Shown here piece after piece: positions 1-64,000 of a DNA stretch of 64,000 nt. Each line of letters starts with the position of its first letter. The stretch's first letter is position 1. The translations under genes were made by a program, and so were the position numbers. The DNA is from Alphaproteobacteria bacterium (GTDB taxonomy: Bacteria; Pseudomonadota; Alphaproteobacteria; UBA7985; JAUIBT01), in the NCBI GenBank assembly GCA_030428255.1, contig JAUIBT010000012.1, forward strand, positions 1 to 64,000. Reading direction: 5' to 3'. Under the pieces are notes generated by a model, which saw nothing but the letters and a program-made list of their open reading frames with translations, searched no databases and had not been told where the DNA came from.

Positions 1-111
1 AAGGCTAGAACATATGACGACCTTTGGAAGGCCGTCGGCCAGATCTGCGACCTGTTCACGCCCCAGGAGTGCTGGAACTTCTTCAAGGCCGCAGGATGCG
101 TTGCAGACTAA
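1..111 (+). mobile_element. IS630-family transposase, C-terminal end (runs off left edge)
   Basis: Reading frame 1 is open from the first base to a TAA at 109-111 and gives 36 residues. They match the characteristic end of IS630-type DDE transposases: a 'TYDDLWKAVGQICDLF' stretch, then 'TPQEC', ending 'AAGCVAD'. Only the C-terminus is visible, so catalytic residues lie outside the window and it cannot be said whether the element is intact. The right terminal repeat should lie within the next few dozen bases. The stretch after the stop contains a small palindrome (CGAAC-AAT-GTTCG, about 149-161) but I cannot assign the element boundary. Family recognition is from motif memory. Confidence 0.75.
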
Positions 112-184
112 TCGCCCGACGCTCTAAAGCGCGTTTCACTCGAACAATGTTCGGCAGATCAGGAAAACCGAGCCTGGATACAAC

Positions 185-211
185 AACGGCCCGCTTGCGG
201 GCCGTTTGTTT
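185..211. terminator. Intrinsic terminator between transposase and tRNA-Ala
   Basis: A perfect inverted repeat (AACGGCCCGC at 185-194, GCGGGCCGTT at 197-206) is followed on the plus strand by TTTGTTT. On the minus strand the flank is weaker (TTGTTG). It lies downstream of both the plus-strand transposase and the minus-strand tRNA, so it may end transcripts from both sides. Confidence 0.6.
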
Positions 212-284
212 GTGGGTGCCGCCAAGTTGCTTTGGCTGGCGCTGCCGCTTACCGGCACCACGATCTTGTATTGTCAGGGAAAGT

Positions 285-360
285 TGGTGGAGCTAAGCGG
301 GATCGAACCGCTGACCTCTTCAATGCCATTGAAGCGCTCTCCCAGCTGAGCTATAGCCCC
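285..360 (-). tRNA. tRNA-Ala (anticodon GGC)
   Basis: The reverse complement of 285-360 folds as a 76-nt tRNA with encoded CCA. The acceptor stem is GGGGCTA/TAGCTCC, the D arm begins GCTC, the anticodon arm is CTTCA-ATGGCAT-TGAAG with anticodon GGC, and the T arm is AGCGG-TTCGATC-CCGCT. Position 3:70 is a G-T (G:U in RNA) pair, the established alanine identity element, which confirms the amino acid. It reads alanine GCC/GCU codons. A tRNA-Ala next to a TIGR02300 gene is, to my knowledge, common in alphaproteobacteria. Confidence 0.97.
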
Positions 361-377
361 ACGCGCTGAGTAGGGGA

Positions 378-406
378 TTGCTAGCGCCGCAGAGCGGGCT
401 TTGCAA
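378..406 (-). promoter_or_regulatory. Putative sigma-70 promoter of tRNA-Ala
   Basis: On the minus strand a -35-like TTGCAA (401-406) is followed, after exactly 17 bases, by a -10-like TAGCAA (378-383). The tRNA 5' end lies 17 bases further on. Spacing and position fit a housekeeping promoter; the assignment is by eye only. Confidence 0.5.
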
Positions 407-556
407 GATGCTTTTTGCGCCAGCGTCCAAATATTTTCGGTGTCAGCGCACAAGCCTTGCGGGTCGGACCAGAGGACCGTCGCAGACGGTCCCAGGTTTG
501 ATCAGGCAACCATAGGCCTCTAGCACCTCTTGGCCCACGCGCGGCGATCAATAAGA

Positions 557-922
557 CTAGGAGTCGTTCTCGTCGTCTTTGTCGCTGAAGGTTTCGACAC
601 CCAGATCGTTGCTGTCCATGTCGTCCTCATCATCGTCCAAGATCGTGTCGTCTGAGGTGTCGCCCAGATCAACATCGTCCTCCAGCTCGATATCATCGCT
701 GTCGTCGACTTCGGCATCATCAACGGCGGCAACCGGCTTGATTTCAACGGCCTCGTCTTCTGGCGCTTCCTTGGCAACGACGCGGCGGCGGCCCACCAAT
801 AGGGCTTCGGGGTCAAATTCTTCGCCGCAATCGGGGCAAACAATCGGCGTCTTGTGAAAGTCATAAAACTTAATGCCGCAAGAGTGGCACAGGCGTTTTA
901 GACCCCAGTCGGATTGGACCAT
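557..922 (-). CDS. TIGR02300 family (FYDLN acid domain) zinc-ribbon protein
   Basis: This 121-residue protein has an N-terminal zinc ribbon (two Cys pairs, CHSC at about residue 12 and CPDC at about residue 29) followed by a highly acidic Asp/Glu-rich tail from about residue 50 to the end. That is the architecture of the alphaproteobacterial TIGR02300 family, whose function is unknown. The family is named for an FYDLN motif; here the equivalent residues read FYDFHK, so the naming motif is partly changed. The ATG at 920-922 has AAGGAT about 9 bases upstream. In many alphaproteobacteria this gene precedes aroA, cmk and rpsA. Here cmk and rpsA follow on the opposite strand and aroA is absent. 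Confidence 0.85.
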   Translation of the reverse strand: MVQSDWGLKRLCHSCGIKFYDFHKTPIVCPDCGEEFDPEALLVGRRRVVAKEAPEDEAVEIKPVAAVDDAEVDDSDDIELEDDVDLGDTSDDTILDDDEDDMDSNDLGVETFSDKDDENDS

Positions 923-1390
923 TTTTGGTTATCCTTGCATCAGGCTTAAAGGTTAGAGACCAGAGTATGGCTCTGGCCGGCATGCTTGAGGTCCGCGCTG
1001 CAAGTCCCGAAGGGCGGCGCAGAGGCGAAGCGTCAAAATGCCAAGACGAAATGGCGTTTGCAACTGCCATGCGGGCCAAGGTCTGTCAACGCCCGTTTCT
1101 TGCCTGCGCGGACTTGCGACCTTCGCCAGGGGGTAAATCCCTCGGTTTGCGGCCTTGAGGCAGGCAGATTTACCCAGTGCAAGTGGGGGAGTGACTCTGG
1201 GCGCAAAGCCGTGTGGGTCTGATCCCCGCCCCCTTGAGCCCAGAAGCCTTGAGCCCAGAAGCCTTGAGCCCAGAAGCCTTGAGCCCAGAAGCCTTGACCC
1301 GTTGGCCTTGGGCGTCTAGCCCAAAGCCTGACCAACGCAAGTGCTTTGCTTGCCCCCTTGTCACCGACCGAACCCGTTGAAAGATGCGTC
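923..1390. other. Non-coding spacer between TIGR02300 gene and cmk
   Basis: About 470 bases separate the divergent TIGR02300 and cmk genes. Apart from the 15-bp tandem repeat at 1232-1299 I see no gene, RNA or clear promoter. Open frames here (for example on the minus strand across 1033-1533) are low-complexity translations of the repeat. aroA, which commonly lies in this interval in related genomes, is not present. Confidence 0.6.
1232..1299. repeat. 15-bp tandem repeat, four copies plus a partial fifth
   Basis: The unit ccttgagcccagaag occurs perfectly at 1232-1246, 1247-1261, 1262-1276 and 1277-1291, and a diverging fifth copy starts at 1292. It is non-coding as far as I can tell. Being a multiple of three, it opens artefactual reading frames with a repeated pentapeptide on the minus strand. 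Confidence 0.95.
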
Positions 1391-2107
1391 ATGCCGGATC
1401 GCCCGCCTGTTGACCTTGGTCTTGTTCGCGCCCCACAGGCAGCCTCGAGCCCACCTGGCACCCGTCTGCCAGCAGTGGCGGTCGATGGACCCGTGGCCTC
1501 GGGCAAGGGAACCTTGGGGCGTCGTTTGGCCAAGGCACTGGGCTTTGCCTACCTAGACACCGGCTCTTTGTACCGGGGGCTGGGGGCCATCGCGTTGGAG
1601 CAGGGCCTTGATTTGCGCGATGGCCTTGCTTTGGCGGACTTGGCGGCGCGCTTGCAGGCATCCGATTTTCAGCGCTCAGATTTGCGCCAAGAGGCCGTGG
1701 GTCAGGCCGCTTCCCAGGTTGCAGCCATGCCCGACGTGCGCGCGGCCTTGGTGGCCTTTCAGCGGCGCTTTGCCGAGGCTCCACCGTCCGGATGCACGGG
1801 TGTGGTCTTGGATGGTCGCGATATCGGTACGGTGATCTTGCCTGACGCAGCGCTCAAGCTTTTTGTTACCGCCAGCGAGGAAACGCGCGCCCAGCGACGC
1901 TTTCTAGAGTTGCAGAATAAAGGCGACTCGGCTACATACGCGCAGGTATTGTCAGATCTAAAGGCCCGCGATGCGCGGGACCGTTCCCGGACAACAGCGC
2001 CCCTTAGGCCTGCAGAGGACGCAATTTTGCTCGATACGAGCGAAATGAGCGCCGAACAGGCCTTTGAGCGCGCTTTTGACTTGGCTTCCCAGACGTTTGG
2101 CGCTTGA
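1391..2107 (+). CDS. cmk: Cytidylate kinase
   Basis: Phosphorylates CMP and dCMP with ATP in pyrimidine nucleotide metabolism, in the cytoplasm. From the ATG at 1391 the protein has 238 residues. It begins with an unusually long leader of about 30 residues, then the P-loop GPVASGKGT (33-41) and a DTGSLYRG substrate-binding segment, and further on DGRDIGTV, a cmk hallmark. An in-frame TTG at 1346 would add 15 residues. Neither start has a convincing ribosome-binding site, so the N-terminus is uncertain. cmk directly upstream of rpsA is a widespread arrangement in proteobacteria. Confidence 0.93.
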   Translation: MPDRPPVDLGLVRAPQAASSPPGTRLPAVAVDGPVASGKGTLGRRLAKALGFAYLDTGSLYRGLGAIALEQGLDLRDGLALADLAARLQASDFQRSDLRQEAVGQAASQVAAMPDVRAALVAFQRRFAEAPPSGCTGVVLDGRDIGTVILPDAALKLFVTASEETRAQRRFLELQNKGDSATYAQVLSDLKARDARDRSRTTAPLRPAEDAILLDTSEMSAEQAFERAFDLASQTFGA

Positions 2108-2243
2108 AGACTTGGCAGGCTCTGCTTGATCGTTCGCGGTCCGGGCAGGGCGCAATCCTAAGACCCGTAACCTTAACCCTTGGGGCGTCCCTTGGCTCGC
2201 CAGCATGGTGGCCCGTCCCTCTAACCTAGAAGACCCGTAACAC

Positions 2244-3920
2244 ATGGCATCTGCCACAATGGAATCATTTGAAGACCTCCTGAACGAATCCTTCTCAGAG
2301 ACCCTGGAAGGCAAAGTAATCAAAGGCACCGTCCTTGGCATCGAAAATGACCTCGTCCTGATCGACGTGGGTCTAAAGTCCGAAGGCCGCGTTGCACTGA
2401 AGGAGTTCACCTCTCCTGGTCAAGAGCTGGAAATCAAAACCGGCGATCAGGTTGACGTTTACGTCGAGCGCTACGAAGACCGTAACGGCGAAATCATGCT
2501 GTCGCGCGACAAGGCGCGCCGCGAAGAAGCATGGATCGAGCTGGAAGTTAAGTCTGAGAACGGCGATCGCGTGAATGGCGTTATTTTTGGCAAGGTCAAG
2601 GGTGGCTTCACCGTTGATTTGGGCGGTGCAGTCGCCTTCTTGCCCGGGTCACAGGTTGATATCCGCCCCGTGCGCGACATCACCCCTTTGATGGGCGAAA
2701 CTCAGCCCTTCCAAATCCTGAAAATGGATCGCGCACGCGGCAACATCGTTGTCTCTCGTCGTGCCGTTTTGGAAGAGACCCGCGCCGAGCAGCGCGCAGA
2801 GCTGGTGTCCAGCCTCAAGGAAGGCGATATCTTGGACGGTGTGGTCAAGAACATCACCAACTACGGTGCCTTTGTGGACCTGGGTGGCGTCGATGGCCTG
2901 TTGCACGTAACCGACATCTCTTGGAAGCGCGTCAACAACCCGTCAGAGGTTCTGAACATTGGCGACCAGGTGAAAGTCCAGGTTATCAAGTTCAACGCCG
3001 AAACTCAGCGTATCTCACTAGGCATGAAGCAGTTGGGCTCTGATCCTTGGGAAGGCGCCGTCGCGAAGTACCCCAAAGGTGCTAAGCTGGCTGGCCGCGT
3101 GACCAACATCACCGACTACGGCGCATTCGTCGAGCTGGAAGATGGCATCGAGGGCTTGGTCCACGTGTCAGAGATGTCTTGGGTCAAGAAGAACGTTCAT
3201 CCGGGCAAAATCGTGTCTACGTCTCAGGAAGTCGAAGTCATGGTTCTGGATGTCGATCAAGACAAGCGCCGCATTTCGCTGGGCCTCAAGCAGTGCATGG
3301 AAAATCCTTGGGATGCCTTCCAAGCCGCTCACCCCGTTGGTTCTGCCATCGAAGGCGAAATCCGCAACATCACCGAGTTTGGCCTGTTCGTTGGCCTGGA
3401 CGGCCAGATCGACGGCATGGTGCACTTGTCCGACCTGGATTGGGACCGCTCTGGCGAAGAAGCCGTGCAGGACTATCAGAAAGGCCAGATCGTCCAAGCT
3501 AAGGTCTTGGAAGTTGACATCGACAAGGAGCGTATCGCTCTGGGCATCAAGCAACTGGCTGACGATCCCTTCGAGAGCGCCATCGATGGCTTCTCTAAGA
3601 ACCAGATCGTGACTGTGACCGTTAAAGAGGTCCAGGACGGCGGCATGGAAGTTGAGCTGGCTGACGGCCTGACCGGCTACATCCGCCGCGCTGAGCTGGC
3701 ACGTGACCGTGACGAGCAGCGCCCGGATCGTTTCGCTGCGGGTGAAAAGGTAGATGCCAAGATCACCATGATCGACAAGCGCACCCGCAAGGTGAACCTG
3801 TCTATCAAGGCCCGCGAAGTGGACGAAGAAAAGTCAGCTATGGCTGAATTCGGCTCTGCGGACTCTGGTGCGTCTTTGGGCGACATCTTGGGTGAAGCCC
3901 TGTCTGGCTTGAAGAAGTAA
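2244..3920 (+). CDS. rpsA: 30S ribosomal protein S1
   Basis: S1 binds mRNA on the small ribosomal subunit and helps start translation, especially of structured or leader-poor messages. The 558-residue protein is the expected length and shows successive S1 (OB-fold) repeats, recognisable by recurring 'NITNYGAFVDLGG-VDGLLHVTDISW' type segments (broken here for brevity) and 'RISLGMKQL' motifs. The N-terminal domain begins after the typical acidic 'MESFEDLLNESF' stretch. The ATG at 2244 gives MASATMESF; a second ATG at 2259 is an alternative. Codon use is strongly biased, as expected for a ribosomal gene. The usual downstream neighbour ihfB is not present; a LysE-type gene follows. Confidence 0.98.
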   Translation: MASATMESFEDLLNESFSETLEGKVIKGTVLGIENDLVLIDVGLKSEGRVALKEFTSPGQELEIKTGDQVDVYVERYEDRNGEIMLSRDKARREEAWIELEVKSENGDRVNGVIFGKVKGGFTVDLGGAVAFLPGSQVDIRPVRDITPLMGETQPFQILKMDRARGNIVVSRRAVLEETRAEQRAELVSSLKEGDILDGVVKNITNYGAFVDLGGVDGLLHVTDISWKRVNNPSEVLNIGDQVKVQVIKFNAETQRISLGMKQLGSDPWEGAVAKYPKGAKLAGRVTNITDYGAFVELEDGIEGLVHVSEMSWVKKNVHPGKIVSTSQEVEVMVLDVDQDKRRISLGLKQCMENPWDAFQAAHPVGSAIEGEIRNITEFGLFVGLDGQIDGMVHLSDLDWDRSGEEAVQDYQKGQIVQAKVLEVDIDKERIALGIKQLADDPFESAIDGFSKNQIVTVTVKEVQDGGMEVELADGLTGYIRRAELARDRDEQRPDRFAAGEKVDAKITMIDKRTRKVNLSIKAREVDEEKSAMAEFGSADSGASLGDILGEALSGLKK

Positions 3921-3970
3921 GACCGATTGCAAAAATGTGGGCGGGGCTGATCGGCCTCGCCTAGCAGATC

Positions 3971-3998
3971 AAAGGGAGCCTGCGGGCTCCCTTTTTTA
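3971..3998 (+). terminator. rpsA intrinsic terminator
   Basis: A perfect 10-bp stem (AAAGGGAGCC at 3971-3980, GGCTCCCTTT at 3985-3994) with a TGCG loop is followed by six T residues, 50 bases after the rpsA stop. Confidence 0.93.
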
Positions 3999-4000
3999 TT

Positions 4001-4032
4001 GGCTGGCTTTTTTGTGGGCTGGCTTTTTTGTG
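4001..4032. repeat. 16-bp tandem duplication after the rpsA terminator
   Basis: The unit ggctggcttttttgtg is present twice in direct tandem, at 4001-4016 and 4017-4032. It lies just past the terminator and is non-coding. Confidence 0.95.
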
Positions 4033-4222
4033 GGCCGGTGGGGCGCGTGCAGGCCGGATGCAGCACCAGCGCCCCAGTCTGGGTCTTGTGGCCAAGCCAC
4101 ATCGCTCCTTACCGTGCGACCTTGTGATTCGACTTGTGTTGCAAGGGATTATCAGGCAGCCAAACCGTGACCGCGACGCAGCGTTCTGAGCGAGCGATGC
4201 CGTTTTGGGAGGAAAGCGCTTC

Positions 4223-4843
4223 ATGTTCGACATCAATCTTTCCGCCATTCTTGTCGCGGCTCTGATCGCGGTGGCCAGCCCGGGTCCGGCGACGATGGCA
4301 CTGGCGGGAACCGCCATGGCTTCAGGCCGCAAGGCTGGCCTGGCGCTGGCCGCTGGCATCACCACCGGGTCGCTGATTTGGTCGATCACGGCCGCACTGG
4401 GCCTGGGCACCTTGATGCTGGCCCACGCCTGGATGATTGAGGTGGTTCGCTATGTTGGCGCGGGCTACCTGCTGTTTTTGGCCTTTAAAGCGGCGCGTTC
4501 GGCCAGCTCCAGCAAGCCACCAGCCGCCAAGGCGCTGGCAGGTGATGGGCGCGCGCTTTATGCCAAAGGCCTGATGCTGCACCTGACAAATCCTAAGGCC
4601 ATATTGTTTTTTGGCGCGCTCTATTCGCTGGGGGTTCCGCAAGGCGTCAGCGCTCAGGGCCTTGCCTTGGTGGTAGTGGCGGTTGGGCTGCAAAGCGCGC
4701 TGGTGTTTCACGGGTATGCGCTAGCCTTCTCCACGCAACGCATGGGGCGCCTTTACGTTCGAATGCGGCGTTGGTTCGAAGGGGTCTTTGCTCTCGCCTT
4801 TGGTCTGGCTGGGCTGAAAATCCTCACCGCGACGCTGCGGTAG
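4223..4843 (+). CDS. LysE/RhtB family amino-acid exporter
   Basis: This is a predicted inner-membrane exporter of amino acids or related small molecules; the substrate cannot be told. From the ATG at 4223 it has 206 residues. It starts with a hydrophobic segment, then the family signature around 'ASPGPATMALAGTAMASGRKAG', and has about five to six membrane segments across its length. A central 'HLTNPKAILFF' segment is also typical of the family. The start at 4223 is chosen because GGGAGG lies about 10 bases upstream; an in-frame TTG at 4205 would overlap that site. It stands alone between rpsA and a convergent GNAT gene. Confidence 0.88.
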   Translation: MFDINLSAILVAALIAVASPGPATMALAGTAMASGRKAGLALAAGITTGSLIWSITAALGLGTLMLAHAWMIEVVRYVGAGYLLFLAFKAARSASSSKPPAAKALAGDGRALYAKGLMLHLTNPKAILFFGALYSLGVPQGVSAQGLALVVVAVGLQSALVFHGYALAFSTQRMGRLYVRMRRWFEGVFALAFGLAGLKILTATLR

Positions 4844-4902
4844 CCGGTGCGGGTTTGTTGCCTGCCGCTACCAAGACCCGCCGTTACCAGGACCCATCGG
4901 TG

Positions 4903-5448
4903 CTAGAGCTGAAGGGCCATGGCGATGCGGGTGCTGGGGTCCAGCTTCTTTTCAATCAGCTTTTGCCATTCGGCGCGCAGCACCGGGCCGCCCTCATCGG
5001 GCGCAATGGGCGCAAAGCCGCGCCGGGTGTAAAAGGGCGCGTTCCAAGCCACATCGACAAAGGTGGTCAGCGTCAAACGATGCAGGCCTTGCGCCCGCGC
5101 GTGCTCAGCCAAGCGCTCGATCAAGGCCGAAGCCAGGCCGCGCCCCTGCCAAGAGGGCAGGACATTCAGCTCGTCGATATGCAGATCATGCCCGCTGGGG
5201 CTGGCCAAAGCGAACCCGACCGGCCCCAACGTGAGGGCTGTTGCATCCAGGCCAATCCACACCCGACCGGCGCTCAGGGCTTGGCGATAGCTGGGCGGTC
5301 CTGGGATCTGGCGGTAGGCAACAAAGCGATAGGCGCTGGTGGTAAATTGGTGTGAGCAGGCAAATTCGATGGCTTGCAGGCGCAGCGCCAAATCGCGTCC
5401 CTCTGCGGGCTGCTCAAGGCGCCAGTGTGGCGGCAGTCGGCTTGCCAT
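4903..5448 (-). CDS. GNAT family N-acetyltransferase
   Basis: A 181-residue protein of the Gcn5-related acetyltransferase fold, which transfers acetyl from acetyl-CoA to an amine of unknown identity. The C-terminal half carries the beta-strand 'IDELNVLPSW' and the acetyl-CoA loop QGRGLAS (101-107), followed by 'ALIERLAEHARAQGLHRLTL' and a 'NAPFYTRRGFAPI' end typical of the family. It begins only 6 bases after the bolA stop on the same strand, so the two are probably co-transcribed. The substrate is not predictable. Confidence 0.85.
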   Translation of the reverse strand: MASRLPPHWRLEQPAEGRDLALRLQAIEFACSHQFTTSAYRFVAYRQIPGPPSYRQALSAGRVWIGLDATALTLGPVGFALASPSGHDLHIDELNVLPSWQGRGLASALIERLAEHARAQGLHRLTLTTFVDVAWNAPFYTRRGFAPIAPDEGGPVLRAEWQKLIEKKLDPSTRIAMALQL

Positions 5449-5454
5449 TGCCCT

Positions 5455-5736
5455 CTAGTCCTCGCCGGGAGCCAACAGGCGCATGCGCAGCGCATGAACG
5501 GGGCCAGCCAATTCCTCTTTCAAGATATCATTGACCATCTGGTGGCGCTGGATGCGCGTCTTGCCGGTAAAGGCAGCGCTGACCGCCAAGAGGGCAAAAT
5601 GGGTCTCGCCCGTCAGTTCGCCCTTGAAGTGGTTGGCGTGCTGATCGGACTCGTTGCCCAACTCCAGCAGCTCTGGGGTCAGAGCAGCCTCAAGCTTGTC
5701 TTTGATCGTCTGAGTTACGGTCTTGGGATTGGACAT
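5455..5736 (-). CDS. bolA: BolA family protein
   Basis: BolA-type proteins work with monothiol glutaredoxins in iron-sulfur cluster handling and iron signalling. This 93-residue protein has the BolA fold signature: an N-terminal helix 'IKDKLEAALTPELLEL', a conserved His in the 'HANHFKGELTGETHFAL' region and a C-terminal 'RHQMVNDILKEEL' segment with 'VHALRMRLLAP' at the end. Length is normal. It is divergent from the J-domain gene at 5971, the usual bolA-J-protein pairing in alphaproteobacteria, and is followed closely on its own strand by a GNAT gene. Confidence 0.93.
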   Translation of the reverse strand: MSNPKTVTQTIKDKLEAALTPELLELGNESDQHANHFKGELTGETHFALLAVSAAFTGKTRIQRHQMVNDILKEELAGPVHALRMRLLAPGED

Positions 5737-5970
5737 GGGGAGCCTCTAACGGGACGGCGCCAGGCAAGTGCGGGGGCGCGTGATGGGCGAACAATCCTCC
5801 GGCCATGGGCCTGAGTCAAGCCTGGCTGCCATGGTGCTCGCTTGGTTGCGTCACAAAGGCGAAGTCATGTTGCTGAGCGCTGGATTCGCGCTGCCAGATG
5901 CGCTACCATGGTTGTTCGCGTGCCTGCACTACCTCCAGGCCGCGCCAATTCGAACGCAACCCAGGGACTT

Positions 5971-6615
5971 ATGCGCAAAGCTTCGTCTGACGCCATCAAT
6001 GCGCCGTTTCAACGCGAACAGCAACGCAAGCGGGCCAATGGGTCGGCCTGTGACCATGCGGGCTGCCGCGAGCAGGGCGACTACAAGGCCCCCAAGCGTG
6101 GGCCGGGAGGGCGCGGGACGTTGCCGGGGCAGTACTGGCGGTTTTGCCTGGAGCACGTCAAAGCCTATAACTCCAACTGGAATTATTTTGAAGGCATGGG
6201 CCCGGCGCAAATGGAAGAGCAGCGCCGCGCCGATATCCTGTGGGGGCGCGAGACCTACCGCTTTGGCAGCGCCGACAACAAGCGCAAGAACCCCTACGCG
6301 TCGGGCGAGCCGCGCTTTAAGGACGATTTTGGCTTTTGGAACCAGCGCTTTGGCCACCAGCAAGACGAAGAGCGTGGCCCCTTTACCTCTGGCGTGGGCT
6401 TCAGCCTGACCCGCGAACAGCGCGAGGCTTTGGCCGTGCTGGGGTTGGATGCGCCCGTCACCGCTGACGAAGTGAAGAAGCGCTATCGCTTCTTGGCCAA
6501 GAAGTTGCACCCAGATTTGAACCCCGATAATCCACACGCTGAGACCCAGCTCAAGCAAGTCAACGACGCCTACAGCCAGGTGCGCAACGGCATCGGCGAG
6601 GCCGAAGCGGCCTAA
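5971..6615 (+). CDS. J-domain (DnaJ-like) molecular co-chaperone
   Basis: From the ATG at 5971 the protein has 214 residues. The C-terminal 70 residues form a J domain with the diagnostic HPD triad at 180-182, which stimulates DnaK ATPase. The N-terminal part holds a possible metal site, C27-x4-C32 and C59-x2-H62, in a pattern I recognise from the alphaproteobacterial protein next to bolA and cobS. The frame is open further upstream to 5842, but the family start 'MRKASSDAINAPF' and an AGGGA just before 5971 favour this start. The partner client is unknown. In related genomes cobS follows directly; here a two-gene cassette intervenes. Confidence 0.9.
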   Translation: MRKASSDAINAPFQREQQRKRANGSACDHAGCREQGDYKAPKRGPGGRGTLPGQYWRFCLEHVKAYNSNWNYFEGMGPAQMEEQRRADILWGRETYRFGSADNKRKNPYASGEPRFKDDFGFWNQRFGHQQDEERGPFTSGVGFSLTREQREALAVLGLDAPVTADEVKKRYRFLAKKLHPDLNPDNPHAETQLKQVNDAYSQVRNGIGEAEAA

Positions 6616-6626
6616 AGGCGCTAGGG

Positions 6627-7178
6627 CTACTCCACAGAGTCGGCAGCCATCTCTCGAGTTTCAACGATTGATCTTCGCGGAAGAATCATGAGGACTGGAA
6701 ACGTATCTGCATCTGTGAAGGGTACAAATCCAAGCTTGCAGTAAAATTTGCGTGTTTCTGGTGAAATAGCCCTCAAGGTCATTCCGAAGTACCCGACATT
6801 TTCTGCAATGAGTCCGGCACGATCAACGGCATCCATAAGCAAGTGTTCGCCTATTCCCTTCCCTTGCCACCCCCTGTTTACGCCGAGATATGGCATATAG
6901 ACCGCAGGGAATGCTTTCTCCGACTGAACGTGGGAGCCATTCTTGATTTTCGAAGGCAGCTCTGATGTTGGGTGCGCATCCATGCTTAAACAGTAATAGC
7001 CTAGTAGGGTTCCTGTTGGCTTTTCCCTGCCACAAAAAGTTATTGTTTGCCCTCGTTTGTGGTGTTTGCGAGCATCTTTTTTTATGAAGCGGTCCACGTC
7101 TCTAATCCCACATTCAAAATGCGGTGGGCGGGAATTGCCACAGATGTCCCAAAGTTTGCAGATCTCTATGTCAACCAT
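6627..7178 (-). CDS. GNAT acetyltransferase, TacT-like (possible toxin)
   Basis: The 183-residue protein resembles the TacT/KacT class of GNAT toxins, which acetylate aminoacyl-tRNA. It has the N-terminal 'FECGIRDVDRF' segment (21-31, cf. the F-x-C-G-x-x-x-L-D motif), 'GYYCLS' at 60-65, the acetyl-CoA loop QGKGIG (105-110) and the C-terminal 'FYCKLGF' with the Tyr at 146. Its start codon overlaps the end of the 72-residue upstream ORF by 8 bases, so the two form an operon. Base composition is visibly more AT-rich than the neighbours. The resemblance to TacT is seen; toxicity is inferred, and a free-standing acetyltransferase is possible. Confidence 0.75.
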   Translation of the reverse strand: MVDIEICKLWDICGNSRPPHFECGIRDVDRFIKKDARKHHKRGQTITFCGREKPTGTLLGYYCLSMDAHPTSELPSKIKNGSHVQSEKAFPAVYMPYLGVNRGWQGKGIGEHLLMDAVDRAGLIAENVGYFGMTLRAISPETRKFYCKLGFVPFTDADTFPVLMILPRRSIVETREMAADSVE

Positions 7179-7389
7179 CTGTAGTGGTCAAATGGCCTTT
7201 TGCTTTTGCTGCTTGGTATCTCTTGTACATGGCCCGAAGGTCCTCGGTTGGCCCGCCAGCCTCGTTGTAGGCACGATTAACAAACTCTTCGACTTCTTTT
7301 CGGGTCCGAAGTTTGTCTTTGCCGTTGTGCTTGGCCAGGCTGTTCCACCATCTAGCGAACAATTTGGTTGAGTATGTATATCCAAACAT
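7171..7389 (-). CDS. 72-residue unknown protein, candidate antitoxin of the GNAT
   Basis: A small, highly charged, mostly helical-looking protein with aromatic residues near the N-terminus (WW at 14-15) and the central segment 'TRKEVEEFVNRAY'. I do not recognise the family. TacT-type GNATs are usually preceded by a ribbon-helix-helix (DUF1778-type) antitoxin of about 90 residues; this protein is in the right place and translationally coupled (8-base overlap) but does not look like DUF1778. Start ATG at 7387-7389 with a weak AAGG further upstream. It could be a new antitoxin class, an unrelated small protein, or a transcription regulator. Confidence 0.6.
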   Translation of the reverse strand: MFGYTYSTKLFARWWNSLAKHNGKDKLRTRKEVEEFVNRAYNEAGGPTEDLRAMYKRYQAAKAKGHLTTTDG

Positions 7390-7831
7390 GAGTGTTTGTT
7401 GCCTTCATGACTTTGCGTAGCGGGAGCGTATCACCACCAACGGTAGTGCAGATTATCAAAGGTATGGTGATATGTCAGCATCGCGCTACCTCACATTGCT
7501 ATCACAAATTGTAATGCCTGCCGAAATTGGAGGGTAATAGCTAGCAATTGCATTTCTATCTTGACGACTCGGAGAAAGCGAGCCGCGACGCTGCGCGCTA
7601 AATTCAGCCGCCTTTGGGCTTGCGTCGATTTGGACAAGAGGTCTAGAAAGAGACCCGGTTTCTCTTGGGCCGCGCGCTTCTTATATCAAGGGCAGCGCTG
7701 GCACTTGTGCTTGTCAAAGCAGAGCGCTTGCGAGCCTTGGTGTTCGCGACCAGCTTTGCCGCTCTCTTTCACCCGCTGGCAGCTCGGCACGGCGCGATCC
7801 GTGTGGCCTGCAACTGAACTAAAGGTCTTCC
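7390..7831. other. Intergenic region upstream of cobS, AT-rich then GC-rich
   Basis: The first 170 bases are AT-rich like the GNAT cassette and should hold its promoter; I could not pick convincing boxes. From about 7560 the composition returns to that of the chromosome. No convincing gene is seen, nor anything with the conserved parts of a cobalamin riboswitch. Confidence 0.5.
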
Positions 7832-8818
7832 ATGTCTCAAGCATTCGCTGACTCGCGTTTCGCCCTCCAGCATCCCAACACAGAGTTCGACAGCATGGAG
7901 CTGTTCGGTGTCGATATGGGCATGATCAAGGGTTTCTCTGAGCCCAACGATTACGTGCCAGACGTTGATCCTGACTATCGCTTTGACCCCGAGACTACGG
8001 CGGCCATTCTGGTGGGTTTCCAGCACAATCGCCGCGTGATGATTCAAGGCTATCACGGCACCGGCAAATCAACCCACATCGAGCAAGTCGCCGCCCGCCT
8101 GAACTGGCCCTGTGTGCGCATCAACCTGGACAGCCACATCAGCCGTATCGACCTGATCGGCAAGGACGCCATCGTGCTGCGCGACGGCAAGCAGGTGACT
8201 GAATTCCGCGAAGGCATGCTGCCTTGGGCGCTGCAAAACCCCGTAGCGCTGGTGTTTGACGAGTACGATGCAGGCCGCCCGGACGTGATGTTCGTCATTC
8301 AGCGTATTCTGGAAGTCTCCGGCAAGCTGACCCTGCTGGACCAGAATAAAGTCATCACTCCGCACCCCGATTTCCGCCTGTTTGCCACCGCCAACACCGT
8401 TGGTCTGGGCGATACCTCGGGCCTGTACCACGGCACCCAGCAGATCAACCAGGGCCAGATGGACCGTTGGTCGATCGTCACCCAGCTCAACTACCTGGAG
8501 CACGACCGCGAAGTGGATATCGTCGCTAGCAAGGTCGGCTCGATGAACACCGAGCAAGGCCGCGCGCAGCTTTCAAGCATGGTGGCTATGGCCGATTTGA
8601 CCCGTAAAGGCTTCATGGCAGGCGACGTCTCAACTGTGATGTCGCCGCGTACCGTGCTGACCTGGGCTCAGAACGCTGAGATCTTTGGCAACGTGGACCT
8701 GGCCTTTAGAGTGACCTTCCTCAACAAGTCCGACGAGCTGGAGCGCAGCACCTTCGCTGAATACTATCAGCGCGCCATGGGCCGCGAGCTGGCTGGCGTT
8801 TCGGCCATCGCGGCTTAA
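7832..8818 (+). CDS. cobS: Aerobic cobaltochelatase subunit CobS (AAA+ ATPase)
   Basis: CobS is the ATPase ring of the CobN-CobS-CobT complex that inserts cobalt into hydrogenobyrinate a,c-diamide in oxygen-dependent B12 synthesis. The 328 residues include a Walker A loop GYHGTGKST (73-81), a Walker B segment 'ALVFDEYDAG' (139-148) and an N-terminal 'MELFGVDMGMIKGF' region typical of the family. Length is normal. cobT follows after 105 bases. The catalytic CobN subunit is not in this window. Do not confuse it with the cobalamin synthase also named cobS at 13889. Confidence 0.97.
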   Translation: MSQAFADSRFALQHPNTEFDSMELFGVDMGMIKGFSEPNDYVPDVDPDYRFDPETTAAILVGFQHNRRVMIQGYHGTGKSTHIEQVAARLNWPCVRINLDSHISRIDLIGKDAIVLRDGKQVTEFREGMLPWALQNPVALVFDEYDAGRPDVMFVIQRILEVSGKLTLLDQNKVITPHPDFRLFATANTVGLGDTSGLYHGTQQINQGQMDRWSIVTQLNYLEHDREVDIVASKVGSMNTEQGRAQLSSMVAMADLTRKGFMAGDVSTVMSPRTVLTWAQNAEIFGNVDLAFRVTFLNKSDELERSTFAEYYQRAMGRELAGVSAIAA

Positions 8819-8923
8819 GCGCTGCGCAGTCCGAGCCCTTGGGCTCGGCCACACTCCCACATCCCCGGCGGGCAGAGGGCGGTAACTCCCTGATAGCCGT
8901 GCCGGGCAAAGGGCCTTTTAGGC

Positions 8924-10780
8924 ATGTCAAGCAAGAGCAAATCTCCCCAATTAGAAGAGCTAAGGCGCGCAACCGGTGCAGCCCTGCGGGCCGTGGCCGG
9001 TGTGCAGGAGTTGGACGCCGTTTTCGCAGCGCAAGCCCGGGGCAAGATCGGTCGCGAGGTCTATTTGCCCTCGCCGGGGTTGGAGCTGGAGCCCGAAGCG
9101 GTGGCTCTGATGCGCGGCCAGGCCGACAAGGAAGCGGTCAAGCTGCGCTACCACAACCCTGCTCTGCATCGCGAGCGAGCGCCAGGCGACCCGGACGCGC
9201 GCGCCATCTTCGACGCGCTGGAGCAAGCCCGCTTTGAGGCTGCAGGGGCGCTGCGCTATGAGGGCGTGGGTGACAACCTGCAAGCCGCACTGGCCGACGA
9301 GTGCCGCCGCAAAAACCTGGTGGTGGCGCAAAGCCAAGACGATGTGAGCATGTCTGAGGTGCTGCGACTCATGGCCTATGAAGCCATGACCGGTCGCGGG
9401 TTGCCCGACAGCGCCGCGCCAGCGCTGGAGGTGTGGCGTGATCAGTTGCCCGAGCATCTGACCCAGCGCTTTGATGCCCTGAAAGACAGCGTTTATCAGC
9501 AGTCCGACTACCAGCAGGTGATCAAAGACATCCTGAGCGATTTGAGTTTTGATGTGGAGGATCTGAGCGACTTTGATCCCGACGATGCGCAAGACGAGCA
9601 ACAGGACGCCGACGACGCCGACCAGTCCGACCAGCAGTCGCAGGGCGAGGCCGAGAGCCAAGACGATAGTGCCAGCGTTGAGCTGGAAGCCGGTGAGGAC
9701 CAATCGGGCGAGACTGACGAGAGCCAGCAGAGCCAAGAGCAATACGCCGAAGACGTGACCGGTGGTGGCGACGATGAGGACAGCGATGCGTCGGACACGC
9801 CCCCGCCCTATACACCGCCGGACCACAACTTGGGCAAAGACAAAGAATATCAGGTCTTTACCACCAAGTTTGACGAAATTGTCACCGCCGATGAGCTGTG
9901 CGACGCTGACGAGCTGACCCGCCTGCGCGAGCTGCTGGATAAGGAAATGGAGCACCTGCGCGGCCTGATCTCAAAGATCGCCAACCGTTTGCAGCGCCGC
10001 CTTATGGCGCAGCAACAGCGCGCTTGGCACTTCAACCTGGAAGAAGGCATGCTGGACACCGCGCGCCTGGATCGCGTGATCGTCGATGTGACCTCGCCCC
10101 TGTCGTTCAAGCAGGAGAGCGAGACCGAATTCCGCGATACCGTGGTGACTTTGTTGATCGACAACTCGGGTTCGATGCGAGGGCGGCCGATTTCAACCGC
10201 TGCCGCCTGTGCCGACATCCTGGCCCGCACGCTGGAGCGCTGCGCGGTCAAGGTCGAGATTTTGGGCTTCACCACCCGCATGTGGAAGGGTGGCTCGTCA
10301 CGCGATGCGTGGATCGAGGCGGGCAAGCCGCGCAATCCTGGCCGCCTGAACGACCTGCGTCACATCATCTATAAGGCCGCCGATGCGCCCTGGCGGCGCG
10401 CGCGCAAGAACCTGGGTCTCATGCTGCGCGAAGGCATCTTGAAAGAGAACATCGATGGCGAGGCGCTGGCTTGGGCCTACGACCGCATCTCGGTCCGCCC
10501 CGAGCACCGCAAGATTTTGATGGTGATCTCGGACGGCGCGCCGGTCGACGAGACCACGCTGTCGAACAACCATGCTGCCTATCTGGAGCGCCATTTGCGC
10601 GAGCAGATCGACATGATCGAGAACCGCAGCAAGGTCGAGCTGGTGGCGATTGGTATCGGCCACGACGTGACCCGCTATTACAAGCGCGCGGTGACCATCA
10701 CCCAGCCCGAGCAGTTGGGCTCGACCATGATGGGTGAGCTCTTGTCACTGTTCGACGAGAAAGACGCGCGGAATAAGTAG
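8924..10780 (+). CDS. cobT: Aerobic cobaltochelatase subunit CobT (VWA protein)
   Basis: CobT partners CobS in the ATP-dependent cobaltochelatase. The 618 residues have an N-terminal helical part, a long acidic Asp/Glu/Gln/Ser-rich linker (about 215-295) and a C-terminal von Willebrand A domain with the metal-ion-dependent adhesion site DNSGS beginning at Asp413. The layout and length match CobT of alphaproteobacteria. It lies 105 bases after cobS in the same direction and they are probably one operon. It is distinct from the NaMN:DMB phosphoribosyltransferase, also called cobT, at 14858. Confidence 0.96.
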
Positions 10781-11084
10781 GCAGGCGGCTGGCCTGTGGG
10801 CGCAACTGAACTACGCCCCTGAGTGCTCCGCCAAGAGGGCGACCAGTGCAGCTTTGCTTAGCGGTTGAAACACGATGGTGGCATTCGTTTTGCGCAGTTT
10901 GCACTGGCGGCAAAGGAATCCAAGCAGTCAGGCCCATGATGCCGCCTTCGTTTGAAAAGCGATAAGGCGCGGGATCCTGGGCCGCGGCCGCCAGGCCCGG
11001 AAGGGTGGGCGCGCGTCGCTGTCGCTCCAAACGCGCTGGCCGCCCTCCTGGCGGGACGCGCGGTCAACCCGGCTGATCGTCATC
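10781..11084. other. Spacer between cobT and acs terminator
   Basis: About 300 bases between two convergent genes. I see no gene, no repeat and no clear cobT terminator here. Confidence 0.5.
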
Positions 11085-11121
11085 AAAAAAAAGGGGCTCC
11101 GTCGCCAAGACAGAGCCCCTT
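11085..11121 (-). terminator. acs intrinsic terminator
   Basis: Read on the minus strand, AAGGGGCTC (11113-11121) pairs with GAGCCCCTT (11091-11099) and runs into eight T residues (A-run at 11085-11092 on the plus strand). It lies 26 bases after the acs stop. Confidence 0.92.
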
Positions 11122-11146
11122 GTTCGTTTCGGCTTTTCCGTTGGCC

Positions 11147-13102
<1,956 letters not shown>

Positions 13103-13199
13103 GAGACCTCCCAGTTTGCTCAATTCTTGCTGCGCTGGTCGCCCGGTCTGCAAGCAGAGCGGCGATGCACGGCGCGACTGTCCGGCATGCTAGCAGGAT

Positions 13200-13216
13200 G
13201 CTCGCGATTCGCGAGC
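13200..13216. repeat. 17-bp palindrome upstream of acs
   Basis: GCTCGCGA-T-TCGCGAGC is a perfect inverted repeat about 100 bases upstream of the acs start and downstream of the CobC-like gene. It could be an operator for acs or the stem of a terminator for the CobC gene, but there is no T-tract on the minus strand. Confidence 0.5.
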
Positions 13217-13306
13217 TCTTTGCTGCGACAGGGCCGGGGCGCTGTGAAAGCAGTAAAGCAGGATTTTACCGATGCAAGCTCGCCAAGGTCGCAGGTGCGC
13301 AGCAGG

Positions 13307-13882
13307 TTAGGCGTGGCGTTCATTGAGCCGTTCGAGGCTCCAGGCCGTTTGCGGGCTGGCGCTGGGGTGGAAGGCCAGCACGCTAAGGCTCAAGGCATCG
13401 ACCCCAAGGCTCAGCGCTTTGGCAGGCGTTAGGCCCAGGGCTTGAGCGACGAGGGCGCGGATCGGCCCGGCGTGAATCACCAGCACCAGGTCGCGTTCGG
13501 CCACCTGGGCGCCAAGATCGGCCAGCCGCACCCGCTGCCAAAGCTGCGCAAAGGACTCGCCGCCGGGCGGCTGACCCGCCAACGGATCACGCCAATAGTC
13601 CGCTTGCGGGCCCAGGACTTGCCAGCTTCGGCCCTCCCAGTCGCCGAAATTTTGCTCCCAAAGCTGGGGCACAAGGCGGCTGGGCGTCAGGCCCAAGGCG
13701 GCTGCGGTCTGTTGACAGCGGCGCGCAGGCGAGGCCCAGATTTGTGCGTCATCCGGCAGGCGGGCGGCCAGACGGGCGAGGGACTCATCGTTTGGCAAGC
13801 GGGCGGCCACGTCGCTGCGTCCGGCGATTTGGCCGGGCGCGATAGCAGATGGGGCGTGGCGGATCAGGAACAGGCGAGCCAT
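13307..13882 (-). CDS. cobC: Histidine phosphatase, CobC-like (alpha-ribazole phosphatase)
   Basis: A 191-residue phosphoglycerate-mutase-like phosphatase. The catalytic RHAPS (His9) lies at the N-terminus, an 'ASPARRCQQTA' segment follows, then 'LWEQNFGDWEGRSW' and a second catalytic His in 'LVIHAGPIRALVAQ'. The CobC role, dephosphorylating alpha-ribazole 5'-phosphate or adenosylcobalamin 5'-phosphate, is inferred from its place 6 bases after the cobalamin synthase gene and opposite the NaMN:DMB transferase. By sequence alone a general histidine phosphatase is possible. Confidence 0.85.
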   Translation of the reverse strand: MARLFLIRHAPSAIAPGQIAGRSDVAARLPNDESLARLAARLPDDAQIWASPARRCQQTAAALGLTPSRLVPQLWEQNFGDWEGRSWQVLGPQADYWRDPLAGQPPGGESFAQLWQRVRLADLGAQVAERDLVLVIHAGPIRALVAQALGLTPAKALSLGVDALSLSVLAFHPSASPQTAWSLERLNERHA

Positions 13883-13888
13883 CGACGG

Positions 13889-14767
13889 TCAGCTCAGCCA
13901 GGCGGCCCAGATCAGCAGCACGCCAATCTCGGTCAGCATCATTTGCGCGCCATAGATATCGCCGGTCACGCCGCCAAGCTGGCGCTGGGCCATCCAGGCT
14001 AGGGTGGCTGCGGGCAGCAGGGCGAGCAAAATCAGCGGCGTGGTGAGCAAGCTGGCGATGACCGCCACCCCAAGCCCCGTCACCCCGACCCAGGGGCGCG
14101 AGGCTCGCCCGGCAGCGGCGGCTTGCCCGCCTTGATTGCTGGCTTCACTCGCGCCGGGGCGGGCGGCAGTTTGCCATGCCATCGACGGCAAGCAGGCCCA
14201 GCGTGATAGCAGCCAGAGGCTCAGCATGAGCCCCAAGGCCGGACCGATCAGCGCCCAAGCGCTCCAGCGCAGTCCAAAGGAGAGGACAGTGGCGACCAGG
14301 CCGTAACTGCCGACATGCGAATCGCGCATGATGGCCAGCTTGTGGTCCTTGCTGTGGCCGCCGCCCAGGCCATCGGCGGTATCGGCCAGCGCGTCGTCGT
14401 GCAGCGCGCCTGTCACCAGCGTTTGCACCGCCAGCAACAGCCCTGCCGCCAGCCATGGTGCGCCGCCCCAGATCCACCACAGCCCATGAGCCAAGGCCCA
14501 GAAAGCCAGGGCCAAAGCGGCGCTGGCCAGTGGGATGGCCGCAACCAGATCAGAAAAGGGCTTATAGGCCAAAGTCGGCAGGGGCAGACGGGTTAGAAAA
14601 TGGAGGCTGCGCAAGCTGTCGCCCGCAAGATCCTTTGGCGCATCGGCCCAAAGGCTCTTAAAGGACTTGGCGAGCGCTTTTGGGGAAAAGGCCGCGGTTG
14701 CTGCCCGCCGCACGCCTTGGTTGGAGGCTCGGAGCAAGTCTTTGACAGTCTCCACAAAAACGCGCAC
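13889..14767 (-). CDS. cobS: Adenosylcobinamide-GDP ribazoletransferase (cobalamin synthase)
   Basis: Joins adenosylcobinamide-GDP with alpha-ribazole (phosphate) in the last steps of B12 assembly, in the inner membrane. The 292 residues contain the early motif 'LRSLHFLTRLPLP', the Asp-rich motif 'GALHDDALADTADGLGGG' that binds metal, and several membrane segments. The GTG start at 14767 is supported by GAGGAG 6 bases upstream. It carries about 45 extra N-terminal residues before the usual family start. Also called cobV in the Pseudomonas scheme; unrelated to the chelatase CobS at 7832. Confidence 0.93.
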   Translation of the reverse strand: MRVFVETVKDLLRASNQGVRRAATAAFSPKALAKSFKSLWADAPKDLAGDSLRSLHFLTRLPLPTLAYKPFSDLVAAIPLASAALALAFWALAHGLWWIWGGAPWLAAGLLLAVQTLVTGALHDDALADTADGLGGGHSKDHKLAIMRDSHVGSYGLVATVLSFGLRWSAWALIGPALGLMLSLWLLSRWACLPSMAWQTAARPGASEASNQGGQAAAAGRASRPWVGVTGLGVAVIASLLTTPLILLALLPAATLAWMAQRQLGGVTGDIYGAQMMLTEIGVLLIWAAWLS

Positions 14768-14857
14768 CTAGAGCTCCTCTTTCCTTGCGGGGCGCTGGAT
14801 TTGGCCCCAAAACTCACCGCAGGCCGCCGAGGCCTGAAACAAAGGATCTATAGCCCA

Positions 14858-15886
14858 ATGGCAACCGAAATCCCAAGCCGCTTTGAAGACATCCGCAAGA
14901 TCTTCGATCATCTGCCCGGTCCTGATCTGGGCGCGGCGACCTTGGTGGCGCAGCGTGAGGCGCAGTTGACCAAGCCCGCTGGTTCGTTGGGGCGCTTGGA
15001 GGAAATCACAAGCTGGATGGCCAAATGGCAAGGCAGTGCGACCCCGCGCGCCGATCATCCTCGCGTGGCGGTGTTTGCCGCCAACCACGGGGTTTGCGAT
15101 CAAGGCGTGTCGGCCTTCCCGCAAGCGGTGACGGCTCAGATGGTGGCCAATTTCGTAAACCAGGGCGCGGCTGTGAATCAGCTCTGCGCGCTGGTGGATG
15201 CGGATTTGCGCGTGTTCGAAATGCAGCTTGAAGAGCCGACCAAGGACTTTAGCCTTGAGCCTGCGATGAGTGAAGAGGACTGCGCTCACGCCATTGCCTA
15301 TGGCATGATGGCGGTGGATGAGGAAATTGACTTGCTGTGCCTGGGTGAGATGGGCATCGGCAACACCACCTCGGCTGCGGCCTTGGCTTTGGCCTTGTTC
15401 GGTGGCACGGCAGCGGATTGGACCGGGGCTGGCACCGGCGTTGCGGGCGCGGATCTGCAACGCAAGACCGACGTGGTTCAGCGCTCGGTCGAGCTACACC
15501 GACCCCAGATGAGCGACCCGCTGGAGATCTTGCGCCGCGTTGGTGGCCGCGAGCTGGCGGCGATCTGCGGCGCGATCTTGGCCGCACGCATGGCCAAGGT
15601 TCCGGTGCTGCTGGACGGCTTCATTTGCACCGCTGCGGCAGCCGTGCTGGAAAAGGCGCATCCAGGGGCTTTGGATCACTGCCTGGTGGGCCACCAGTCC
15701 GCCGAGCAAGCCCACGCGCGGTTGTGCGAAGCTCTGGGCAAGCGCGCTTTGTTGCAACTTGATATGCGCTTGGGTGAGGCCAGCGGTGCGACTTTGGCGG
15801 TGGCCTTGGTCAAGGCGGCGCTTGCGACCCACAGCGGTATGGCTACATTTGAAGAGGCCGCCGTGAGCAATCGCGACGAGGCTTAA
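14858..15886 (+). CDS. cobT: Nicotinate-nucleotide--dimethylbenzimidazole phosphoribosyltransferase
   Basis: Makes alpha-ribazole 5'-phosphate from nicotinate mononucleotide and 5,6-dimethylbenzimidazole, the lower ligand of B12. From the ATG at 14858 it has 342 residues. Family motifs are visible: 'LTKPAGSLGRLE' near the N-terminus, 'FAANHGVCDQGVSAFP', 'GEMGIGNTTSAAA', and 'DMRLGEASGATLA' near the C-terminus, whose Glu is the catalytic base. The frame is open to 14600, but that part has no family similarity and overlaps the divergent cobalamin synthase. A 90-base divergent spacer separates the two. Also called cobU. Confidence 0.95.
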   Translation: MATEIPSRFEDIRKIFDHLPGPDLGAATLVAQREAQLTKPAGSLGRLEEITSWMAKWQGSATPRADHPRVAVFAANHGVCDQGVSAFPQAVTAQMVANFVNQGAAVNQLCALVDADLRVFEMQLEEPTKDFSLEPAMSEEDCAHAIAYGMMAVDEEIDLLCLGEMGIGNTTSAAALALALFGGTAADWTGAGTGVAGADLQRKTDVVQRSVELHRPQMSDPLEILRRVGGRELAAICGAILAARMAKVPVLLDGFICTAAAAVLEKAHPGALDHCLVGHQSAEQAHARLCEALGKRALLQLDMRLGEASGATLAVALVKAALATHSGMATFEEAAVSNRDEA

Positions 15887-15922
15887 GACGGGACCTAAGA
15901 CGAGGCCTAAGACGAGGCCTAA
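15875..15922. repeat. 12-bp tandem repeat spanning the cobT stop codon
   Basis: Four tandem copies of GACGAGGCCTAA (with mismatches in the first two) occupy 15875-15886, 15887-15898, 15899-15910 and 15911-15922. The first copy ends with the cobT stop codon TAA, so each later copy carries an extra in-frame stop. Confidence 0.85.
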
Positions 15923-15953
15923 GAGACCCTTCCGACGCGACCCTAGGAGCAGC

Positions 15954-17414
15954 ATGAGCCAAGACGCACCCGAGCAGAGCAGCGCCCCAGACAAGCAAGG
16001 TCAACAGGCGGCTGGGCAAGGACCAAAGGCAAAGGCCGAGTCCAAAACCAGGTCCAAATCGCGCGCGCGTGCGCGCAGCTCTGTGCGTCGGGTGGTGTCT
16101 ACGCCCTTGTCATCGCCCTATGCCGGGCAATCGCCGCGCCTGAACCTGTTTACCCTGGTGGCCATCCGCTGGATCGCCATTGCGGGCCAGGCCATCACCA
16201 TCGCGATAGCCATTGCCTTAGGGTTTGTCATGCCTGCGGGCTTGGCGATGAGCGTGGTGTTGATCTCTGCGCTGGTCAATCTTTGGATCATGTCACGGCG
16301 GCGCTTGCGTCAGGGGCGCTCGTCGGCCTGGATCGGCGGACGGGCGGCCATGAGCGTGCTGCTGTTCGACCTGTGCCAGCTCACAATCTTGTTGTTGCTC
16401 ACCGGCGGCATCACCAACCCCTTCGCGATACTGCTGTTGGCTCCGGTAACGGTTTCCGCTGCGACGCTTTCGCTGCGTGAGACCAGCTTGATTTCGGTGT
16501 CGGCCATTGTGCTGACGGGTCTGGTGACATTTGTTTCTCTGCCGCTGCCCTATCTCGATCAGGCCCTGGATTTGCCGTTCTACTATCGCGGCGGCTTGGG
16601 GCTGGCGCTGAGCTTGGCCATCGCCTTTACCGCTTTCTACCTCTCTAACATTGCGGAGCAGTCGCGCACCATGGCCTCGGCCCTGTCGTCGGTTCACCTG
16701 GCGCTGGAGCGTGAGCAGCGCTTGTCGGCCATCGGCGGGCTGGCTGCCAATGCAGCCCACGAACTGGGCACGCCGCTGGCAACCATCGCCGTTGTCGCCA
16801 AGGAGATGTGGAAGGACGCCGAAGAGGGCTCAGCGGTCAAGGAAGATGCAGGCTTGCTGGTCGAAGAGACGGCGCGCTGCCGGGAAATTCTGACCGAAAT
16901 TTCGCGCTCGAAGAAGCTGGACGATGGCGAGTCCTACAATTTGCTGCCCATGGCCTCGCTGATTGACTTGGCGATCGAACGCCACGCGCTGAACTATGAT
17001 TGCCCGATTGCTGTGCGCATCGCGCCGCCAGACGGGCAAAGCGAACAGGATCAACCGGTCTTCGCGCGCCAGCCAGAGCTGGTGCATGGCTTGGGCAATT
17101 TGATCCAAAACGCTTTGCAGCATGCCGAGGAGCAGGTATGGGTGACGCTGAGCTGGGACGAGAGCCATATTCACGTGCAAGTCGAAGATGACGGGCCAGG
17201 TTTTGAACCAGAGCTCTTGTATCGCCTGGGTGATCCCTATCTTAAGGGGGAACACGAGCGTAAACGCGGGGGATCCTCGATGGGTATCGGCGTTTTTATC
17301 GCGACCACCTTGCTGAATCATTGCGGGGCGACGGTAATATTTTCGAATCGACAAGACGGTGGTGCGTCTGTTGAAGTAAGCTTGAAGCGAAAAGGCCTTA
17401 AGAAAGAGACCTGA
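15954..17414 (+). CDS. regB: Redox sensor histidine kinase RegB/ActS/PrrB family
   Basis: A membrane-bound sensor kinase that senses the redox state of the quinone pool and cytoplasm. The 486 residues have a basic/Gln-rich N-terminal tail (to about 60), about six membrane segments (65-225), the quinone-binding heptapeptide GGITNPF (151-157), the phospho-acceptor His269 in the RegB-specific motif HELGTPLATI, and a Cys309 in 'TARCREIL' at the place of the redox-active Cys of RegB. The catalytic domain has 'NLIQNALQHA' and a G-box 'GSSMGIGVFIATTLL'. AGGAG precedes the ATG. regA follows 18 bases downstream, so they are one operon. Confidence 0.95.
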   Translation: MSQDAPEQSSAPDKQGQQAAGQGPKAKAESKTRSKSRARARSSVRRVVSTPLSSPYAGQSPRLNLFTLVAIRWIAIAGQAITIAIAIALGFVMPAGLAMSVVLISALVNLWIMSRRRLRQGRSSAWIGGRAAMSVLLFDLCQLTILLLLTGGITNPFAILLLAPVTVSAATLSLRETSLISVSAIVLTGLVTFVSLPLPYLDQALDLPFYYRGGLGLALSLAIAFTAFYLSNIAEQSRTMASALSSVHLALEREQRLSAIGGLAANAAHELGTPLATIAVVAKEMWKDAEEGSAVKEDAGLLVEETARCREILTEISRSKKLDDGESYNLLPMASLIDLAIERHALNYDCPIAVRIAPPDGQSEQDQPVFARQPELVHGLGNLIQNALQHAEEQVWVTLSWDESHIHVQVEDDGPGFEPELLYRLGDPYLKGEHERKRGGSSMGIGVFIATTLLNHCGATVIFSNRQDGGASVEVSLKRKGLKKET

Positions 17415-17432
17415 ACGAAAAGGACTGATGGA

Positions 17433-17999
17433 ATGAATGACGACTTCACTGGACTGGGTGACGACGAAGCGAGCCGCGGCACCCTGCTGATCGTAGACGA
17501 TGATGAGCGGTTTGCAACGCGCCTGGCCCGTGCCATGGAGCGCAAGGGCTTTGAGGTCTCAACCGCTTTGTCGGTGTCTGACGCGAAGGAGGCCCTGCGT
17601 GCCTTTTTACCCGATTATGCTGTGGTGGATCTGCGCTTGGGCGACGGTTCGGGCTTGGATTTTGTGACCTTGCTGAAGGAAAGCGAAGCCCATACGCGCA
17701 TCGTCATGCTGACCGGATACGGCAACATTGCAACTGCGGTCTCTGCGGTGAAGTTGGGCGCGGTGGACTACCTACCCAAGCCCGCCGATGCGGATGCGGT
17801 TGAGGCTGCCTTGGTGCGTCATGACGGCTTGCTGCCGCCGCCGCCGGAAAATCCCATGTCGGCAGATCGCGTGCGCTGGGAGCATATCCAACGCGTTTAT
17901 GAGCAGTGCGGTCGCAATGTCTCTGAAACCGCGCGCCGCTTGCGCATGCACCGCCGCACGCTGCAGCGGATTTTGAACAAGTACGCGCCCCGCCCCTAA
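17433..17999 (+). CDS. regA: Response regulator RegA/ActR/PrrA family
   Basis: The DNA-binding partner of the RegB kinase; in alphaproteobacteria it controls respiration, carbon and nitrogen fixation and, where present, photosynthesis. The 188 residues have a receiver domain with the acidic pocket DDD (22-24), phospho-acceptor Asp66, and switch residues Thr and Lys, then the family's poly-proline hinge (PPPP, about 134-137) and a C-terminal Fis-type helix-turn-helix 'SETARRLRMHRRTLQRIL'. These match the strongly conserved RegA family in both length and motifs. An AAGGA site precedes the ATG. Confidence 0.97.
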   Translation: MNDDFTGLGDDEASRGTLLIVDDDERFATRLARAMERKGFEVSTALSVSDAKEALRAFLPDYAVVDLRLGDGSGLDFVTLLKESEAHTRIVMLTGYGNIATAVSAVKLGAVDYLPKPADADAVEAALVRHDGLLPPPPENPMSADRVRWEHIQRVYEQCGRNVSETARRLRMHRRTLQRILNKYAPRP

Positions 18000-18091
18000 G
18001 GCGCAGCTCAAGGCCCATATGAGCCATAGCAGGCCCGCCGATGCGCAAATTGGCGCTGGCAATTGGCCCTGCTTGGCCTATGATAGTGCTG

Positions 18092-18136
18092 AACTCCTGC
18101 AAGGGCGGCTCAACCGAGCCGGTTGCAGGAGTTTTT
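18092..18136 (+). terminator. Intrinsic terminator or attenuator between regA and leuS
   Basis: AACTCCTGCAA (18092-18102) pairs with TTGCAGGAGTT (18123-18133); an inner stem GGCTC/GAGCC with an AACC loop sits between them, and five T residues end the structure. It lies 93 bases after regA and 120 bases before leuS. It most simply terminates regB-regA; attenuation of leuS is possible. Confidence 0.85.
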
Positions 18137-18171
18137 CACTCTCATAACCTCGACAGATCATCCGATTTGGC

Positions 18172-18256
18172 CGCCGCTCTTCAGCCATACCGCCGCTCTT
18201 CAGCCATACCGCCGCTAGAAGCCGAACCGACGCAGAACCCGAACCGACGCAGAACC
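18172..18256. repeat. Two adjacent tandem duplications ending at the leuS start codon
   Basis: A 19-bp unit (cgccgctcttcagccatac) occurs at 18172-18190 and 18191-18209 with 7 bases of a third copy. It is followed by a 17-bp unit (cgaaccgacgcagaacc) at 18223-18239 and 18240-18256. The last copy directly abuts the ATG of leuS, leaving no purine-rich ribosome-binding site. Confidence 0.93.
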
Positions 18257-20803
18257 ATGTCCGAACGCTATTCCGCCCACGAAACCGAAATCACTTGGCA
18301 GCAGCGCTGGGATGATGCCCAGTCCTTCCGCGCCGAACGCCGCGACGACAAGCCAAAGTACTATGTGCTGGAGATGCTGCCCTATCCCTCGGGCGCGATC
18401 CATATGGGCCACGTGCGCAACTATGTGATGGGCGACGTGGTGGCGCGCTATAAGCGGGCCAACGGCTTTAACGTTCTGCACCCTATGGGCTGGGACGCTT
18501 TCGGCTTGCCGGCTGAAAACGCCGCCTTCGAGCGCGGTTATCACCCCGCCAACTGGACCTACGCCAACATTGACGCCATGCGCGCGCAGCTCAAGCGCTT
18601 GGGCTTGTCATTCGATTGGCAGCGCGAAATTGCCTCCTGCCATCCGGGCTACTACAAGCACCAGCAGCGCTTGTTTCAGGAAATGATCGCCGCCGGCCTG
18701 GTCTACCGCAAAGAATCCTACGTCAACTGGGACCCGGTTGAGATGACCGTGCTGGCGAACGAGCAGGTCGAAGACGGTCGCGGCTGGCGCTCTGGCGCGC
18801 TGGTGGAAAAGCGGCTCATGTCGCAGTGGTTCTTTAAGATAACCGACATGGCCGAGGAGCTGTTGCAGGGCATCGAGACGCTGGATCGCTGGCCCTCAAA
18901 GGTGCGCCTGATGCAGACCAACTGGATCGGCAAATCACAAGGCGCGCATGTGCGCTTTGGCATCAAGGGCCGTGATGAGGGGCTGGATATCTACACCACC
19001 CGCCCGGATACGCTGTTCGGCGCCTCCTTCTGTGCCCTGTCGCCTGAGCACCCTTTGACCGCCGAGCTGGCCGCAAGCAATCCGGCTTTGGCCGAATTCG
19101 TCAAAGAGTGCCAGCGCATGGGCACCTCAGAAGCGGTGATCGAGAAGGCCGAAAAGCGCGGCATTGATACCGGCCTGAAGGCTGTGCACCCCTTGGATGG
19201 CCGCGAGCTGCCGATCTATGTCGCCAACTTCGTGCTGATGGACTACGGCAGCGGTGCGATCTTTGGCTGCCCGGCGCATGACCAACGCGACTTGGATTTT
19301 GCCCGCAAGTACGGCCTGACCGTGACCCGCGTAGTGGCGGGCCCTGATGGCGAGACCGGCGATGTCGGTGACGAGGCCTATACTGGTCCCGGCTACATCA
19401 TCAACTCGGGCTTTTTGGACGGGCTGGAGATCGAGGCTGCAAAGGCCAAAGCCATTGAAACCTTGGTCGAAAAAGGCCTGGGCAAGGCGCAAACCAACTA
19501 TCGCCTGCGCGATTGGGGCGCCTCGCGCCAGCGCTATTGGGGCTGCCCTATTCCGGTGGTGCATTGCCCGAGCTGCGGTGCCGTGCCAGTGCCCAAAGAT
19601 CAATTGCCGGTGCAATTGCCCGACGATGTGACCTTCGATAAGCCCGGCAATCCCTTGGATCACCACCCGACTTGGAAGCACACCTCTTGCCCAAGTTGCG
19701 GCGGCGATGCTCAGCGCGATACCGACACCATGGATACCTTTGTCGATTCGTCCTGGTATTTCCTGCGCTATTGTTGCCCCGACGATACCAACGCGCCGCT
19801 GAACGAGGAAGCCAACTATTGGATGACCGTCGATCAGTACATCGGCGGCGTCGAGCACGCGGTCTTGCACCTGCTCTATTCGCGTTTCTTTATGCGGGCG
19901 CTGAAGAAGCTGGGCTATGTCACAGCGGAGGAGCCTTTCGCGGGCCTCTTCACCCAGGGCATGGTCACGCACGAGACCTACCAAAACGCCGATGGCAAGT
20001 GGCTGAGCCCCGATGAGATCAAGCGCAATGACGACGGCTCTTGGAGCACGCTGGACGGGGGCGCGGTCAGCGTCGGCGGCGTGATCAAGATGTCCAAGTC
20101 CAAGCGCAACGTGGTAGACCCTGAGACCATCATTCGCTCTTATGGCGCTGATACGGCACGTTTCTTCGTTATGTCTGACAGCCCGCCAGAGCGCGACTTT
20201 GAGTGGACCGAGGCGGGCGTGGATGGTGCCTATCGCTTTACCCAGCGGGTCTGGCGGGTCTTCGGCGACGCCCTGGAGCGCGCGGCGGCGGGCGATCAAG
20301 GCCCAAATCAATCGGCGGACCTGGCGTTGCGTAAGGTCATGCACCGCCTGATTGACGGGATTGCTGCCGACATTGAGGGCTTTGCTTTCAACAAGTCCGT
20401 GGCGCGCCTCTATGATGCGGTCAACGAGCTGTCGCGCTATCTCAGCGACGGCAAGATTTCGGCGGCGGCTTTGCAAGAGGCGCTGGACTACCTCTGCTTG
20501 GGCCTGGCCCCCTTCATGCCGCACCTGGGTGAGGAGTTGTGGTCGCGCCTGGGCCACCATGGCCTGGCTTGCGAGCAAGCCTGGCCGACGGTTGAGGCGG
20601 CTATGCTGACCGACGACACAATCACCATGCCCGTGCAGGTCAACGGCAAGGTGCGGGCGCAGATCGAGGTGCCCAAGGATCTACCTAAGGCAGAAGTCGA
20701 AGCTCGCGCTCTGGCTGATCCTGCTGTTGCCAAATTTGTCGGCGATACCGGACCCAAGAAAGTGATCGTGGTTCCGGGACGCATTGTGAATGTGGTTGTC
20801 TAA
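18257..20803 (+). CDS. leuS: Leucine--tRNA ligase
   Basis: Charges tRNA-Leu in the cytoplasm. From the ATG at 18257 it has 848 residues, the usual length. The class I signature appears as HMGH within '[15 protein letters not shown]', and the second as KMSKS ('IKMSKSKRN'). The '[13 protein letters not shown]' segment and the editing-domain '[12 protein letters not shown]' motif are both typical of LeuRS. The frame is open to 18041 but that region is repeats. No Shine-Dalgarno is visible. lptE overlaps its end by 14 bases. Confidence 0.97.
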
Positions 20804-21326
20804 TTCCTTGGCGCGCTGGGCGCTGTTGGCGCTCATTGCTCTGATGGCTTCAGGTTGCGGGTTTCAGCCCGTGGGCCAACGGCAAGTCGTACAAGATCAG
20901 CGGTTTTCGCAGATATTCATTCTGCCCATCGCCAATCGCGAAGGGCAGTTGTTGCGCAATGCCCTGACCCGCCGCCTCAATCCCTACGGCGAACCCAGCG
21001 ATCCACGCTACCACTTAATAGTGAATCTCAGTCTGACCACGCGCAGTTTAGGCGTGCGTGCTGCGGGCGATACCACGCGCGCTCAACGCGTCATGACCTT
21101 GAGCTACAAGCTGGCCAACGCGCTGGATGCTGTGGTTCTGGATTCCGGCAATCTGACGGAAAACGTCAGCTATAATGTGGCTGATTACGAATATTTGGAC
21201 GATTTCGCGCTGAATTCAGCACATGAGCGCGGCATCGAAGCACTGAGCGAACAGCTTGAACGGCGTTTGGCCCTGTTCTTCCAGCGTCAAGCTGATGGTC
21301 GGGCGATCGTGGACGAACAGCTCTAG
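20790..21326 (+). CDS. lptE: LPS-assembly lipoprotein LptE
   Basis: LptE plugs the LptD barrel that inserts lipopolysaccharide into the outer membrane. This 178-residue protein has a lipoprotein signal with lipobox LMASGC (lipidated Cys23), the 'GCGFQPV' start typical of alphaproteobacterial LptE, and no other domain. It overlaps leuS by 14 bases, the conserved leuS-lptE order. In many relatives holA follows; here it does not. Confidence 0.88.
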
Positions 21327-21345
21327 CGGCCCGCCCACCGCTTGA

Positions 21346-21370
21346 TTACAGCGCTGATTTCGCGCTGTAA
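21346..21370 (+). other. Hairpin after lptE
   Basis: A perfect 9-bp stem (TTACAGCGC at 21346-21354, GCGCTGTAA at 21362-21370) with a 7-base loop lies 20 bases after the lptE stop. No T-tract follows, so it is not a standard intrinsic terminator. It could protect the lptE mRNA end or be part of the leader of the next gene. Confidence 0.6.
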
Positions 21371-21382
21371 GCCCTGCCCGCC

Positions 21383-21449
21383 TGCGCAAGCCTGCTGGGC
21401 TGGCTGAGGCGGCTTTCTGATCCGGCCAACCCCGGCACGAGGTCGCGCA
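21383..21449 (+). promoter_or_regulatory. Degenerate TPP-riboswitch-like leader of dctP-thiM-thiE (tentative)
   Basis: The order of elements resembles a thiamine pyrophosphate aptamer: possible P1 TGCGC (21383-21387) with GCGCA (21445-21449); P2 AAGCC (21388-21392) with GGCTT (21411-21415); TGC after the P2 strand; CTGAGG (consensus CTGAGA) at 21404-21409; CTGATCCGG followed by a CCGG arm (21417-21435); then GCACGAGG (consensus GCGTAGGG). Several normally invariant bases differ and P3 is poor, so this may be a diverged aptamer or chance. Two thiamine genes downstream raise its prior probability. Confidence 0.3.
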
Positions 21450-21563
21450 CCGCGCTCTGGCCTTGCAGCAGCGATGACCATTTGCTTTTCTGGCGCGCAG
21501 GATCGAACAAGGCAGAGCATGGCCAAGGCCCTAAGCCTCTGCCCACCATGAGGTACGGCAACC

Positions 21564-22667
21564 ATGACTGAAACGATGAAACCTTCGCGCCGCGGACTGC
21601 TAAGCACGGCCCTGGGACTTGGGAGCTTGGGAGCAGCGGGCGTGGCCGCCAGTGGGCTTGCGGCTCCGGCCTTGGCCGCGCAGCAGCGCCACAAGCTGTC
21701 CATGGTGACCTCTTGGGTTAAAGGCTCGCCCGGCCCTGGCACAACGGCGGATCGCATCGCCCAGCGCATCACCGCCATGAGCGATGGTCGCCTAGAGGTG
21801 CAGGTTTATGGCGCCGGAGAGCTGACCAGCCCGTTTGGCGTTATGGATGCGGTGGGCTCAAACGCGGCCCAGCTTGGCCACACGGCGTCGTTCTTCTCGG
21901 CGGGCAAGTTTGCTGCCGCAGTGGCCTTCACCACGCTGCCCTTTGGCTTGGACGTGGCTGGGCATCAGGCCTGGATCGCGCGCGGCGAGGGCCAGGGGCT
22001 GTGGGATGCGCTCTATGCGCCTGCCGGTGTGAAGCCCTTCTTGGCGGGCAATTCTGATTTCACCATGGGCGGTTGGTTTAAGGCACCGCTGGGCTCGCTG
22101 GAAGACCTGAGGGGTCTGCGCCTGCGCGTGGCCGGTCTGGGCGGCCAGATCTATGAGGCGTTGGGCGCGGTGCCAACCTTGTTGCCGCCAGGCGAGATCT
22201 TTGGTGCGCTCAAGTCGGGTGCCATTGATGGCGTCGAGTTCCTGGGGCCCTTCAGCGATCGCGCGCTGGGCTTTGCCAAAGCGGCCAACAACTACTATTG
22301 GCCGGGCTTCAACAAGCCCAACGGCTCGGCAGAAGGCTTGATCAACAAGGCATTGTTCGACAGCTTGTCGCCCGCAGACCAAGCCATCGTGACCACGGCC
22401 TTTGAGGTTGAAAACTACCACGGCTTGGCTGAGGCCTCTTGGTTCAACGGTCAGTCGCTTAAGGCGCTGCGAGCGGCGGGCGTCGATATTCAACCCATGC
22501 CTCAAGACATTATGCGCGCAGCCAAAACCGCGTGGCGCGATGTCTTGGCGGATTGGCGGGTCAAGCACCCAGAAGTCGAGCCGGTTTTGCAGTCCTATGA
22601 GGCGGCACTGGTTGCCCAGCAAGATTGGTCGTCACTCAGCCTTCAGGCCTACGGCCAGATCGCCTAG
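21564..22667 (+). CDS. TRAP transporter periplasmic substrate-binding protein (DctP family)
   Basis: A 367-residue solute receptor of a tripartite ATP-independent periplasmic transporter. The N-terminus carries a twin-arginine signal (SRRGLL, 8-13, then a hydrophobic stretch to an ALAA cleavage region near 38). The mature part shows DctP features: 'MVTSWVKGSPGPGTTADRIA', 'GAGELTSPFGVMDAV', 'LRGLRLRVAGLGGQIYEALG'. The permease genes dctQ and dctM are not adjacent. thiM starts 8 bases downstream and thiE overlaps thiM, so the receptor is apparently in a thiamine operon. The ligand is unknown; the family binds organic acids and related compounds. Confidence 0.88.
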   Translation: MTETMKPSRRGLLSTALGLGSLGAAGVAASGLAAPALAAQQRHKLSMVTSWVKGSPGPGTTADRIAQRITAMSDGRLEVQVYGAGELTSPFGVMDAVGSNAAQLGHTASFFSAGKFAAAVAFTTLPFGLDVAGHQAWIARGEGQGLWDALYAPAGVKPFLAGNSDFTMGGWFKAPLGSLEDLRGLRLRVAGLGGQIYEALGAVPTLLPPGEIFGALKSGAIDGVEFLGPFSDRALGFAKAANNYYWPGFNKPNGSAEGLINKALFDSLSPADQAIVTTAFEVENYHGLAEASWFNGQSLKALRAAGVDIQPMPQDIMRAAKTAWRDVLADWRVKHPEVEPVLQSYEAALVAQQDWSSLSLQAYGQIA

Positions 22668-22675
22668 GTTTGGTT

Positions 22676-23461
22676 ATGCACGCTTTGGCAGGTCTGCGCG
22701 CCCAGTTGGGTCAGGCGCGCCCGCTGGTGGTCTGTTTGACCTCGCCGGTGGCCGCGCCGCTGACCGCCCAAGGCCTATCGGCTCTGGGCGCGGTGCCGGT
22801 CATGCCGGGCCATAGCGACGACCTGCCCGCTGCGGTCGCGCGCAGCGATGCGCTGTTGATCAACCTGGGCAGCAGCGATGAGGCGCGCGCCACGCTGTTC
22901 CGCCGGGCCATCGCAGCCGCGCGGGCAGCCGGGCGGCCCTGGGTCTTGGACCCGGTAGGTGCGGGCGGAGGGGTCTGGCGCACAGACCTTGCCTGCGAGC
23001 TGGCACGCATGGCCCCGACCATTGTTAAGGGCAATCCGGCGGAAATTCGCGCGCTGGCCGGGCAGACCGCCCAGCTCAAAGGCGTGGATTCGCTTGACGA
23101 TGTGGCCTCGGCCTTGGCTGCAGCGGAAGGCCTGGTCGCCGAACCCCAGGGCCCACAGGCGCTGGTCATCACGGGTCCAAAGGACGCTTGCGTTGGGCCG
23201 CAGGGCACCCAGTGGAGCCAAGCTGGGCATCCGCTCGCGCCCCGGGTTGTGACCATGGGCTGTACCTTGGGCGCGGTTTGTGCAGCGGCAATGGCGGTGA
23301 GTTCAGACAGCGCCGCGGCTTCAGGGCTGTTAGCCGCACAGTCTTTCAAAGACGCCGCCAAGCAAGCAGGTGCCCGCGCTGCGGGGCTTGGCAGTTTTAT
23401 CAGCCTGTTTTTGGACGCTCTGGACGGCGCCTGGCTGGAGGAACAGGGCCAAGGGTTATGA
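22676..23461 (+). CDS. thiM: Hydroxyethylthiazole kinase (divergent)
   Basis: Phosphorylates 4-methyl-5-(2-hydroxyethyl)thiazole in thiamine salvage. From the ATG at 22676 it has 261 residues. The family core 'PWVLDPVGAGGGVWRT' and 'PTIVKGNPAEIRALAG' is clear, and the Cys-containing substrate loop is present but reads TMGC where the family usually has GTGC. The early segment reads CLTS where relatives have CITN. So the fold is secure but two substrate-site segments are unusual. It is 8 bases after the TRAP receptor and its stop overlaps the thiE start (ATGA). Confidence 0.85.
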   Translation: MHALAGLRAQLGQARPLVVCLTSPVAAPLTAQGLSALGAVPVMPGHSDDLPAAVARSDALLINLGSSDEARATLFRRAIAAARAAGRPWVLDPVGAGGGVWRTDLACELARMAPTIVKGNPAEIRALAGQTAQLKGVDSLDDVASALAAAEGLVAEPQGPQALVITGPKDACVGPQGTQWSQAGHPLAPRVVTMGCTLGAVCAAAMAVSSDSAAASGLLAAQSFKDAAKQAGARAAGLGSFISLFLDALDGAWLEEQGQGL

Positions 23462-24126
23462 CGACGACAGCACTGAGACACCGCGATGCACTGCGCGATA
23501 TTCTACCTCTCTATTTGGTGATTGGACCCGAAAACTGCCCGCCCGGGCGCTGGCTGCAGGTGGCTCGCCTGGCGCTGGAAGGCGGCGTGAGCTGCCTGCA
23601 ATACCGCGACAAAACCAGCGATGATGCTCAATTCCTGGCCAACGCGCGGGCGCTAGTCGCCGTTGCTGAGCCTTTCGGGGTGCCCGTTCTTTTAAATGAT
23701 CGGGTCGAATTGGTCGCTAAATCCGGCGCGCAAGGCGCACATATTGGTCAAGATGATATCAGTCCAAAAGAGGCGCGAGATCAGTTGGGCGAGGCCGCTG
23801 TATTGGGTCTGAGCGTCGGGTCTTTGGAAGAACTAAGACAACACGATCCCAAACGGGTCGATTACTTAGGAATTGGGCCTGCTTTTGCTACCACGACAAA
23901 AGCCGACTCGGGCGAGGCTATTGGTCCAGACGGCATTTCGTCAATCTTAAGTTGCAGCAATACGCCAGCCGTGGCCATTGGCGGGATTTCAACAAAAACA
24001 ATTCCTTACCTGCAAGGCCTAGGACTATTTGGGGTGGCGCTGATCACATTTATAACGCAAAGTTCGGATCCTAAGGCAGCCAGCCTTGACATGGGTCGCG
24101 AACTAAAGATGCTGAGCTCGAGATAA
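23458..24126 (+). CDS. thiE: Thiamine-phosphate synthase
   Basis: Couples hydroxymethylpyrimidine diphosphate with thiazole phosphate to thiamine phosphate. From the ATG at 23458 (overlapping the thiM stop) it has 222 residues. Motifs: 'CLQYRDK', 'VLLNDRVELV', 'GAHIGQDD', 'DYLGIGPAF' followed by 'TTTK', and 'AIGGIS'. The second half of the gene uses noticeably more AT-rich codons (TTA, AGA, ATT) than the first half and than thiM. The upstream-open frame to 23188 lies inside thiM and is not used. Confidence 0.93.
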   Translation: MTTTALRHRDALRDILPLYLVIGPENCPPGRWLQVARLALEGGVSCLQYRDKTSDDAQFLANARALVAVAEPFGVPVLLNDRVELVAKSGAQGAHIGQDDISPKEARDQLGEAAVLGLSVGSLEELRQHDPKRVDYLGIGPAFATTTKADSGEAIGPDGISSILSCSNTPAVAIGGISTKTIPYLQGLGLFGVALITFITQSSDPKAASLDMGRELKMLSSR

Positions 24127-24151
24127 CAACCATAGGTTTCGGGGGTTTTGC

Positions 24152-24751
24152 ATGTCAATCTCACGCCGTTTGCTTTTAATGGCCAGCGCCAGCCTGGCGG
24201 TCCTTGGGGGGACAAGCAGTTCAGCGCAAGCGTCCACGGCGGTCGAGCAAGTCCGTGCTGCCGCAAAGATCGCAACAAATGGCATTGGCCGCGGGTCGCG
24301 CTCGTCGCGTCGCAGCAGTGCGCGGTCATTCGTCAATCAGTACTTGTCGGTTTCGGCTATGGCCCGCTCTTCATTGGGGCGGGAGTACAATGATTTGACC
24401 TCCTCGCAAAAGAGTCGCTACCGCTCTTTGTTCAAGGACTACCTTGTTGAGTATATCCTTGGGTTCTTCGAAAATTATTCGGGCCAGCGCATTGATGTTC
24501 TGCCGCGCACAAAAAAGCGCGGATCTCTGACCATCGTCGCGTCAACCATCACCCATCGCGGCAAGAAGTACTCTGTCGATTGGACCTTGGTGGGGTCTAG
24601 CAACTATCGCCTCTATGATGTCAGCATCGAAGGCCTGAGCCTGCGCCGTGACACCAAGGCACGCTTTACTCGCGTTTATCGTGCCAAGGGCTATGACGGT
24701 CTCATAACAGCCATGCGCAACTATATCCGCCGATCCAAGACCAGCGGCTAG
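24152..24751 (+). CDS. MlaC-like phospholipid-binding protein
   Basis: The 199-residue protein resembles MlaC/Ttg2D, the periplasmic carrier that shuttles phospholipids between outer and inner membrane. It begins with a signal peptide containing twin arginines (SRRLLLM, 4-10). The mature part has the family pattern of a helical start and 'SSLGREYNDLTSSQKSRYRSLF' followed by 'FKDYLVEYILGFFENYSG' and paired beta strands ending 'LRRDTKARF'. The rest of an Mla system (MlaFED) is not in the window. It begins 26 bases after thiE. Confidence 0.8.
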   Translation: MSISRRLLLMASASLAVLGGTSSSAQASTAVEQVRAAAKIATNGIGRGSRSSRRSSARSFVNQYLSVSAMARSSLGREYNDLTSSQKSRYRSLFKDYLVEYILGFFENYSGQRIDVLPRTKKRGSLTIVASTITHRGKKYSVDWTLVGSSNYRLYDVSIEGLSLRRDTKARFTRVYRAKGYDGLITAMRNYIRRSKTSG

Positions 24752-25092
24752 CCGCCGGCCCTAGATCTTTTGGTCTGTGCAGAGGGCGGCCGCACCGGTT
24801 TGCGCTTGTGGCTGCCGTCTGGCTCGATCTGCGCTGCTGTGCGACCTGTGCGCTCGGGCGCACGGGGCTGCAGGGTCTTGCAGGCGGCCTAGGGCACTAT
24901 TCACCCCTCTGAATTCACCCCCACTGATGAACCGCCTGGCGCGGCCAAGGGCTGTGGCACCGTCCTTCGCCCGGCACGCCGCGCATGTCGAGCGCCGCCG
25001 ACGCAATCAGCGGCCGTCGCTGTTCACTGGCGGGTTCGCAGACCCACAATTCGCCCGTTCCGATTTGCCCGCTTTTGCGCTATGCCTTGGCC
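24752..25092. other. Spacer before the sugar transferase gene
   Basis: About 340 GC-rich bases. Open frames run through but match nothing I recognise. No repeat or terminator is seen. Confidence 0.4.
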
Positions 25093-25722
25093 ATGATTGT
25101 AAAACGCCTGTTCGATATCTTGGTCTCCGCGCTCGCGCTGCTGGTCTTTGCGCCCGTCCTGTTGGTGCTGGCACTGATGATTTGGCGCAAGCTGGGCTGG
25201 CCGGTCTTCTTTACGCAAGTTCGTCCGGGACTAGGCGGGCGGCCCTTTCGCTTGATCAAGTTCCGCTCCATGCTGGATGCAACGCCTGTGCGCCAGAGCG
25301 ACGCCGAGCGCCTGACCCCCTTTGGGGCCAAGCTGCGCGCGACCAGCTTGGACGAGCTGCCAGAGCTGTGGAACGTCCTACGCGGCGACATGAGCCTGGT
25401 CGGCCCGCGTCCTCTCTTGATGGACTACCTGCCGCTCTACAGCCCCGAGCAAGCCCGCCGCCATGCGGTGCGCCCAGGCATTACCGGCTGGGCTCAGGTC
25501 AATGGCCGCAACGCTTTGGATTGGCCGCAACGCTTTGCGCTGGACACTTGGTACGTCGATAACCGCAGCTTTTGGCTCGATCTGAAGATCTTGGTTATGA
25601 CCGTTGGCAAGGTCTTGGCGCGCGAAGGGGTGACTTCAGAGACTTGTGTGACCATGGAACCCTTCAAAGGCAATGATCCCCCCGATACGCCCTCGAACGA
25701 GAAGGCCCCGCAGCATGACTGA
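25093..25722 (+). CDS. Sugar-phosphate undecaprenyl transferase (PglC-like)
   Basis: A monotopic phosphoglycosyl transferase that starts a surface glycan by moving a sugar phosphate onto undecaprenyl phosphate. From the ATG at 25093 it has 209 residues. It has one N-terminal re-entrant hydrophobic segment, then '[17 protein letters not shown]', the DE dyad in '[19 protein letters not shown]', and 'LVGPRPLL' followed by '[14 protein letters not shown]'. The small form lacks the N-terminal domains of WcaJ. It overlaps the next gene by 8 bases. The polysaccharide genes at 42-51 kb are plausible partners. Confidence 0.9.
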
Positions 25723-26374
25723 CCCCAAAACGCCCGCCTTATCGCCGCTGGTGGCGGCGCTTCCCAATGCCATAAGCTTTGCGCGCCTGCTGGGTGCTGT
25801 GCCGGTTGGCCTGCTGCTTGCTGGTGGTCATGCGGCCGTGGGTCTGCTGCTGCTGACGGTTTTGATCGCTAGCGATTGGCTGGACGGCTATTTAGCGCGC
25901 CGCCTGAGCCTAGTCAGTCGTACCGGCACCTGGCTGGACCCTTTGGCGGACAAGGTGTTGGTGCTGGGCCTCTATCTGTATTTTGCCGTTTGGGCTGCCG
26001 TGAGTCCCATATTGAGCGCCTGGTATCTGCTGCCGGTCGCCATCATCACCGCGCGCGAGGTCTATATGATCGTGCTGCGCTCGCGCGCGGCAGACGCGGG
26101 CAAGGCGGTTCCGGCCTCGATGACCGCCAAAGTTAAGACCACGATCCAGTTTGCAGCGCTGTATGGCATGGTGCCGGGCTTTCTCGCCTTGCGCCAGGCG
26201 GCGGGCAGCGGGGACGCAGACGCGGGCCTGCAAAGCTTGCTTTTGGCCTGGGCGCAATCGCCCTTGTACCAACCCTGCTTGTTCGTGCTGGTCTGGATCG
26301 CTGCTGGCCTGACCCTTTGGTCGGTCTGGGGCTATGTGCGGCAGGCTTTGTCCGCGCGCGGCGATGGCTCCTGA
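25715..26374 (+). CDS. CDP-alcohol phosphatidyltransferase (PgsA-like)
   Basis: Transfers a phosphatidyl group from CDP-diacylglycerol to an alcohol, probably glycerol 3-phosphate. The 219-residue membrane protein has the exact family signature D-G-x2-A-R-x8-G-x3-D-x3-D, read here within 'DWLDGYLARR' and 'GTWLDPLADK' around residues 51-77. About five to six membrane segments follow. Its ATG overlaps the end of the sugar transferase gene (ATGACTGA), and its own end overlaps the next start, so three genes are translationally linked. The alcohol acceptor cannot be read from the sequence. Confidence 0.88.
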   Translation: MTDPKTPALSPLVAALPNAISFARLLGAVPVGLLLAGGHAAVGLLLLTVLIASDWLDGYLARRLSLVSRTGTWLDPLADKVLVLGLYLYFAVWAAVSPILSAWYLLPVAIITAREVYMIVLRSRAADAGKAVPASMTAKVKTTIQFAALYGMVPGFLALRQAAGSGDADAGLQSLLLAWAQSPLYQPCLFVLVWIAAGLTLWSVWGYVRQALSARGDGS

Positions 26375-27563
26375 GCACGCACCGGCGGGCGCGCGCAAGC
26401 CAGGTTTGATCGACCGCGCGCTGCTGTGGCTGCAAATCGGCCTGGTCGCTTCTGCCGTGGCGACGCTGGCCTGGACAGCCTATCAGGCGTGGCAAAATCC
26501 CTTCGTGGAGGCGTTGGTCGAGCGCGGCGCCGAGGAGCTGCGCAGCGAGGTTTGGGCCCAGGTCGCGCGCCGCATTGATCAGCCCGAGCTGGATCGCCGC
26601 CTGCGTGCAGCCTTGGACCAAAACCCCATCGCTTGGACTGAAATTGGCCTGAACCTCAAACTTGCCGAGCGTCTGGCCTTGGAGCCCGACGCGGACCTGC
26701 AAAACGAGATTCGCGCGGCGCGCAGCGCAGCCCGGCAGCCCTTGGCCGTGCTGGGCGCCTGTTGGCAGGGAATTTTTGCGCTTGAGCTGGGCCAGAGCCT
26801 GACCGAGGCTTCATGCGCGGGCCTGTCCGAAGTCACCTCGGTCGGGGATGTGAAATCGCTGCTGCGTGTTGCCGGTGCCTTTGCCAGCGGCCAGGCCATT
26901 GACCGCTTCGACTTGGGGCTGGGGATCGCCGGCCTGGCCTTGACCGGCGCCACTTTGGTGTCGGCGGGCAGCGCAGCTCCGGCTAAGGTCAGTGTCGCCA
27001 CCTTGAAGGTGGCCAAGCGCGCCCGCGTTCTGTCACCTGGGCTCAAGCGGTCCCTGCAACAAGGCCTGAACCGCAGCATCAAGCTGGACGTGGCGCTGGA
27101 GGCTCTGGGCAAGGAGCTGGGGCAGGGCCTGTTCGTGCGCAGGGCCAGTTTGCAAAGCCGGGCCATGCGGATCTTGAACCGCTCATTGGACCCTAAGGCC
27201 TTTGATCGTTTGGTGGGTGAGCTGGCCGATTTGGGCGTCAGCCTGCAAAGGGTTGGCCCACGGTCAGCGCTCTATACCTTGCAGTTCGTGGGCTCGGGTC
27301 AGGATATTGCGCGGCTCAAGCGCTTTACGGCGGCCTTGGGGAAGGAAACACCGGAGGCCTTGTCGGTGCTGGGACGCGGCGGCTATCGCCTGGCGGTCAA
27401 GACCACGCGCAGCGGCGTGCGGCTGGCCAAGGTGGTTGGCGCGCTCGCCTGGCAGGCCATGGCGCTGGTCGTCAGCGTGGCGCTGTCCTTGCTCAAGTTG
27501 CTGGTGTCGCGTGGCATCAAGCGGGCACGCCGGAGCAGAAACCGGGCCAGGCGTCGCATCTGA
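26364..27563 (+). CDS. Unknown membrane protein downstream of pgsA
   Basis: A 399-residue protein that I do not recognise. The ATG at 26364 overlaps the pgsA-like stop by 11 bases. It has an N-terminal membrane segment (about 19-40), a helical Ala/Arg/Glu-rich region, a hydrophobic stretch at about 175-195 ('LGIAGLALTGATLVSAGSAA') and a C-terminal membrane segment followed by a strongly basic tail. It has only two Cys (about 114 and 133). The tight linkage to pgsA suggests a role in envelope or phospholipid biology, but that is inference only. A minus-strand RND gene ends 28 bases after it. Confidence 0.7.
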   Translation: MAPEHAPAGARKPGLIDRALLWLQIGLVASAVATLAWTAYQAWQNPFVEALVERGAEELRSEVWAQVARRIDQPELDRRLRAALDQNPIAWTEIGLNLKLAERLALEPDADLQNEIRAARSAARQPLAVLGACWQGIFALELGQSLTEASCAGLSEVTSVGDVKSLLRVAGAFASGQAIDRFDLGLGIAGLALTGATLVSAGSAAPAKVSVATLKVAKRARVLSPGLKRSLQQGLNRSIKLDVALEALGKELGQGLFVRRASLQSRAMRILNRSLDPKAFDRLVGELADLGVSLQRVGPRSALYTLQFVGSGQDIARLKRFTAALGKETPEALSVLGRGGYRLAVKTTRSGVRLAKVVGALAWQAMALVVSVALSLLKLLVSRGIKRARRSRNRARRRI

Positions 27564-27591
27564 TCCCCCAGCCGCAGCGCTGGTATGTCCC

Positions 27592-30500
27592 CTACTGCGC
27601 GGGCAGGCGGGCGTCGTCGCCAAATCCCGCTGCTTGCGCCGCCTGCTCATCGTCGGCGGGTAAGCGGGTGATGCGCCGCAGGTCGTACTGAAGTTTCAGC
27701 GCACACGGCGTGAAGAACAGCGTCAAGAAGCTGGCAAAGGTCAAGCCAAAGGCGATGGTGGTCGCCAGCGACTGCCACCATTGGCCCGAGGGCGCACCGA
27801 CCGTCACCAAGCTGGACACGAAGTCGATGTTGACCCCTGTGACCATGGGCATCAGGCCCAAGACCGTTGTGACCGTGGTCAGCAGGATGGGGCGCAAACG
27901 CTGGGACGCGGTCAGCACCAGCGTTTCGTGGATCGTCAGCCCCTTGCGTTTGAGCTGTTCGAAGGTGTCGATCAAGACAATGTTGTTGTTGACCACAATC
28001 CCCGCCAGCGAGATCAGGCCGACGCCGGTCATGACCACGCTGAAATTGCGCCCGGTCAGATAGAGGCCCAGCAACACGCCGACCGACGACATGAAAATGG
28101 CGCTGAGGATCAGAATTGCATTGTAGAAGCTGTTGAACTGGGTGATCAAAATCACGGCCATCATGAAGAGGGCGACGCCAAAGGCTTGAGCCAAAAATAG
28201 ACCAGTTTCGGCCATCTCCTGATCTTCGCCAACGAATTTGGCACGGGCGCTGCCGGGCAGGGGATTTTCTTCGATCCAGGCGCGAATTTGCTCGACCTTG
28301 GTGCTCTTGGTGACGGCCTTGCCATCAACGATATCGACAATATCGGCCTTGATGGTCTGAGCACGCTCGCCGTCCAAACGCTGGAGCTGGCTCACCTTGG
28401 GCTTGGGCTCGCGCTTCAAGAACAAGCTGAGCGGCACCTGGCCCTTGGGCGTATCCACGCGCAGTTGATCCAATTGCGCCAGGTTGCGGTACTGAGGCGG
28501 CAGGCGCAGGGTGATATCAACCTCGTCGTCAGAAGTCGTCGGGCGATAGGTGGAGATGGTCACGCCGTTGGTGATCAGCCGCACGTAGTAGCCCAGAATA
28601 GCGATATCAACGCCATAGAGCGCCGCTTGCTCGCGATCAACAGTCAGCTCCCAGTCGATACCCGGCAGGGGCAAGCCGTCCTCGATGTCCCGGTATCCGC
28701 CCAGCTCCTTCATGCCTTGCAAGATGTGGCGGGCGGCGGGCGCGATGTCGTCCTTGTCGGCCGCCGTCACTTCGATCTGCACGGCTTTGCCTTGGGGCGG
28801 GCCAGCTTCTGCGGCGGCCAGCTCAACCTGCATGCCGGGCAGATCGGCGACCAGCTCACGGATTTCAGCCTTGATGGCATCAGCCTTGCGGCGATTGAAG
28901 TAATCGACAAGCTCAAGCTGCACCGAACCGATGGTGTCCTCAGCCTGCTGCGAGCCGCTGCTGGACCGCGTTTGTGAAACGGCATAGATAGCGTTGAACT
29001 CGCCGTGTTGGCGCTGCATGTCCAGAATTCTTGCTTCGACCTGGCGCATCATGGCATCGCGCTCATAGATCGACATGTTGCCGCGCGCGCGCACGGTGAT
29101 GGTCATGTTTTCTGGCTCGACGTTGGGGAAAAATTCGACCGACTTTCCCGAATTGGCATAGGTAACGACGATGACCGCCATGATGGCGAAGATCGCAACG
29201 ATGGTTGTGATCGGCGACTTAAGCAGCGTGTTAAGCATGCGCGCATAAATCCGCACTGGCCCGGCGATTTCTGAGGCGCGTGCGGGTTCCTTGCGAGGCT
29301 TGATAGCCTTGGTGTCGAACAGCGCGGTTGCAGAGCGAGCGAACAGGAAGCCCGAGGCGACCGCGACGAGCGTCACGAGTGCAATGGTTGCTGGCAGCGC
29401 CCAGCCATAGCTGTCCAGCGGCAGGCCAGTCAGATTGCTGATCGCGGCCACGATAGCCCCTGATTGAAGCCCGCCGACGATCATCACGCCCAGCCCCAAA
29501 ACAACCGCCAGCACTTTAACGACGGTCTCCAGCGCTGCGCCCAGAACCGGCACGAAGATCAATGCCATGAGCAAACTGGCCGACAGGGTGATCAGCAGCG
29601 TTTTGGGCAGGTAGCCCATGAACTCGCCGATGATGCCCGGCCAGAAGGCCAGGGGCGCGAAGGCCGCCAAGGTGGTCGCAGTCGAGGCGATGATCGGCCA
29701 GGCCATGCGCTTTGAAGCCTCGGTGTAGGCGGTTAAGCGCGAGGCCCCTTCGGCCAGCCGTCGGTCGGCGTACTCGATGACGACAATCGCGCCATCCACC
29801 AACATGCCAGAGGCCAGGATGAGCGAAAACAGCACCACGATGTTGATGGTAAAGCCCAACATGGCCAGCACCATAAAGCCGATCAGAAATGAGCCCGGTA
29901 TCGCAAAACCGACCAGCAAGCCTGAGCGCAAACCCAGCGCGCCAACCGCGATAACCAAGACCAGCAGCACCGCTGCCAGGACGTTGTTGGTCAGATCGCC
30001 CAGCATAGTCTTGATGGTCACGGACTTGTCTTGCAGGAACTTGACCTCCAGCCCGGCGGGCCAGGTCTGGCGCTCGTCGGTGACGATGGCTCGGGTGGCC
30101 TCGATGGTCTCGATAATGTTCTCACCTGTGCGTTTTTTGACCGCCAAGGACATGGTGCGCTTACCGTTGACCCGCGCGAAACTGCTGGGGTCTTTGAAAG
30201 TGGGGCGCACGTCGGCAATATCGCTGAACAGCACCACCGACTGGCCGTCGGACTTGATCGGCAAATCAAAGATATCTTCGATATCTTCGAACAGCCCCGG
30301 CACCTTCAAATCAAAGCTGCCCGAACCAGAGCTGAGCGTGCCCGCAGCGATCAGGCGGTTGGAGCCAGCAACCAGGCCCAGTACCTCTTGAATGTTGAGG
30401 CCATAAGATTGCAGCACGTTGGGGTCGATCAAGATCTCGACCACCTCTTCGCGGCTGCCTTGCAGGTCGGCCTCCAGCACTTGCGGCAGGGCTTCGATGC

Positions 30501-30987
30501 GATCTTGCAAGCGCGTCATGAGCTGCAACAGCGCTTGTTCAGGCAGGTCGCCGAACACGGCCAAGGTGATGATTGGCAACTCTGACACGTTGACTTCAGA
30601 GACCGTGGGATCGTCCGCTTCGCTGGGCAGGTTGGGCTTGGCTTTGTCCACGGCGTTGCGGGCATCGTCCAAGGCGCGGTCCACATCAAAGCTGGCACCA
30701 AACTCCAGCACGATATTGCCGCCGCCCAGATAGCCGGTTGAGACCATTTTCTCCACGCCATCAAGGCCTTGCAGCTCGGTTTCAAGCGGGCGCAGCAAAA
30801 GGCGCTCTGAGTCTTCGGGCGAAATCCCCTCCAAGCCAACGCTGACGTAGAGGGTCGGCACGCTCACATCTGGTTCGGCTTCCTTGGGGATCGAGAGCCA
30901 AGACATGACCCCCACCGCCAAGATCACAACCAGCAAGGACAGCACGGTGCGTGAATAGCGAAGGGCGGCGTCGATAAGTGCGTTCAT
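27592..30987 (-). CDS. RND family efflux pump permease (AcrB/MexB superfamily)
   Basis: A proton-driven inner-membrane exporter that works with a periplasmic adaptor and an outer-membrane channel. At 1131 residues it is slightly longer than AcrB. It starts with a membrane segment, 'PKEAEPDVSVPTLYV', two large periplasmic loops and two blocks of six membrane segments; the characteristic 'ASGMLVDGAIVVIEYADR' appears in the first block and 'GLISLAGIVVNNNIVLID' in the second. The adaptor gene precedes it by about 110 bases. No TolC-like gene is adjacent. The substrate is unknown. Confidence 0.92.
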   Translation of the reverse strand: MNALIDAALRYSRTVLSLLVVILAVGVMSWLSIPKEAEPDVSVPTLYVSVGLEGISPEDSERLLLRPLETELQGLDGVEKMVSTGYLGGGNIVLEFGASFDVDRALDDARNAVDKAKPNLPSEADDPTVSEVNVSELPIITLAVFGDLPEQALLQLMTRLQDRIEALPQVLEADLQGSREEVVEILIDPNVLQSYGLNIQEVLGLVAGSNRLIAAGTLSSGSGSFDLKVPGLFEDIEDIFDLPIKSDGQSVVLFSDIADVRPTFKDPSSFARVNGKRTMSLAVKKRTGENIIETIEATRAIVTDERQTWPAGLEVKFLQDKSVTIKTMLGDLTNNVLAAVLLVLVIAVGALGLRSGLLVGFAIPGSFLIGFMVLAMLGFTINIVVLFSLILASGMLVDGAIVVIEYADRRLAEGASRLTAYTEASKRMAWPIIASTATTLAAFAPLAFWPGIIGEFMGYLPKTLLITLSASLLMALIFVPVLGAALETVVKVLAVVLGLGVMIVGGLQSGAIVAAISNLTGLPLDSYGWALPATIALVTLVAVASGFLFARSATALFDTKAIKPRKEPARASEIAGPVRIYARMLNTLLKSPITTIVAIFAIMAVIVVTYANSGKSVEFFPNVEPENMTITVRARGNMSIYERDAMMRQVEARILDMQRQHGEFNAIYAVSQTRSSSGSQQAEDTIGSVQLELVDYFNRRKADAIKAEIRELVADLPGMQVELAAAEAGPPQGKAVQIEVTAADKDDIAPAARHILQGMKELGGYRDIEDGLPLPGIDWELTVDREQAALYGVDIAILGYYVRLITNGVTISTYRPTTSDDEVDITLRLPPQYRNLAQLDQLRVDTPKGQVPLSLFLKREPKPKVSQLQRLDGERAQTIKADIVDIVDGKAVTKSTKVEQIRAWIEENPLPGSARAKFVGEDQEMAETGLFLAQAFGVALFMMAVILITQFNSFYNAILILSAIFMSSVGVLLGLYLTGRNFSVVMTGVGLISLAGIVVNNNIVLIDTFEQLKRKGLTIHETLVLTASQRLRPILLTTVTTVLGLMPMVTGVNIDFVSSLVTVGAPSGQWWQSLATTIAFGLTFASFLTLFFTPCALKLQYDLRRITRLPADDEQAAQAAGFGDDARLPAQ

Positions 30988-31096
30988 AGCAAAGGACTTT
31001 TTCTGCTGATCTTTGGGCGGGCGCTAAGCGCGTCGTTTAGGTCTGGGCGCTTTGGGGTGCCAACAGCGACGCGTCGGCAAAAGGCAGGCGCGCGGG

Positions 31097-32203
31097 CTAG
31101 AGGCCCAAACGCGCGACCTCAGCGGCAGTGATGGTCTTGGGAAGCACCTTGTCACCGCTGGTGACCAACTCTTGGCCTTGCACAATCAGCGTTAGGGTCT
31201 CAGGCAGGTCGTCTAGCCACAGCCCAGCAGCGGTGGCATGGATAATGCGCGCGGGCAGGAAGACCACTTCTTGCTGGTCGTTGACGGTCTTGACGCCGAT
31301 CTGGTCGCCTGCACCCAAGGTCAGGGCGTTGGTCGGCACGAAGTGGGCCTTGCGCGCTGGGGTTGGGATGTGAACATCGGCAGAGACGCCTTCGGGCAGG
31401 TTCAGCGCGCGGGTCTCGGCCTGGTCGAGCAGAGCGGTCAGCTCGACCCGGAAGGTGCGGGTATCGCCCTCAGCGACCGTAGAGATGTAGCTGACTTTCG
31501 CTTCAAACTTTGCGCCGGTGGCCAGTTCGACTTGTCCGACCATGCCCAAGTCTATCGCGCCAATTTGGCGCTCGCCAGCAAGGCCGACCACCTCAATTGG
31601 CTCTTTGTCTAACAACAGGGCGACGGGCGTGCCAGGGTTGACGAAGGCCCCCGGCTCGACATAGGTGTCTTCAATCACTCCGGCAAAACCTGCCTTGATT
31701 TCAAGCTTCTTCATCGCCAATTCGGCGCGCAGCAGGCCTGCCTTGGCGCGCTCGACCGCAGCGGTTGCGCCATCGACTTCGATCTGGGAGCCGAAGCCTT
31801 GGGTCAACAAGGACTGCTTGGCCTTCAGGTCCGCTTCGGCCTGGCTCAGAGCCGCTTTCGCTTCCGCACGCTGGGCGGGGCGCTCGTCGGCGGCCAGCAC
31901 AGCGATGACCTGATCCTTGACGACGCTCTGGCCGCGGGTGACCCGCAACGAGGCGATTTGCCCTCCAATCTCGGCTTTGACTTCCAGCTTGCGATCTACC
32001 TGGGTCTCGGCGGTGAAACGCAGCTCGGAGCTGAAATCGCGCAGGCCGATCTCGGCGGTGCTGACGGCTTGCAGCGTGGCCGGAGCGTCCAAGGTCGCTG
32101 CAGGCTTGGTGACCTCGGGCTTGACGCCAGCCCAAGCGCCCCAAATGAGCCAGCCAGCAGTGACGGCAGCGATGAGGAAAGCCGGAATGAGGGAACGGAA
32201 CAT
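31097..32203 (-). CDS. RND efflux periplasmic adaptor (membrane fusion protein)
   Basis: Links the RND pump at 27592 to an outer-membrane channel. From the ATG at 32203 it has 368 residues with a single N-terminal membrane anchor, a lipoyl half-motif 'KAEIGGQIASLRVTRGQSV', an alpha-hairpin ('KAALSQAEADLKAKQSLL'), the second half-motif 'IKAGFAGVIEDTYVEPGAF' and beta-barrel domains. The frame is also open to an ATG at 32230, nine residues earlier; neither start has a good ribosome-binding site, and 32203 puts the anchor at the N-terminus. Confidence 0.88.
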   Translation of the reverse strand: MFRSLIPAFLIAAVTAGWLIWGAWAGVKPEVTKPAATLDAPATLQAVSTAEIGLRDFSSELRFTAETQVDRKLEVKAEIGGQIASLRVTRGQSVVKDQVIAVLAADERPAQRAEAKAALSQAEADLKAKQSLLTQGFGSQIEVDGATAAVERAKAGLLRAELAMKKLEIKAGFAGVIEDTYVEPGAFVNPGTPVALLLDKEPIEVVGLAGERQIGAIDLGMVGQVELATGAKFEAKVSYISTVAEGDTRTFRVELTALLDQAETRALNLPEGVSADVHIPTPARKAHFVPTNALTLGAGDQIGVKTVNDQQEVVFLPARIIHATAAGLWLDDLPETLTLIVQGQELVTSGDKVLPKTITAAEVARLGL

Positions 32204-32463
32204 GGGTGTGTCTCGATTGATTTGCCGCATTTTGTGCCATCGTCGGCGAACATGACGGCGGTGGCAGGGACGGCTTGGGTCTTATGTCGGCGAGGCGCTG
32301 AGTTGAGCGCGCGGTTGTCAGCACACGCCAACAGCCCAGTGTGGCTTGGACGCGTGCCTGGCGCTTATATAGGCCATGAGCCGGGACGAGAAAAGGCACG
32401 TCGGCCGGGTTTTAGCCCAAGCCCCAGCAAATCTTAAGACCGCACATAGCTAACCGATTGGTT

Positions 32464-32922
32464 TCACCGCGATTCCGGCTGATAGGCTGCGGTCTGCTGC
32501 CAGCCGCTAAAGCCAGTTTGCAGCACCACGACATTGTCGCGCCCGGCCACCCGCAGCGCAAAAGCCGCCTGTGCCGACAAGCTGCCGGTGTTGCAGAACA
32601 GCACGGTTTTTTGCCCCTGGGGAATCTCGTCGATGCGATCGAGCACCTCGCGCCACTCGATATGCACCGCGCCAGGAATGGTCGCCGCCTCGTATTGCTC
32701 GCGATCGCGGGTATCGACGAATAAGACCGCGTTGAATACCGCCTCGTCGATTTGCTGGGGCAGAATTATGCCAGCCTCATAGTCCGCGAACATCAAGTAG
32801 TCTTGCATGGCCTCAATGGCAGCTTCAGGATCTTGCGCCTGTGCGGCACTCAGCGGGGCAAGAGCCAGCAGGAAGGCGGCCAGAACAAAGCCCAACAAGC
32901 GGTGGTGAAATACAGATATCAT
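32464..32922 (-). CDS. Exported rhodanese-like domain protein
   Basis: A 152-residue protein with a signal peptide (cleavage near AAQAQ, residue 30) and one rhodanese domain. The active-site Cys110 lies in the loop 'FCNTGSLSAQAA'. Upstream, 'VLFVDTRDREQYEAATIPGAVHI' is the typical rhodanese start. A periplasmic single-domain rhodanese may carry sulfane sulfur or act as a sulfurtransferase or phosphatase-like enzyme; the substrate is unknown. It lies downstream of the adaptor gene on the same strand, 260 bases away. Confidence 0.88.
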   Translation of the reverse strand: MISVFHHRLLGFVLAAFLLALAPLSAAQAQDPEAAIEAMQDYLMFADYEAGIILPQQIDEAVFNAVLFVDTRDREQYEAATIPGAVHIEWREVLDRIDEIPQGQKTVLFCNTGSLSAQAAFALRVAGRDNVVVLQTGFSGWQQTAAYQPESR

Positions 32923-33160
32923 GGCAGCTTTCCTTCAAGTATCGCACTGCCATGCTAAGCCTTTGTCCTATCCAGGGCCATGCTTTGCGCTGCATCGCGC
33001 TGCATGCAGATTGCCGCGTCATTAGACCAGCGGCGCGCAGTTAGAGCGGTTGTTGGTTGATTTCCCGGCTGTGACGCGCAACATGAGCGCCAGGAACATC
33101 AAGTTGCGATATCAAACATAAGCGACGCTGGAAAGCAGCGTTTTAGAAAGGACAAGCCCC

Positions 33161-33817
33161 ATGAGCAAAGTGGTCCTCGTGCGCCATGGCCAAGCCAACG
33201 CCGGTGCTGGCAGCGAAGAAGAGTACGACCGCCTGAGCGATCTGGGCCGCCAACAAGCCCGCTGGCTGGGCGAATACATGGCTACCACCGATCACGGCAT
33301 GCAACGCATCGTGGCGGGCACCCTCAATCGTCAGCGCGACACGGCGCGCGAACTTGCTGGCCTGCTGGGCCTGAGCGTAGACGAAGATCCGCGCCTGCGA
33401 GAGATGAACTATTTTGAGCTGGCCCGATCAGCGAAGGAGACCCACGATATCGACCTGCCCAACGGCCGGGAATCCTTCATCGAGCATTTCCCCTTGGTCA
33501 TGGAAGCCTGGGAGCAGGGCAGCATTTCGTGTTCGACTGAAACTTACGCGCAGTTCTCAGACCGGGTCTTGAGCGCACTCAGCGATGCCGAGGAAACCGA
33601 CGGCACCATGCTTGTGACCTCGGGCGGGGTGATCGGCGTGGCCATACGGCACATCTTGGGTCTGGACACGCACAGCTTTGCCCACGTGCTGCTGCAAATC
33701 AACAACGCGTCCCTGCACCGCTATACGCTGGAGTTTGGGGGCCGCCGGCTAAACACCTTCAATGCGCTGCCGCACCTGGACCCGCCCGAGCGTGCCCACG
33801 CCCGCACATTTATTTAG
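33161..33817 (+). CDS. Histidine phosphatase family protein
   Basis: A 218-residue phosphoglycerate-mutase-like phosphatase of unknown substrate. Catalytic motif RHGQANAG (His9) is at the N-terminus; 'GTLNRQRDTARELAGLLG' follows, and the second His usually found in 'SGGVIGVAIRHIL' is replaced by Ser-Gly-Gly, an SGG variant. 'SSTETYAQFSDRV'-type acidic helix residues are present. AAAGGA precedes the ATG at the right distance. The 3' end, including its TAG, lies in a 13-bp tandem repeat. The missing second catalytic His makes normal phosphatase activity uncertain. Confidence 0.8.
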   Translation: MSKVVLVRHGQANAGAGSEEEYDRLSDLGRQQARWLGEYMATTDHGMQRIVAGTLNRQRDTARELAGLLGLSVDEDPRLREMNYFELARSAKETHDIDLPNGRESFIEHFPLVMEAWEQGSISCSTETYAQFSDRVLSALSDAEETDGTMLVTSGGVIGVAIRHILGLDTHSFAHVLLQINNASLHRYTLEFGGRRLNTFNALPHLDPPERAHARTFI

Positions 33818-33849
33818 AGCAGGTATTTAGAGCAGGCATTTAGAGCAGG
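33812..33849. repeat. 13-bp tandem repeat spanning a stop codon
   Basis: The unit atttagagcaggt/c occurs at 33812-33824 and 33825-33837, with a 12-base third copy at 33838-33849. The first copy contains the TAG stop of the histidine phosphatase (33815-33817). Confidence 0.93.
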
Positions 33850-33996
33850 AGCGGTTGCGGTTCCGGCCAGGGCGGATCGCCGCCATGAGGCCCCCAGCGC
33901 AATCCGCGAGAAAGTCGCGATACTTCCGAGCATGGATTTGCTTTAAAAGCGAGAACTTAGATCGACGGACCTGCTGCGATACCAGGCCCCGCCGCT

Positions 33997-34809
33997 CTAG
34001 GTTCCGCGAAACCCTTGGGCAACGATGAATTGCTCGCGCGAGTCCGAGCGCGAGGCCTCGGGCTTGACCGTCTGCACCTTGGTAAAGGCTTGCTTGAGCC
34101 GGTCCAAGGTCTGCTTTTGCGCCCCGCCTTGCAAGACCTTGGCAACAAAGGTGCCGCCGGGAGCCAGAAGCTGCTCAGCCACGTCAAAGGCGATGTCGAT
34201 CAACATCATGACCCGCAAGTGATCGGTCGGTCCATGACCGGTCGATGACGCAGCCATGTCTGAGATCACCGCATCCAGTTTGCCACCCGCCTGCTCGACC
34301 ACCCACGCCTGGGTGGCCTCATCGCGCATGTCGCCCTGCCAGATCAAAGCGCCTGGTACGGGCTCGACTTCTTGCAGGTCGATGCCCAACACGCGGCCAC
34401 GTTCGGCCTTAGCGTCGGTTTGATCTGCGCCGGTGCGCTGGGCGGCAACTTGCAGCCAGCCCCCTGGTGCGCAGCCCAAATCCAACACCCGCGCTCCGGG
34501 TTTGAGAAATCCGAAGCGATCATCCAAGCCGACCAGCTTAAAGGCCGCCCGTGAGCGGTAGCCCTGCCGTTTTGCCTCGGCAACAAAGGGATCGTTGAGC
34601 TGGCGGTTGAGCCAGCGCGCCGACGAATTCGTGCGCTTGCGGGCCGTCTTGAGCTGGGTCGTGAGCTGGCGCTGAGCACCGATGGTCTGCATGGGGTCGC
34701 CCTGCCCGGACGCCGGAGCCTTGGCAGCCAGGCCAATAGCCTTGGGGTCGGGGCGCTTTTTGGGGCGCCGGGGTGGGCGGGCAGTGGGAGGCGTGGTTTT
34801 TTTGGTCAT
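33997..34809 (-). CDS. rlmE: RlmE/FtsJ-type 23S rRNA 2'-O-methyltransferase
   Basis: Methylates a uridine of 23S rRNA late in 50S assembly. From the ATG at 34809 (MTKKTTPP) the protein has 270 residues. A basic, disordered-looking N-terminal extension of about 75 residues precedes the domain. The SAM motif 'VLDLGCAPGGWLQVAA' is clear, and the K-D-K-E catalytic tetrad can be placed in 'RSRAAFKL', 'ISDMAASS', 'FVAKVLQGG' and 'SREQF'. The frame extends eight residues upstream to 34833. It follows ppx/gppA on the same strand, a pairing common in alphaproteobacteria. Confidence 0.93.
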   Translation of the reverse strand: MTKKTTPPTARPPRRPKKRPDPKAIGLAAKAPASGQGDPMQTIGAQRQLTTQLKTARKRTNSSARWLNRQLNDPFVAEAKRQGYRSRAAFKLVGLDDRFGFLKPGARVLDLGCAPGGWLQVAAQRTGADQTDAKAERGRVLGIDLQEVEPVPGALIWQGDMRDEATQAWVVEQAGGKLDAVISDMAASSTGHGPTDHLRVMMLIDIAFDVAEQLLAPGGTFVAKVLQGGAQKQTLDRLKQAFTKVQTVKPEASRSDSREQFIVAQGFRGT

Positions 34810-34916
34810 GGCAATGCTGGCAGATGCAATCAAAGGCGCAAGAGCGCGTTAGTCTAAGGCGCGGCGGCAAGCCACGCAAATTTTCAGGCGAGCGAACCGC
34901 TGGCCTGGGCTCTGGC

Positions 34917-36407
34917 TTATTCTCCAGATCGACCAGGTTCGCTGCGAACCGGCGCGCCGCGCGCTGGGCCAGATCGCCCGCGACCTTGGCGCCAGCGACC
35001 TTCGGTTTTGTTGCCCTGAGATTTCGTTCCCTGAGACTTGAGTCCCTGGGCCTTAGTGCCTTGGGTTTTTTGGCCGCCACCTTCGCCCTGGTGCTTGGAG
35101 CCTGCCTGGCGTTTGTTGTCACCTTGGCGTTTGCTTTCACCTTGGCGTTTGCTTTCACCTTGGCGTTTGCTTTCACCTTGGCGTTTGGCTTTGCCGCGCA
35201 TGGGCGCACCGGGCCTTGGCTGCGCCATAAGCTCATACAGCATACCTTCGCGCAAGCCACGATCAGCGACCCGCAAGCGCTGCAAAGGGAAGCAATCCAA
35301 GATGCCCTGCAAGATTGCGCAACCCGGCAGAACCAAGTCAGCGCGATGGCTGCCAATGCTCTGCATGGAGGCGCGCTCCTCGTGGCTCATGTTCAGGAGC
35401 TGTTGGCAGATGCGATCAATCGCGCCCAAGGTCAGGTAGGAGCCATCCACTCGCGAGCGATCATAGCGCTGCAAGCCCTGCACCAACGCCGACAGGGTGG
35501 TGACAGTACCGGAGGTGCCGATCAGCTGCACCTTAGCTTGTCTTTGATGAAAGGCGACCCGATTGCGTTGCTCGAATTCGGCCAAGGCCTCAGCCATGTC
35601 GCGGCGGATCGCGGCATAGGCTTCTGGGGTCAGCGATTTGTCGGCCTGAGATAAGTTTACCTGAGTTAAGTGTGCTTCACCGAGGTTGGCCTCTGTCTGC
35701 GCCGCATAGCGCTCGGCCAATGTCACCACGCCAAAAGGCAAAGACAGCGAATCAATGGACTGCGGGCGATGCCCACCTTTGACTTGCAGCCACGACACTT
35801 CGGTCGAACCCCCGCCAATATCGAAGACCAAGGCATAGGGCCTGCGCGGATTCATCAGCGGCGCACAGCCCATAAAGCCCAACTGCGCCTCCTCTTGGCC
35901 CGAGATCAGCTCGAGCTTGAGCCCTGTTTCACGCCGCACTCGCTCTAAGAAGTCATCGCAATTGCTGGCCGCGCGGCAGGCCTCGGTAGCAATGCAACGC
36001 AGCCGGTCGGTGCGATGATTGGCGATGATACTGGAGCACGCCTTCAAGGAGGCCAAAGTTCGCTGGATCGCCGCCTCACCCAGCTCACCGCTCAGCGCCA
36101 AACCTTCGCCTAAGCGCACGATGCGCGAATAGGATTCAACAATGCGAAAAGGCGGACGTGGGCGGCTGCCTTTGGCCGGTCGAACCGACGGCACTTCGCC
36201 CAAGCGGTGCCCGCCCGGCACCCTGCGTGCAACCAAAAGTCGGCAGTTGTTGGTGCCCAGGTCCAAGGCCGCGAACACGCCTTGGCCGCGCCCTCGCTTG
36301 GCGGCATAGGGGGAACGGCGCGCCCCTGTCCTAGGGGCCGCTTGGTGATCCGCTGCGCGCTGTTGAACGCTGCTGGCGGTCGCCTGAGGAGGGGGCGTTG
36401 TGTTCAT
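34917..36407 (-). CDS. Ppx/GppA family exopolyphosphatase with repetitive basic tail
   Basis: Hydrolyses polyphosphate or guanosine pentaphosphate. The 496-residue protein has the ASKHA fold signatures 'AALDLGTNNCRLLVARR' (about 46-62) and 'VFDIGGGSTEVSW', and 'GTSGTVTTLSAL' further on. The family core ends near residue 390. The remaining 100 residues are a Lys/Arg/Gln/Gly/Ser-rich tail built on the hexapeptide KRQGES in tandem. The basic tail would suit binding of polyphosphate or RNA, but that is inference. rlmE follows. A 40-residue Pro/Ala/Arg-rich N-terminal extension is also present. Confidence 0.9.
   Translation of the reverse strand: MNTTPPPQATASSVQQRAADHQAAPRTGARRSPYAAKRGRGQGVFAALDLGTNNCRLLVARRVPGGHRLGEVPSVRPAKGSRPRPPFRIVESYSRIVRLGEGLALSGELGEAAIQRTLASLKACSSIIANHRTDRLRCIATEACRAASNCDDFLERVRRETGLKLELISGQEEAQLGFMGCAPLMNPRRPYALVFDIGGGSTEVSWLQVKGGHRPQSIDSLSLPFGVVTLAERYAAQTEANLGEAHLTQVNLSQADKSLTPEAYAAIRRDMAEALAEFEQRNRVAFHQRQAKVQLIGTSGTVTTLSALVQGLQRYDRSRVDGSYLTLGAIDRICQQLLNMSHEERASMQSIGSHRADLVLPGCAILQGILDCFPLQRLRVADRGLREGMLYELMAQPRPGAPMRGKAKRQGESKRQGESKRQGESKRQGDNKRQAGSKHQGEGGGQKTQGTKAQGLKSQGTKSQGNKTEGRWRQGRGRSGPARGAPVRSEPGRSGE
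35121..35187. repeat. 18-bp in-frame tandem repeat in the ppx/gppA tail
   Basis: The unit accttggcgtttgctttc is perfectly repeated at 35121-35138, 35139-35156 and 35157-35174, with a partial fourth copy to 35187 and a diverged copy just before. On the coding (minus) strand it encodes the hexapeptide KRQGES. Confidence 0.95.
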
Positions 36408-36604
36408 GCCCTATACATGGACGCGCCAACTGCCGAGCGCAAACGCTTTGTCACGCAGCTGAAAATTTGTCCGCCGATCCAGCCGCAGGCATCGCCGTGT
36501 CAGCAATGCGGACAAAGCGTCGAACGAGCCGTTACTTCAGCGAATTGTGCCATCGTTGCGCCACAATAGCCACCAAATGACACAAGATGGCCTTCTATTC
36601 TAGG

Positions 36605-36633
36605 TTGAGTATTCTTTCGGCTAGTGCTATACA
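36605..36633 (+). promoter_or_regulatory. Putative sigma-70 promoter of the autotransporter gene
   Basis: TTGAGT (36605-36610), a 17-base spacer and TATACA (36628-36633) make a near-consensus promoter. It predicts a start near 36640 and a leader of about 135 bases before the ATG at 36774. Confidence 0.6.
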
Positions 36634-36701
36634 AATGAAGGGCTAAATCGAGTACACTTTTGATTTTTTACCACTCGGTTGACCCCGTCTATTTGATCAA
36701 A

Positions 36702-36747
36702 GGCCGCAGTTTTAAGCGGCCCCGGAGCAGCATTTTTATGCTTCGGG
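36702..36747 (+). promoter_or_regulatory. Two consecutive hairpins in the autotransporter mRNA leader
   Basis: The first hairpin is GGCCGC (36702-36707) with GCGGCC (36716-36721) around an A/T-rich 8-base loop. The second is CCCGGAGCA (36721-36729) with TGCTTCGGG (36739-36747), nine pairs with one G-T. They share base 36721, so they are mutually strained at the junction. GGAG at 36762-36765 follows. Neither hairpin has a T-tract. Confidence 0.55.
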
Positions 36748-36773
36748 AAAAGAATATACTTTGGAGATTTACC

Positions 36774-39071
36774 ATGCGGAAGCCATTGCTGAATACCACA
36801 ATGCTTTCCAGCCTCTTCGTAACCTTGGGGTTAAGTTTACCCGCGCTAGCGAACGACAATGTCGTCACTACCTCAGTCAATGGTACGGATTCTTACATCA
36901 GCGGTCGCATTGGAGCCTCGGGCAACGGCATCAATTCGACCTTCGGTGCAGGACAAACCTATCACTTTGAAATCGAGGGCAACGGTTACAGTGTCGGCTA
37001 TGTCTTGTCAGACAACCCCGACATCATTGTCAACGAGGCTACGATCGAGGACACCTCGGGCGATAACCGCTATGAGATCAGCACTCAAGGCGGCAACGAT
37101 GTGTTTCAAAATACCAGCACAGGAAACTTGCAGGGCCAAATTCACCTGGGTGACGGCGCGGACTCTGATACATTCTTGCTGAACGGTAACCCGGCGAACG
37201 TCGGCGACGAGGCACTGATCAACGGCGGTCTGGGCGGCAACGACATCCTGGCGCTTGGCGGAGCCAGCAATGGTAGCATCTACGTCTTGAACGCCAGCGA
37301 TCTGCTGCACATGATCGAATTTGAAGATCTAGAGCAGCGTTCGGGCACTTGGTACACCTCAGCCAACTTGTCCTTTGACAGCCTGACCGTCTCAGGTGGG
37401 CAACTGACCTTGGACGGCACCTCAAACGGCATAAACTTGGTCAGCGTTGACCACGGATCCCTGGTGGTTGACGGCGTTTTGACCACCACCAACGACCTGG
37501 TGATCAACTCAAGCGACACGACCTTGGGCCGCCTGAACGGCACCGGCCTTATTCACGGCAATGTGGTCAACCGCGGCAGCGTCTCGCCAGCCACCCATGG
37601 CACCATTGGCACGCTGACCATCGACGGCGACTACACCGCGACCGCCAATTCCATCCTGCATCTTGATATTGACGCAGCCGTCGGCAAGGGCGATCAGTTG
37701 ATCGTCAATCGAGACCTGTTGATCAATCCCGACGCCAAGTTGCAAATCAACACCCTCAGCGCGCCGTTGGAAGATCAGACCTTTGTTATGATCTTGGCCG
37801 ATGTGTCTGGCACCACGACTGGCCGATTTGATCTGACCACGCCGCTGGGCGATTCTTATAACCTGATCTACGACGACGACACGCAGAACATCTTGCTGAC
37901 GGTCGGCGAAAAGCTGGTGCCTGTGGTGGTCTCGCCCGACACGGAAGAAGAAACGCTGGTATCGCGCAAAATTCTGGGTTCGGACAAGGTTCGCAATCAG
38001 CTTATTACTGAGCCCAATGGAGCCAACGTCGCTGCGGCGCTGGCTGCTGGCTTGGTGCCCGAGCATGAATTGGCGCTGCTAACGCCAGAGTTCTATGTGT
38101 CTGTCTACCAGGCCAACGCCAACGCTGGCGTCAGCGCCGGTCGCTATCTGATTGAACGGATTGATGATCGCGAACACTGCGGTACCCTGGAGGGCGCGGG
38201 TCAAGAAAACTGTCGCCAACTGGCCGACGGTATGAACATCTGGGGCAGCCTGGACGCTGATCTGGGCAAGTTCGATGACCGCGAGCATATGGACGTTGAC
38301 TACCAGTTGTACCGCGCCATGTTTGGCATGGATCAGCGGATTGGCAATTCGACCTTGGGCATTGCGGCAGGCTACGGCTTTGGCACCGGCAACGAGGATA
38401 ACTTTGGCAACTACAACGCACACTTTGCTCATGCAGGTGCATACGTCAGCCAGCACGTTACCTATTTCAACCTGGATGCGGCCTTGGGCTACACCTTTGG
38501 CTGGGGCGAGGGCAATCGCACGATCAACCGGATCGTCGGCAATCCCTTGAACCAGACCTACACCGGCTCTATCCAGTCGCATTCGGCGACCGCCATGGCA
38601 CGTGTGACCCAAGAATATCAAGCCGAGAATGGCTATGAGTTCCAGCCTCAGGCAGGCATTGAGTACCACCTGGCGTCTTATGCTGACATGCAAGAGAGCG
38701 CGGGCGGAGCTTATTCAGCGCTGGGCCTGAACATTGACAATTGGACCCACGACCAGCTCAGCGGTTTCGCTGGTGCCGAGGTGCGCAAGGCCTTTGAGTC
38801 TGGCGACACCATCTTCATTCCAGAGCTGCGCGGTTTGGCCCGTTACATGATGCTGGGCTCGGACATTTCTGTACCGGCCGCCTTTACGCTGGACCCCGGC
38901 AACACGGCCTTCTCCAAGAGTGCCAAGCTGCCGCAAGCCACCTTTACCGTCGGCGGCGGGGTCAACGTTGAAGCGCGGGGGGCCCTGACCTTCTTCACTG
39001 ACTACGATTTCACCTTTGGCGACGAATCTTACCAGCACGATCTGCGCGGTGGGTTGCGCGTAAAGTTCTAA
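36774..39071 (+). CDS. Classical autotransporter (type Va), short passenger
   Basis: The 765-residue protein has a signal peptide (cleavage after ALA, residue 26), a passenger of about 450 residues rich in Gly/Asn/Asp/Thr with a PATR-type stem ('GSVSPATHGTIGTLTIDGDY'), and a C-terminal 12-strand-type barrel from about residue 485 ('IWGSLDADLGKFDDREH') ending in Phe, as outer-membrane proteins do. Two Cys (in 'EHCGTLEGAGQENC') lie just before the barrel. No protease or lipase motif is seen in the passenger. The start at 36774 has GGAG 8 bases upstream. A repeat-like adhesin role is possible but not shown. Confidence 0.9.
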   Translation: MRKPLLNTTMLSSLFVTLGLSLPALANDNVVTTSVNGTDSYISGRIGASGNGINSTFGAGQTYHFEIEGNGYSVGYVLSDNPDIIVNEATIEDTSGDNRYEISTQGGNDVFQNTSTGNLQGQIHLGDGADSDTFLLNGNPANVGDEALINGGLGGNDILALGGASNGSIYVLNASDLLHMIEFEDLEQRSGTWYTSANLSFDSLTVSGGQLTLDGTSNGINLVSVDHGSLVVDGVLTTTNDLVINSSDTTLGRLNGTGLIHGNVVNRGSVSPATHGTIGTLTIDGDYTATANSILHLDIDAAVGKGDQLIVNRDLLINPDAKLQINTLSAPLEDQTFVMILADVSGTTTGRFDLTTPLGDSYNLIYDDDTQNILLTVGEKLVPVVVSPDTEEETLVSRKILGSDKVRNQLITEPNGANVAAALAAGLVPEHELALLTPEFYVSVYQANANAGVSAGRYLIERIDDREHCGTLEGAGQENCRQLADGMNIWGSLDADLGKFDDREHMDVDYQLYRAMFGMDQRIGNSTLGIAAGYGFGTGNEDNFGNYNAHFAHAGAYVSQHVTYFNLDAALGYTFGWGEGNRTINRIVGNPLNQTYTGSIQSHSATAMARVTQEYQAENGYEFQPQAGIEYHLASYADMQESAGGAYSALGLNIDNWTHDQLSGFAGAEVRKAFESGDTIFIPELRGLARYMMLGSDISVPAAFTLDPGNTAFSKSAKLPQATFTVGGGVNVEARGALTFFTDYDFTFGDESYQHDLRGGLRVKF

Positions 39072-39653
39072 ATCCGGTGCGTGAGCGTCGCGCCTAGCTG
39101 ACCGAGCGCCCTGCGCACAGGCGTGATAGCCCGCGTCAAAACCAAGCGGCGATATCAGCGTCTCGCAATCAGATTTGCAGACCGTGGCGGTGGCGCAGAG
39201 TGTTGGCCGCGCTGCCTTCGTTGACCCAGCAAGCCTTATGCCCAAGGCCTGTAGGAGAAAGCTCCACGACTGCACAAGCGTGGCTTGCCCGCGTAGCCAA
39301 CACAAATCTCCAAACTCTTGCCGCCTGTGATGTCACATTGCAGGCGGTATTTTTGTTGTGGGTGGTTGTCCTCCGCGCACCGCTTCCTCGTTTAAGGCCG
39401 TCGCCCGCGTTGCAAGGCCAGCGTTGGCCTGTTTTAAGGCCCAAGAGCGCTGCTTGCGACGATGGGCAGGAAGCACCGCGTCGGTCACAGGATCATGCGC
39501 ACGCCGCGCCGCTGTGACCGGTCTGCCGTTCAATTTGTCGTGGCAATGCAAGTCGAAGCAAAGCTTTGCACACCATGGGGCGACTCGGCTTTGGGATTAG
39601 GCCTGCCTGCCCTGCCGACGCTAGGCGGGTTTCCAGCCAGAATTGCTCAGGCG
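39072..39653. other. Spacer downstream of the autotransporter
   Basis: About 580 bases between two convergent genes. It contains the terminator at 39321-39354; several short open frames cross it but none has a ribosome-binding site or a recognisable product. Confidence 0.5.
39321..39354 (+). terminator. Intrinsic terminator, probably of the autotransporter transcript
   Basis: CCGCCTG (39321-39327) pairs with CAGGCGG (39341-39347); the 13-base loop can pair further (TGA/TCA). TATTTTT follows. It is about 250 bases after the autotransporter stop, with no other plus-strand gene between. Confidence 0.75.
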
Positions 39654-40763
39654 TTAGCGGCCTTGCGCGCTGATCCCAGGGACATGCGCTTGAGGCCAAT
39701 TAACGATCGGCATGAAATACCAAGAAAGTCCGTCGAAATACCAATAACCTTGCGGCTGAGGCCGGGGTTGCGGCGGTGGAGCTGGCGGGCGGGCGGGTTG
39801 CCAGGGCCGAACTTCTACAATCTGCAACAGTCCCGTCGGCAGCAAGCGTGCCTTTATCAAGGCCGGTCCTTGGTCGGCGATGACCCTGGGGTGATCTTGG
39901 GCCGGCACCCGCAGGCGGGCAATATCGCTGGACACGACCAGGGCACCGCCGTCGCGCTGGTAGGAGCCTTCTAGCTCGACCTCCAGCGGGCGGTCTTGCT
40001 TCAAGGCCTCGCCGATGGGGTCGATGTCGAAGCTGATCACCACCAAGGTTCCGTCCGGGCGCATCTTGCCTTCGACCCGCACCTGCCGACCCAAAACGTC
40101 AGTGCGCATGAACGGCATGCCACGGGTGGCTTTGCGGCTCAGCACGATGGGCTGGCCGCCGACCAAAAAGCGTGAGGTCCCGGCTTCAAGCGACAAGATT
40201 CCGGAGACGGCGACAACAGGTGGTGGGGCGATAACCTCCAGCGCGCCGAGCAACAGATCCGAATCGCCGATCTGGATGGCATCCACCGCGACCCATTGGC
40301 CGGGCTGCAAAGCCGCCATCTTGGCCTCGACCCTTGCCTTTGTCGGGCCCTCCAGCGCGCCTACCAGACGCTTCCGGAGCAAGGTTAGGTGCTGGCCGTC
40401 GCTTCCAACCTGGCCCGTCAGCTTGGGTAGCGCGCGCAATTCGACCGCTTGCAGGCCTTGGTCGGTTTTGTGAACTTTGATCAAGACCCGCTGTCCGCGT
40501 TGCAGGCTTTGACCGCTGCGAGCATCCTTCAACTGGTCTGGTCGGACTTGGATTCGCAGCTCGTTGACAATCACCGAGCCAAACTCGGTCACCGTACCAA
40601 CAACCCCCAAGTTCGGCACAGCACCCGGTGCGCCCGTCCCGATGATGCCGCCAGATTGGCTCAGAGCGCCGGGCGCAATCGCAGCGGCCAGCAGCAGGGC
40701 GCAGAGCGTCGTGAGGCCAGCACGCAGGTGAGGGAAGAAGGAAAGCGGGGCGAGCCTGGTCAA
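39654..40763 (-). CDS. DUF5666-type exported protein
   Basis: An exported protein of about 369 residues built of repeated small beta domains that I recognise as DUF5666-like ('VVGTVTEFGSVIVNELRIQV', 'LVGQ' type strands, 'VEGKMRPDGTLVVISFDI'). Function unknown. The C-terminus is Pro-rich and ends in an aromatic 'YWYFDGLSWYFMP' patch. I place the start at a TTG (40761-40763): GAGAGGA lies 7 bases upstream and the protein then begins with a good signal peptide. The frame is open to an upstream ATG at 40901 but that would overlap the DUF6502 gene by 77 bases. Confidence 0.7.
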   Translation of the reverse strand: MTRLAPLSFFPHLRAGLTTLCALLLAAAIAPGALSQSGGIIGTGAPGAVPNLGVVGTVTEFGSVIVNELRIQVRPDQLKDARSGQSLQRGQRVLIKVHKTDQGLQAVELRALPKLTGQVGSDGQHLTLLRKRLVGALEGPTKARVEAKMAALQPGQWVAVDAIQIGDSDLLLGALEVIAPPPVVAVSGILSLEAGTSRFLVGGQPIVLSRKATRGMPFMRTDVLGRQVRVEGKMRPDGTLVVISFDIDPIGEALKQDRPLEVELEGSYQRDGGALVVSSDIARLRVPAQDHPRVIADQGPALIKARLLPTGLLQIVEVRPWQPARPPAPPPQPRPQPQGYWYFDGLSWYFMPIVNWPQAHVPGISAQGR

Positions 40764-40824
40764 AGAGGCGTCCTCTCTTGCTATGCAAACAGGATGATCA
40801 AGTGGAAACAGGTGTAACCTGTCA

Positions 40825-41700
40825 CTATTTTTTGCGGCCTTTTGTGGGCTTGGCAAGTGCTGTGGCATCTTGCGTCGCTTCGCTATGGACGAAGGCCCCA
40901 TACAGCAGGTAGCCGGATTTGTCGTCTTGATCGCGATCTTGCAACGCCAGCTCGTTGGCGCGGCGGTTCAGGCGGTTCAGCAAATCTTCTGATTCCTGTT
41001 CGGCCAGGCGTTTCAGCTCTACCACCGATGCTTTGGACATGCGGTCATAGACAATCGCGCGCTCAAAGTGGCGCTCTCGTTCGTCAAAGGTGTTAGCAAT
41101 CGCGGTCTCCATGTGGCCACCGACGATGTGCGACAGGGCTTGCAGGCCCGAGAGTTGGTCTTGTTGGGCGACCGGGTCCACGTCCTGAAGATAAAGCCGT
41201 TCCTGGCTGTTGGGAGCGGCGGGGTCCGGAAGGCGCAGAATCAACCCGCGGGCTTCAAACTCGCTGAGTACGGCGCTGGGGTGAACATCGCGGCTGAGCG
41301 TGGCCACCAAGCTGTAGAAGCTAACGACGTCTGGGTCTTCGCTTTCGCGGGGTAAGCTGCGCGGGCCACCGCGATCATCCAACAGGGTCGGATTGTTGCG
41401 CCACTCAGAAAGAACCGCTGCGACCAGCGGCACCTTGTCCGCAGGCGGCAAGGCGTCCTCAGCCATCAGTATCCGTAAATCGCGGCGATGCACGCCTGTA
41501 AGGAGGTAGAGCTGGCTCAAGGTGAGTTTGCGCCCACCTCTGGTCAAGATCTGAGAGGCGGCTTCGACGTAGGCAGCTTTGAGAATCGGCAAGAACAACG
41601 GCAGCGTCAGGCCCATGCGCACCATGCCACGCAACAGCGGCACCAACAGGCGAAGCAGCGCGGTTTGTAAGGCATGTGATGGCGGGTCACCGAGGAACAC
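40825..41700 (-). CDS. DUF6502 family protein
   Basis: A 291-residue soluble protein that looks like the DUF6502 family. An N-terminal segment is amphipathic ('MVRMGLTLPLFLPILKAAYV'), followed by a helix-turn-helix-like stretch ('RKLTLSQLYLLTGVHRRDLRIL', about 57-78). The C-terminal part is highly charged. It lies 61 bases upstream of the DUF5666-type gene on the same strand, an association I recall from other proteobacteria, so it may regulate it. The DNA-binding role is inferred from the HTH-like segment. Confidence 0.7.
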   Translation of the reverse strand: MFLGDPPSHALQTALLRLLVPLLRGMVRMGLTLPLFLPILKAAYVEAASQILTRGGRKLTLSQLYLLTGVHRRDLRILMAEDALPPADKVPLVAAVLSEWRNNPTLLDDRGGPRSLPRESEDPDVVSFYSLVATLSRDVHPSAVLSEFEARGLILRLPDPAAPNSQERLYLQDVDPVAQQDQLSGLQALSHIVGGHMETAIANTFDERERHFERAIVYDRMSKASVVELKRLAEQESEDLLNRLNRRANELALQDRDQDDKSGYLLYGAFVHSEATQDATALAKPTKGRKK

Positions 41701-41791
41701 GGAGTCACTCTTTGCGAAGACTAAAGGGGGTAGGCAGACGGCGTTTGCAATCTGCGATCAACGAAGGATTACCATTAGCACAAAATGTTAC

Positions 41792-41991
41792 AAATTCCCA
41801 TTTACTTTTTGATCTAGATCGCTCACGGGGGTTTTGACAGAGATTCTCGGGCTATTGAGTGCCGAACGTGTCCTCCAGAAAGGCGAACATTGCACGCAAC
41901 GGTTGCAAAATGGGAAGACTCGGGCGGAAACACGAAACCAATAGGTTTCGCAAAGGTAAGGATGACGTCTCACTAAAGTAAATGGGAATTT
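41792..41991. mobile_element. 200-bp segment bounded by perfect 17-bp inverted repeats (MITE-like)
   Basis: AAATTCCCATTTACTTT (41792-41808) and its exact reverse complement (41975-41991) bound 200 bases. Inside are further hairpins: CGAAACC-AATA-GGTTTCG (41933-41950) and GCAAC-G-GTTGC (41896-41906). No transposase is encoded. I find no clear target-site duplication at the ends. A miniature inverted-repeat element or a structured RNA are both possible. Confidence 0.5.
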
Positions 41992-42024
41992 ATCCCTTTT
42001 TTTGCGGTTTGAACGTATTTATGC

Positions 42025-42153
42025 TTGACCTGAAGGTATAAAGCGTGTCTCTTACGTATAGCTTTTGGGTTGGTGACCAACCGGAAGCACCCCGATCGCT
42101 TACTCTATGAAACGGTACTTCAGGCCGTCGCTACCCGCGACGGTCTTTTTTTT
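42025..42153 (+). ncRNA. Candidate small RNA ending in an orphan terminator
   Basis: A plus-strand intrinsic terminator (CCGTCGC 42125-42131, GCGACGG 42137-42143, eight T at 42146-42153) has no plus-strand gene upstream for 3 kb; both nearest genes run the other way. Before it is a hairpin GGTTGG-TGA-CCAACC (42068-42082). A -35-like CTTGAC lies at 42024-42029, but I cannot place a good -10. The 5' end is therefore a guess (about 42040-42065). The terminator is certain; the RNA is inferred from it. Confidence 0.55.
42125..42153 (+). terminator. Intrinsic terminator not belonging to any gene
   Basis: Seven-base-pair GC-rich stem with a 5-base loop followed by TC and eight T residues. It works only in the plus direction. 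No plus-strand protein gene lies upstream within the island. Confidence 0.9.
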
Positions 42154-42237
42154 GCCCAGGCTTTTTGTGTCGGCAGAGGGCTGTGTCAGCCGCGGCCGAG
42201 ACCCAGCCCCCAGTTCCCAGTCCCCACCCGGAAGCAC

Positions 42238-42267
42238 AAAAAAACCGGGGCCGCGCGGGCTCCCGGT
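42238..42267 (-). terminator. wbp operon terminator
   Basis: On the minus strand ACCGGG (42262-42267) pairs with CCCGGT (42244-42249), with further G/C pairing inside, and runs into seven T residues. It lies 56 bases after the aminotransferase stop. Confidence 0.85.
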
Positions 42268-42322
42268 CCTTGACTCTTGTCTGGATTGTTTGCCTGCGGC
42301 CCTTGGCAGGGCCTGCCAACGT

Positions 42323-43447
42323 CTACAAAGCCGCCTTCAACGCTGCGATGACCTGATCGCTGGTGGCCTCGTCCAGGTAAGGATGGAAGGGCAAGCTAAA
42401 GACGCTCTGGGCCGCCGCTTCAGAGGCGGGCAGGCCCTCAGGATCAATCAGCGCATCCTTATAGGCGGTCTGCTGGTGCAACGGACGCGGGTAGTAGACA
42501 ACGGTCGGCACACCGGCTTCTTTGGCTTTGGCCTGGATGGCAGCGCGGTCCTGGCCGTCTTGAACGCGCAGGGTGTACTGCGCCCAGACCGAGGACAGGC
42601 CTTCGGGCACATGCGGGGTGATGAAGCTGTTCGACAGGGCGTTGGTGTAGCGCTGAGCCACCACCTGGCGCGCGGCGATCTCATCAGCGTAGATGGCCAG
42701 CTTCTCCAGCAAGATCGCGGCTTGCAGCGTGTCCAAGCGCGAGTTTACGCCGATGCGCTCGTTATCGTACTTGTGGCTGCCCTTGCCGTGAACGCGCAGG
42801 CTGTCCATCAGCTTGGCCAGCTCCTCGTTGTCGGTGAATATGGCTCCGCCGTCGCCATAGCACCCCAGCGGCTTGGCCGGGAAAAAGGAGGTGGTGGTGA
42901 TATCCGCGATCGAGCCGGTGGTCTTGCCCTTGTAGACACCGCCAAAGCCCTGAGCACTGTCGCCAATGACCCACAGGCCTTCGCGCTTGGCGATGGCTTG
43001 GATGGCGTCGTAGTCCGCAGGCAGGCCGAACAGGTCAACCGGGATAATGCCCTTGGGCGTTAGGCCCTTGTCCTTGGCGTGCGCAATTGCGCGCTCCAAG
43101 CTGGCCGGGTCCATGTTGTAGGTGTCCAGATCGATATCGACGAACACCGGCTCTGCACCCATGACATAGACCGCCTCAGCCGTGGCGGCGAAGGTGAAGG
43201 AGGGGCAGAAGACCGCATCGCCTTTGCCCGCGCCCAGGGCCATGACCGCCAGTTGCAAGGCGTCGGTGCCGTTGGCGCAAGAAATACAGTACTTGGCACC
43301 ACAGAAATCGGCCAGTTGCTGTTCTAACTCTTTGACTTCGGGGCCCATGATGTACTTGCCGTGGCTCAAAACGGCTTGAATGCGGGCGTCGATCTTGTCC
43401 TTGATGCGCGCTTGTTGGGCGGCGAGGTCGATAAAGGCGATGCTCAT
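42323..43447 (-). CDS. wbpE: DegT/DnrJ/EryC1/StrS aminotransferase (WbpE-like)
   Basis: A PLP enzyme that adds the 3-amino group to a UDP-3-keto-hexuronate. The 374-residue protein has the family landmarks: 'CANGTDALQLAVMALG', 'CPSFTFAATAEAV', 'GDSAQGFGG' and the PLP-binding Lys192 in 'SFFPAKPLGCYGDGGA'. It is last of four linked genes (wbpA-wbpB-wbpD-wbpE) that together make UDP-2,3-diacetamido-2,3-dideoxy-glucuronate. The WbpE role is inferred from context; by sequence alone it is a sugar aminotransferase. It is followed by a strong terminator. Confidence 0.9.
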   Translation of the reverse strand: MSIAFIDLAAQQARIKDKIDARIQAVLSHGKYIMGPEVKELEQQLADFCGAKYCISCANGTDALQLAVMALGAGKGDAVFCPSFTFAATAEAVYVMGAEPVFVDIDLDTYNMDPASLERAIAHAKDKGLTPKGIIPVDLFGLPADYDAIQAIAKREGLWVIGDSAQGFGGVYKGKTTGSIADITTTSFFPAKPLGCYGDGGAIFTDNEELAKLMDSLRVHGKGSHKYDNERIGVNSRLDTLQAAILLEKLAIYADEIAARQVVAQRYTNALSNSFITPHVPEGLSSVWAQYTLRVQDGQDRAAIQAKAKEAGVPTVVYYPRPLHQQTAYKDALIDPEGLPASEAAAQSVFSLPFHPYLDEATSDQVIAALKAAL

Positions 43448-43531
43448 GGCTCTAATCCTTAGCGTAGGAAGGCGACTCAGGGGCCGCCCAAATTCGGGAG
43501 TGCTTAACGGGTCGTGATTGACGGGTGGCGC

Positions 43532-44131
43532 TTAGCCGTCAATCAGGCTCAAGCGGGTTTTGTCAGCGTTTTCTTGATAGCGCTCGCCCGTTCGAGGGCA
43601 GGTCAAATCATCGCCCAAGCGCTCGCCGCTGCGCGACACCCAGCCGATGCGGCGCGCAGGAACGCCCGCCATCAGCGCGTGGTCGGGCACGTCTTTGGTG
43701 ACAACGGCTCCGGCGGCCACCATGCAGTAGGCGCCCAGCGTATTGCCGCAAACGATGGTGGCATTGGCACCGATGGTGGCACCCTGCTTGACCAGCGTCG
43801 CTGCAAACTCGTCCTTGCGCTGTACGTGGGCGCGCGGCGTCAGCACATTGGTGAACACGCAAGATGGGCCGCAGAAGACATGATCTTCCAGCGTTACGCC
43901 CTTATACAGCGCCACATTGTTTTGAACCTTGCAGCCCTTGCCCATGGTGACATCGGGTCCGGCCATGACGTTTTGCCCCAGCGAGCAGTCCGCGCCGATG
44001 TGGGTGTTGGACAGCACGTGTACGAAGTGCCACAGCTTGGTGCCCGCGCCGATGCTGGTGTTGCCATCGACGTAAGCGCTTTCGTGCACAAAGGCGTCCG
44101 GGTGGACCTGGGCGGATGGATTGACGGGCAT
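43532..44131 (-). CDS. wbpD: UDP-3-amino-glucuronate N-acetyltransferase (WbpD-like)
   Basis: A left-handed beta-helix acetyltransferase that acetylates the 3-amino group of UDP-2-acetamido-3-amino-2,3-dideoxy-glucuronate. The 199 residues show hexapeptide repeats of the type V-x-G-x-x-S-I-G-A, an N-terminal 'HPDAFVHESAYVDGNTSIG', and a catalytic His region 'LWHFVHVLSNTHIG'. Its ATG follows the stop of the upstream oxidoreductase with zero spacing, so the genes are tightly coupled. Length is normal for WbpD. Confidence 0.9.
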   Translation of the reverse strand: MPVNPSAQVHPDAFVHESAYVDGNTSIGAGTKLWHFVHVLSNTHIGADCSLGQNVMAGPDVTMGKGCKVQNNVALYKGVTLEDHVFCGPSCVFTNVLTPRAHVQRKDEFAATLVKQGATIGANATIVCGNTLGAYCMVAAGAVVTKDVPDHALMAGVPARRIGWVSRSGERLGDDLTCPRTGERYQENADKTRLSLIDG

Positions 44132-45112
44132 CTAGGCGTCTCCCTTTAGGCTTGCTTGCAGCGCTTCTTCGCCCAACTGCAAGACCCGCAACACCGCCAG
44201 GCCCTCTTGCGCGTTGCTGCGCGGCTGCTGGCCTGCGGCGATGCAGTCGATAAAGTGCTGGCACTCGGCTTTCAGCGGATTGACTTGTTCGACCACCACA
44301 TAGTCGGGATCGGCCTTGCTGGGCACAGGGGCCAGGCCCTCGGCGCGCTGCAGACCATGGCGATAGATGGCGAGCTTCTTGTCCCACTCGGGGTTAGAAT
44401 CTTCAAACACCGCCATGCCCTTGTCACCGATCACCACCAAGCGCTGTTCCTTGAAAGGGTGATACCAGGAGATGTTGAAGTGGGCGCGCGCGCCAGAGGG
44501 AAAACGGCACTGGGCCGTACACCAATCAGCAATGCCGGGGGTGACTTGCGCGTTGCCTTGGGCGGTGACGCTGACCGGCTCCTCGCCGACCAGAGCCAAG
44601 ACCATCGAGATATCGTGCGGGGCAAAGGACCACCAAACATTCTCTTCCAGGCGGAACTTGCCCAGGCTCATGCGGTTGGAATAGATGTGCTGGATCGCTC
44701 CCAGCTCGCCCGCGTGCACCCGCGCGCGCAGTTCAGCGAAAATGGCGTGGTATTGCAGCAGGTGGCCAACCATCACCAGCTTACCGGTCTCTTGAGCGAC
44801 CTCAACCACTTCCTGGCCCTCCTCGACGGACAGCGCCAAGGGCTTTTCCATGAAGACGTGCTTGCCCGCGCGCATGGCTTGGATGGCCAAGCTGGCGTGG
44901 GTCACGGCAGGGGTGGCAAAGGACAGGGCGTCGATCTGCGGATCGGCCAGCACCTCGTTCAGGCTGCGCACCGGCACATCGTGCGCGGCGGACAGCTTGG
45001 CGGCTTGAGCCTCGTTAGGCTCGACGATGGCGGCCAGCGCGCCCAGTTGGGCGAAGTCGCGCACCAGGTTCTTGCCCCAGTAGCCGCAGCCGACGTGTGC
45101 GATTTTGGTCAT
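44132..45112 (-). CDS. wbpB: Gfo/Idh/MocA oxidoreductase (WbpB-like)
   Basis: An NAD-dependent sugar 3-dehydrogenase that oxidises UDP-GlcNAc-uronate at C3. The 326 residues have an N-terminal Rossmann motif 'HVGCGYWGKNLVRDF', and the EKP motif in 'HVFMEKPLALS' typical of the superfamily, followed by the alpha/beta substrate domain. The WbpB assignment rests on its place in the wbpA-B-D-E gene order. It ends immediately before the WbpD-like start and begins 71 bases after wbpA. Confidence 0.9.
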   Translation of the reverse strand: MTKIAHVGCGYWGKNLVRDFAQLGALAAIVEPNEAQAAKLSAAHDVPVRSLNEVLADPQIDALSFATPAVTHASLAIQAMRAGKHVFMEKPLALSVEEGQEVVEVAQETGKLVMVGHLLQYHAIFAELRARVHAGELGAIQHIYSNRMSLGKFRLEENVWWSFAPHDISMVLALVGEEPVSVTAQGNAQVTPGIADWCTAQCRFPSGARAHFNISWYHPFKEQRLVVIGDKGMAVFEDSNPEWDKKLAIYRHGLQRAEGLAPVPSKADPDYVVVEQVNPLKAECQHFIDCIAAGQQPRSNAQEGLAVLRVLQLGEEALQASLKGDA

Positions 45113-45183
45113 GTCTGCATTCCAAATAGTAAAGGGGCGCGTCGGTCGATGGCACGCCTGAACGAAGAGGACAAGGCTTGCGC

Positions 45184-46515
45184 CTAGGCGACCACCACAT
45201 TGTCGGCGTCGCTTGACGGGCTGGCCTGCGCAGCGGCCCGGAAGCGCCCACGGCTGTCGATCACCAGCGGCGCGTGGGCGCGCACCATATCATAGTCAAC
45301 ATCGTTGTGATCGGTCAGCAGCAGCACGGCATCATAGCTGGCCAAGCCCTCGGGTGTTAGATCCACCGAGCTCAATTCGAAGTGGTGCTCGCGCATCTTG
45401 GGGAAGTGCGGCACGTTGGTATCGTGGTAAGCGACATCGGCGCCCCAATCGCGCAAGATTTCCATCACGAAGACCGAGGGGCTTTCGCGCATGTCGTCCA
45501 CGTCGCGCTTATAGGCGATGCCCAAGCACAGCACCTTGGAGCCCGACAGGGACTTGCCGCGTTGGTTCAGCGCCGCGACGGTACGGTCCACCACATACTG
45601 TGGCATTGAAGCGTTGATCTCGCCCGCCAGCTCGATAAAGCGGGTGTGCAGGCCAAATTCGCGCGCCTTCCAGGTCAGATAGAAGGGGTCGATGGGAATG
45701 CAGTGGCCGCCAATGCCAGGGCCGGGGTAGTAAGCGGTAAAGCCAAAGGGCTTGGTGGCCGCAGCGTCGATCACCTCGAAAATGTCGAGGTTCATGGCGT
45801 GGGCCACTTTCTTCAGCTCGTTGACCAGGCCGATGTTGACCGAGCGGTGAATGTTTTCCACCAGCTTGACCATCTCTGCCGAGCGCGTTGAGGACACCGC
45901 CACGATTTGATCAATGAAACTGCCATAGACCGCTTCGCCGGCCGCTCGGCAGGCAGCCGTATCGCCGCCGATCACCTTGGGAATGGTCTGGGTCTTGAAG
46001 TCGGCATTGCCGGGGTCTTCGCGCTCGGGCGAATAGCAAAGGAAGAAGGTCTCGCCGACTTTCAGGCCGCGCGCCTCGACATAGGGCTTCAACACTTCGT
46101 CCGTGGTGCCGGGCCAGGTGGTGCTTTCCAGCGCCAGCAGTTGGCCTTGGCGGAAATAGGGGCTCATGGCCCGCATGGTGGCTTCAACCGCGCCCAGGTC
46201 AGGTTCGCGGTACTTGTTCAGCGGCGTTGGCACACAGATCAACAGGGCGTCGCACTCGGTGGTGCGGGCGAAGTCCTGGGTCGCCTCAAAGCCGTCGGCA
46301 ACCATGGCTTGGATAACGTCAGATGGAATGTGTTTGATGGGCGAGTGACCCGCGTTCAGGTCGGCGACGCGTTGGCTGTCCACATCAACGCCCAGGACCT
46401 TAAAGCCTGCTTCGTGGATGGTGTGGGCCAGGGGGATGCCGACGTAGCCCAGGCCAAAAATGCCGATCTTGGCGCTCTTGTCTTTGACTTTGCTCAGAAA
46501 TTCTTCGATTGCCAC
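45184..46515 (-). CDS. wbpA: Nucleotide-sugar 6-dehydrogenase (WbpA-like, UDP-GlcNAc dehydrogenase)
   Basis: Oxidises UDP-GlcNAc to the uronate with two NAD. The 443-residue protein has the NAD motif '[10 protein letters not shown]', the catalytic Cys in '[16 protein letters not shown]' and the C-terminal domain with '[20 protein letters not shown]'. The GTG start at 46515 has AGAGGT about 7 bases upstream. It is the first of the four wbp-like genes. Substrate UDP-GlcNAc rather than UDP-glucose is inferred from the operon. Confidence 0.9.
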
Positions 46516-46666
46516 GAAGGTTACCTCTTTGTGATGTGCTCAAGCGTTCTGGGAGGCGGCAAGTTTTGGAGAATTCCCTTGCGCCACTTGGGGATTTTGC
46601 CGTCTTCCCTACGACGAATACCACACGAATTGAATTGATTTTTTCGGGTCTACTGTCGCACGGGGC

Positions 46667-47227
46667 CTAAGATGTGGGTTCTTTGATCAGCCGCACGCCT
46701 AGGCGTGCAAGTGCGCCGTCAACCAAAGCGCGCTCTTCATCGGCCAGGCGTTGATGGCGCGGATAGAGTGGCGCGGCACGGTCGTCCAAGATGGGGGTGT
46801 CCCAGCCGTCGGTTGTGTCAAAGAAATGCGCGGCTCCGTCCTGACCAAACTCGCGCAGGTATCCTTGCACCACCACATCCAGATAACTGAGCAGCACGGG
46901 GCTATGGTGGTCAGGCTTGCTTTGAGCTTGCGGCGCGATGGCATAGATCGAGAGCTGCTCTTGCGCCTCTGGGTGCGCCACCAGATGGCGGTCATAGGCG
47001 GCCTCGCGCAGGTCCAGAGCCTGCCAATCGGCTCCCGGTACGGCGGCCATCAAGCCCCAGAGCTCGGTGGTTTGGCAGGGCACAGCGGTCAGATAGCACC
47101 AGCGGCGCTCGCCAGCCCCGCGCCAAGCGCGCCGCCAGCCTTTGACCTTGGCTGGGGCGCAACGCGGGTAGTCGTGGGTCTGACGATTGACCAGGGAGCC
47201 GTAGCCGAAAAAGAAGGGATCGCTCAT
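46667..47227 (-). CDS. Gamma-glutamylcyclotransferase-like fold protein
   Basis: From the ATG at 47227 the protein has 186 residues and starts 'MSDPFFFGYGSLVN', the FGYGSL glycine loop of the gamma-glutamylcyclotransferase (AIG2/GGCT) fold. A conserved acidic residue is expected midway; I can see 'DWQALDLREAAYDRHLV' as the likely catalytic Glu region. Function may be glutathione or gamma-glutamylamine turnover, but the substrate is not set by sequence. The frame is open to 47302; no start has a good ribosome-binding site. It follows wbpA upstream on the same strand. Confidence 0.75.
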   Translation of the reverse strand: MSDPFFFGYGSLVNRQTHDYPRCAPAKVKGWRRAWRGAGERRWCYLTAVPCQTTELWGLMAAVPGADWQALDLREAAYDRHLVAHPEAQEQLSIYAIAPQAQSKPDHHSPVLLSYLDVVVQGYLREFGQDGAAHFFDTTDGWDTPILDDRAAPLYPRHQRLADEERALVDGALARLGVRLIKEPTS

Positions 47228-47434
47228 AGGGGGCCGGATGGATTGCGGTGAGGGGCAAGAAAACCCGCGCATTATCGCCGCGACGCGCAAGCTGCCAAGC
47301 AAAAACGTACACCAAGCGGCTCAGCGGCCGCATAGGCTGTGCGGGGCGGCGCATTTCTCCTGGCTTTGGGTCTGAGGCTGGCTTAAACCTGCGGCCATAA
47401 GCGGGTCACACAGGAGCCCGCGCAAGGAAAGACC

Positions 47435-48760
47435 ATGCCTGCGCGCCGCATATGGATCATCAATCAGTACGGCTCGACGCCTCAGACCGGGATCGGCGGG
47501 CGGCACCATAACTTTGCCCGCCTGCTGGCAGCGCGGGGCCATGCGGTGACGGTGATCGCTGCGCGCCAACACCACATCTTGCGCGATCGCGAGGCCAGCC
47601 GTGCTGCGCCCTTTATCGAGGACATCGACGGCTACCGCTTCGTGCGCCTGGCTGTGCCGGGCTATGCCCACGCGCAAGACAAGCGGCGGGTCTTCGCCTG
47701 GCTCGTCTTTGCTCTGGCGCTGTTGGCCAACGCTTGGCGCTTGGGTCCGCGCCCGCAGGCTATTTTGATCTCCTCCCTGTCGCTCATTTCCTACCTGCCT
47801 GCCGAGCTGTTGGCCCGCCTGATGCGTGCGCGCTTGGTGTTTGAGGTGCGCGATATCTGGCCCTTGTCGCTGGTTGAGCTGAACGGCGTGTCACCCCGCC
47901 ATCCTTTTGTGCGGCTCTTGCAGGCGATTGAGCGGCGCGGCTATGCCAAGGCGGCGCAGACCATCACCACTTTGCCAGGCGCGCGCGATCACATGCTGAG
48001 CCAGGGTCTGTCGCCTGAGCGCTTTGCTTGGTTGCCCAATGGCGTGCGCGCTGAGCCACCGCTGCCCAGTCCTGACGAGTGCGCTCATCCCTGCTTGGTC
48101 GCAATCCGTGCGCTGGCCGAAGCCAAATTTGTCATCGCCTATACAGGCACCCACGGTCAGGCCAACGCGCTATCGACCGTGCTGGAGGCAGCAGCTCAAC
48201 TGAAAGACCGGGGCCAAGATCAAGATTTGGCCTTTGCCCTGGTGGGACAAGGCGCGCGCAAGGCCGAGCTGATCGCCGAGGCCCAGGCGCGCGGGCTCGA
48301 CAGCCTGCATTTTTTCGACGCTGTGCCGCAAGCTGTGGTGCCGCTGATTTTGCAGGCCAGCCAAGCCAGCATTTTGTGTTGGACCGACCAGCCGCTGTAT
48401 CGCTTTGGCATATCGGCGAATAAGCTGGCCGAATACATGATGGCAGGCAGGCCGATCCTGCACGCCTATTCGGGTGCGGCCGATCCAGTGTCCCAGCACG
48501 GCCTTGGTCTGACGGTGCCTGCCGAGCAGCCGCAGTCCCTGGCGGGCGCTATACGTCAGCTTATCGACCTGCCGCCCGACCAACGCTTCGCCATGGGGCA
48601 AAGAGCGCGCGCGGTGGCGCTGCGCGACTACAGCTTTGAGGCGCTGGTGCCGCGCTATGAAGCCTTGATTTTGGGTTCGCCATACCCTGACAACCCGGAC
48701 GGTCTTGACCGCCCAGTCCATCTAGACAGCCCAGACCGTCCTGACAGCCAGCAAAGCTAG
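47435..48760 (+). CDS. Glycosyltransferase family 4, WbuB-like
   Basis: A 441-residue GT-B glycosyltransferase that builds a surface polysaccharide. The N-terminus 'WIINQYGSTPQTGIGGRHHNFARLLAARGH' resembles WbuB-type enzymes; 'FEVRDIWPLSLVELNGV' is also typical of that group, and the C-terminal donor domain has 'SANKLAEYMMAGRPIL' (E-x7-E-like region). The last 25 residues are a degenerate Asp/Pro repeat (DNPDGLDRP, DSPDRPDSQ) outside the family core. It starts the plus-strand pair with the O-antigen ligase, 12 bases apart. Donor and acceptor are unknown. Confidence 0.85.
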   Translation: MPARRIWIINQYGSTPQTGIGGRHHNFARLLAARGHAVTVIAARQHHILRDREASRAAPFIEDIDGYRFVRLAVPGYAHAQDKRRVFAWLVFALALLANAWRLGPRPQAILISSLSLISYLPAELLARLMRARLVFEVRDIWPLSLVELNGVSPRHPFVRLLQAIERRGYAKAAQTITTLPGARDHMLSQGLSPERFAWLPNGVRAEPPLPSPDECAHPCLVAIRALAEAKFVIAYTGTHGQANALSTVLEAAAQLKDRGQDQDLAFALVGQGARKAELIAEAQARGLDSLHFFDAVPQAVVPLILQASQASILCWTDQPLYRFGISANKLAEYMMAGRPILHAYSGAADPVSQHGLGLTVPAEQPQSLAGAIRQLIDLPPDQRFAMGQRARAVALRDYSFEALVPRYEALILGSPYPDNPDGLDRPVHLDSPDRPDSQQS

Positions 48761-48772
48761 GAGAGCCGCGCC

Positions 48773-50152
48773 ATGACCCTTGAAGCTTCATCGCGCTGGA
48801 CCGCTGTGCTGGCGCGGGCCAAGAGCCAGCCGCTCGCCGTTTGGGCGGCTTGGTCGCTGGCCGCCGCACCCTGGTTCTGGATCGCTGATTTTATCATTGA
48901 CCTACCGGCGACCCTGGCGGGGCTTTTCTACCTGGTGGCCCTGCTGCGTGGGCAGGCCAAGTTGCCCGGCGCGCGAGTCTGGGCCGCTGGCTTCCTGCTG
49001 GTGTGGGCGCTGTTTCTGGTGGGGGCCGTTAGCGGCATCAAGCCCAGCGATGCGCTTGGCCTGGCGGGCTTGTGGTTGCGTCACCCGCTGTTGCTGGCGG
49101 CTTGCCTGGTCTGGTTGGCCCCGCAAAGCCTGGTGGCACCAGCGCGCATTTGGGGGCCTGTGGCCTGGAGCTTCCTGGCGGCGACGGTCTTTGTTGCGCT
49201 GGATGGCTTGCTGCAACTGGCACTGGGATTTGATCTGTTTGGCTATCCCTTGTACGCCGGCTTTCGTTTAACTGGGCCGCTCAACGAGCCCATCGTCGGC
49301 TTTTTCCTCACCCAGCTTGCGCCTGTTCTGGTGGCGCTGAGCCTGGCGGGTTTTGGCCCCTGGCAGGCGTTGCGAGCCCAGCCCGCATGGTTGCGCTGGG
49401 GCGCGGGTAGCGCGGCGAGCCTGGCCATTGCCGCTGCGGTCTTGGTCTCTGGCGAGCGGCTGTTCGCGGCCTGGCTGGTCGCTGGCCTGGCCGCCATCTT
49501 GTTGTTGGTGGCTTTGGCGCGCCCCGTCAGTCGCTCTCGCACGGCGCAGCGCCGTGTTGATCTGGCGCTGGGGGCCGCGGGCCTTGCTCTGATTTTGGGC
49601 TGCGTGGCGGCGCTCAGCCTGCCGAGCGTGCGGGCGCGTTTGGTGGACAAGAGCTTGAGCGAGGTAAGCGCTATGCTGCAGGTCTATGCCAAGGGCGAGA
49701 TTTCGGGCGAGGCGATTGGCGCCTACGCCAACATTCATTTGCGTGCGGCTCAGGCAGTGGCCAATGATCCTTGGACCGGACACGGCATGCGTGGCTTTCG
49801 TTTCTACTGCCCCAAGGTGCTGAAGATTGAAAACGATAACCTCAAGGGCTGCTCAACCCATCCGCATCAAACTTGGCTGAATATCGCGGTGGCGGGGGGG
49901 CTGCCGGGCTTGGTGGTGGCGCTGGTTTTGGCGGTGGCCTTTCTGGTTCAACGCGCTTTGGCCATGCTGCGCGCGCGCCATGATCCTCAACGCTTAGTCT
50001 TGGCCTTTTTGCCGCTCTGGGCCTTTGCGCCCATCATGGTCTCGCCACTCAGTTCTGAGGGCGTGTTTGTCAATTTCACTGAGAACCTGCTGTGGGTGAG
50101 CTTGGCATTGACCTTGGCTATGGAGCAGAGTCAGCGCCGCACCGCTGTATGA
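48773..50152 (+). CDS. O-antigen ligase / Wzy_C family membrane protein
   Basis: A 459-residue membrane protein with about ten to twelve predicted membrane segments and the family's large periplasmic loop late in the sequence. That loop contains 'NDPWTGHGMRGFRFYCPKVL' and 'STHPHQTWLNIAVAGGLPGL', the His-containing motif seen in WaaL/Wzy_C proteins. It may ligate O-antigen to lipid A-core or polymerise glycan; the family cannot be split on this evidence. It ends 1 base before the convergent galE. Confidence 0.87.
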   Translation: MTLEASSRWTAVLARAKSQPLAVWAAWSLAAAPWFWIADFIIDLPATLAGLFYLVALLRGQAKLPGARVWAAGFLLVWALFLVGAVSGIKPSDALGLAGLWLRHPLLLAACLVWLAPQSLVAPARIWGPVAWSFLAATVFVALDGLLQLALGFDLFGYPLYAGFRLTGPLNEPIVGFFLTQLAPVLVALSLAGFGPWQALRAQPAWLRWGAGSAASLAIAAAVLVSGERLFAAWLVAGLAAILLLVALARPVSRSRTAQRRVDLALGAAGLALILGCVAALSLPSVRARLVDKSLSEVSAMLQVYAKGEISGEAIGAYANIHLRAAQAVANDPWTGHGMRGFRFYCPKVLKIENDNLKGCSTHPHQTWLNIAVAGGLPGLVVALVLAVAFLVQRALAMLRARHDPQRLVLAFLPLWAFAPIMVSPLSSEGVFVNFTENLLWVSLALTLAMEQSQRRTAV

Positions 50153-50153
50153 G

Positions 50154-51164
50154 TCAGCGCGGCCAGGGTTCAAACATCTGCTGAAAAAAACGATAGGCAT
50201 CGCTGACTATGCGCTCCAGCCCCGAGTGCTGGGCCTGCCAGCCTAAGGCGGCTTGGGCGGCGCTTGGGTCCGCGATCAGGCGGGCTGGATCGCCCGCGCG
50301 GCGCTCGGCTTCAAGCACCTGAAAGTCTTGGCCCGCGACCTGCCGCACAGCCTCGATGATCTGACGCACGCTGTAGCCCTGGCCGGTGCCCAAGTTATAG
50401 GCCGCAAAGCCCGGATGCTGCCCGCTCAGCAGGGCCTCAAGCGCCAGGATGTGCGCCTCTGCCAAGTCCATGACGTGGATGTAATCGCGCAGGCAGGTGC
50501 CGTCCGGTGTGGGATAGTCGCTGCCAAAAATCGAGACTTGCTCGCGTTGGCCTAGTGCGGCTTGGATCACCAACGGGATCAGGTGGGTTTCAGTCTGGTG
50601 TCGCTCGCCTAAGCCCAGTTCTGGGGCCGCGCCGCTGGCATTGAAATAGCGCAAGGCGATGGCGTTCACTGCGCCTACCTTGGCTTGCTCGGCTAGGATC
50701 TGCTCGGCCATTGCCTTGGAGGCCCCGTAGGGGTTGCAGGGCGCAAGGGCGGCGGTCTCGGGAATGATTTCCAGCTCCTGATTGCCATAGACCGCAGCGG
50801 TTGACGAAAAGACCAGCGCGCGAACACTATGGCGCTGCATGGCCTGGAGCAAAGCCAGGCTGCCGCCAACATTGTTGGCAAAGTAGGCCAAGGGCTGGCG
50901 CAGCGACTCCCCCACCTCAATTGAGGCCGCAAAGTGGATCACCGCTGCGATGTCGTGAGCCTGGAAGACAGCGTCAAGCGCGGTTGCGTCCTGCAAATCG
51001 GCGCGCACCAAAGGCTCGACCAAGGCCGCCGGGCAGGCCCCGTTGCTCAGCCGATCCACCACCACCACGTCATAGCCGCGTGTGCGCAGTTGCTGGGCGG
51101 TGTGCGCACCGATATAGCCAGCGCCGCCGGTCACGAGGATAGTCTGGTCCGATCTGCTGGCCAT
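50154..51164 (-). CDS. galE: UDP-glucose 4-epimerase
   Basis: Interconverts UDP-glucose and UDP-galactose (or N-acetyl forms). The 336-residue short-chain dehydrogenase fold protein has 'VTGGAGYIGAHTAQQL', the SDR catalytic pair Tyr-x3-Lys in 'NPYGASKAMAEQIL', and 'YFNASGAAPELGLGE', all typical of GalE. It sits convergent with the O-antigen ligase and may supply galactose-type donors for the same polysaccharide. Confidence 0.93.
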   Translation of the reverse strand: MASRSDQTILVTGGAGYIGAHTAQQLRTRGYDVVVVDRLSNGACPAALVEPLVRADLQDATALDAVFQAHDIAAVIHFAASIEVGESLRQPLAYFANNVGGSLALLQAMQRHSVRALVFSSTAAVYGNQELEIIPETAALAPCNPYGASKAMAEQILAEQAKVGAVNAIALRYFNASGAAPELGLGERHQTETHLIPLVIQAALGQREQVSIFGSDYPTPDGTCLRDYIHVMDLAEAHILALEALLSGQHPGFAAYNLGTGQGYSVRQIIEAVRQVAGQDFQVLEAERRAGDPARLIADPSAAQAALGWQAQHSGLERIVSDAYRFFQQMFEPWPR

Positions 51165-51491
51165 GGTGGGGCTCTCGTTTCACATGCTGCTTGCCTTCAG
51201 GGGCTTGTTTAAGCCCCTTCGCAGCCCTGCGCCAGGACTTTCAGCGCGCTGCTGAGCCCGGCAATCTGACCTGTTGCCGACCGTGGGTCGCTTGGCCCTG
51301 CGCTTGTGTCTTGGTGCGCATTTGTTTGATTTCGCACTCAATTTTGCAAGTTCTCATGTCCTTTGCAGCGACGGCCCGACCGGGGTCGAGGGCTGTTGCT
51401 ACGCTATAGAGCTGGCCTTTGGCCGTTGGCCGCGCGACGCCAAGCGCGCCGAGATGCAGGTCCTGGAGCGCAAGGCCGAGCAGGGCTAGCC
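51165..51491. other. Spacer between galE and sulP genes
   Basis: About 330 bases. A short open frame (51274-51489, plus) ends in a charged helix-like stretch but has no ribosome-binding site or recognised family. I see nothing else. Confidence 0.4.
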
Positions 51492-52757
51492 CTAGCGCTT
51501 GGGCGTGTGCCAGTCGCTCTTGGCAGAGCGGCGGCGCAACCTTAGGGCCAGGCCCAGCGCGACACCGACGCCAATAGCCACCGTCAGATCAACCAATACC
51601 GTCAAGACCAAGGTCAAAAGCAGCAAGCCCTTGTCCTCGATGCGTGCCTTGGCATGATCCTTCCATTTGTGCGGCTCGCTCATGTTCCAGGCGGTCAGCA
51701 TCAGCAGCCCGGCCAGCGCTGGCATGGCCATGTAGCCCGCCCAAGGCGCGGCCACCAGCATGATGATCAGGATCGCGACGGCATGGACGATGCCCGAAAT
51801 CGGCGTCCGGCCACCGGCGCGAATGTTGGTGGCAGTGCGGGCGATGGCTCCGGTGGCAGGCAGGCCCATGAACAGCGCCGAGGCCAGGTTCGCAACGCCC
51901 TGAGCGGTCAGCTCAGCGTTGGGTCGGTGGTTGCCGTCAGTCATGCGGTCGGCCACCATGGCCGACAGCAAGGACTCGACCCCCGCCAAGAAGGCGATGA
52001 CCAAGGCCGAAGGAAACAGCTCGCTGATGCGCGCCCAGCTAAAATCGGGCAGGCGCGGCCAGGGCAGTGGCGCAGAGGGCAGGGCGCCATAGCGGCCCGC
52101 CAGCGTATCCACCGGCCAGCCCAGCAGCAGCACCAAGCCAGAGACCAGCCCAATCGCCACGATCAAGCCCGGCCACTTGGGTGCCGCCCGTCGTAAGCCA
52201 ATAATCAACACCATGGTCAACAGGCCCGCACCCAGCGCAAACAGGCTGAGTTGGCCGCGCGCCTGCCACAAGACCGGCAGCTTTTCCAGAAAGTCAGCGG
52301 GCAGGTTGGTCGGATGCAGACCCAGAAGATTTGCGAGCTGAGAGGTGGCGATGATCACCGCTATTCCGATGGTAAAGCCCTGCACCACGGCATCAGGAAT
52401 GAAGGCAATCAGGCGACCAGCACGAAAGTAGCCCGCCAACAGCAGGATCAGGCCCGCCATAAAGGTCGCCATGACCAGCCCGTCATAGCCGTGCTCGGCG
52501 ATTACGCCGAACACCACCACGATAAATGCGCCGGTCGGGCCGCCGATCTGCACCGGACTGCCACCCAGCAGCGAGATGAAGAAACCAGCAACGATCGCGG
52601 TGATCAGGCCCGACTGAGGGCTGGCCCCCGAGGCAATGGCGATGGCTAGGCTCAGCGGCAGGGCGACCAAGGCCACCGACAAGCCCGCGAGCAGATCGGC
52701 ACGGAACAGCGAAAAGCTGTAGGATTTCAGCAGGGGGAACAAAATGGGCTGGCGCAT
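51492..52757 (-). CDS. SulP family anion transporter lacking STAS domain
   Basis: A SulP/SLC26 permease for sulfate, bicarbonate or another anion. From the ATG at 52757 it has 421 residues with about 12 to 14 membrane segments. Family landmarks are 'DLLAGLSVALVALPLSLAIA' at the N-terminus, 'GGPTGAFIVVVFGV' and 'MGLPATGAIARTATNIRAGG'. The usual cytoplasmic STAS domain is absent: the protein ends about 12 residues after the last membrane segment. A GTG at 52841 would add 28 residues. Neither start has a clear ribosome-binding site. Confidence 0.9.
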   Translation of the reverse strand: MRQPILFPLLKSYSFSLFRADLLAGLSVALVALPLSLAIAIASGASPQSGLITAIVAGFFISLLGGSPVQIGGPTGAFIVVVFGVIAEHGYDGLVMATFMAGLILLLAGYFRAGRLIAFIPDAVVQGFTIGIAVIIATSQLANLLGLHPTNLPADFLEKLPVLWQARGQLSLFALGAGLLTMVLIIGLRRAAPKWPGLIVAIGLVSGLVLLLGWPVDTLAGRYGALPSAPLPWPRLPDFSWARISELFPSALVIAFLAGVESLLSAMVADRMTDGNHRPNAELTAQGVANLASALFMGLPATGAIARTATNIRAGGRTPISGIVHAVAILIIMLVAAPWAGYMAMPALAGLLMLTAWNMSEPHKWKDHAKARIEDKGLLLLTLVLTVLVDLTVAIGVGVALGLALRLRRRSAKSDWHTPKR

Positions 52758-53005
52758 AACAGGGGCTTGGGTTTGGTGTTGACTGGCAGGTGCCTCGACG
52801 GTGCGCGCACGCTCTACGCAATTTCTAACATTAAATGTCACTTATCGAACAATTTCGAAGATTTTGCGCTGTACCTTGCGACGAATTTCTTTAGGATGCG
52901 CCCGGCAAGATAGGGCTCACCTTAAGAAGCTGCCGATCTTGCCATGCATAGCGCAAATGCTAGGCTTGAAACAAGAATCCATCCTTGGCCCTAACTTCTG
53001 TCAGT

Positions 53006-53019
53006 AAAGACCCGTCTTT
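53006..53019 (+). other. Hairpin directly abutting the glgP start codon
   Basis: AAAGACCCGTCTTT forms a 5-bp stem with a CCCG loop and touches the ATG at 53020. There is no purine-rich ribosome-binding site, so the structure may limit translation of glgP. Short and possibly coincidental. Confidence 0.35.
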
Positions 53020-55455
53020 ATGTCTTCATCCTCCTTGCCCAGCACTCAGCGCCAAGCTGCGAGCGCCACTCGTGAACCGCTGAGCGCGCGTATCTTGAAC
53101 AAGCTCGCCTATTCGCTGGGCACCTCGCCCAAAGATGCAAGCCTGTTCGATTGGCGTATGGCTTTGTCGCTGGCACTGCGCGACGACGTGGTGGATGTCT
53201 GGTCTGCCAGCCTGGAGACGCAGCGCCAGGCCAAGGTCAAGCGGGTCTATTACCTGTCGATGGAGTTCTTGATCGGGCGGCTGATCGAGGACGTGGCCAT
53301 CAATATGGAGATCGAAGCCGAAGCCCGCGCGGCAATCGCCGAGCTGGGCCAGGACTACGACACGCTGGTAGCCAACGAGCCCGACGCAGCCTTGGGCAAC
53401 GGCGGATTGGGTCGCCTGGCGGCCTGTTTCATGGAGTCTCTGGCGACCTTGGACATGCCCGCTATGGGCTATGGCATTCGCTATGAGCACGGCCTGTTCA
53501 AGCAGCGCTTTGAGCATGGGCGGCAGGTCGAGAGCGCCGAAGACTGGCTGAGCCAGCGCCACGCTTGGGAGTTCGAGCGCCCCTATGCCTCCTATGCGAT
53601 CGGCTTCGGCGGGCATGTCAGTGACAGCGACCAAGGCCGGGTCTGGCAGCCAAGCGAACGGGTGATTGCGGTTGCCTATGACACGCCAATTGTCGGCTGG
53701 CGCGGGCGCTGGGCCAACACTCTGCGGCTCTGGTCGGCCAAGCCCGAGACCTTGTTTGACCTGCACACCTTCAACCGTGGCGACTATCTGGGTGCCAGTC
53801 ACTCCGAGGCTCTGGCGCGCGCCATCTCCCGGGTGCTCTATCCCGACGACAGCACCGACGCGGGCAAAGAACTGCGCTTGCGTCAGGAGTATTTCTTTAC
53901 CGCTGCCTCGATCCAAGACGTGATCCGCCGCTTGCTGCGTGAGGGCCACCGTATTGAGGAGCTGGACCGCTACGCTGCCATGCAGCTCAACGATACTCAC
54001 CCGGCCATCGCGGGCCCGGAGCTGATCCGCTTGCTGGAAGATGAGCACGGCTTGCCCTTTGAACACGCGGTCGAGTTGGCGCGCAAGACCCTGGGCTATA
54101 CCAATCACACCTTGCTGCCCGAAGCGCTGGAGCGCTGGCCGGTCGATCTGTTTGGCCGCATTCTGCCGCGCCACTTGGAGATCATTCAAGGCATCCAGAA
54201 CCTGCATTTCCAAACCACAGGCAGCTTTGAATGCATCATCGAGCACGGCTCGGTAAAGATGGGCGAGCTGGCCTTTATCATGGCTCACAAGGTCAACGGC
54301 GTTTCCGCGTTGCACTCAGAGCTGGTCAAGAAGACGGTCTTCTCTGCGCTGCACGAGGTTTATCCAGATCGCATCATCAACCAGACCAACGGCGTGACAC
54401 CGCGCCGCTGGCTCTATGCCTGCAATCCGCCGCTGCGCGCGGCTATCGATGGCGCACTGGGCGGCGACTGGCCCGGGCAGCTTGAGCGCCTTGAAGGGCT
54501 GGTGCCGCTGGCCCAGGACGCGGGATTCCAACACGAGGTGCGCGCAGCCAAGGCACAGAACAAGGCGCGCTTGGTCGATTGGATCAAGAGCCGCGACGGC
54601 ATCGCGCTCAATCCAGACGCCCTGTTTGATGTGCAGGTTAAGCGCATCCATGAATACAAGCGCCAGCTTTTGAATATCCTTGAGACCATCGCCTTTTGGA
54701 ACGCGCTGAAAGCCGACCCCAGCCTGCAAGCGCCAGCGCGGGTGAAGGTCTTCGGCGGCAAGGCCGCGCCCGGCTATCACGTCGCCAAAGAGATCATTCA
54801 CCTGATCAACGATGTGGCCAAGACCTTGAACGCAGACCCGGCCACCCGCGACCGCCTGCAGGTGGCCTTCCCACCGAACTACAACGTCACCATGGCCGAG
54901 CAAGTCATCCCAGCCGCCGACCTGTCCGAGCAAATCTCGACAGCGGGCAAGGAGGCCTCGGGCACGGGCAACATGAAGTTTGCCCTCAATGGCGCGCTAA
55001 CCATCGGCACGTTGGACGGCGCCAACGTCGAGATTCGCGAGCATGTGGGGCCTGAGAATTTCTTCCTGTTCGGCCTGACCGCTGAGGAGGTGGTGCAGCG
55101 CCGCTTGCAGCCCGAATTCTCGCGCAATGCCATTCAGGCTAGCCCACGCCTGGTGCAGGTCTTGGATCAAATCGCAGGTGGTGCCTTCTCGCCAGAGGAT
55201 CGCCACCGCCACGCGGGCATCGTCCATCGCCTCTACGAGCACGATTATTTCCTCGTAAGCTGCGATTTTGATGCATACTATGAGACGCAGCGCCAGGTTG
55301 ATGCTGCTTATTGCGATCCTCAGGGGTGGGCGGCCAAGGCAATTTTAAACGTGGCCCACATGGGCTGGTTCTCCTCAGACCGGACCATAGGCGGCTATGC
55401 CAAGGATGTCTGGGGGCTGCAACCCCTGGCCCAGCGGCAAGACAAAGCCGCCTAG
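53020..55455 (+). CDS. glgP: Glycogen/starch/alpha-glucan phosphorylase
   Basis: Removes glucose from glycogen ends as glucose 1-phosphate, using PLP. The 811-residue protein is the usual length. The N-terminal part reads 'SMEFLIGRLIEDV' and 'ALGNGGLGRLAACFMESLAT', and the PLP-binding Lys (about residue 653) lies in 'GTGNMKFALNGA' before 'TIGTLDGANVEI'. First gene of the glg operon, 51 bases before glgB. It supplies the glucose 1-phosphate that pgm, last in the operon, returns to glycolysis. Confidence 0.97.
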   Translation: MSSSSLPSTQRQAASATREPLSARILNKLAYSLGTSPKDASLFDWRMALSLALRDDVVDVWSASLETQRQAKVKRVYYLSMEFLIGRLIEDVAINMEIEAEARAAIAELGQDYDTLVANEPDAALGNGGLGRLAACFMESLATLDMPAMGYGIRYEHGLFKQRFEHGRQVESAEDWLSQRHAWEFERPYASYAIGFGGHVSDSDQGRVWQPSERVIAVAYDTPIVGWRGRWANTLRLWSAKPETLFDLHTFNRGDYLGASHSEALARAISRVLYPDDSTDAGKELRLRQEYFFTAASIQDVIRRLLREGHRIEELDRYAAMQLNDTHPAIAGPELIRLLEDEHGLPFEHAVELARKTLGYTNHTLLPEALERWPVDLFGRILPRHLEIIQGIQNLHFQTTGSFECIIEHGSVKMGELAFIMAHKVNGVSALHSELVKKTVFSALHEVYPDRIINQTNGVTPRRWLYACNPPLRAAIDGALGGDWPGQLERLEGLVPLAQDAGFQHEVRAAKAQNKARLVDWIKSRDGIALNPDALFDVQVKRIHEYKRQLLNILETIAFWNALKADPSLQAPARVKVFGGKAAPGYHVAKEIIHLINDVAKTLNADPATRDRLQVAFPPNYNVTMAEQVIPAADLSEQISTAGKEASGTGNMKFALNGALTIGTLDGANVEIREHVGPENFFLFGLTAEEVVQRRLQPEFSRNAIQASPRLVQVLDQIAGGAFSPEDRHRHAGIVHRLYEHDYFLVSCDFDAYYETQRQVDAAYCDPQGWAAKAILNVAHMGWFSSDRTIGGYAKDVWGLQPLAQRQDKAA

Positions 55456-55506
55456 AGCTGCAAAGCTGAAGCCAGAGCCCCGCGAGGCAAAAGAAGGAAA
55501 GACCCG

Positions 55507-57714
55507 ATGTCCGAGACGCCAGACGCAGCGCTTCACCGCTTGGTCGAAGGGGCTCAACCTGATCCCTTTGCGCTCTTGGGCCTGCACGATGATGGCCAGG
55601 GGGGCAGCCTGCTGCGCGTGCTGTTGCCGCAAGCCGAGCGCATCGTGGTTCTGGACCCTGAAGACGCTGATTTTGCGCTCGAGCTGCCCGAGCGGCCCGG
55701 CTTTGCAGGGCTGTTCGAAGGCCCGGTCCCAGCAGCCCTGGCCGCGCGCCGCACCTACCGCTTGCGCGCTGAGGCTGGTCACGGGTCTTGGGTGTTTGAC
55801 GATCCCTACCGCTTTGGCCCGGTGCTGGGCGAACTTGACGAGCACCTGATCAGTGAGGGCGCACACCGCCGCTTGTGGCAGGTGCTGGGCGCCCACCCCA
55901 TGACCCACGAGGGCTCAGAAGGCGTCCACTTTGCCGTTTGGGCACCCAATGCGCAGCGCGTATCAGTGGTGGGCAACTTCAACGCTTGGGACGGGCGACG
56001 CAATCCCATGCGCGGGCGCGGCCACACCGGCGTTTGGGAGATTTTCATTCCAGGCCTGGGTGAAGGCGAGATCTATAAGTACGAGATCATCGGCAAGGAT
56101 GGGCAGTTGCTGCCGCAAAAGGCTGACCCCTTTGGCTTTGGGGCGGAGCATCCTCCGGCGACGGGCTCGGTGGTACGCCGCTTGGATCAGCACACTTGGG
56201 GCGATCAAGGCTGGATGGACAAGCGCGCGGCACGCAATCACATCGACAAGCCGATCTCGATCTATGAGGTGCACCTGGGCTCTTGGAAAAAAGTGCCCGA
56301 AGATGGCGACCGCGCTCTGTCCTATGCCGAGCACGCGCGCGACCTGGTGGCCTACGCTGAAGATATGGGCTTTACCCACATCGAACTCATGCCCATCAGC
56401 GAGTTTCCCTTTGATGGCTCTTGGGGCTACCAGCCGGTGGGCATGTACGCGCCGACCGTGCGCTTTGGCGACCTGGAGGCCTTCCGGGCTCTTGTCGAGG
56501 CCTGTCACGCCAGCGAGCTGGGCTTGATCATCGACTGGGTTCCGGGCCACTTTCCTGAAGACGCCCACGGCTTGGCGCAATTCGACGGCACGCCGCTGTA
56601 TGAGCACGCCGACCGCCGCGAGGGCTTCCACCCCGACTGGAACACGCTGATCTATAACTATGGTCGGCGCGAGGTGTCGAACTACTTGATCGCCAATGCG
56701 CTCTATTGGCTGCAAGAGCACCATGTTGACGGCCTGCGGGTCGATGCGGTGGCCTCGATGCTCTACCGCGATTATTCGCGCCAGCCCGGCGAGTGGGTGC
56801 CCAACGTGTTTGGCGGGCGCGAAAACCTGGAGGCCATCGACTTCCTGCGACGCATGAACGAGGTCGTTTACGCCGAAGCGCCTGGCATTATGACCGTGGC
56901 AGAGGAATCCACGGCGTTTGGCGGCGTATCGGCACCGACCGACACGGGCGGGCTGGGCTTTGGCTATAAGTGGAATATGGGCTGGATGAACGATACCCTG
57001 TCCTACATCAGCAAAGACCCCATCTATCGCAAGTATCATCATCACAAGATGACCTTCGGGCTGCACTACGCTTTTTCGGAAAACTTCATTTTGCCGCTGA
57101 GCCACGATGAGGTGGTGCACGGCAAGGGCTCTTTGTTGGAGCGCATGCCGGGCGGCGGGGAAGAAAAGTTCGCCAATCTGCGCGCTTACTTCGGCTTCAT
57201 GTGGGGCCATCCGGGCAAGAAGCTGCTGTTCATGGGCAGTGAGTTCGCCCAAGGCGGCGAGTGGAACCACAATCACAGCCTCGATTGGCACTTGCTGGCC
57301 CACGCTTGGCACCAAGGCGTGCAAAGCTTGGTGCGCGATTTGAACCAGGTCTATCGCGATGTTCCGGCGCTGCACCAGCTCGACTGCAAGCCGCAGGGCT
57401 TTGAGTGGGTTGAAGAAGGCGCGCACGAAGAGTCGGTTTTCGCCTGGTTGCGTTATGACGTGGCGCGCCAACGCCCGGTGCTGGTGGTGAGCAACTTCAC
57501 CCCCGTCGAGCGGCGTGATCGGCGCATCGGCGTTCCCTGCCAGGGCTATTGGGCCGAGCGCATCAACACCGATTCTCACCACTACGGCGGCGGCGGACGC
57601 GGCAATATGGGCGGTGTGCATGCGCAAGCTGTGGCGGCCTCGGGGCGGCCCTATTCGCTGACCTTGACCTTGCCGCCGCTTTCAACGCTGATTTTCGAAT
57701 TTCAGGGCGGCTAG
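55507..57714 (+). CDS. glgB: 1,4-alpha-glucan branching enzyme
   Basis: Makes alpha-1,6 branches in glycogen. The 735 residues have an N-terminal CBM48-type module pair and a GH13 catalytic domain. The triad can be placed by spacing: Asp413 in 'DGLRVDAVASM', Glu466 in 'TVAEESTAF' and Asp534 in 'LSHDEVVHGKGS'. These distances equal those of the E. coli enzyme. AAGGAAAG precedes the ATG. Between glgP and glgC in the operon. Confidence 0.97.
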   Translation: MSETPDAALHRLVEGAQPDPFALLGLHDDGQGGSLLRVLLPQAERIVVLDPEDADFALELPERPGFAGLFEGPVPAALAARRTYRLRAEAGHGSWVFDDPYRFGPVLGELDEHLISEGAHRRLWQVLGAHPMTHEGSEGVHFAVWAPNAQRVSVVGNFNAWDGRRNPMRGRGHTGVWEIFIPGLGEGEIYKYEIIGKDGQLLPQKADPFGFGAEHPPATGSVVRRLDQHTWGDQGWMDKRAARNHIDKPISIYEVHLGSWKKVPEDGDRALSYAEHARDLVAYAEDMGFTHIELMPISEFPFDGSWGYQPVGMYAPTVRFGDLEAFRALVEACHASELGLIIDWVPGHFPEDAHGLAQFDGTPLYEHADRREGFHPDWNTLIYNYGRREVSNYLIANALYWLQEHHVDGLRVDAVASMLYRDYSRQPGEWVPNVFGGRENLEAIDFLRRMNEVVYAEAPGIMTVAEESTAFGGVSAPTDTGGLGFGYKWNMGWMNDTLSYISKDPIYRKYHHHKMTFGLHYAFSENFILPLSHDEVVHGKGSLLERMPGGGEEKFANLRAYFGFMWGHPGKKLLFMGSEFAQGGEWNHNHSLDWHLLAHAWHQGVQSLVRDLNQVYRDVPALHQLDCKPQGFEWVEEGAHEESVFAWLRYDVARQRPVLVVSNFTPVERRDRRIGVPCQGYWAERINTDSHHYGGGGRGNMGGVHAQAVAASGRPYSLTLTLPPLSTLIFEFQGG

Positions 57715-57861
57715 GCCCGCTCGCTCACAAGGTGCGTACCGCGTACCAGGTGCGTAACGCGCAACAGGACGCCTAAGGCGCACTAAGGCTCACAAAGAAG
57801 CCAAATCATATCTGGAACCGCCACGGGCAGACCGCCCAAAGCGGCCACAAAAGGAGGGACT

Positions 57862-59121
57862 ATGGAACGCAACTATCAACGTTTGTCGCAACAAACGATG
57901 GCTTTTGTCTTGGCCGGTGGCCGGGGCAGTCGCTTGAAGGAGCTGACCGATCGGCGTGCCAAGCCCGCGGTCTATTTCGGCGGCAAGAGCCGCATCATCG
58001 ACTTTGCGCTCTCGAACGCGGTCAACTCGGGCATTCGCCGGATCGGGGTGGCCACCCAGTACAAAGCGCACTCGCTCATCCGTCACTTGCAACGCGGCTG
58101 GTCCTTCTTCCGCGCCGAGCGCAACGAATTTTTGGACATTCTGCCAGCCTCTCAGCAGCTCAATGAGGAGAACTGGTACAAGGGCACGGCCGACGCGGTG
58201 ACCCAAAACATTGATATTCTGCGCGCCTATGGACCCAAGTACATTCTGGTTCTGGCGGGCGACCATATCTATAAGCAAGACTATTCGGTCATGATCCACC
58301 AGCACGTGCAGTCGGGCGCGGATGTGACCGTCGGCTGTATCGAGGTGCCGCGCATGGAGGCCACAGGCTTTGGCGTGATGAAGGTCGATGACAACGACAA
58401 GATCTTGGACTTTGTCGAAAAGCCCGCCGATCCGCCAGCCATGCCCGGCCATCCCGACCTGGCACTGGCCAGCATGGGCATTTACGTCTTTGAGGCCGAG
58501 CTGTTGTACGAGCTGCTGCTGGCCGACGCCGCCAATCCCCTTTCCAGCAACGATTTTGGCAAGGACATCATCCCCCAATTGGTGGCCAAGGGCGCAGCGG
58601 TCGCGCACCCCTTCAGCCGCTCTTGCGTGCGCTCGGGCATGGAGCCGGAGCCCTATTGGCGCGATGTGGGCACGATTGATGCCTTTTGGCAGGCCAACAT
58701 CGACCTGACCGATTTCACGCCCGAATTAGACCTCTACGACAGCGATTGGCCGATTTGGACCTATTCAGAGCTGACGCCGCCAGCCAAGTTCATACACAAC
58801 GAAGAGGGACGGCGCGGGCATGCTCTGTCGTCCATGGTCTCGGGCGGCTGTATCATTTCCGGCTCGCAGCTTCACCGTTGCCTCTTGTTCACCGGCGTAC
58901 ACACCCACTCCTTTTCCCAGCTTGAGGGCGTAATCGCCATGCCGCACGTGGTGATTAAGCGCAACGCGCGCCTGACCAATGTTGTGATCGACAAGGATGT
59001 GGTGATCCCCGAGGGCCTGGTCGTGGGCGAAGACCCAGAGCTGGACGCCAGCCGCTTCCGCCGGTCGGAAAATGGGGTCTGCCTGATCACCAAACCCATG
59101 ATTGACCGTTTGGAACTTTAG
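57862..59121 (+). CDS. glgC: Glucose-1-phosphate adenylyltransferase
   Basis: Makes ADP-glucose, the committed and usually allosterically controlled step of glycogen synthesis. The 419-residue protein has the nucleotide-binding start '[22 protein letters not shown]' (broken: GGRG at 16-19), 'FVDSGI'-type metal region replaced by '[13 protein letters not shown]', 'GTADAVTQN', and a C-terminal left-handed helix domain. A strong AGGAGGG lies 6 bases before the ATG. Length and motifs are normal. Confidence 0.97.
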
Positions 59122-59126
59122 GCCCC

Positions 59127-61028
59127 ATGCAGCTCCTTTACCTGGCTTCCGAGTGTGCCCCCTTCATTAAGACCGGCGGCCTGGCCGATGTCATCGGCGC
59201 GGTGCCCAAGGCACTGTCAGCGTTGGGCTTGCGCAGCCGCATCCTGCTGCCTGCCTATCGCGCGCTGGATAGCGTGGCCGCCGGAGGGCGTCAGGTCTGG
59301 CAGCACGACGCGCTGTTCGGCGGGCCTGCGCGCTTGCTGGCCTGCGAGGCGCAGGGGCTGGAGCTGTTGCTGTTGGATGCACCGCATCTCTACCATCGTG
59401 ACGGCGGGCCCTATCAGGACCTCGGCGGGCGAGACTACGACGACAATGCTCAGCGCTTTGCCGCCCTGGCTTGGGTCGGCGCGCAGGTGGCGATTCAGGG
59501 CGTAGACAGTTGGCGGCCTGATCTGGTACATGCGCACGATTGGCAGGCCAGCTTGGTGGCGGCCTACCTGGAGCAAATGCCGGGCGCGGTGCCGCCCTGC
59601 ATCACCACCATTCACAACATCGCTTTTCAGGGGCTGTTTGATCCTGGCTTAATGCCCGAACTGGGGCTGTCGGGGGCGTTGTTCAAGCCCGACGGCCTGG
59701 AGTTCTATGGCCGTTTGGGATTTTTGAAAGCGGGCCTGGTTTACAGCCATGCTGTGACCACCGTCAGCCCCACCTATGCCAAGGAGCTGATGCGCCCCGA
59801 GTTCGGCATGGGGCTGGAGGGGGTGTTGCACGCGCGCCAGGCGGCGTTCCACGGCATTTTGAACGGCATCGATCTGGAGGCCTGGAACCCGGCAGACGAC
59901 CTCCATTTGGCCGCGCCCTATAGCGCGGATGATCTGGCGGGCAAGGTGGTCAATAAGGAAGCCTTGTCCAAGCGCTTTGGCATCGTGCCAGCGCCCGACC
60001 AGCCGCTGTTTTGCGTAATCAGCCGCCTGACCCGGCAAAAGGGCCTGGACCTGCTGCTGAACGCCATCCCGGCCTTGGTGGGACGCGGTGCCAAGCTGGT
60101 CATATTGGGCACAGGCGACAGCGACCTGGAGGCGGGCTTTAAGGCCGCCGCGCGCTCCTACCCAGAGGCGGTGGGCTGCGTGATCGGCTATGACGAGGGC
60201 CTGTCGCACCTCATGCAGGGTGGGGCCGACGCCATCCTTATTCCCTCGCGCTTTGAGCCCTGCGGCCTGACCCAGCTCTATGGCCTGCGCTATGGCACGC
60301 TGCCGGTTGTCGCGCGCACCGGCGGGTTGGCCGATACGGTGATCGACGCCAATCAGGCGGCTTTGGCGCGCGGTTGGGCGACCGGCGTGCTGCACGACGC
60401 GGACCACTTTGACGCTCTGCTGGAAGGGCTGTTTCGGGCCTGCGATCTTTATTCTCAGCCCGAGCGCTGGCGGGCCATGGTGCAGGCGGCCATGAGCCAT
60501 CCGGTGGGCTGGCAGGAGTCAGCCTTGGCATATCGCGCGCTCTATCGCCAAGTTCTGGGCGTGCCGGCAGATGGGGAGCCGACCACCCCCGATCTGGCCA
60601 ACCCCGAGCCGAAGACTTCGGAGCAGGCGGCTGCACCAGTGGCCAAGACAAGCGCTATTCCAAGACTGCCGAAAGCGGCGGCTGATGACACCAAAGCAGA
60701 CAAGGCAAAAGCAGCGGGTGCCAAATCCGACGATGCCAATTCTGACGATGCCAAATCCGATGATGCGACGCCGCCCAAGGCCCCGCCGCGCACGCGCGCC
60801 AAACGCGCCGCAGCGCCAGCATCGCTCAAGTCTGCGACGCTGACACCAGCGCCGCCTAGGACCTCCAAACTCAAGGCTCCCAAGTTGGAAGGGCCCATGT
60901 CGCAGGCAGCGAAGGCCAAACCGGCCAAAGCGCAATCTGCCAAGTCCAAGGCCACCAAAGCCCAGGCTACCGAAGCCCAGGCCACCAAAACCAAGGCCGC
61001 GACGCGCCAAACCCGTGAGCAGGACTAG
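59127..61028 (+). CDS. glgA: Glycogen synthase with long Ala/Lys-rich tail
   Basis: Elongates glycogen with ADP-glucose. The GT5 core matches the family: KTGGLADV at 15-22 (ADP-glucose Lys15), 'DLVHAHDWQASLVAA', 'IGYDEGLSHLMQGGADAILIPSRFEPCGLTQLYGLRYG' region (read in pieces). The core ends near residue 485, the usual enzyme length. The remaining ~150 residues are low-complexity, rich in Ala, Lys, Thr, Pro and Asp with repeats such as 'KSDDANSDDAKSDDA' and 'KATKAQATEAQATKTKA'. The tail has no recognised domain and looks disordered. Starts 5 bases after glgC. Confidence 0.95.
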   Translation: MQLLYLASECAPFIKTGGLADVIGAVPKALSALGLRSRILLPAYRALDSVAAGGRQVWQHDALFGGPARLLACEAQGLELLLLDAPHLYHRDGGPYQDLGGRDYDDNAQRFAALAWVGAQVAIQGVDSWRPDLVHAHDWQASLVAAYLEQMPGAVPPCITTIHNIAFQGLFDPGLMPELGLSGALFKPDGLEFYGRLGFLKAGLVYSHAVTTVSPTYAKELMRPEFGMGLEGVLHARQAAFHGILNGIDLEAWNPADDLHLAAPYSADDLAGKVVNKEALSKRFGIVPAPDQPLFCVISRLTRQKGLDLLLNAIPALVGRGAKLVILGTGDSDLEAGFKAAARSYPEAVGCVIGYDEGLSHLMQGGADAILIPSRFEPCGLTQLYGLRYGTLPVVARTGGLADTVIDANQAALARGWATGVLHDADHFDALLEGLFRACDLYSQPERWRAMVQAAMSHPVGWQESALAYRALYRQVLGVPADGEPTTPDLANPEPKTSEQAAAPVAKTSAIPRLPKAAADDTKADKAKAAGAKSDDANSDDAKSDDATPPKAPPRTRAKRAAAPASLKSATLTPAPPRTSKLKAPKLEGPMSQAAKAKPAKAQSAKSKATKAQATEAQATKTKAATRQTREQD

Positions 61029-61029
61029 C

Positions 61030-63189
61030 ATGCTTCAGACTGCACCCCAGGCAATGACGGGCGGCTCGCGTCGCGCTGCTGCACAGCGCCTTGAGGCGGG
61101 CCGCCCCTATCCTCTGGGTACACAGTTCGACGGCCAGGGCGTCAACTTCGCGCTCTTCTCTGCCCACGCCGAGCGAGTCTTGCTCTGCCTATTTGATGCA
61201 GAAGGCGGGCAGGAGACCGCGCGCTTTGCCCTGCCAGAGCGCTCGGGCGATATCTGGCACGGCTACCTGCCAGGCCTCACGCCCGGCCAAGCCTACGGTT
61301 ATCGTGTCGAGGGGCCCTATGCGCCCGAACACGGCCACCGCTTTAACCCGAACAAGCTGCTGCTGGACCCTTATGCACGGCGCTGGCTGGGCCAGGTTGG
61401 CGACCATGCGGCGCTGACAGGTTACGACAGTGCAGGCGGCGGCGATGACACCAGCTTTTGCAGCCTCGACAGTGCAGCCTACATACCCAAGGCGCTGGTC
61501 TGGGACCCAGCCGACTACCCGCTGGCCGATCACCGCTTGCCCCCGTTGGCCCCAAGCGAGCGCCGCCGCCCGATCTATGAAGCGCACGTCAAGGGCCTGA
61601 CCCACTGCCACCCCGCCATCCCTGACGACCAACGCGGCACCTACGAGGCGCTGGCCCACCCGGCCATGCTGGCGCACTACAAAGCGCTGAGCCTGGGCGC
61701 GATCGAGCTGTTGCCGGTCCAGGCCTTTGCCGACGAGCGCGCCTTGCTGCGCCGCGGCCTGACCAACTACTGGGGCTATAATACTCTGGGCTTTTTCGCT
61801 CTTGAGCCGCGCTATGAGGGGCCTGCTGGCCCGGCAGGCTTTCAGCAAGCCGTGCGGCGGCTTCACCGGCAAGGGCTGCGGGTCATCTTGGATGTGGTCT
61901 ATAACCACTCGGCCGAGAGCGACGAATTGGGACCGACGCTGAGTTTTCGCGGCCTCGACAATGCTTCCTATTACCGCTTGCAACCCGATCAGCCCCGCGC
62001 CTACATCAACGATACCGGATGCGGCAACACGCTGGACCTCAACCATCCGCAGGTTTTGCGGCTGGTGCTCGACAGCTTGCGCTTTTGGGTGCAGGTCATG
62101 GGCGTGGACGGCTTCCGCTTTGATCTGGCGGTCTGCATGGGCCGCGAGGGGCAGGGCTTCCGAGCCGACAGTCCCGTGTTGAGCGCCATTCGCCAAGATC
62201 CCGTTCTAAGCCAGGTGATATTGATCGCAGAGCCATGGGACGTGGGGCCGGGCGGCTACCAACTGGGCAGCTTTCCGCCCGACTTTGCCGAATGGAACGA
62301 CCAATACCGCGACGCCATGCTGCGCTTTTGGCGCGGCGATCAGCATGCAGGCCAAGACTTGGCCACGGGCCTGCTGGGCTCGGCCAACCGCTTTGACCAC
62401 AGCGGTCGGCGGCCCTGGTCCAGCGTCAACTTTGTCACCGCCCACGATGGCTTCACGCTGGCCGATGCCACCCGCTATGCCCAGCGCCACAACCTGGCCA
62501 ACGGTGAGGGCAACCGCGACGGCCACCCCATGAACCACAGCGACAACTTTGGCGTTGAGGGCCCCAGCGACGATCCCGCGATCCAGGCCGCTCGCGCGCA
62601 GCGCCAGCGCAACTTGCTGACCAGTTTGGTGCTGGCGCAGGGCTGGCCCATGCTGCTCGCAGGCGACGAGCTGGGCCACTCGCAGGGTGGCAACAACAAC
62701 GCCTATTGCCAGGACAACCCCACGACCTGGCTGGATTGGCAGGCCGCAGACGGCGACTTGCTGGCCTTCGTGCAGGCCTTGCTGGCGCTGCGTGAGGCCC
62801 TGCCGGTGCTGGATCAGGCGTCCTTCTTGCACGGCCAAGACGTGGGCCAGCAGGCTCTGGAGAACGTGGCCTGGCTGGCTGCCGACGGCGGCGCGCCCGA
62901 CTGGCAGAACGACAGCCTGTCCAGTTTGGGGCTGCTGCTGCGCCAGCCGAGCGACAACGCGCTGGGGGCGGACAGCCTGCTGTGCCTCTTCCATCGGCGC
63001 CCCGAGCCACTGCGCTTTGCCTTGCCCAAGCCGCCGGCTGGCTGGCAATGGCACCGTTTGCTCGACACCTCCAAGCCCGGCGCTGAGGCGGCGCACAAAA
63101 CACCAGTCAGCGGGTCCAGCCTGAAGCTGCCCGCCGCCAGCGTCACCCTGCTGCAGCTTGAACCCGCGCCCGACGCGCATCGCGCTTAA
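61030..63189 (+). CDS. glgX: Glycogen debranching enzyme (isoamylase-type)
   Basis: Hydrolyses alpha-1,6 branches left by the phosphorylase. From the ATG at 61030 the protein has 719 residues. It has the N-terminal CBM48-type start 'YPLGTQFDGQGVNFALFSAHAERV', the GH13 nucleophile Asp365 in 'DGFRFDLAVCMG', the acid in 'ILIAEPWDVGPGGYQLG' and 'NFVTAHDGFTLAD' near the third catalytic Asp. It begins 1 base after the glgA stop. A GTG at 61015 would overlap glgA and add five residues. Confidence 0.96.
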   Translation: MLQTAPQAMTGGSRRAAAQRLEAGRPYPLGTQFDGQGVNFALFSAHAERVLLCLFDAEGGQETARFALPERSGDIWHGYLPGLTPGQAYGYRVEGPYAPEHGHRFNPNKLLLDPYARRWLGQVGDHAALTGYDSAGGGDDTSFCSLDSAAYIPKALVWDPADYPLADHRLPPLAPSERRRPIYEAHVKGLTHCHPAIPDDQRGTYEALAHPAMLAHYKALSLGAIELLPVQAFADERALLRRGLTNYWGYNTLGFFALEPRYEGPAGPAGFQQAVRRLHRQGLRVILDVVYNHSAESDELGPTLSFRGLDNASYYRLQPDQPRAYINDTGCGNTLDLNHPQVLRLVLDSLRFWVQVMGVDGFRFDLAVCMGREGQGFRADSPVLSAIRQDPVLSQVILIAEPWDVGPGGYQLGSFPPDFAEWNDQYRDAMLRFWRGDQHAGQDLATGLLGSANRFDHSGRRPWSSVNFVTAHDGFTLADATRYAQRHNLANGEGNRDGHPMNHSDNFGVEGPSDDPAIQAARAQRQRNLLTSLVLAQGWPMLLAGDELGHSQGGNNNAYCQDNPTTWLDWQAADGDLLAFVQALLALREALPVLDQASFLHGQDVGQQALENVAWLAADGGAPDWQNDSLSSLGLLLRQPSDNALGADSLLCLFHRRPEPLRFALPKPPAGWQWHRLLDTSKPGAEAAHKTPVSGSSLKLPAASVTLLQLEPAPDAHRA

Positions 63190-64000
<811 letters not shown>

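What the first reader, a model, noticed from the sequence alone, without database searches (positions are those of the whole stretch)
6627..7389. GNAT toxin-like gene coupled to an unrecognised 72-residue protein, inserted between the J-domain gene and cobS
Seen: a TacT-like GNAT (F-x-C-G start, QGKGIG loop, C-terminal FY) whose ATG overlaps the stop of a 72-residue ORF by 8 bases, in visibly AT-richer DNA that splits an otherwise conserved bolA/J-protein-cobS-cobT neighbourhood. Known: TacT-type toxins acetylate aminoacyl-tRNA and are usually preceded by a DUF1778-type ribbon-helix-helix antitoxin. Inferred: the small protein holds the antitoxin position but does not look like DUF1778, so this may be a new toxin-antitoxin pairing or a diverged one.
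Basis: partly seen in the sequence, partly recalled or inferred. Interest (0 to 1): 0.55.

Follow-up and report, generated by a model that had tools for sequence, protein, structure and literature searches.

The report
Probable toxin–antitoxin pair, new antitoxin family
A small mobile two-gene unit pairs a well-known type of bacterial growth-arresting enzyme with a tiny protein family that no library describes, which probably acts as its antidote and would show that these enzymes can be controlled by a different kind of partner than the usual one.

Summary
A 183-residue GNAT (6627-7178, -) follows, with an 8-base overlap, a 72-residue ORF (7171-7389, -), in the most AT-rich stretch of the window (48% against 61% GC). 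The GNAT belongs by sequence, predicted fold and catalytic tyrosine to the TacT/AtaT/KacT toxins. The small protein matches no curated family. I found it at 13 distinct alphaproteobacterial loci; in 13 of 13 it lies directly upstream of such a GNAT (one frameshifted), and it is under purifying selection. All 30 comparison GNATs have a TacA1 (DUF1778) partner instead. GNATs with the small partner group together on a tree. In two same-genus relatives the site holds a different gene, a DUF2971 defence candidate, so it is a cargo-exchange site. Most likely this is a mobile GNAT toxin–antitoxin module whose antitoxin family is not catalogued. Its second half weakly resembles the toxin-binding C-terminus of TacA antitoxins, suggesting an antitoxin reduced to the neutralising part; a diverged ribbon-helix-helix is the main rival. 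Toxicity and neutralisation are not shown. A 2022 paper already noted that such unidentified short partners exist, so this is a new variant of a known kind.

The parts
6627..7178 (-). GNAT acetyltransferase of the TacT/AtaT/KacT toxin family, 183 aa; putative toxin; Y146 aligns with the catalytic tyrosine
7171..7389 (-). 72-aa protein of an uncatalogued family (F-x-R-W-W ... [KR]-[TSN]-x-[RK]-E-A-x-x-F-V-x-R-x-[YQ]-N-x-x-G-G-P in most members); putative antitoxin
7171..7178 (-). 8-base overlap of the small ORF's end with the GNAT's start (likely translational coupling)
6619..7615 (.). exchanged segment: absent from two same-genus genomes, which hold a DUF2971 gene at this place; low GC
7429..7472 (.). 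inverted repeat TATCACCA/TGGTGATA (28 nt between arms) upstream of the small ORF; possible operator, but compatible with chance and not shared by the other loci
5842..6615 (+). context: J-domain gene, left flank of the exchanged segment (ATG at 5971 is a likelier start)
7832..8818 (+). context: cobS, right flank
8924..10780 (+). context: cobT

Best explanation
A mobile two-gene toxin–antitoxin module. Step 1 (strongly supported by computation): the GNAT is a TacT/AtaT/KacT-type toxin. Step 2 (inferred from its family, as described in the papers cited): free toxin acetylates charged tRNAs and stops translation. Step 3 (inferred from fixed gene order, overlap and single-lineage pairing): the upstream 72-residue protein, made first from the same message, binds the toxin and keeps it inactive. 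Step 4 (weak evidence): it binds through its C-terminal helix - GGP(N/T) turn - helix (about residues 29-65), which resembles the toxin-binding C-terminal half of TacA1 antitoxins; the N-terminal FxRWW helix replaces the usual DNA-binding domain. The module sits in a cargo-exchange site between the J gene and cobS and was probably acquired horizontally. My confidence is about 0.65-0.7 for steps 1-3 together, and about 0.4 for step 4.
For: GNAT: the 16 PDB sequences matched at E below 1e-6 are GNAT toxins, best 7f37 (AtaT2-AtaR2) at 5.7e-17 (titles). The first 38 Foldseek rows for its model are GNAT-toxin structures (TacT, AtaT, KacT, GmvT and a 'bacterial toxin' 7byy) at E up to 1e-10, and the next row is at 1.8e-6. 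Y146 aligns with the residue that is Y in wild-type KacT and F in the Y145F mutant and is invariant in 12 of 12. Pairing: 13 of 13 distinct loci, with overlaps of 4-65 nt in 10 of 12 and gaps of 5 and 18 nt in two, by my choice of starts. Comparison partners: PF08681 TacA1 in 30 of 30, two of them below the curated cut-off; small family 0 of 13. Tree: one side of a branch, support 62/84; 100/99 without three long rows. Purifying selection on the small ORF. Horizontal gain: GC and a different gene at the site in 2 of 2 relatives. C-half similarity: hhalign score 17.0, E 0.0032; 0 of 300 column shuffles and 0 of 25 decoys as high; 18.2 with the whole antitoxin, aligned to its C-half, 0 of 600.
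Against: No toxicity, neutralisation or binding was measured. The hhalign probability is only 5-10%, the reversed small-protein alignment scored 15.2 against 18.2, and an HMM of the TacA1 C-half does not pick out the small proteins among 1980 ORFs (best, L002, rank 56, E 9.6). The small protein also shows weak similarity to the ribbon-helix-helix half (14.9) and to Arc repressor. The model of the small protein is poor (pLDDT 64). Only 13 loci were found, all alphaproteobacterial where the organism is told, and they were found with profiles of the paired small proteins, so unpaired, more diverged relatives could have been missed.
Confidence: 0.65

Rival explanations
1. The small protein is a strongly diverged ribbon-helix-helix (Arc-like) antitoxin: strand at about 23-28, helices at 30-44 and 49-63, binding the operator as a dimer, with the N-terminal FxRWW helix holding the toxin. 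The pair is then a classical autoregulated type II system with an unusual domain order.
For: Profile search of PDB sequences puts Arc first (pArc, 1u9p, E 0.0035, two copies of the match in one chain; five further Arc-family chains at E 0.5-0.84) in the ribbon-helix-helix register (the secondary structure of Arc is recalled). The model has a coil at 23-29 followed by two helices of 15. hhalign against the RHH half of TacA1 gives 14.9, E 0.025, 0 of 300 shuffles. 12 of 13 proteins have pI above 7, window 9.8. The window has an 8-nt perfect inverted repeat upstream. One PHROG 'Arc-like repressor' match at E 0.21.
Against: Single Arc chains score only E 0.5 and worse, so this is about one chance-level observation plus its duplicates. 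Mitochondrial ribosomal protein S21 scores similarly (E 0.07). No Pfam RHH family was hit by any of 13 members. Upstream inverted repeats exceed shuffles (at most 5%) in 3 of 13 loci only, with no shared sequence seen. No strand in the model, though a monomer model could miss it.
Confidence: 0.27
2. Not a toxin–antitoxin pair: the GNAT acetylates a protein or small molecule, and the small protein is its substrate, activator or chaperone.
For: The GNAT lineage lies apart from the TacA1-partnered GNATs, and Bikmetov et al. 2022 say that GNATs outside their 'true TA clade' may have evolved other functions (PMC9177977, passages). A GNAT toxin acting through the regulator Fur has been reported (PMC9561280, title and abstract start only).
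Against: The fold and residue features of the tRNA-acetylating toxins are kept, together with overlapping order, patchy spread and mobile context (L002 is on a plasmid between insertion sequences). In L044 the small gene is intact while the GNAT is frameshifted, the direction expected for a toxin, though n = 1 and it may be a sequencing error.
Confidence: 0.15
3. The 72-residue ORF is a spurious reading frame and the GNAT has no partner.
For: It matches no curated family.
Against: Relatives at 13 loci, third-position excess in 7 of 7 pairs compared, annotated as a gene in the Methylobacterium plasmid.
Confidence: 0.01

Closest known systems
TacAT / AtaRT / KacAT: GNAT toxin with TacA1 (DUF1778, PF08681) antitoxin
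   Same: Toxin fold, FxCG start, acetyl-CoA loop, catalytic tyrosine, antitoxin-position gene directly upstream and overlapping.
   Different: Partner is 67-81 residues (122 in L046) instead of about 86-124 in the comparison loci, has no recognisable TacA1 domain or N-terminal RHH, and the GNATs form a separate group on the tree.
VcaAT: GNAT toxin with DUF4065 antitoxin (Bikmetov et al. 2022, PMC9177977, section 16 read)
   Same: A GNAT toxin whose usual antitoxin has been replaced by an unrelated protein; toxicity and rescue were shown there.
   Different: No DUF4065 match here.
Unidentified short ORFs before GNATs outside the 'true TA clade' (same paper, discussion passages)
   Same: Described there as bicistronic, TA-like, with divergent short ORFs lacking predictable DNA-binding domains; this locus fits the description.
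   Different: The text that I read gives no family, sequence or locus that I could match, so identity with those loci is not shown.

Membership tests
TacAT-type GNAT/DUF1778 toxin–antitoxin system | Toxin of the TacT/AtaT/KacT GNAT group | tested here: met
   PDB sequence search and Foldseek gap from 1e-10 to 1.8e-6
TacAT-type GNAT/DUF1778 toxin–antitoxin system | Catalytic tyrosine and acetyl-CoA loop | tested here: met
   Y146 aligned with KacT Y145, QGKGIG loop aligned; Y146 invariant in 12 of 12
TacAT-type GNAT/DUF1778 toxin–antitoxin system | Antitoxin of the TacA1/DUF1778 family (PF08681) | tested here: not met
   0 of 13 members hit PF08681, 30 of 30 comparison partners do; only weak profile similarity to its C-half
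TacAT-type GNAT/DUF1778 toxin–antitoxin system | Small gene directly upstream, overlapping or adjacent | tested here: met
   13 of 13 loci
TacAT-type GNAT/DUF1778 toxin–antitoxin system | Toxicity by acetylating aminoacyl-tRNA, neutralised by the partner | not testable with these tools
   needs expression and LC/MS
Ribbon-helix-helix antitoxins | Strand-helix-helix DNA-binding fold | tested here: inconclusive
   Poor model with three helices, no fold match, weak Arc-register similarity
GNAT/DUF4065 (VcaAT) | DUF4065 antitoxin | tested here: not met
   No DUF4065 among Pfam matches of 13 members
GNAT/Xre pairs (Makarova et al. 2009) | Xre/Cro helix-turn-helix antitoxin | tested here: not met
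   No HTH family among Pfam matches of 13 members

The most novel reading that the evidence does not exclude
GNAT toxins of this lineage are controlled by a minimal antitoxin that keeps only the toxin-binding half of the TacA type and has lost the DNA-binding ribbon-helix-helix, gaining an N-terminal FxRWW helix; the module therefore neutralises without the classical promoter autoregulation.
Probability: 0.3. Interest if true: 0.62.

Novelty: new variant of a known kind. Interest (0 to 1): 0.48.

Why it matters
Bikmetov et al. 2022 left open whether GNATs beside unidentified short ORFs are toxins with unknown antitoxins or have other functions (PMC9177977). This gives one defined partner family, 13 loci and a tree position, so the question can be tested with one expression experiment. 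It would also widen annotation: searches that look for DUF1778 or DUF4065 neighbours miss this module.

Tried and rejected
Family libraries gave nothing curated for the small protein: Pfam, NCBIfam, PADLOC and Pfam on 13 members; PHROG_30067 at E 0.014 for the window member only was not pursued. PDB sequence search with the single protein: best E 1. Fold searches with the small model: Foldseek best E 4.7, VIA-align best Z 3.8 to pyrin domains, not meaningful for a model at pLDDT 64; no antitoxin was listed, which shows nothing.

Searches of phages and IMG/VR contigs for the small protein found none, so no phage carrier is known. GNAT relatives in IMG/VR (L040, L041) have TacA1-type partners and sit on very long branches.

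Rows dropped: L009 (match at E 0.007 inside a 722-aa frame) and L063 (E 4.4e-4, reads across a stop inside other frames) were judged false. L052 is the same contig as L006 (contig length). Matches other than L047's genome and L063 repeat places under new handles. Of the GNAT places listed, only the 30 that were given loci (28 besides the window and G198) were examined for partners. L046 was left out of the profile-profile tests and of the small structure alignment because of its long N-terminus.

Operator idea: upstream inverted repeats were compared with mononucleotide shuffles only; 3 of 13 loci exceed at 5% or less (window 0.05, L046 0.017, L050 0.0) with no common sequence seen. The intended comparison with TacA1 loci was not run. 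Sigma-70 scan: none found. The HMM cross-search was negative from the TacA1 side; from the small-protein side the best-scoring non-relatives included the TacA1 partners L040 (E 0.094), L041 (0.51), L023 (0.63) and L014 (2.5), none significant.

Full report
What is in the sequence. On the minus strand, between a J-domain gene (ending 6615) and cobS (from 7832), lie a 72-residue ORF (7171-7389) and a 183-residue GNAT (6627-7178) that overlap by 8 bases. Both run against the flanking genes. The pair is 48.2% GC where the window averages 61.3%, and lies in the lowest-GC stretch of its length in the window; third-position GC is 0.48 and 0.52 against 0.72-0.78 in the J gene, cobS and cobT. The genome holds one copy of the small protein.

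The GNAT. Against PDB sequences the 16 matches at E below 1e-6 are known GNAT toxins, best 7f37 (AtaT2-AtaR2, 5.7e-17), then 7ak7 (TacT2) and KacT (names). A model with 11 aligned sequences has mean pLDDT 84 and pTM 0.81; its first 38 Foldseek rows are GNAT-toxin structures at E up to 1e-10, and the next row is at 1.8e-6. In the alignments, query Y146 stands against the residue that is Y in KacT and F in the Y145F mutant entry. F145 and Y146 are invariant in the 12 intact relatives. That this tyrosine is catalytic is recalled and fits the mutants' titles; I did not read the structure papers. In PHROGs the GNAT matches phrog_1758, acetyltransferase, at 1e-23.

The small protein. It matches nothing in Pfam, NCBIfam or PADLOC, and PHROG_30067 only at E 0.014. 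A 28%-identical relative turned up on a Methylobacterium plasmid, annotated as a hypothetical protein whose stop overlaps a GNAT start. Profile searches then found one in G198 and five more in 298 genomes of its family, and the single genome-contig scan gave five more besides G198's own contig: Microvirga aerophila, a Methylobacterium MAG, a Pseudolabrys MAG, Aquamicrobium defluvii and Mesorhizobium intechi. That makes 13 distinct loci. In 13 of 13 the next gene on the same strand is a GNAT of this group; in L044 the GNAT is frameshifted. With my choice of starts the genes overlap by 4-65 nt in 10 of 12 and are 5 and 18 nt apart in two. In seven of seven pairs of small ORFs compared, differences concentrate at third codon positions, with dN 0.18-0.41 and dS too large to compute in six. 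The small ORF is therefore a real, selected protein. It is rare: 2 of 385 class genomes, 2 real of 398 phylum genomes, 6 of 298 in one family, 2 of 240 with the larger profile; these sets overlap.

Comparison partners. A GNAT profile search of 385 class genomes returned 30 loci for the best places. Apart from the window and G198, the 28 others and two IMG/VR contigs all have an upstream ORF (read off) that matches TacA1 (PF08681, the DUF1778 antitoxin), 30 of 30 at E up to 0.05, two of them (L015, L027) below the curated cut-off. None of the 13 small proteins matches PF08681. The tree of 48 GNATs holds 12 with the small partner and 36 others: these 30, five from named plasmids annotated with DUF1778 partners, and one from a phage whose partner is unnamed and was not tested (L069). 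The small-partner GNATs are one side of a branch with support 62/84. Without three long-branch rows (L046, L040, L041) support is 100/99. The root is not known, so I cannot say whether this lineage lies inside or outside the 'true TA clade' of Bikmetov et al. 2022.

The site. In two same-genus genomes the flanks are conserved: the J gene's end, cobS and the start of cobT in G002; cobS and cobT's start in G001, whose contig ends early. The gap holds a DUF2971 gene (G002) or its remnant cut by a DUF772/DDE transposase (G001) instead of the GNAT pair. The G002 DUF2971 protein matches PADLOC PDC-S31 at 7e-27. The place is therefore a site where small accessory modules are exchanged, and the pair was probably gained horizontally. 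Which state is ancestral is not known.

How it probably works. By family knowledge (Bikmetov et al. 2022, section 16 read) GNAT toxins acetylate aminoacyl-tRNA and block growth, and a partner encoded beside them relieves this. I infer the same here. For the small protein's mode of action the evidence is weak and points two ways. Profile-profile comparison aligns its residues about 29-66 with the C-terminal half of TacA1 antitoxins (score 18.2 against whole antitoxins, none of 600 column shuffles as high; 17.0 with E 0.0032 against the C-half alone, none of 300 shuffles and none of 25 decoy segments as high). PDB titles show that C-terminal peptides of TacA and AtaR are bound to their toxins, so a stand-alone version could neutralise. 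But the hhalign probability is only 5-10%, the reversed alignment scored 15.2 against the whole antitoxins, and the reciprocal HMM search was negative. The same region also scores 14.9 against the ribbon-helix-helix half, and a PDB profile search puts Arc repressor first (E 0.0035 for pArc, which matches twice; 0.5-0.84 for single Arc-family chains). The model, with three helices at 5-22, 30-44 and 49-63, is poor and cannot decide.

What is in print. Six literature searches found no description of this partner family; only open-licence PMC papers were searched. Bikmetov et al. 2022 report DUF4065 as a second antitoxin type and state that some GNATs outside the main clade follow divergent short ORFs lacking predictable DNA-binding domains, which either are unidentified antitoxins or reflect other functions (passages). 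Makarova et al. 2009 list GNAT-RHH and GNAT-Xre pairs (passages). The finding gives a concrete family for that open class.

Verdict. Real, conserved, mobile, and best read as a GNAT toxin–antitoxin module with an uncatalogued antitoxin: a new variant of a known kind. Function remains to be shown.

Noticed in passing
L004 262-1146 (-) and L005 2876-3031 (+): In both same-genus relatives the J-gene/cobS gap carries a DUF2971 gene (the G002 copy is related to PADLOC candidate PDC-S31); in G001 it is truncated by a DUF772/DDE transposase. The gap looks like a small hotspot for defence or addiction modules.
   Followed up: partly
L027 2001-2315 (-) and L015 1224-1481 (+): Two GNAT partners match TacA1 weakly and mainly over its C-terminal part (profile 35-78 and 46-79 of 80), with N-termini that do not look like RHH: possible further cases of antitoxins that lost the DNA-binding half.
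   Followed up: partly
L044 1658-2214: The GNAT next to an intact small gene appears frameshifted into two frames (1658-1966 and 1876-2214): decay of a toxin with retained antitoxin, or a sequencing error.
   Followed up: no
L046 1312-1680: A 122-residue version of the small protein with a long basic N-terminal extension; its GNAT is on a very long branch.
   Followed up: no
window 4903-5448 (-): A second, ordinary GNAT (PF00583, 5.5e-15) lies nearby beside the bolA-like gene; it is unrelated to the toxin pair.
   Followed up: no
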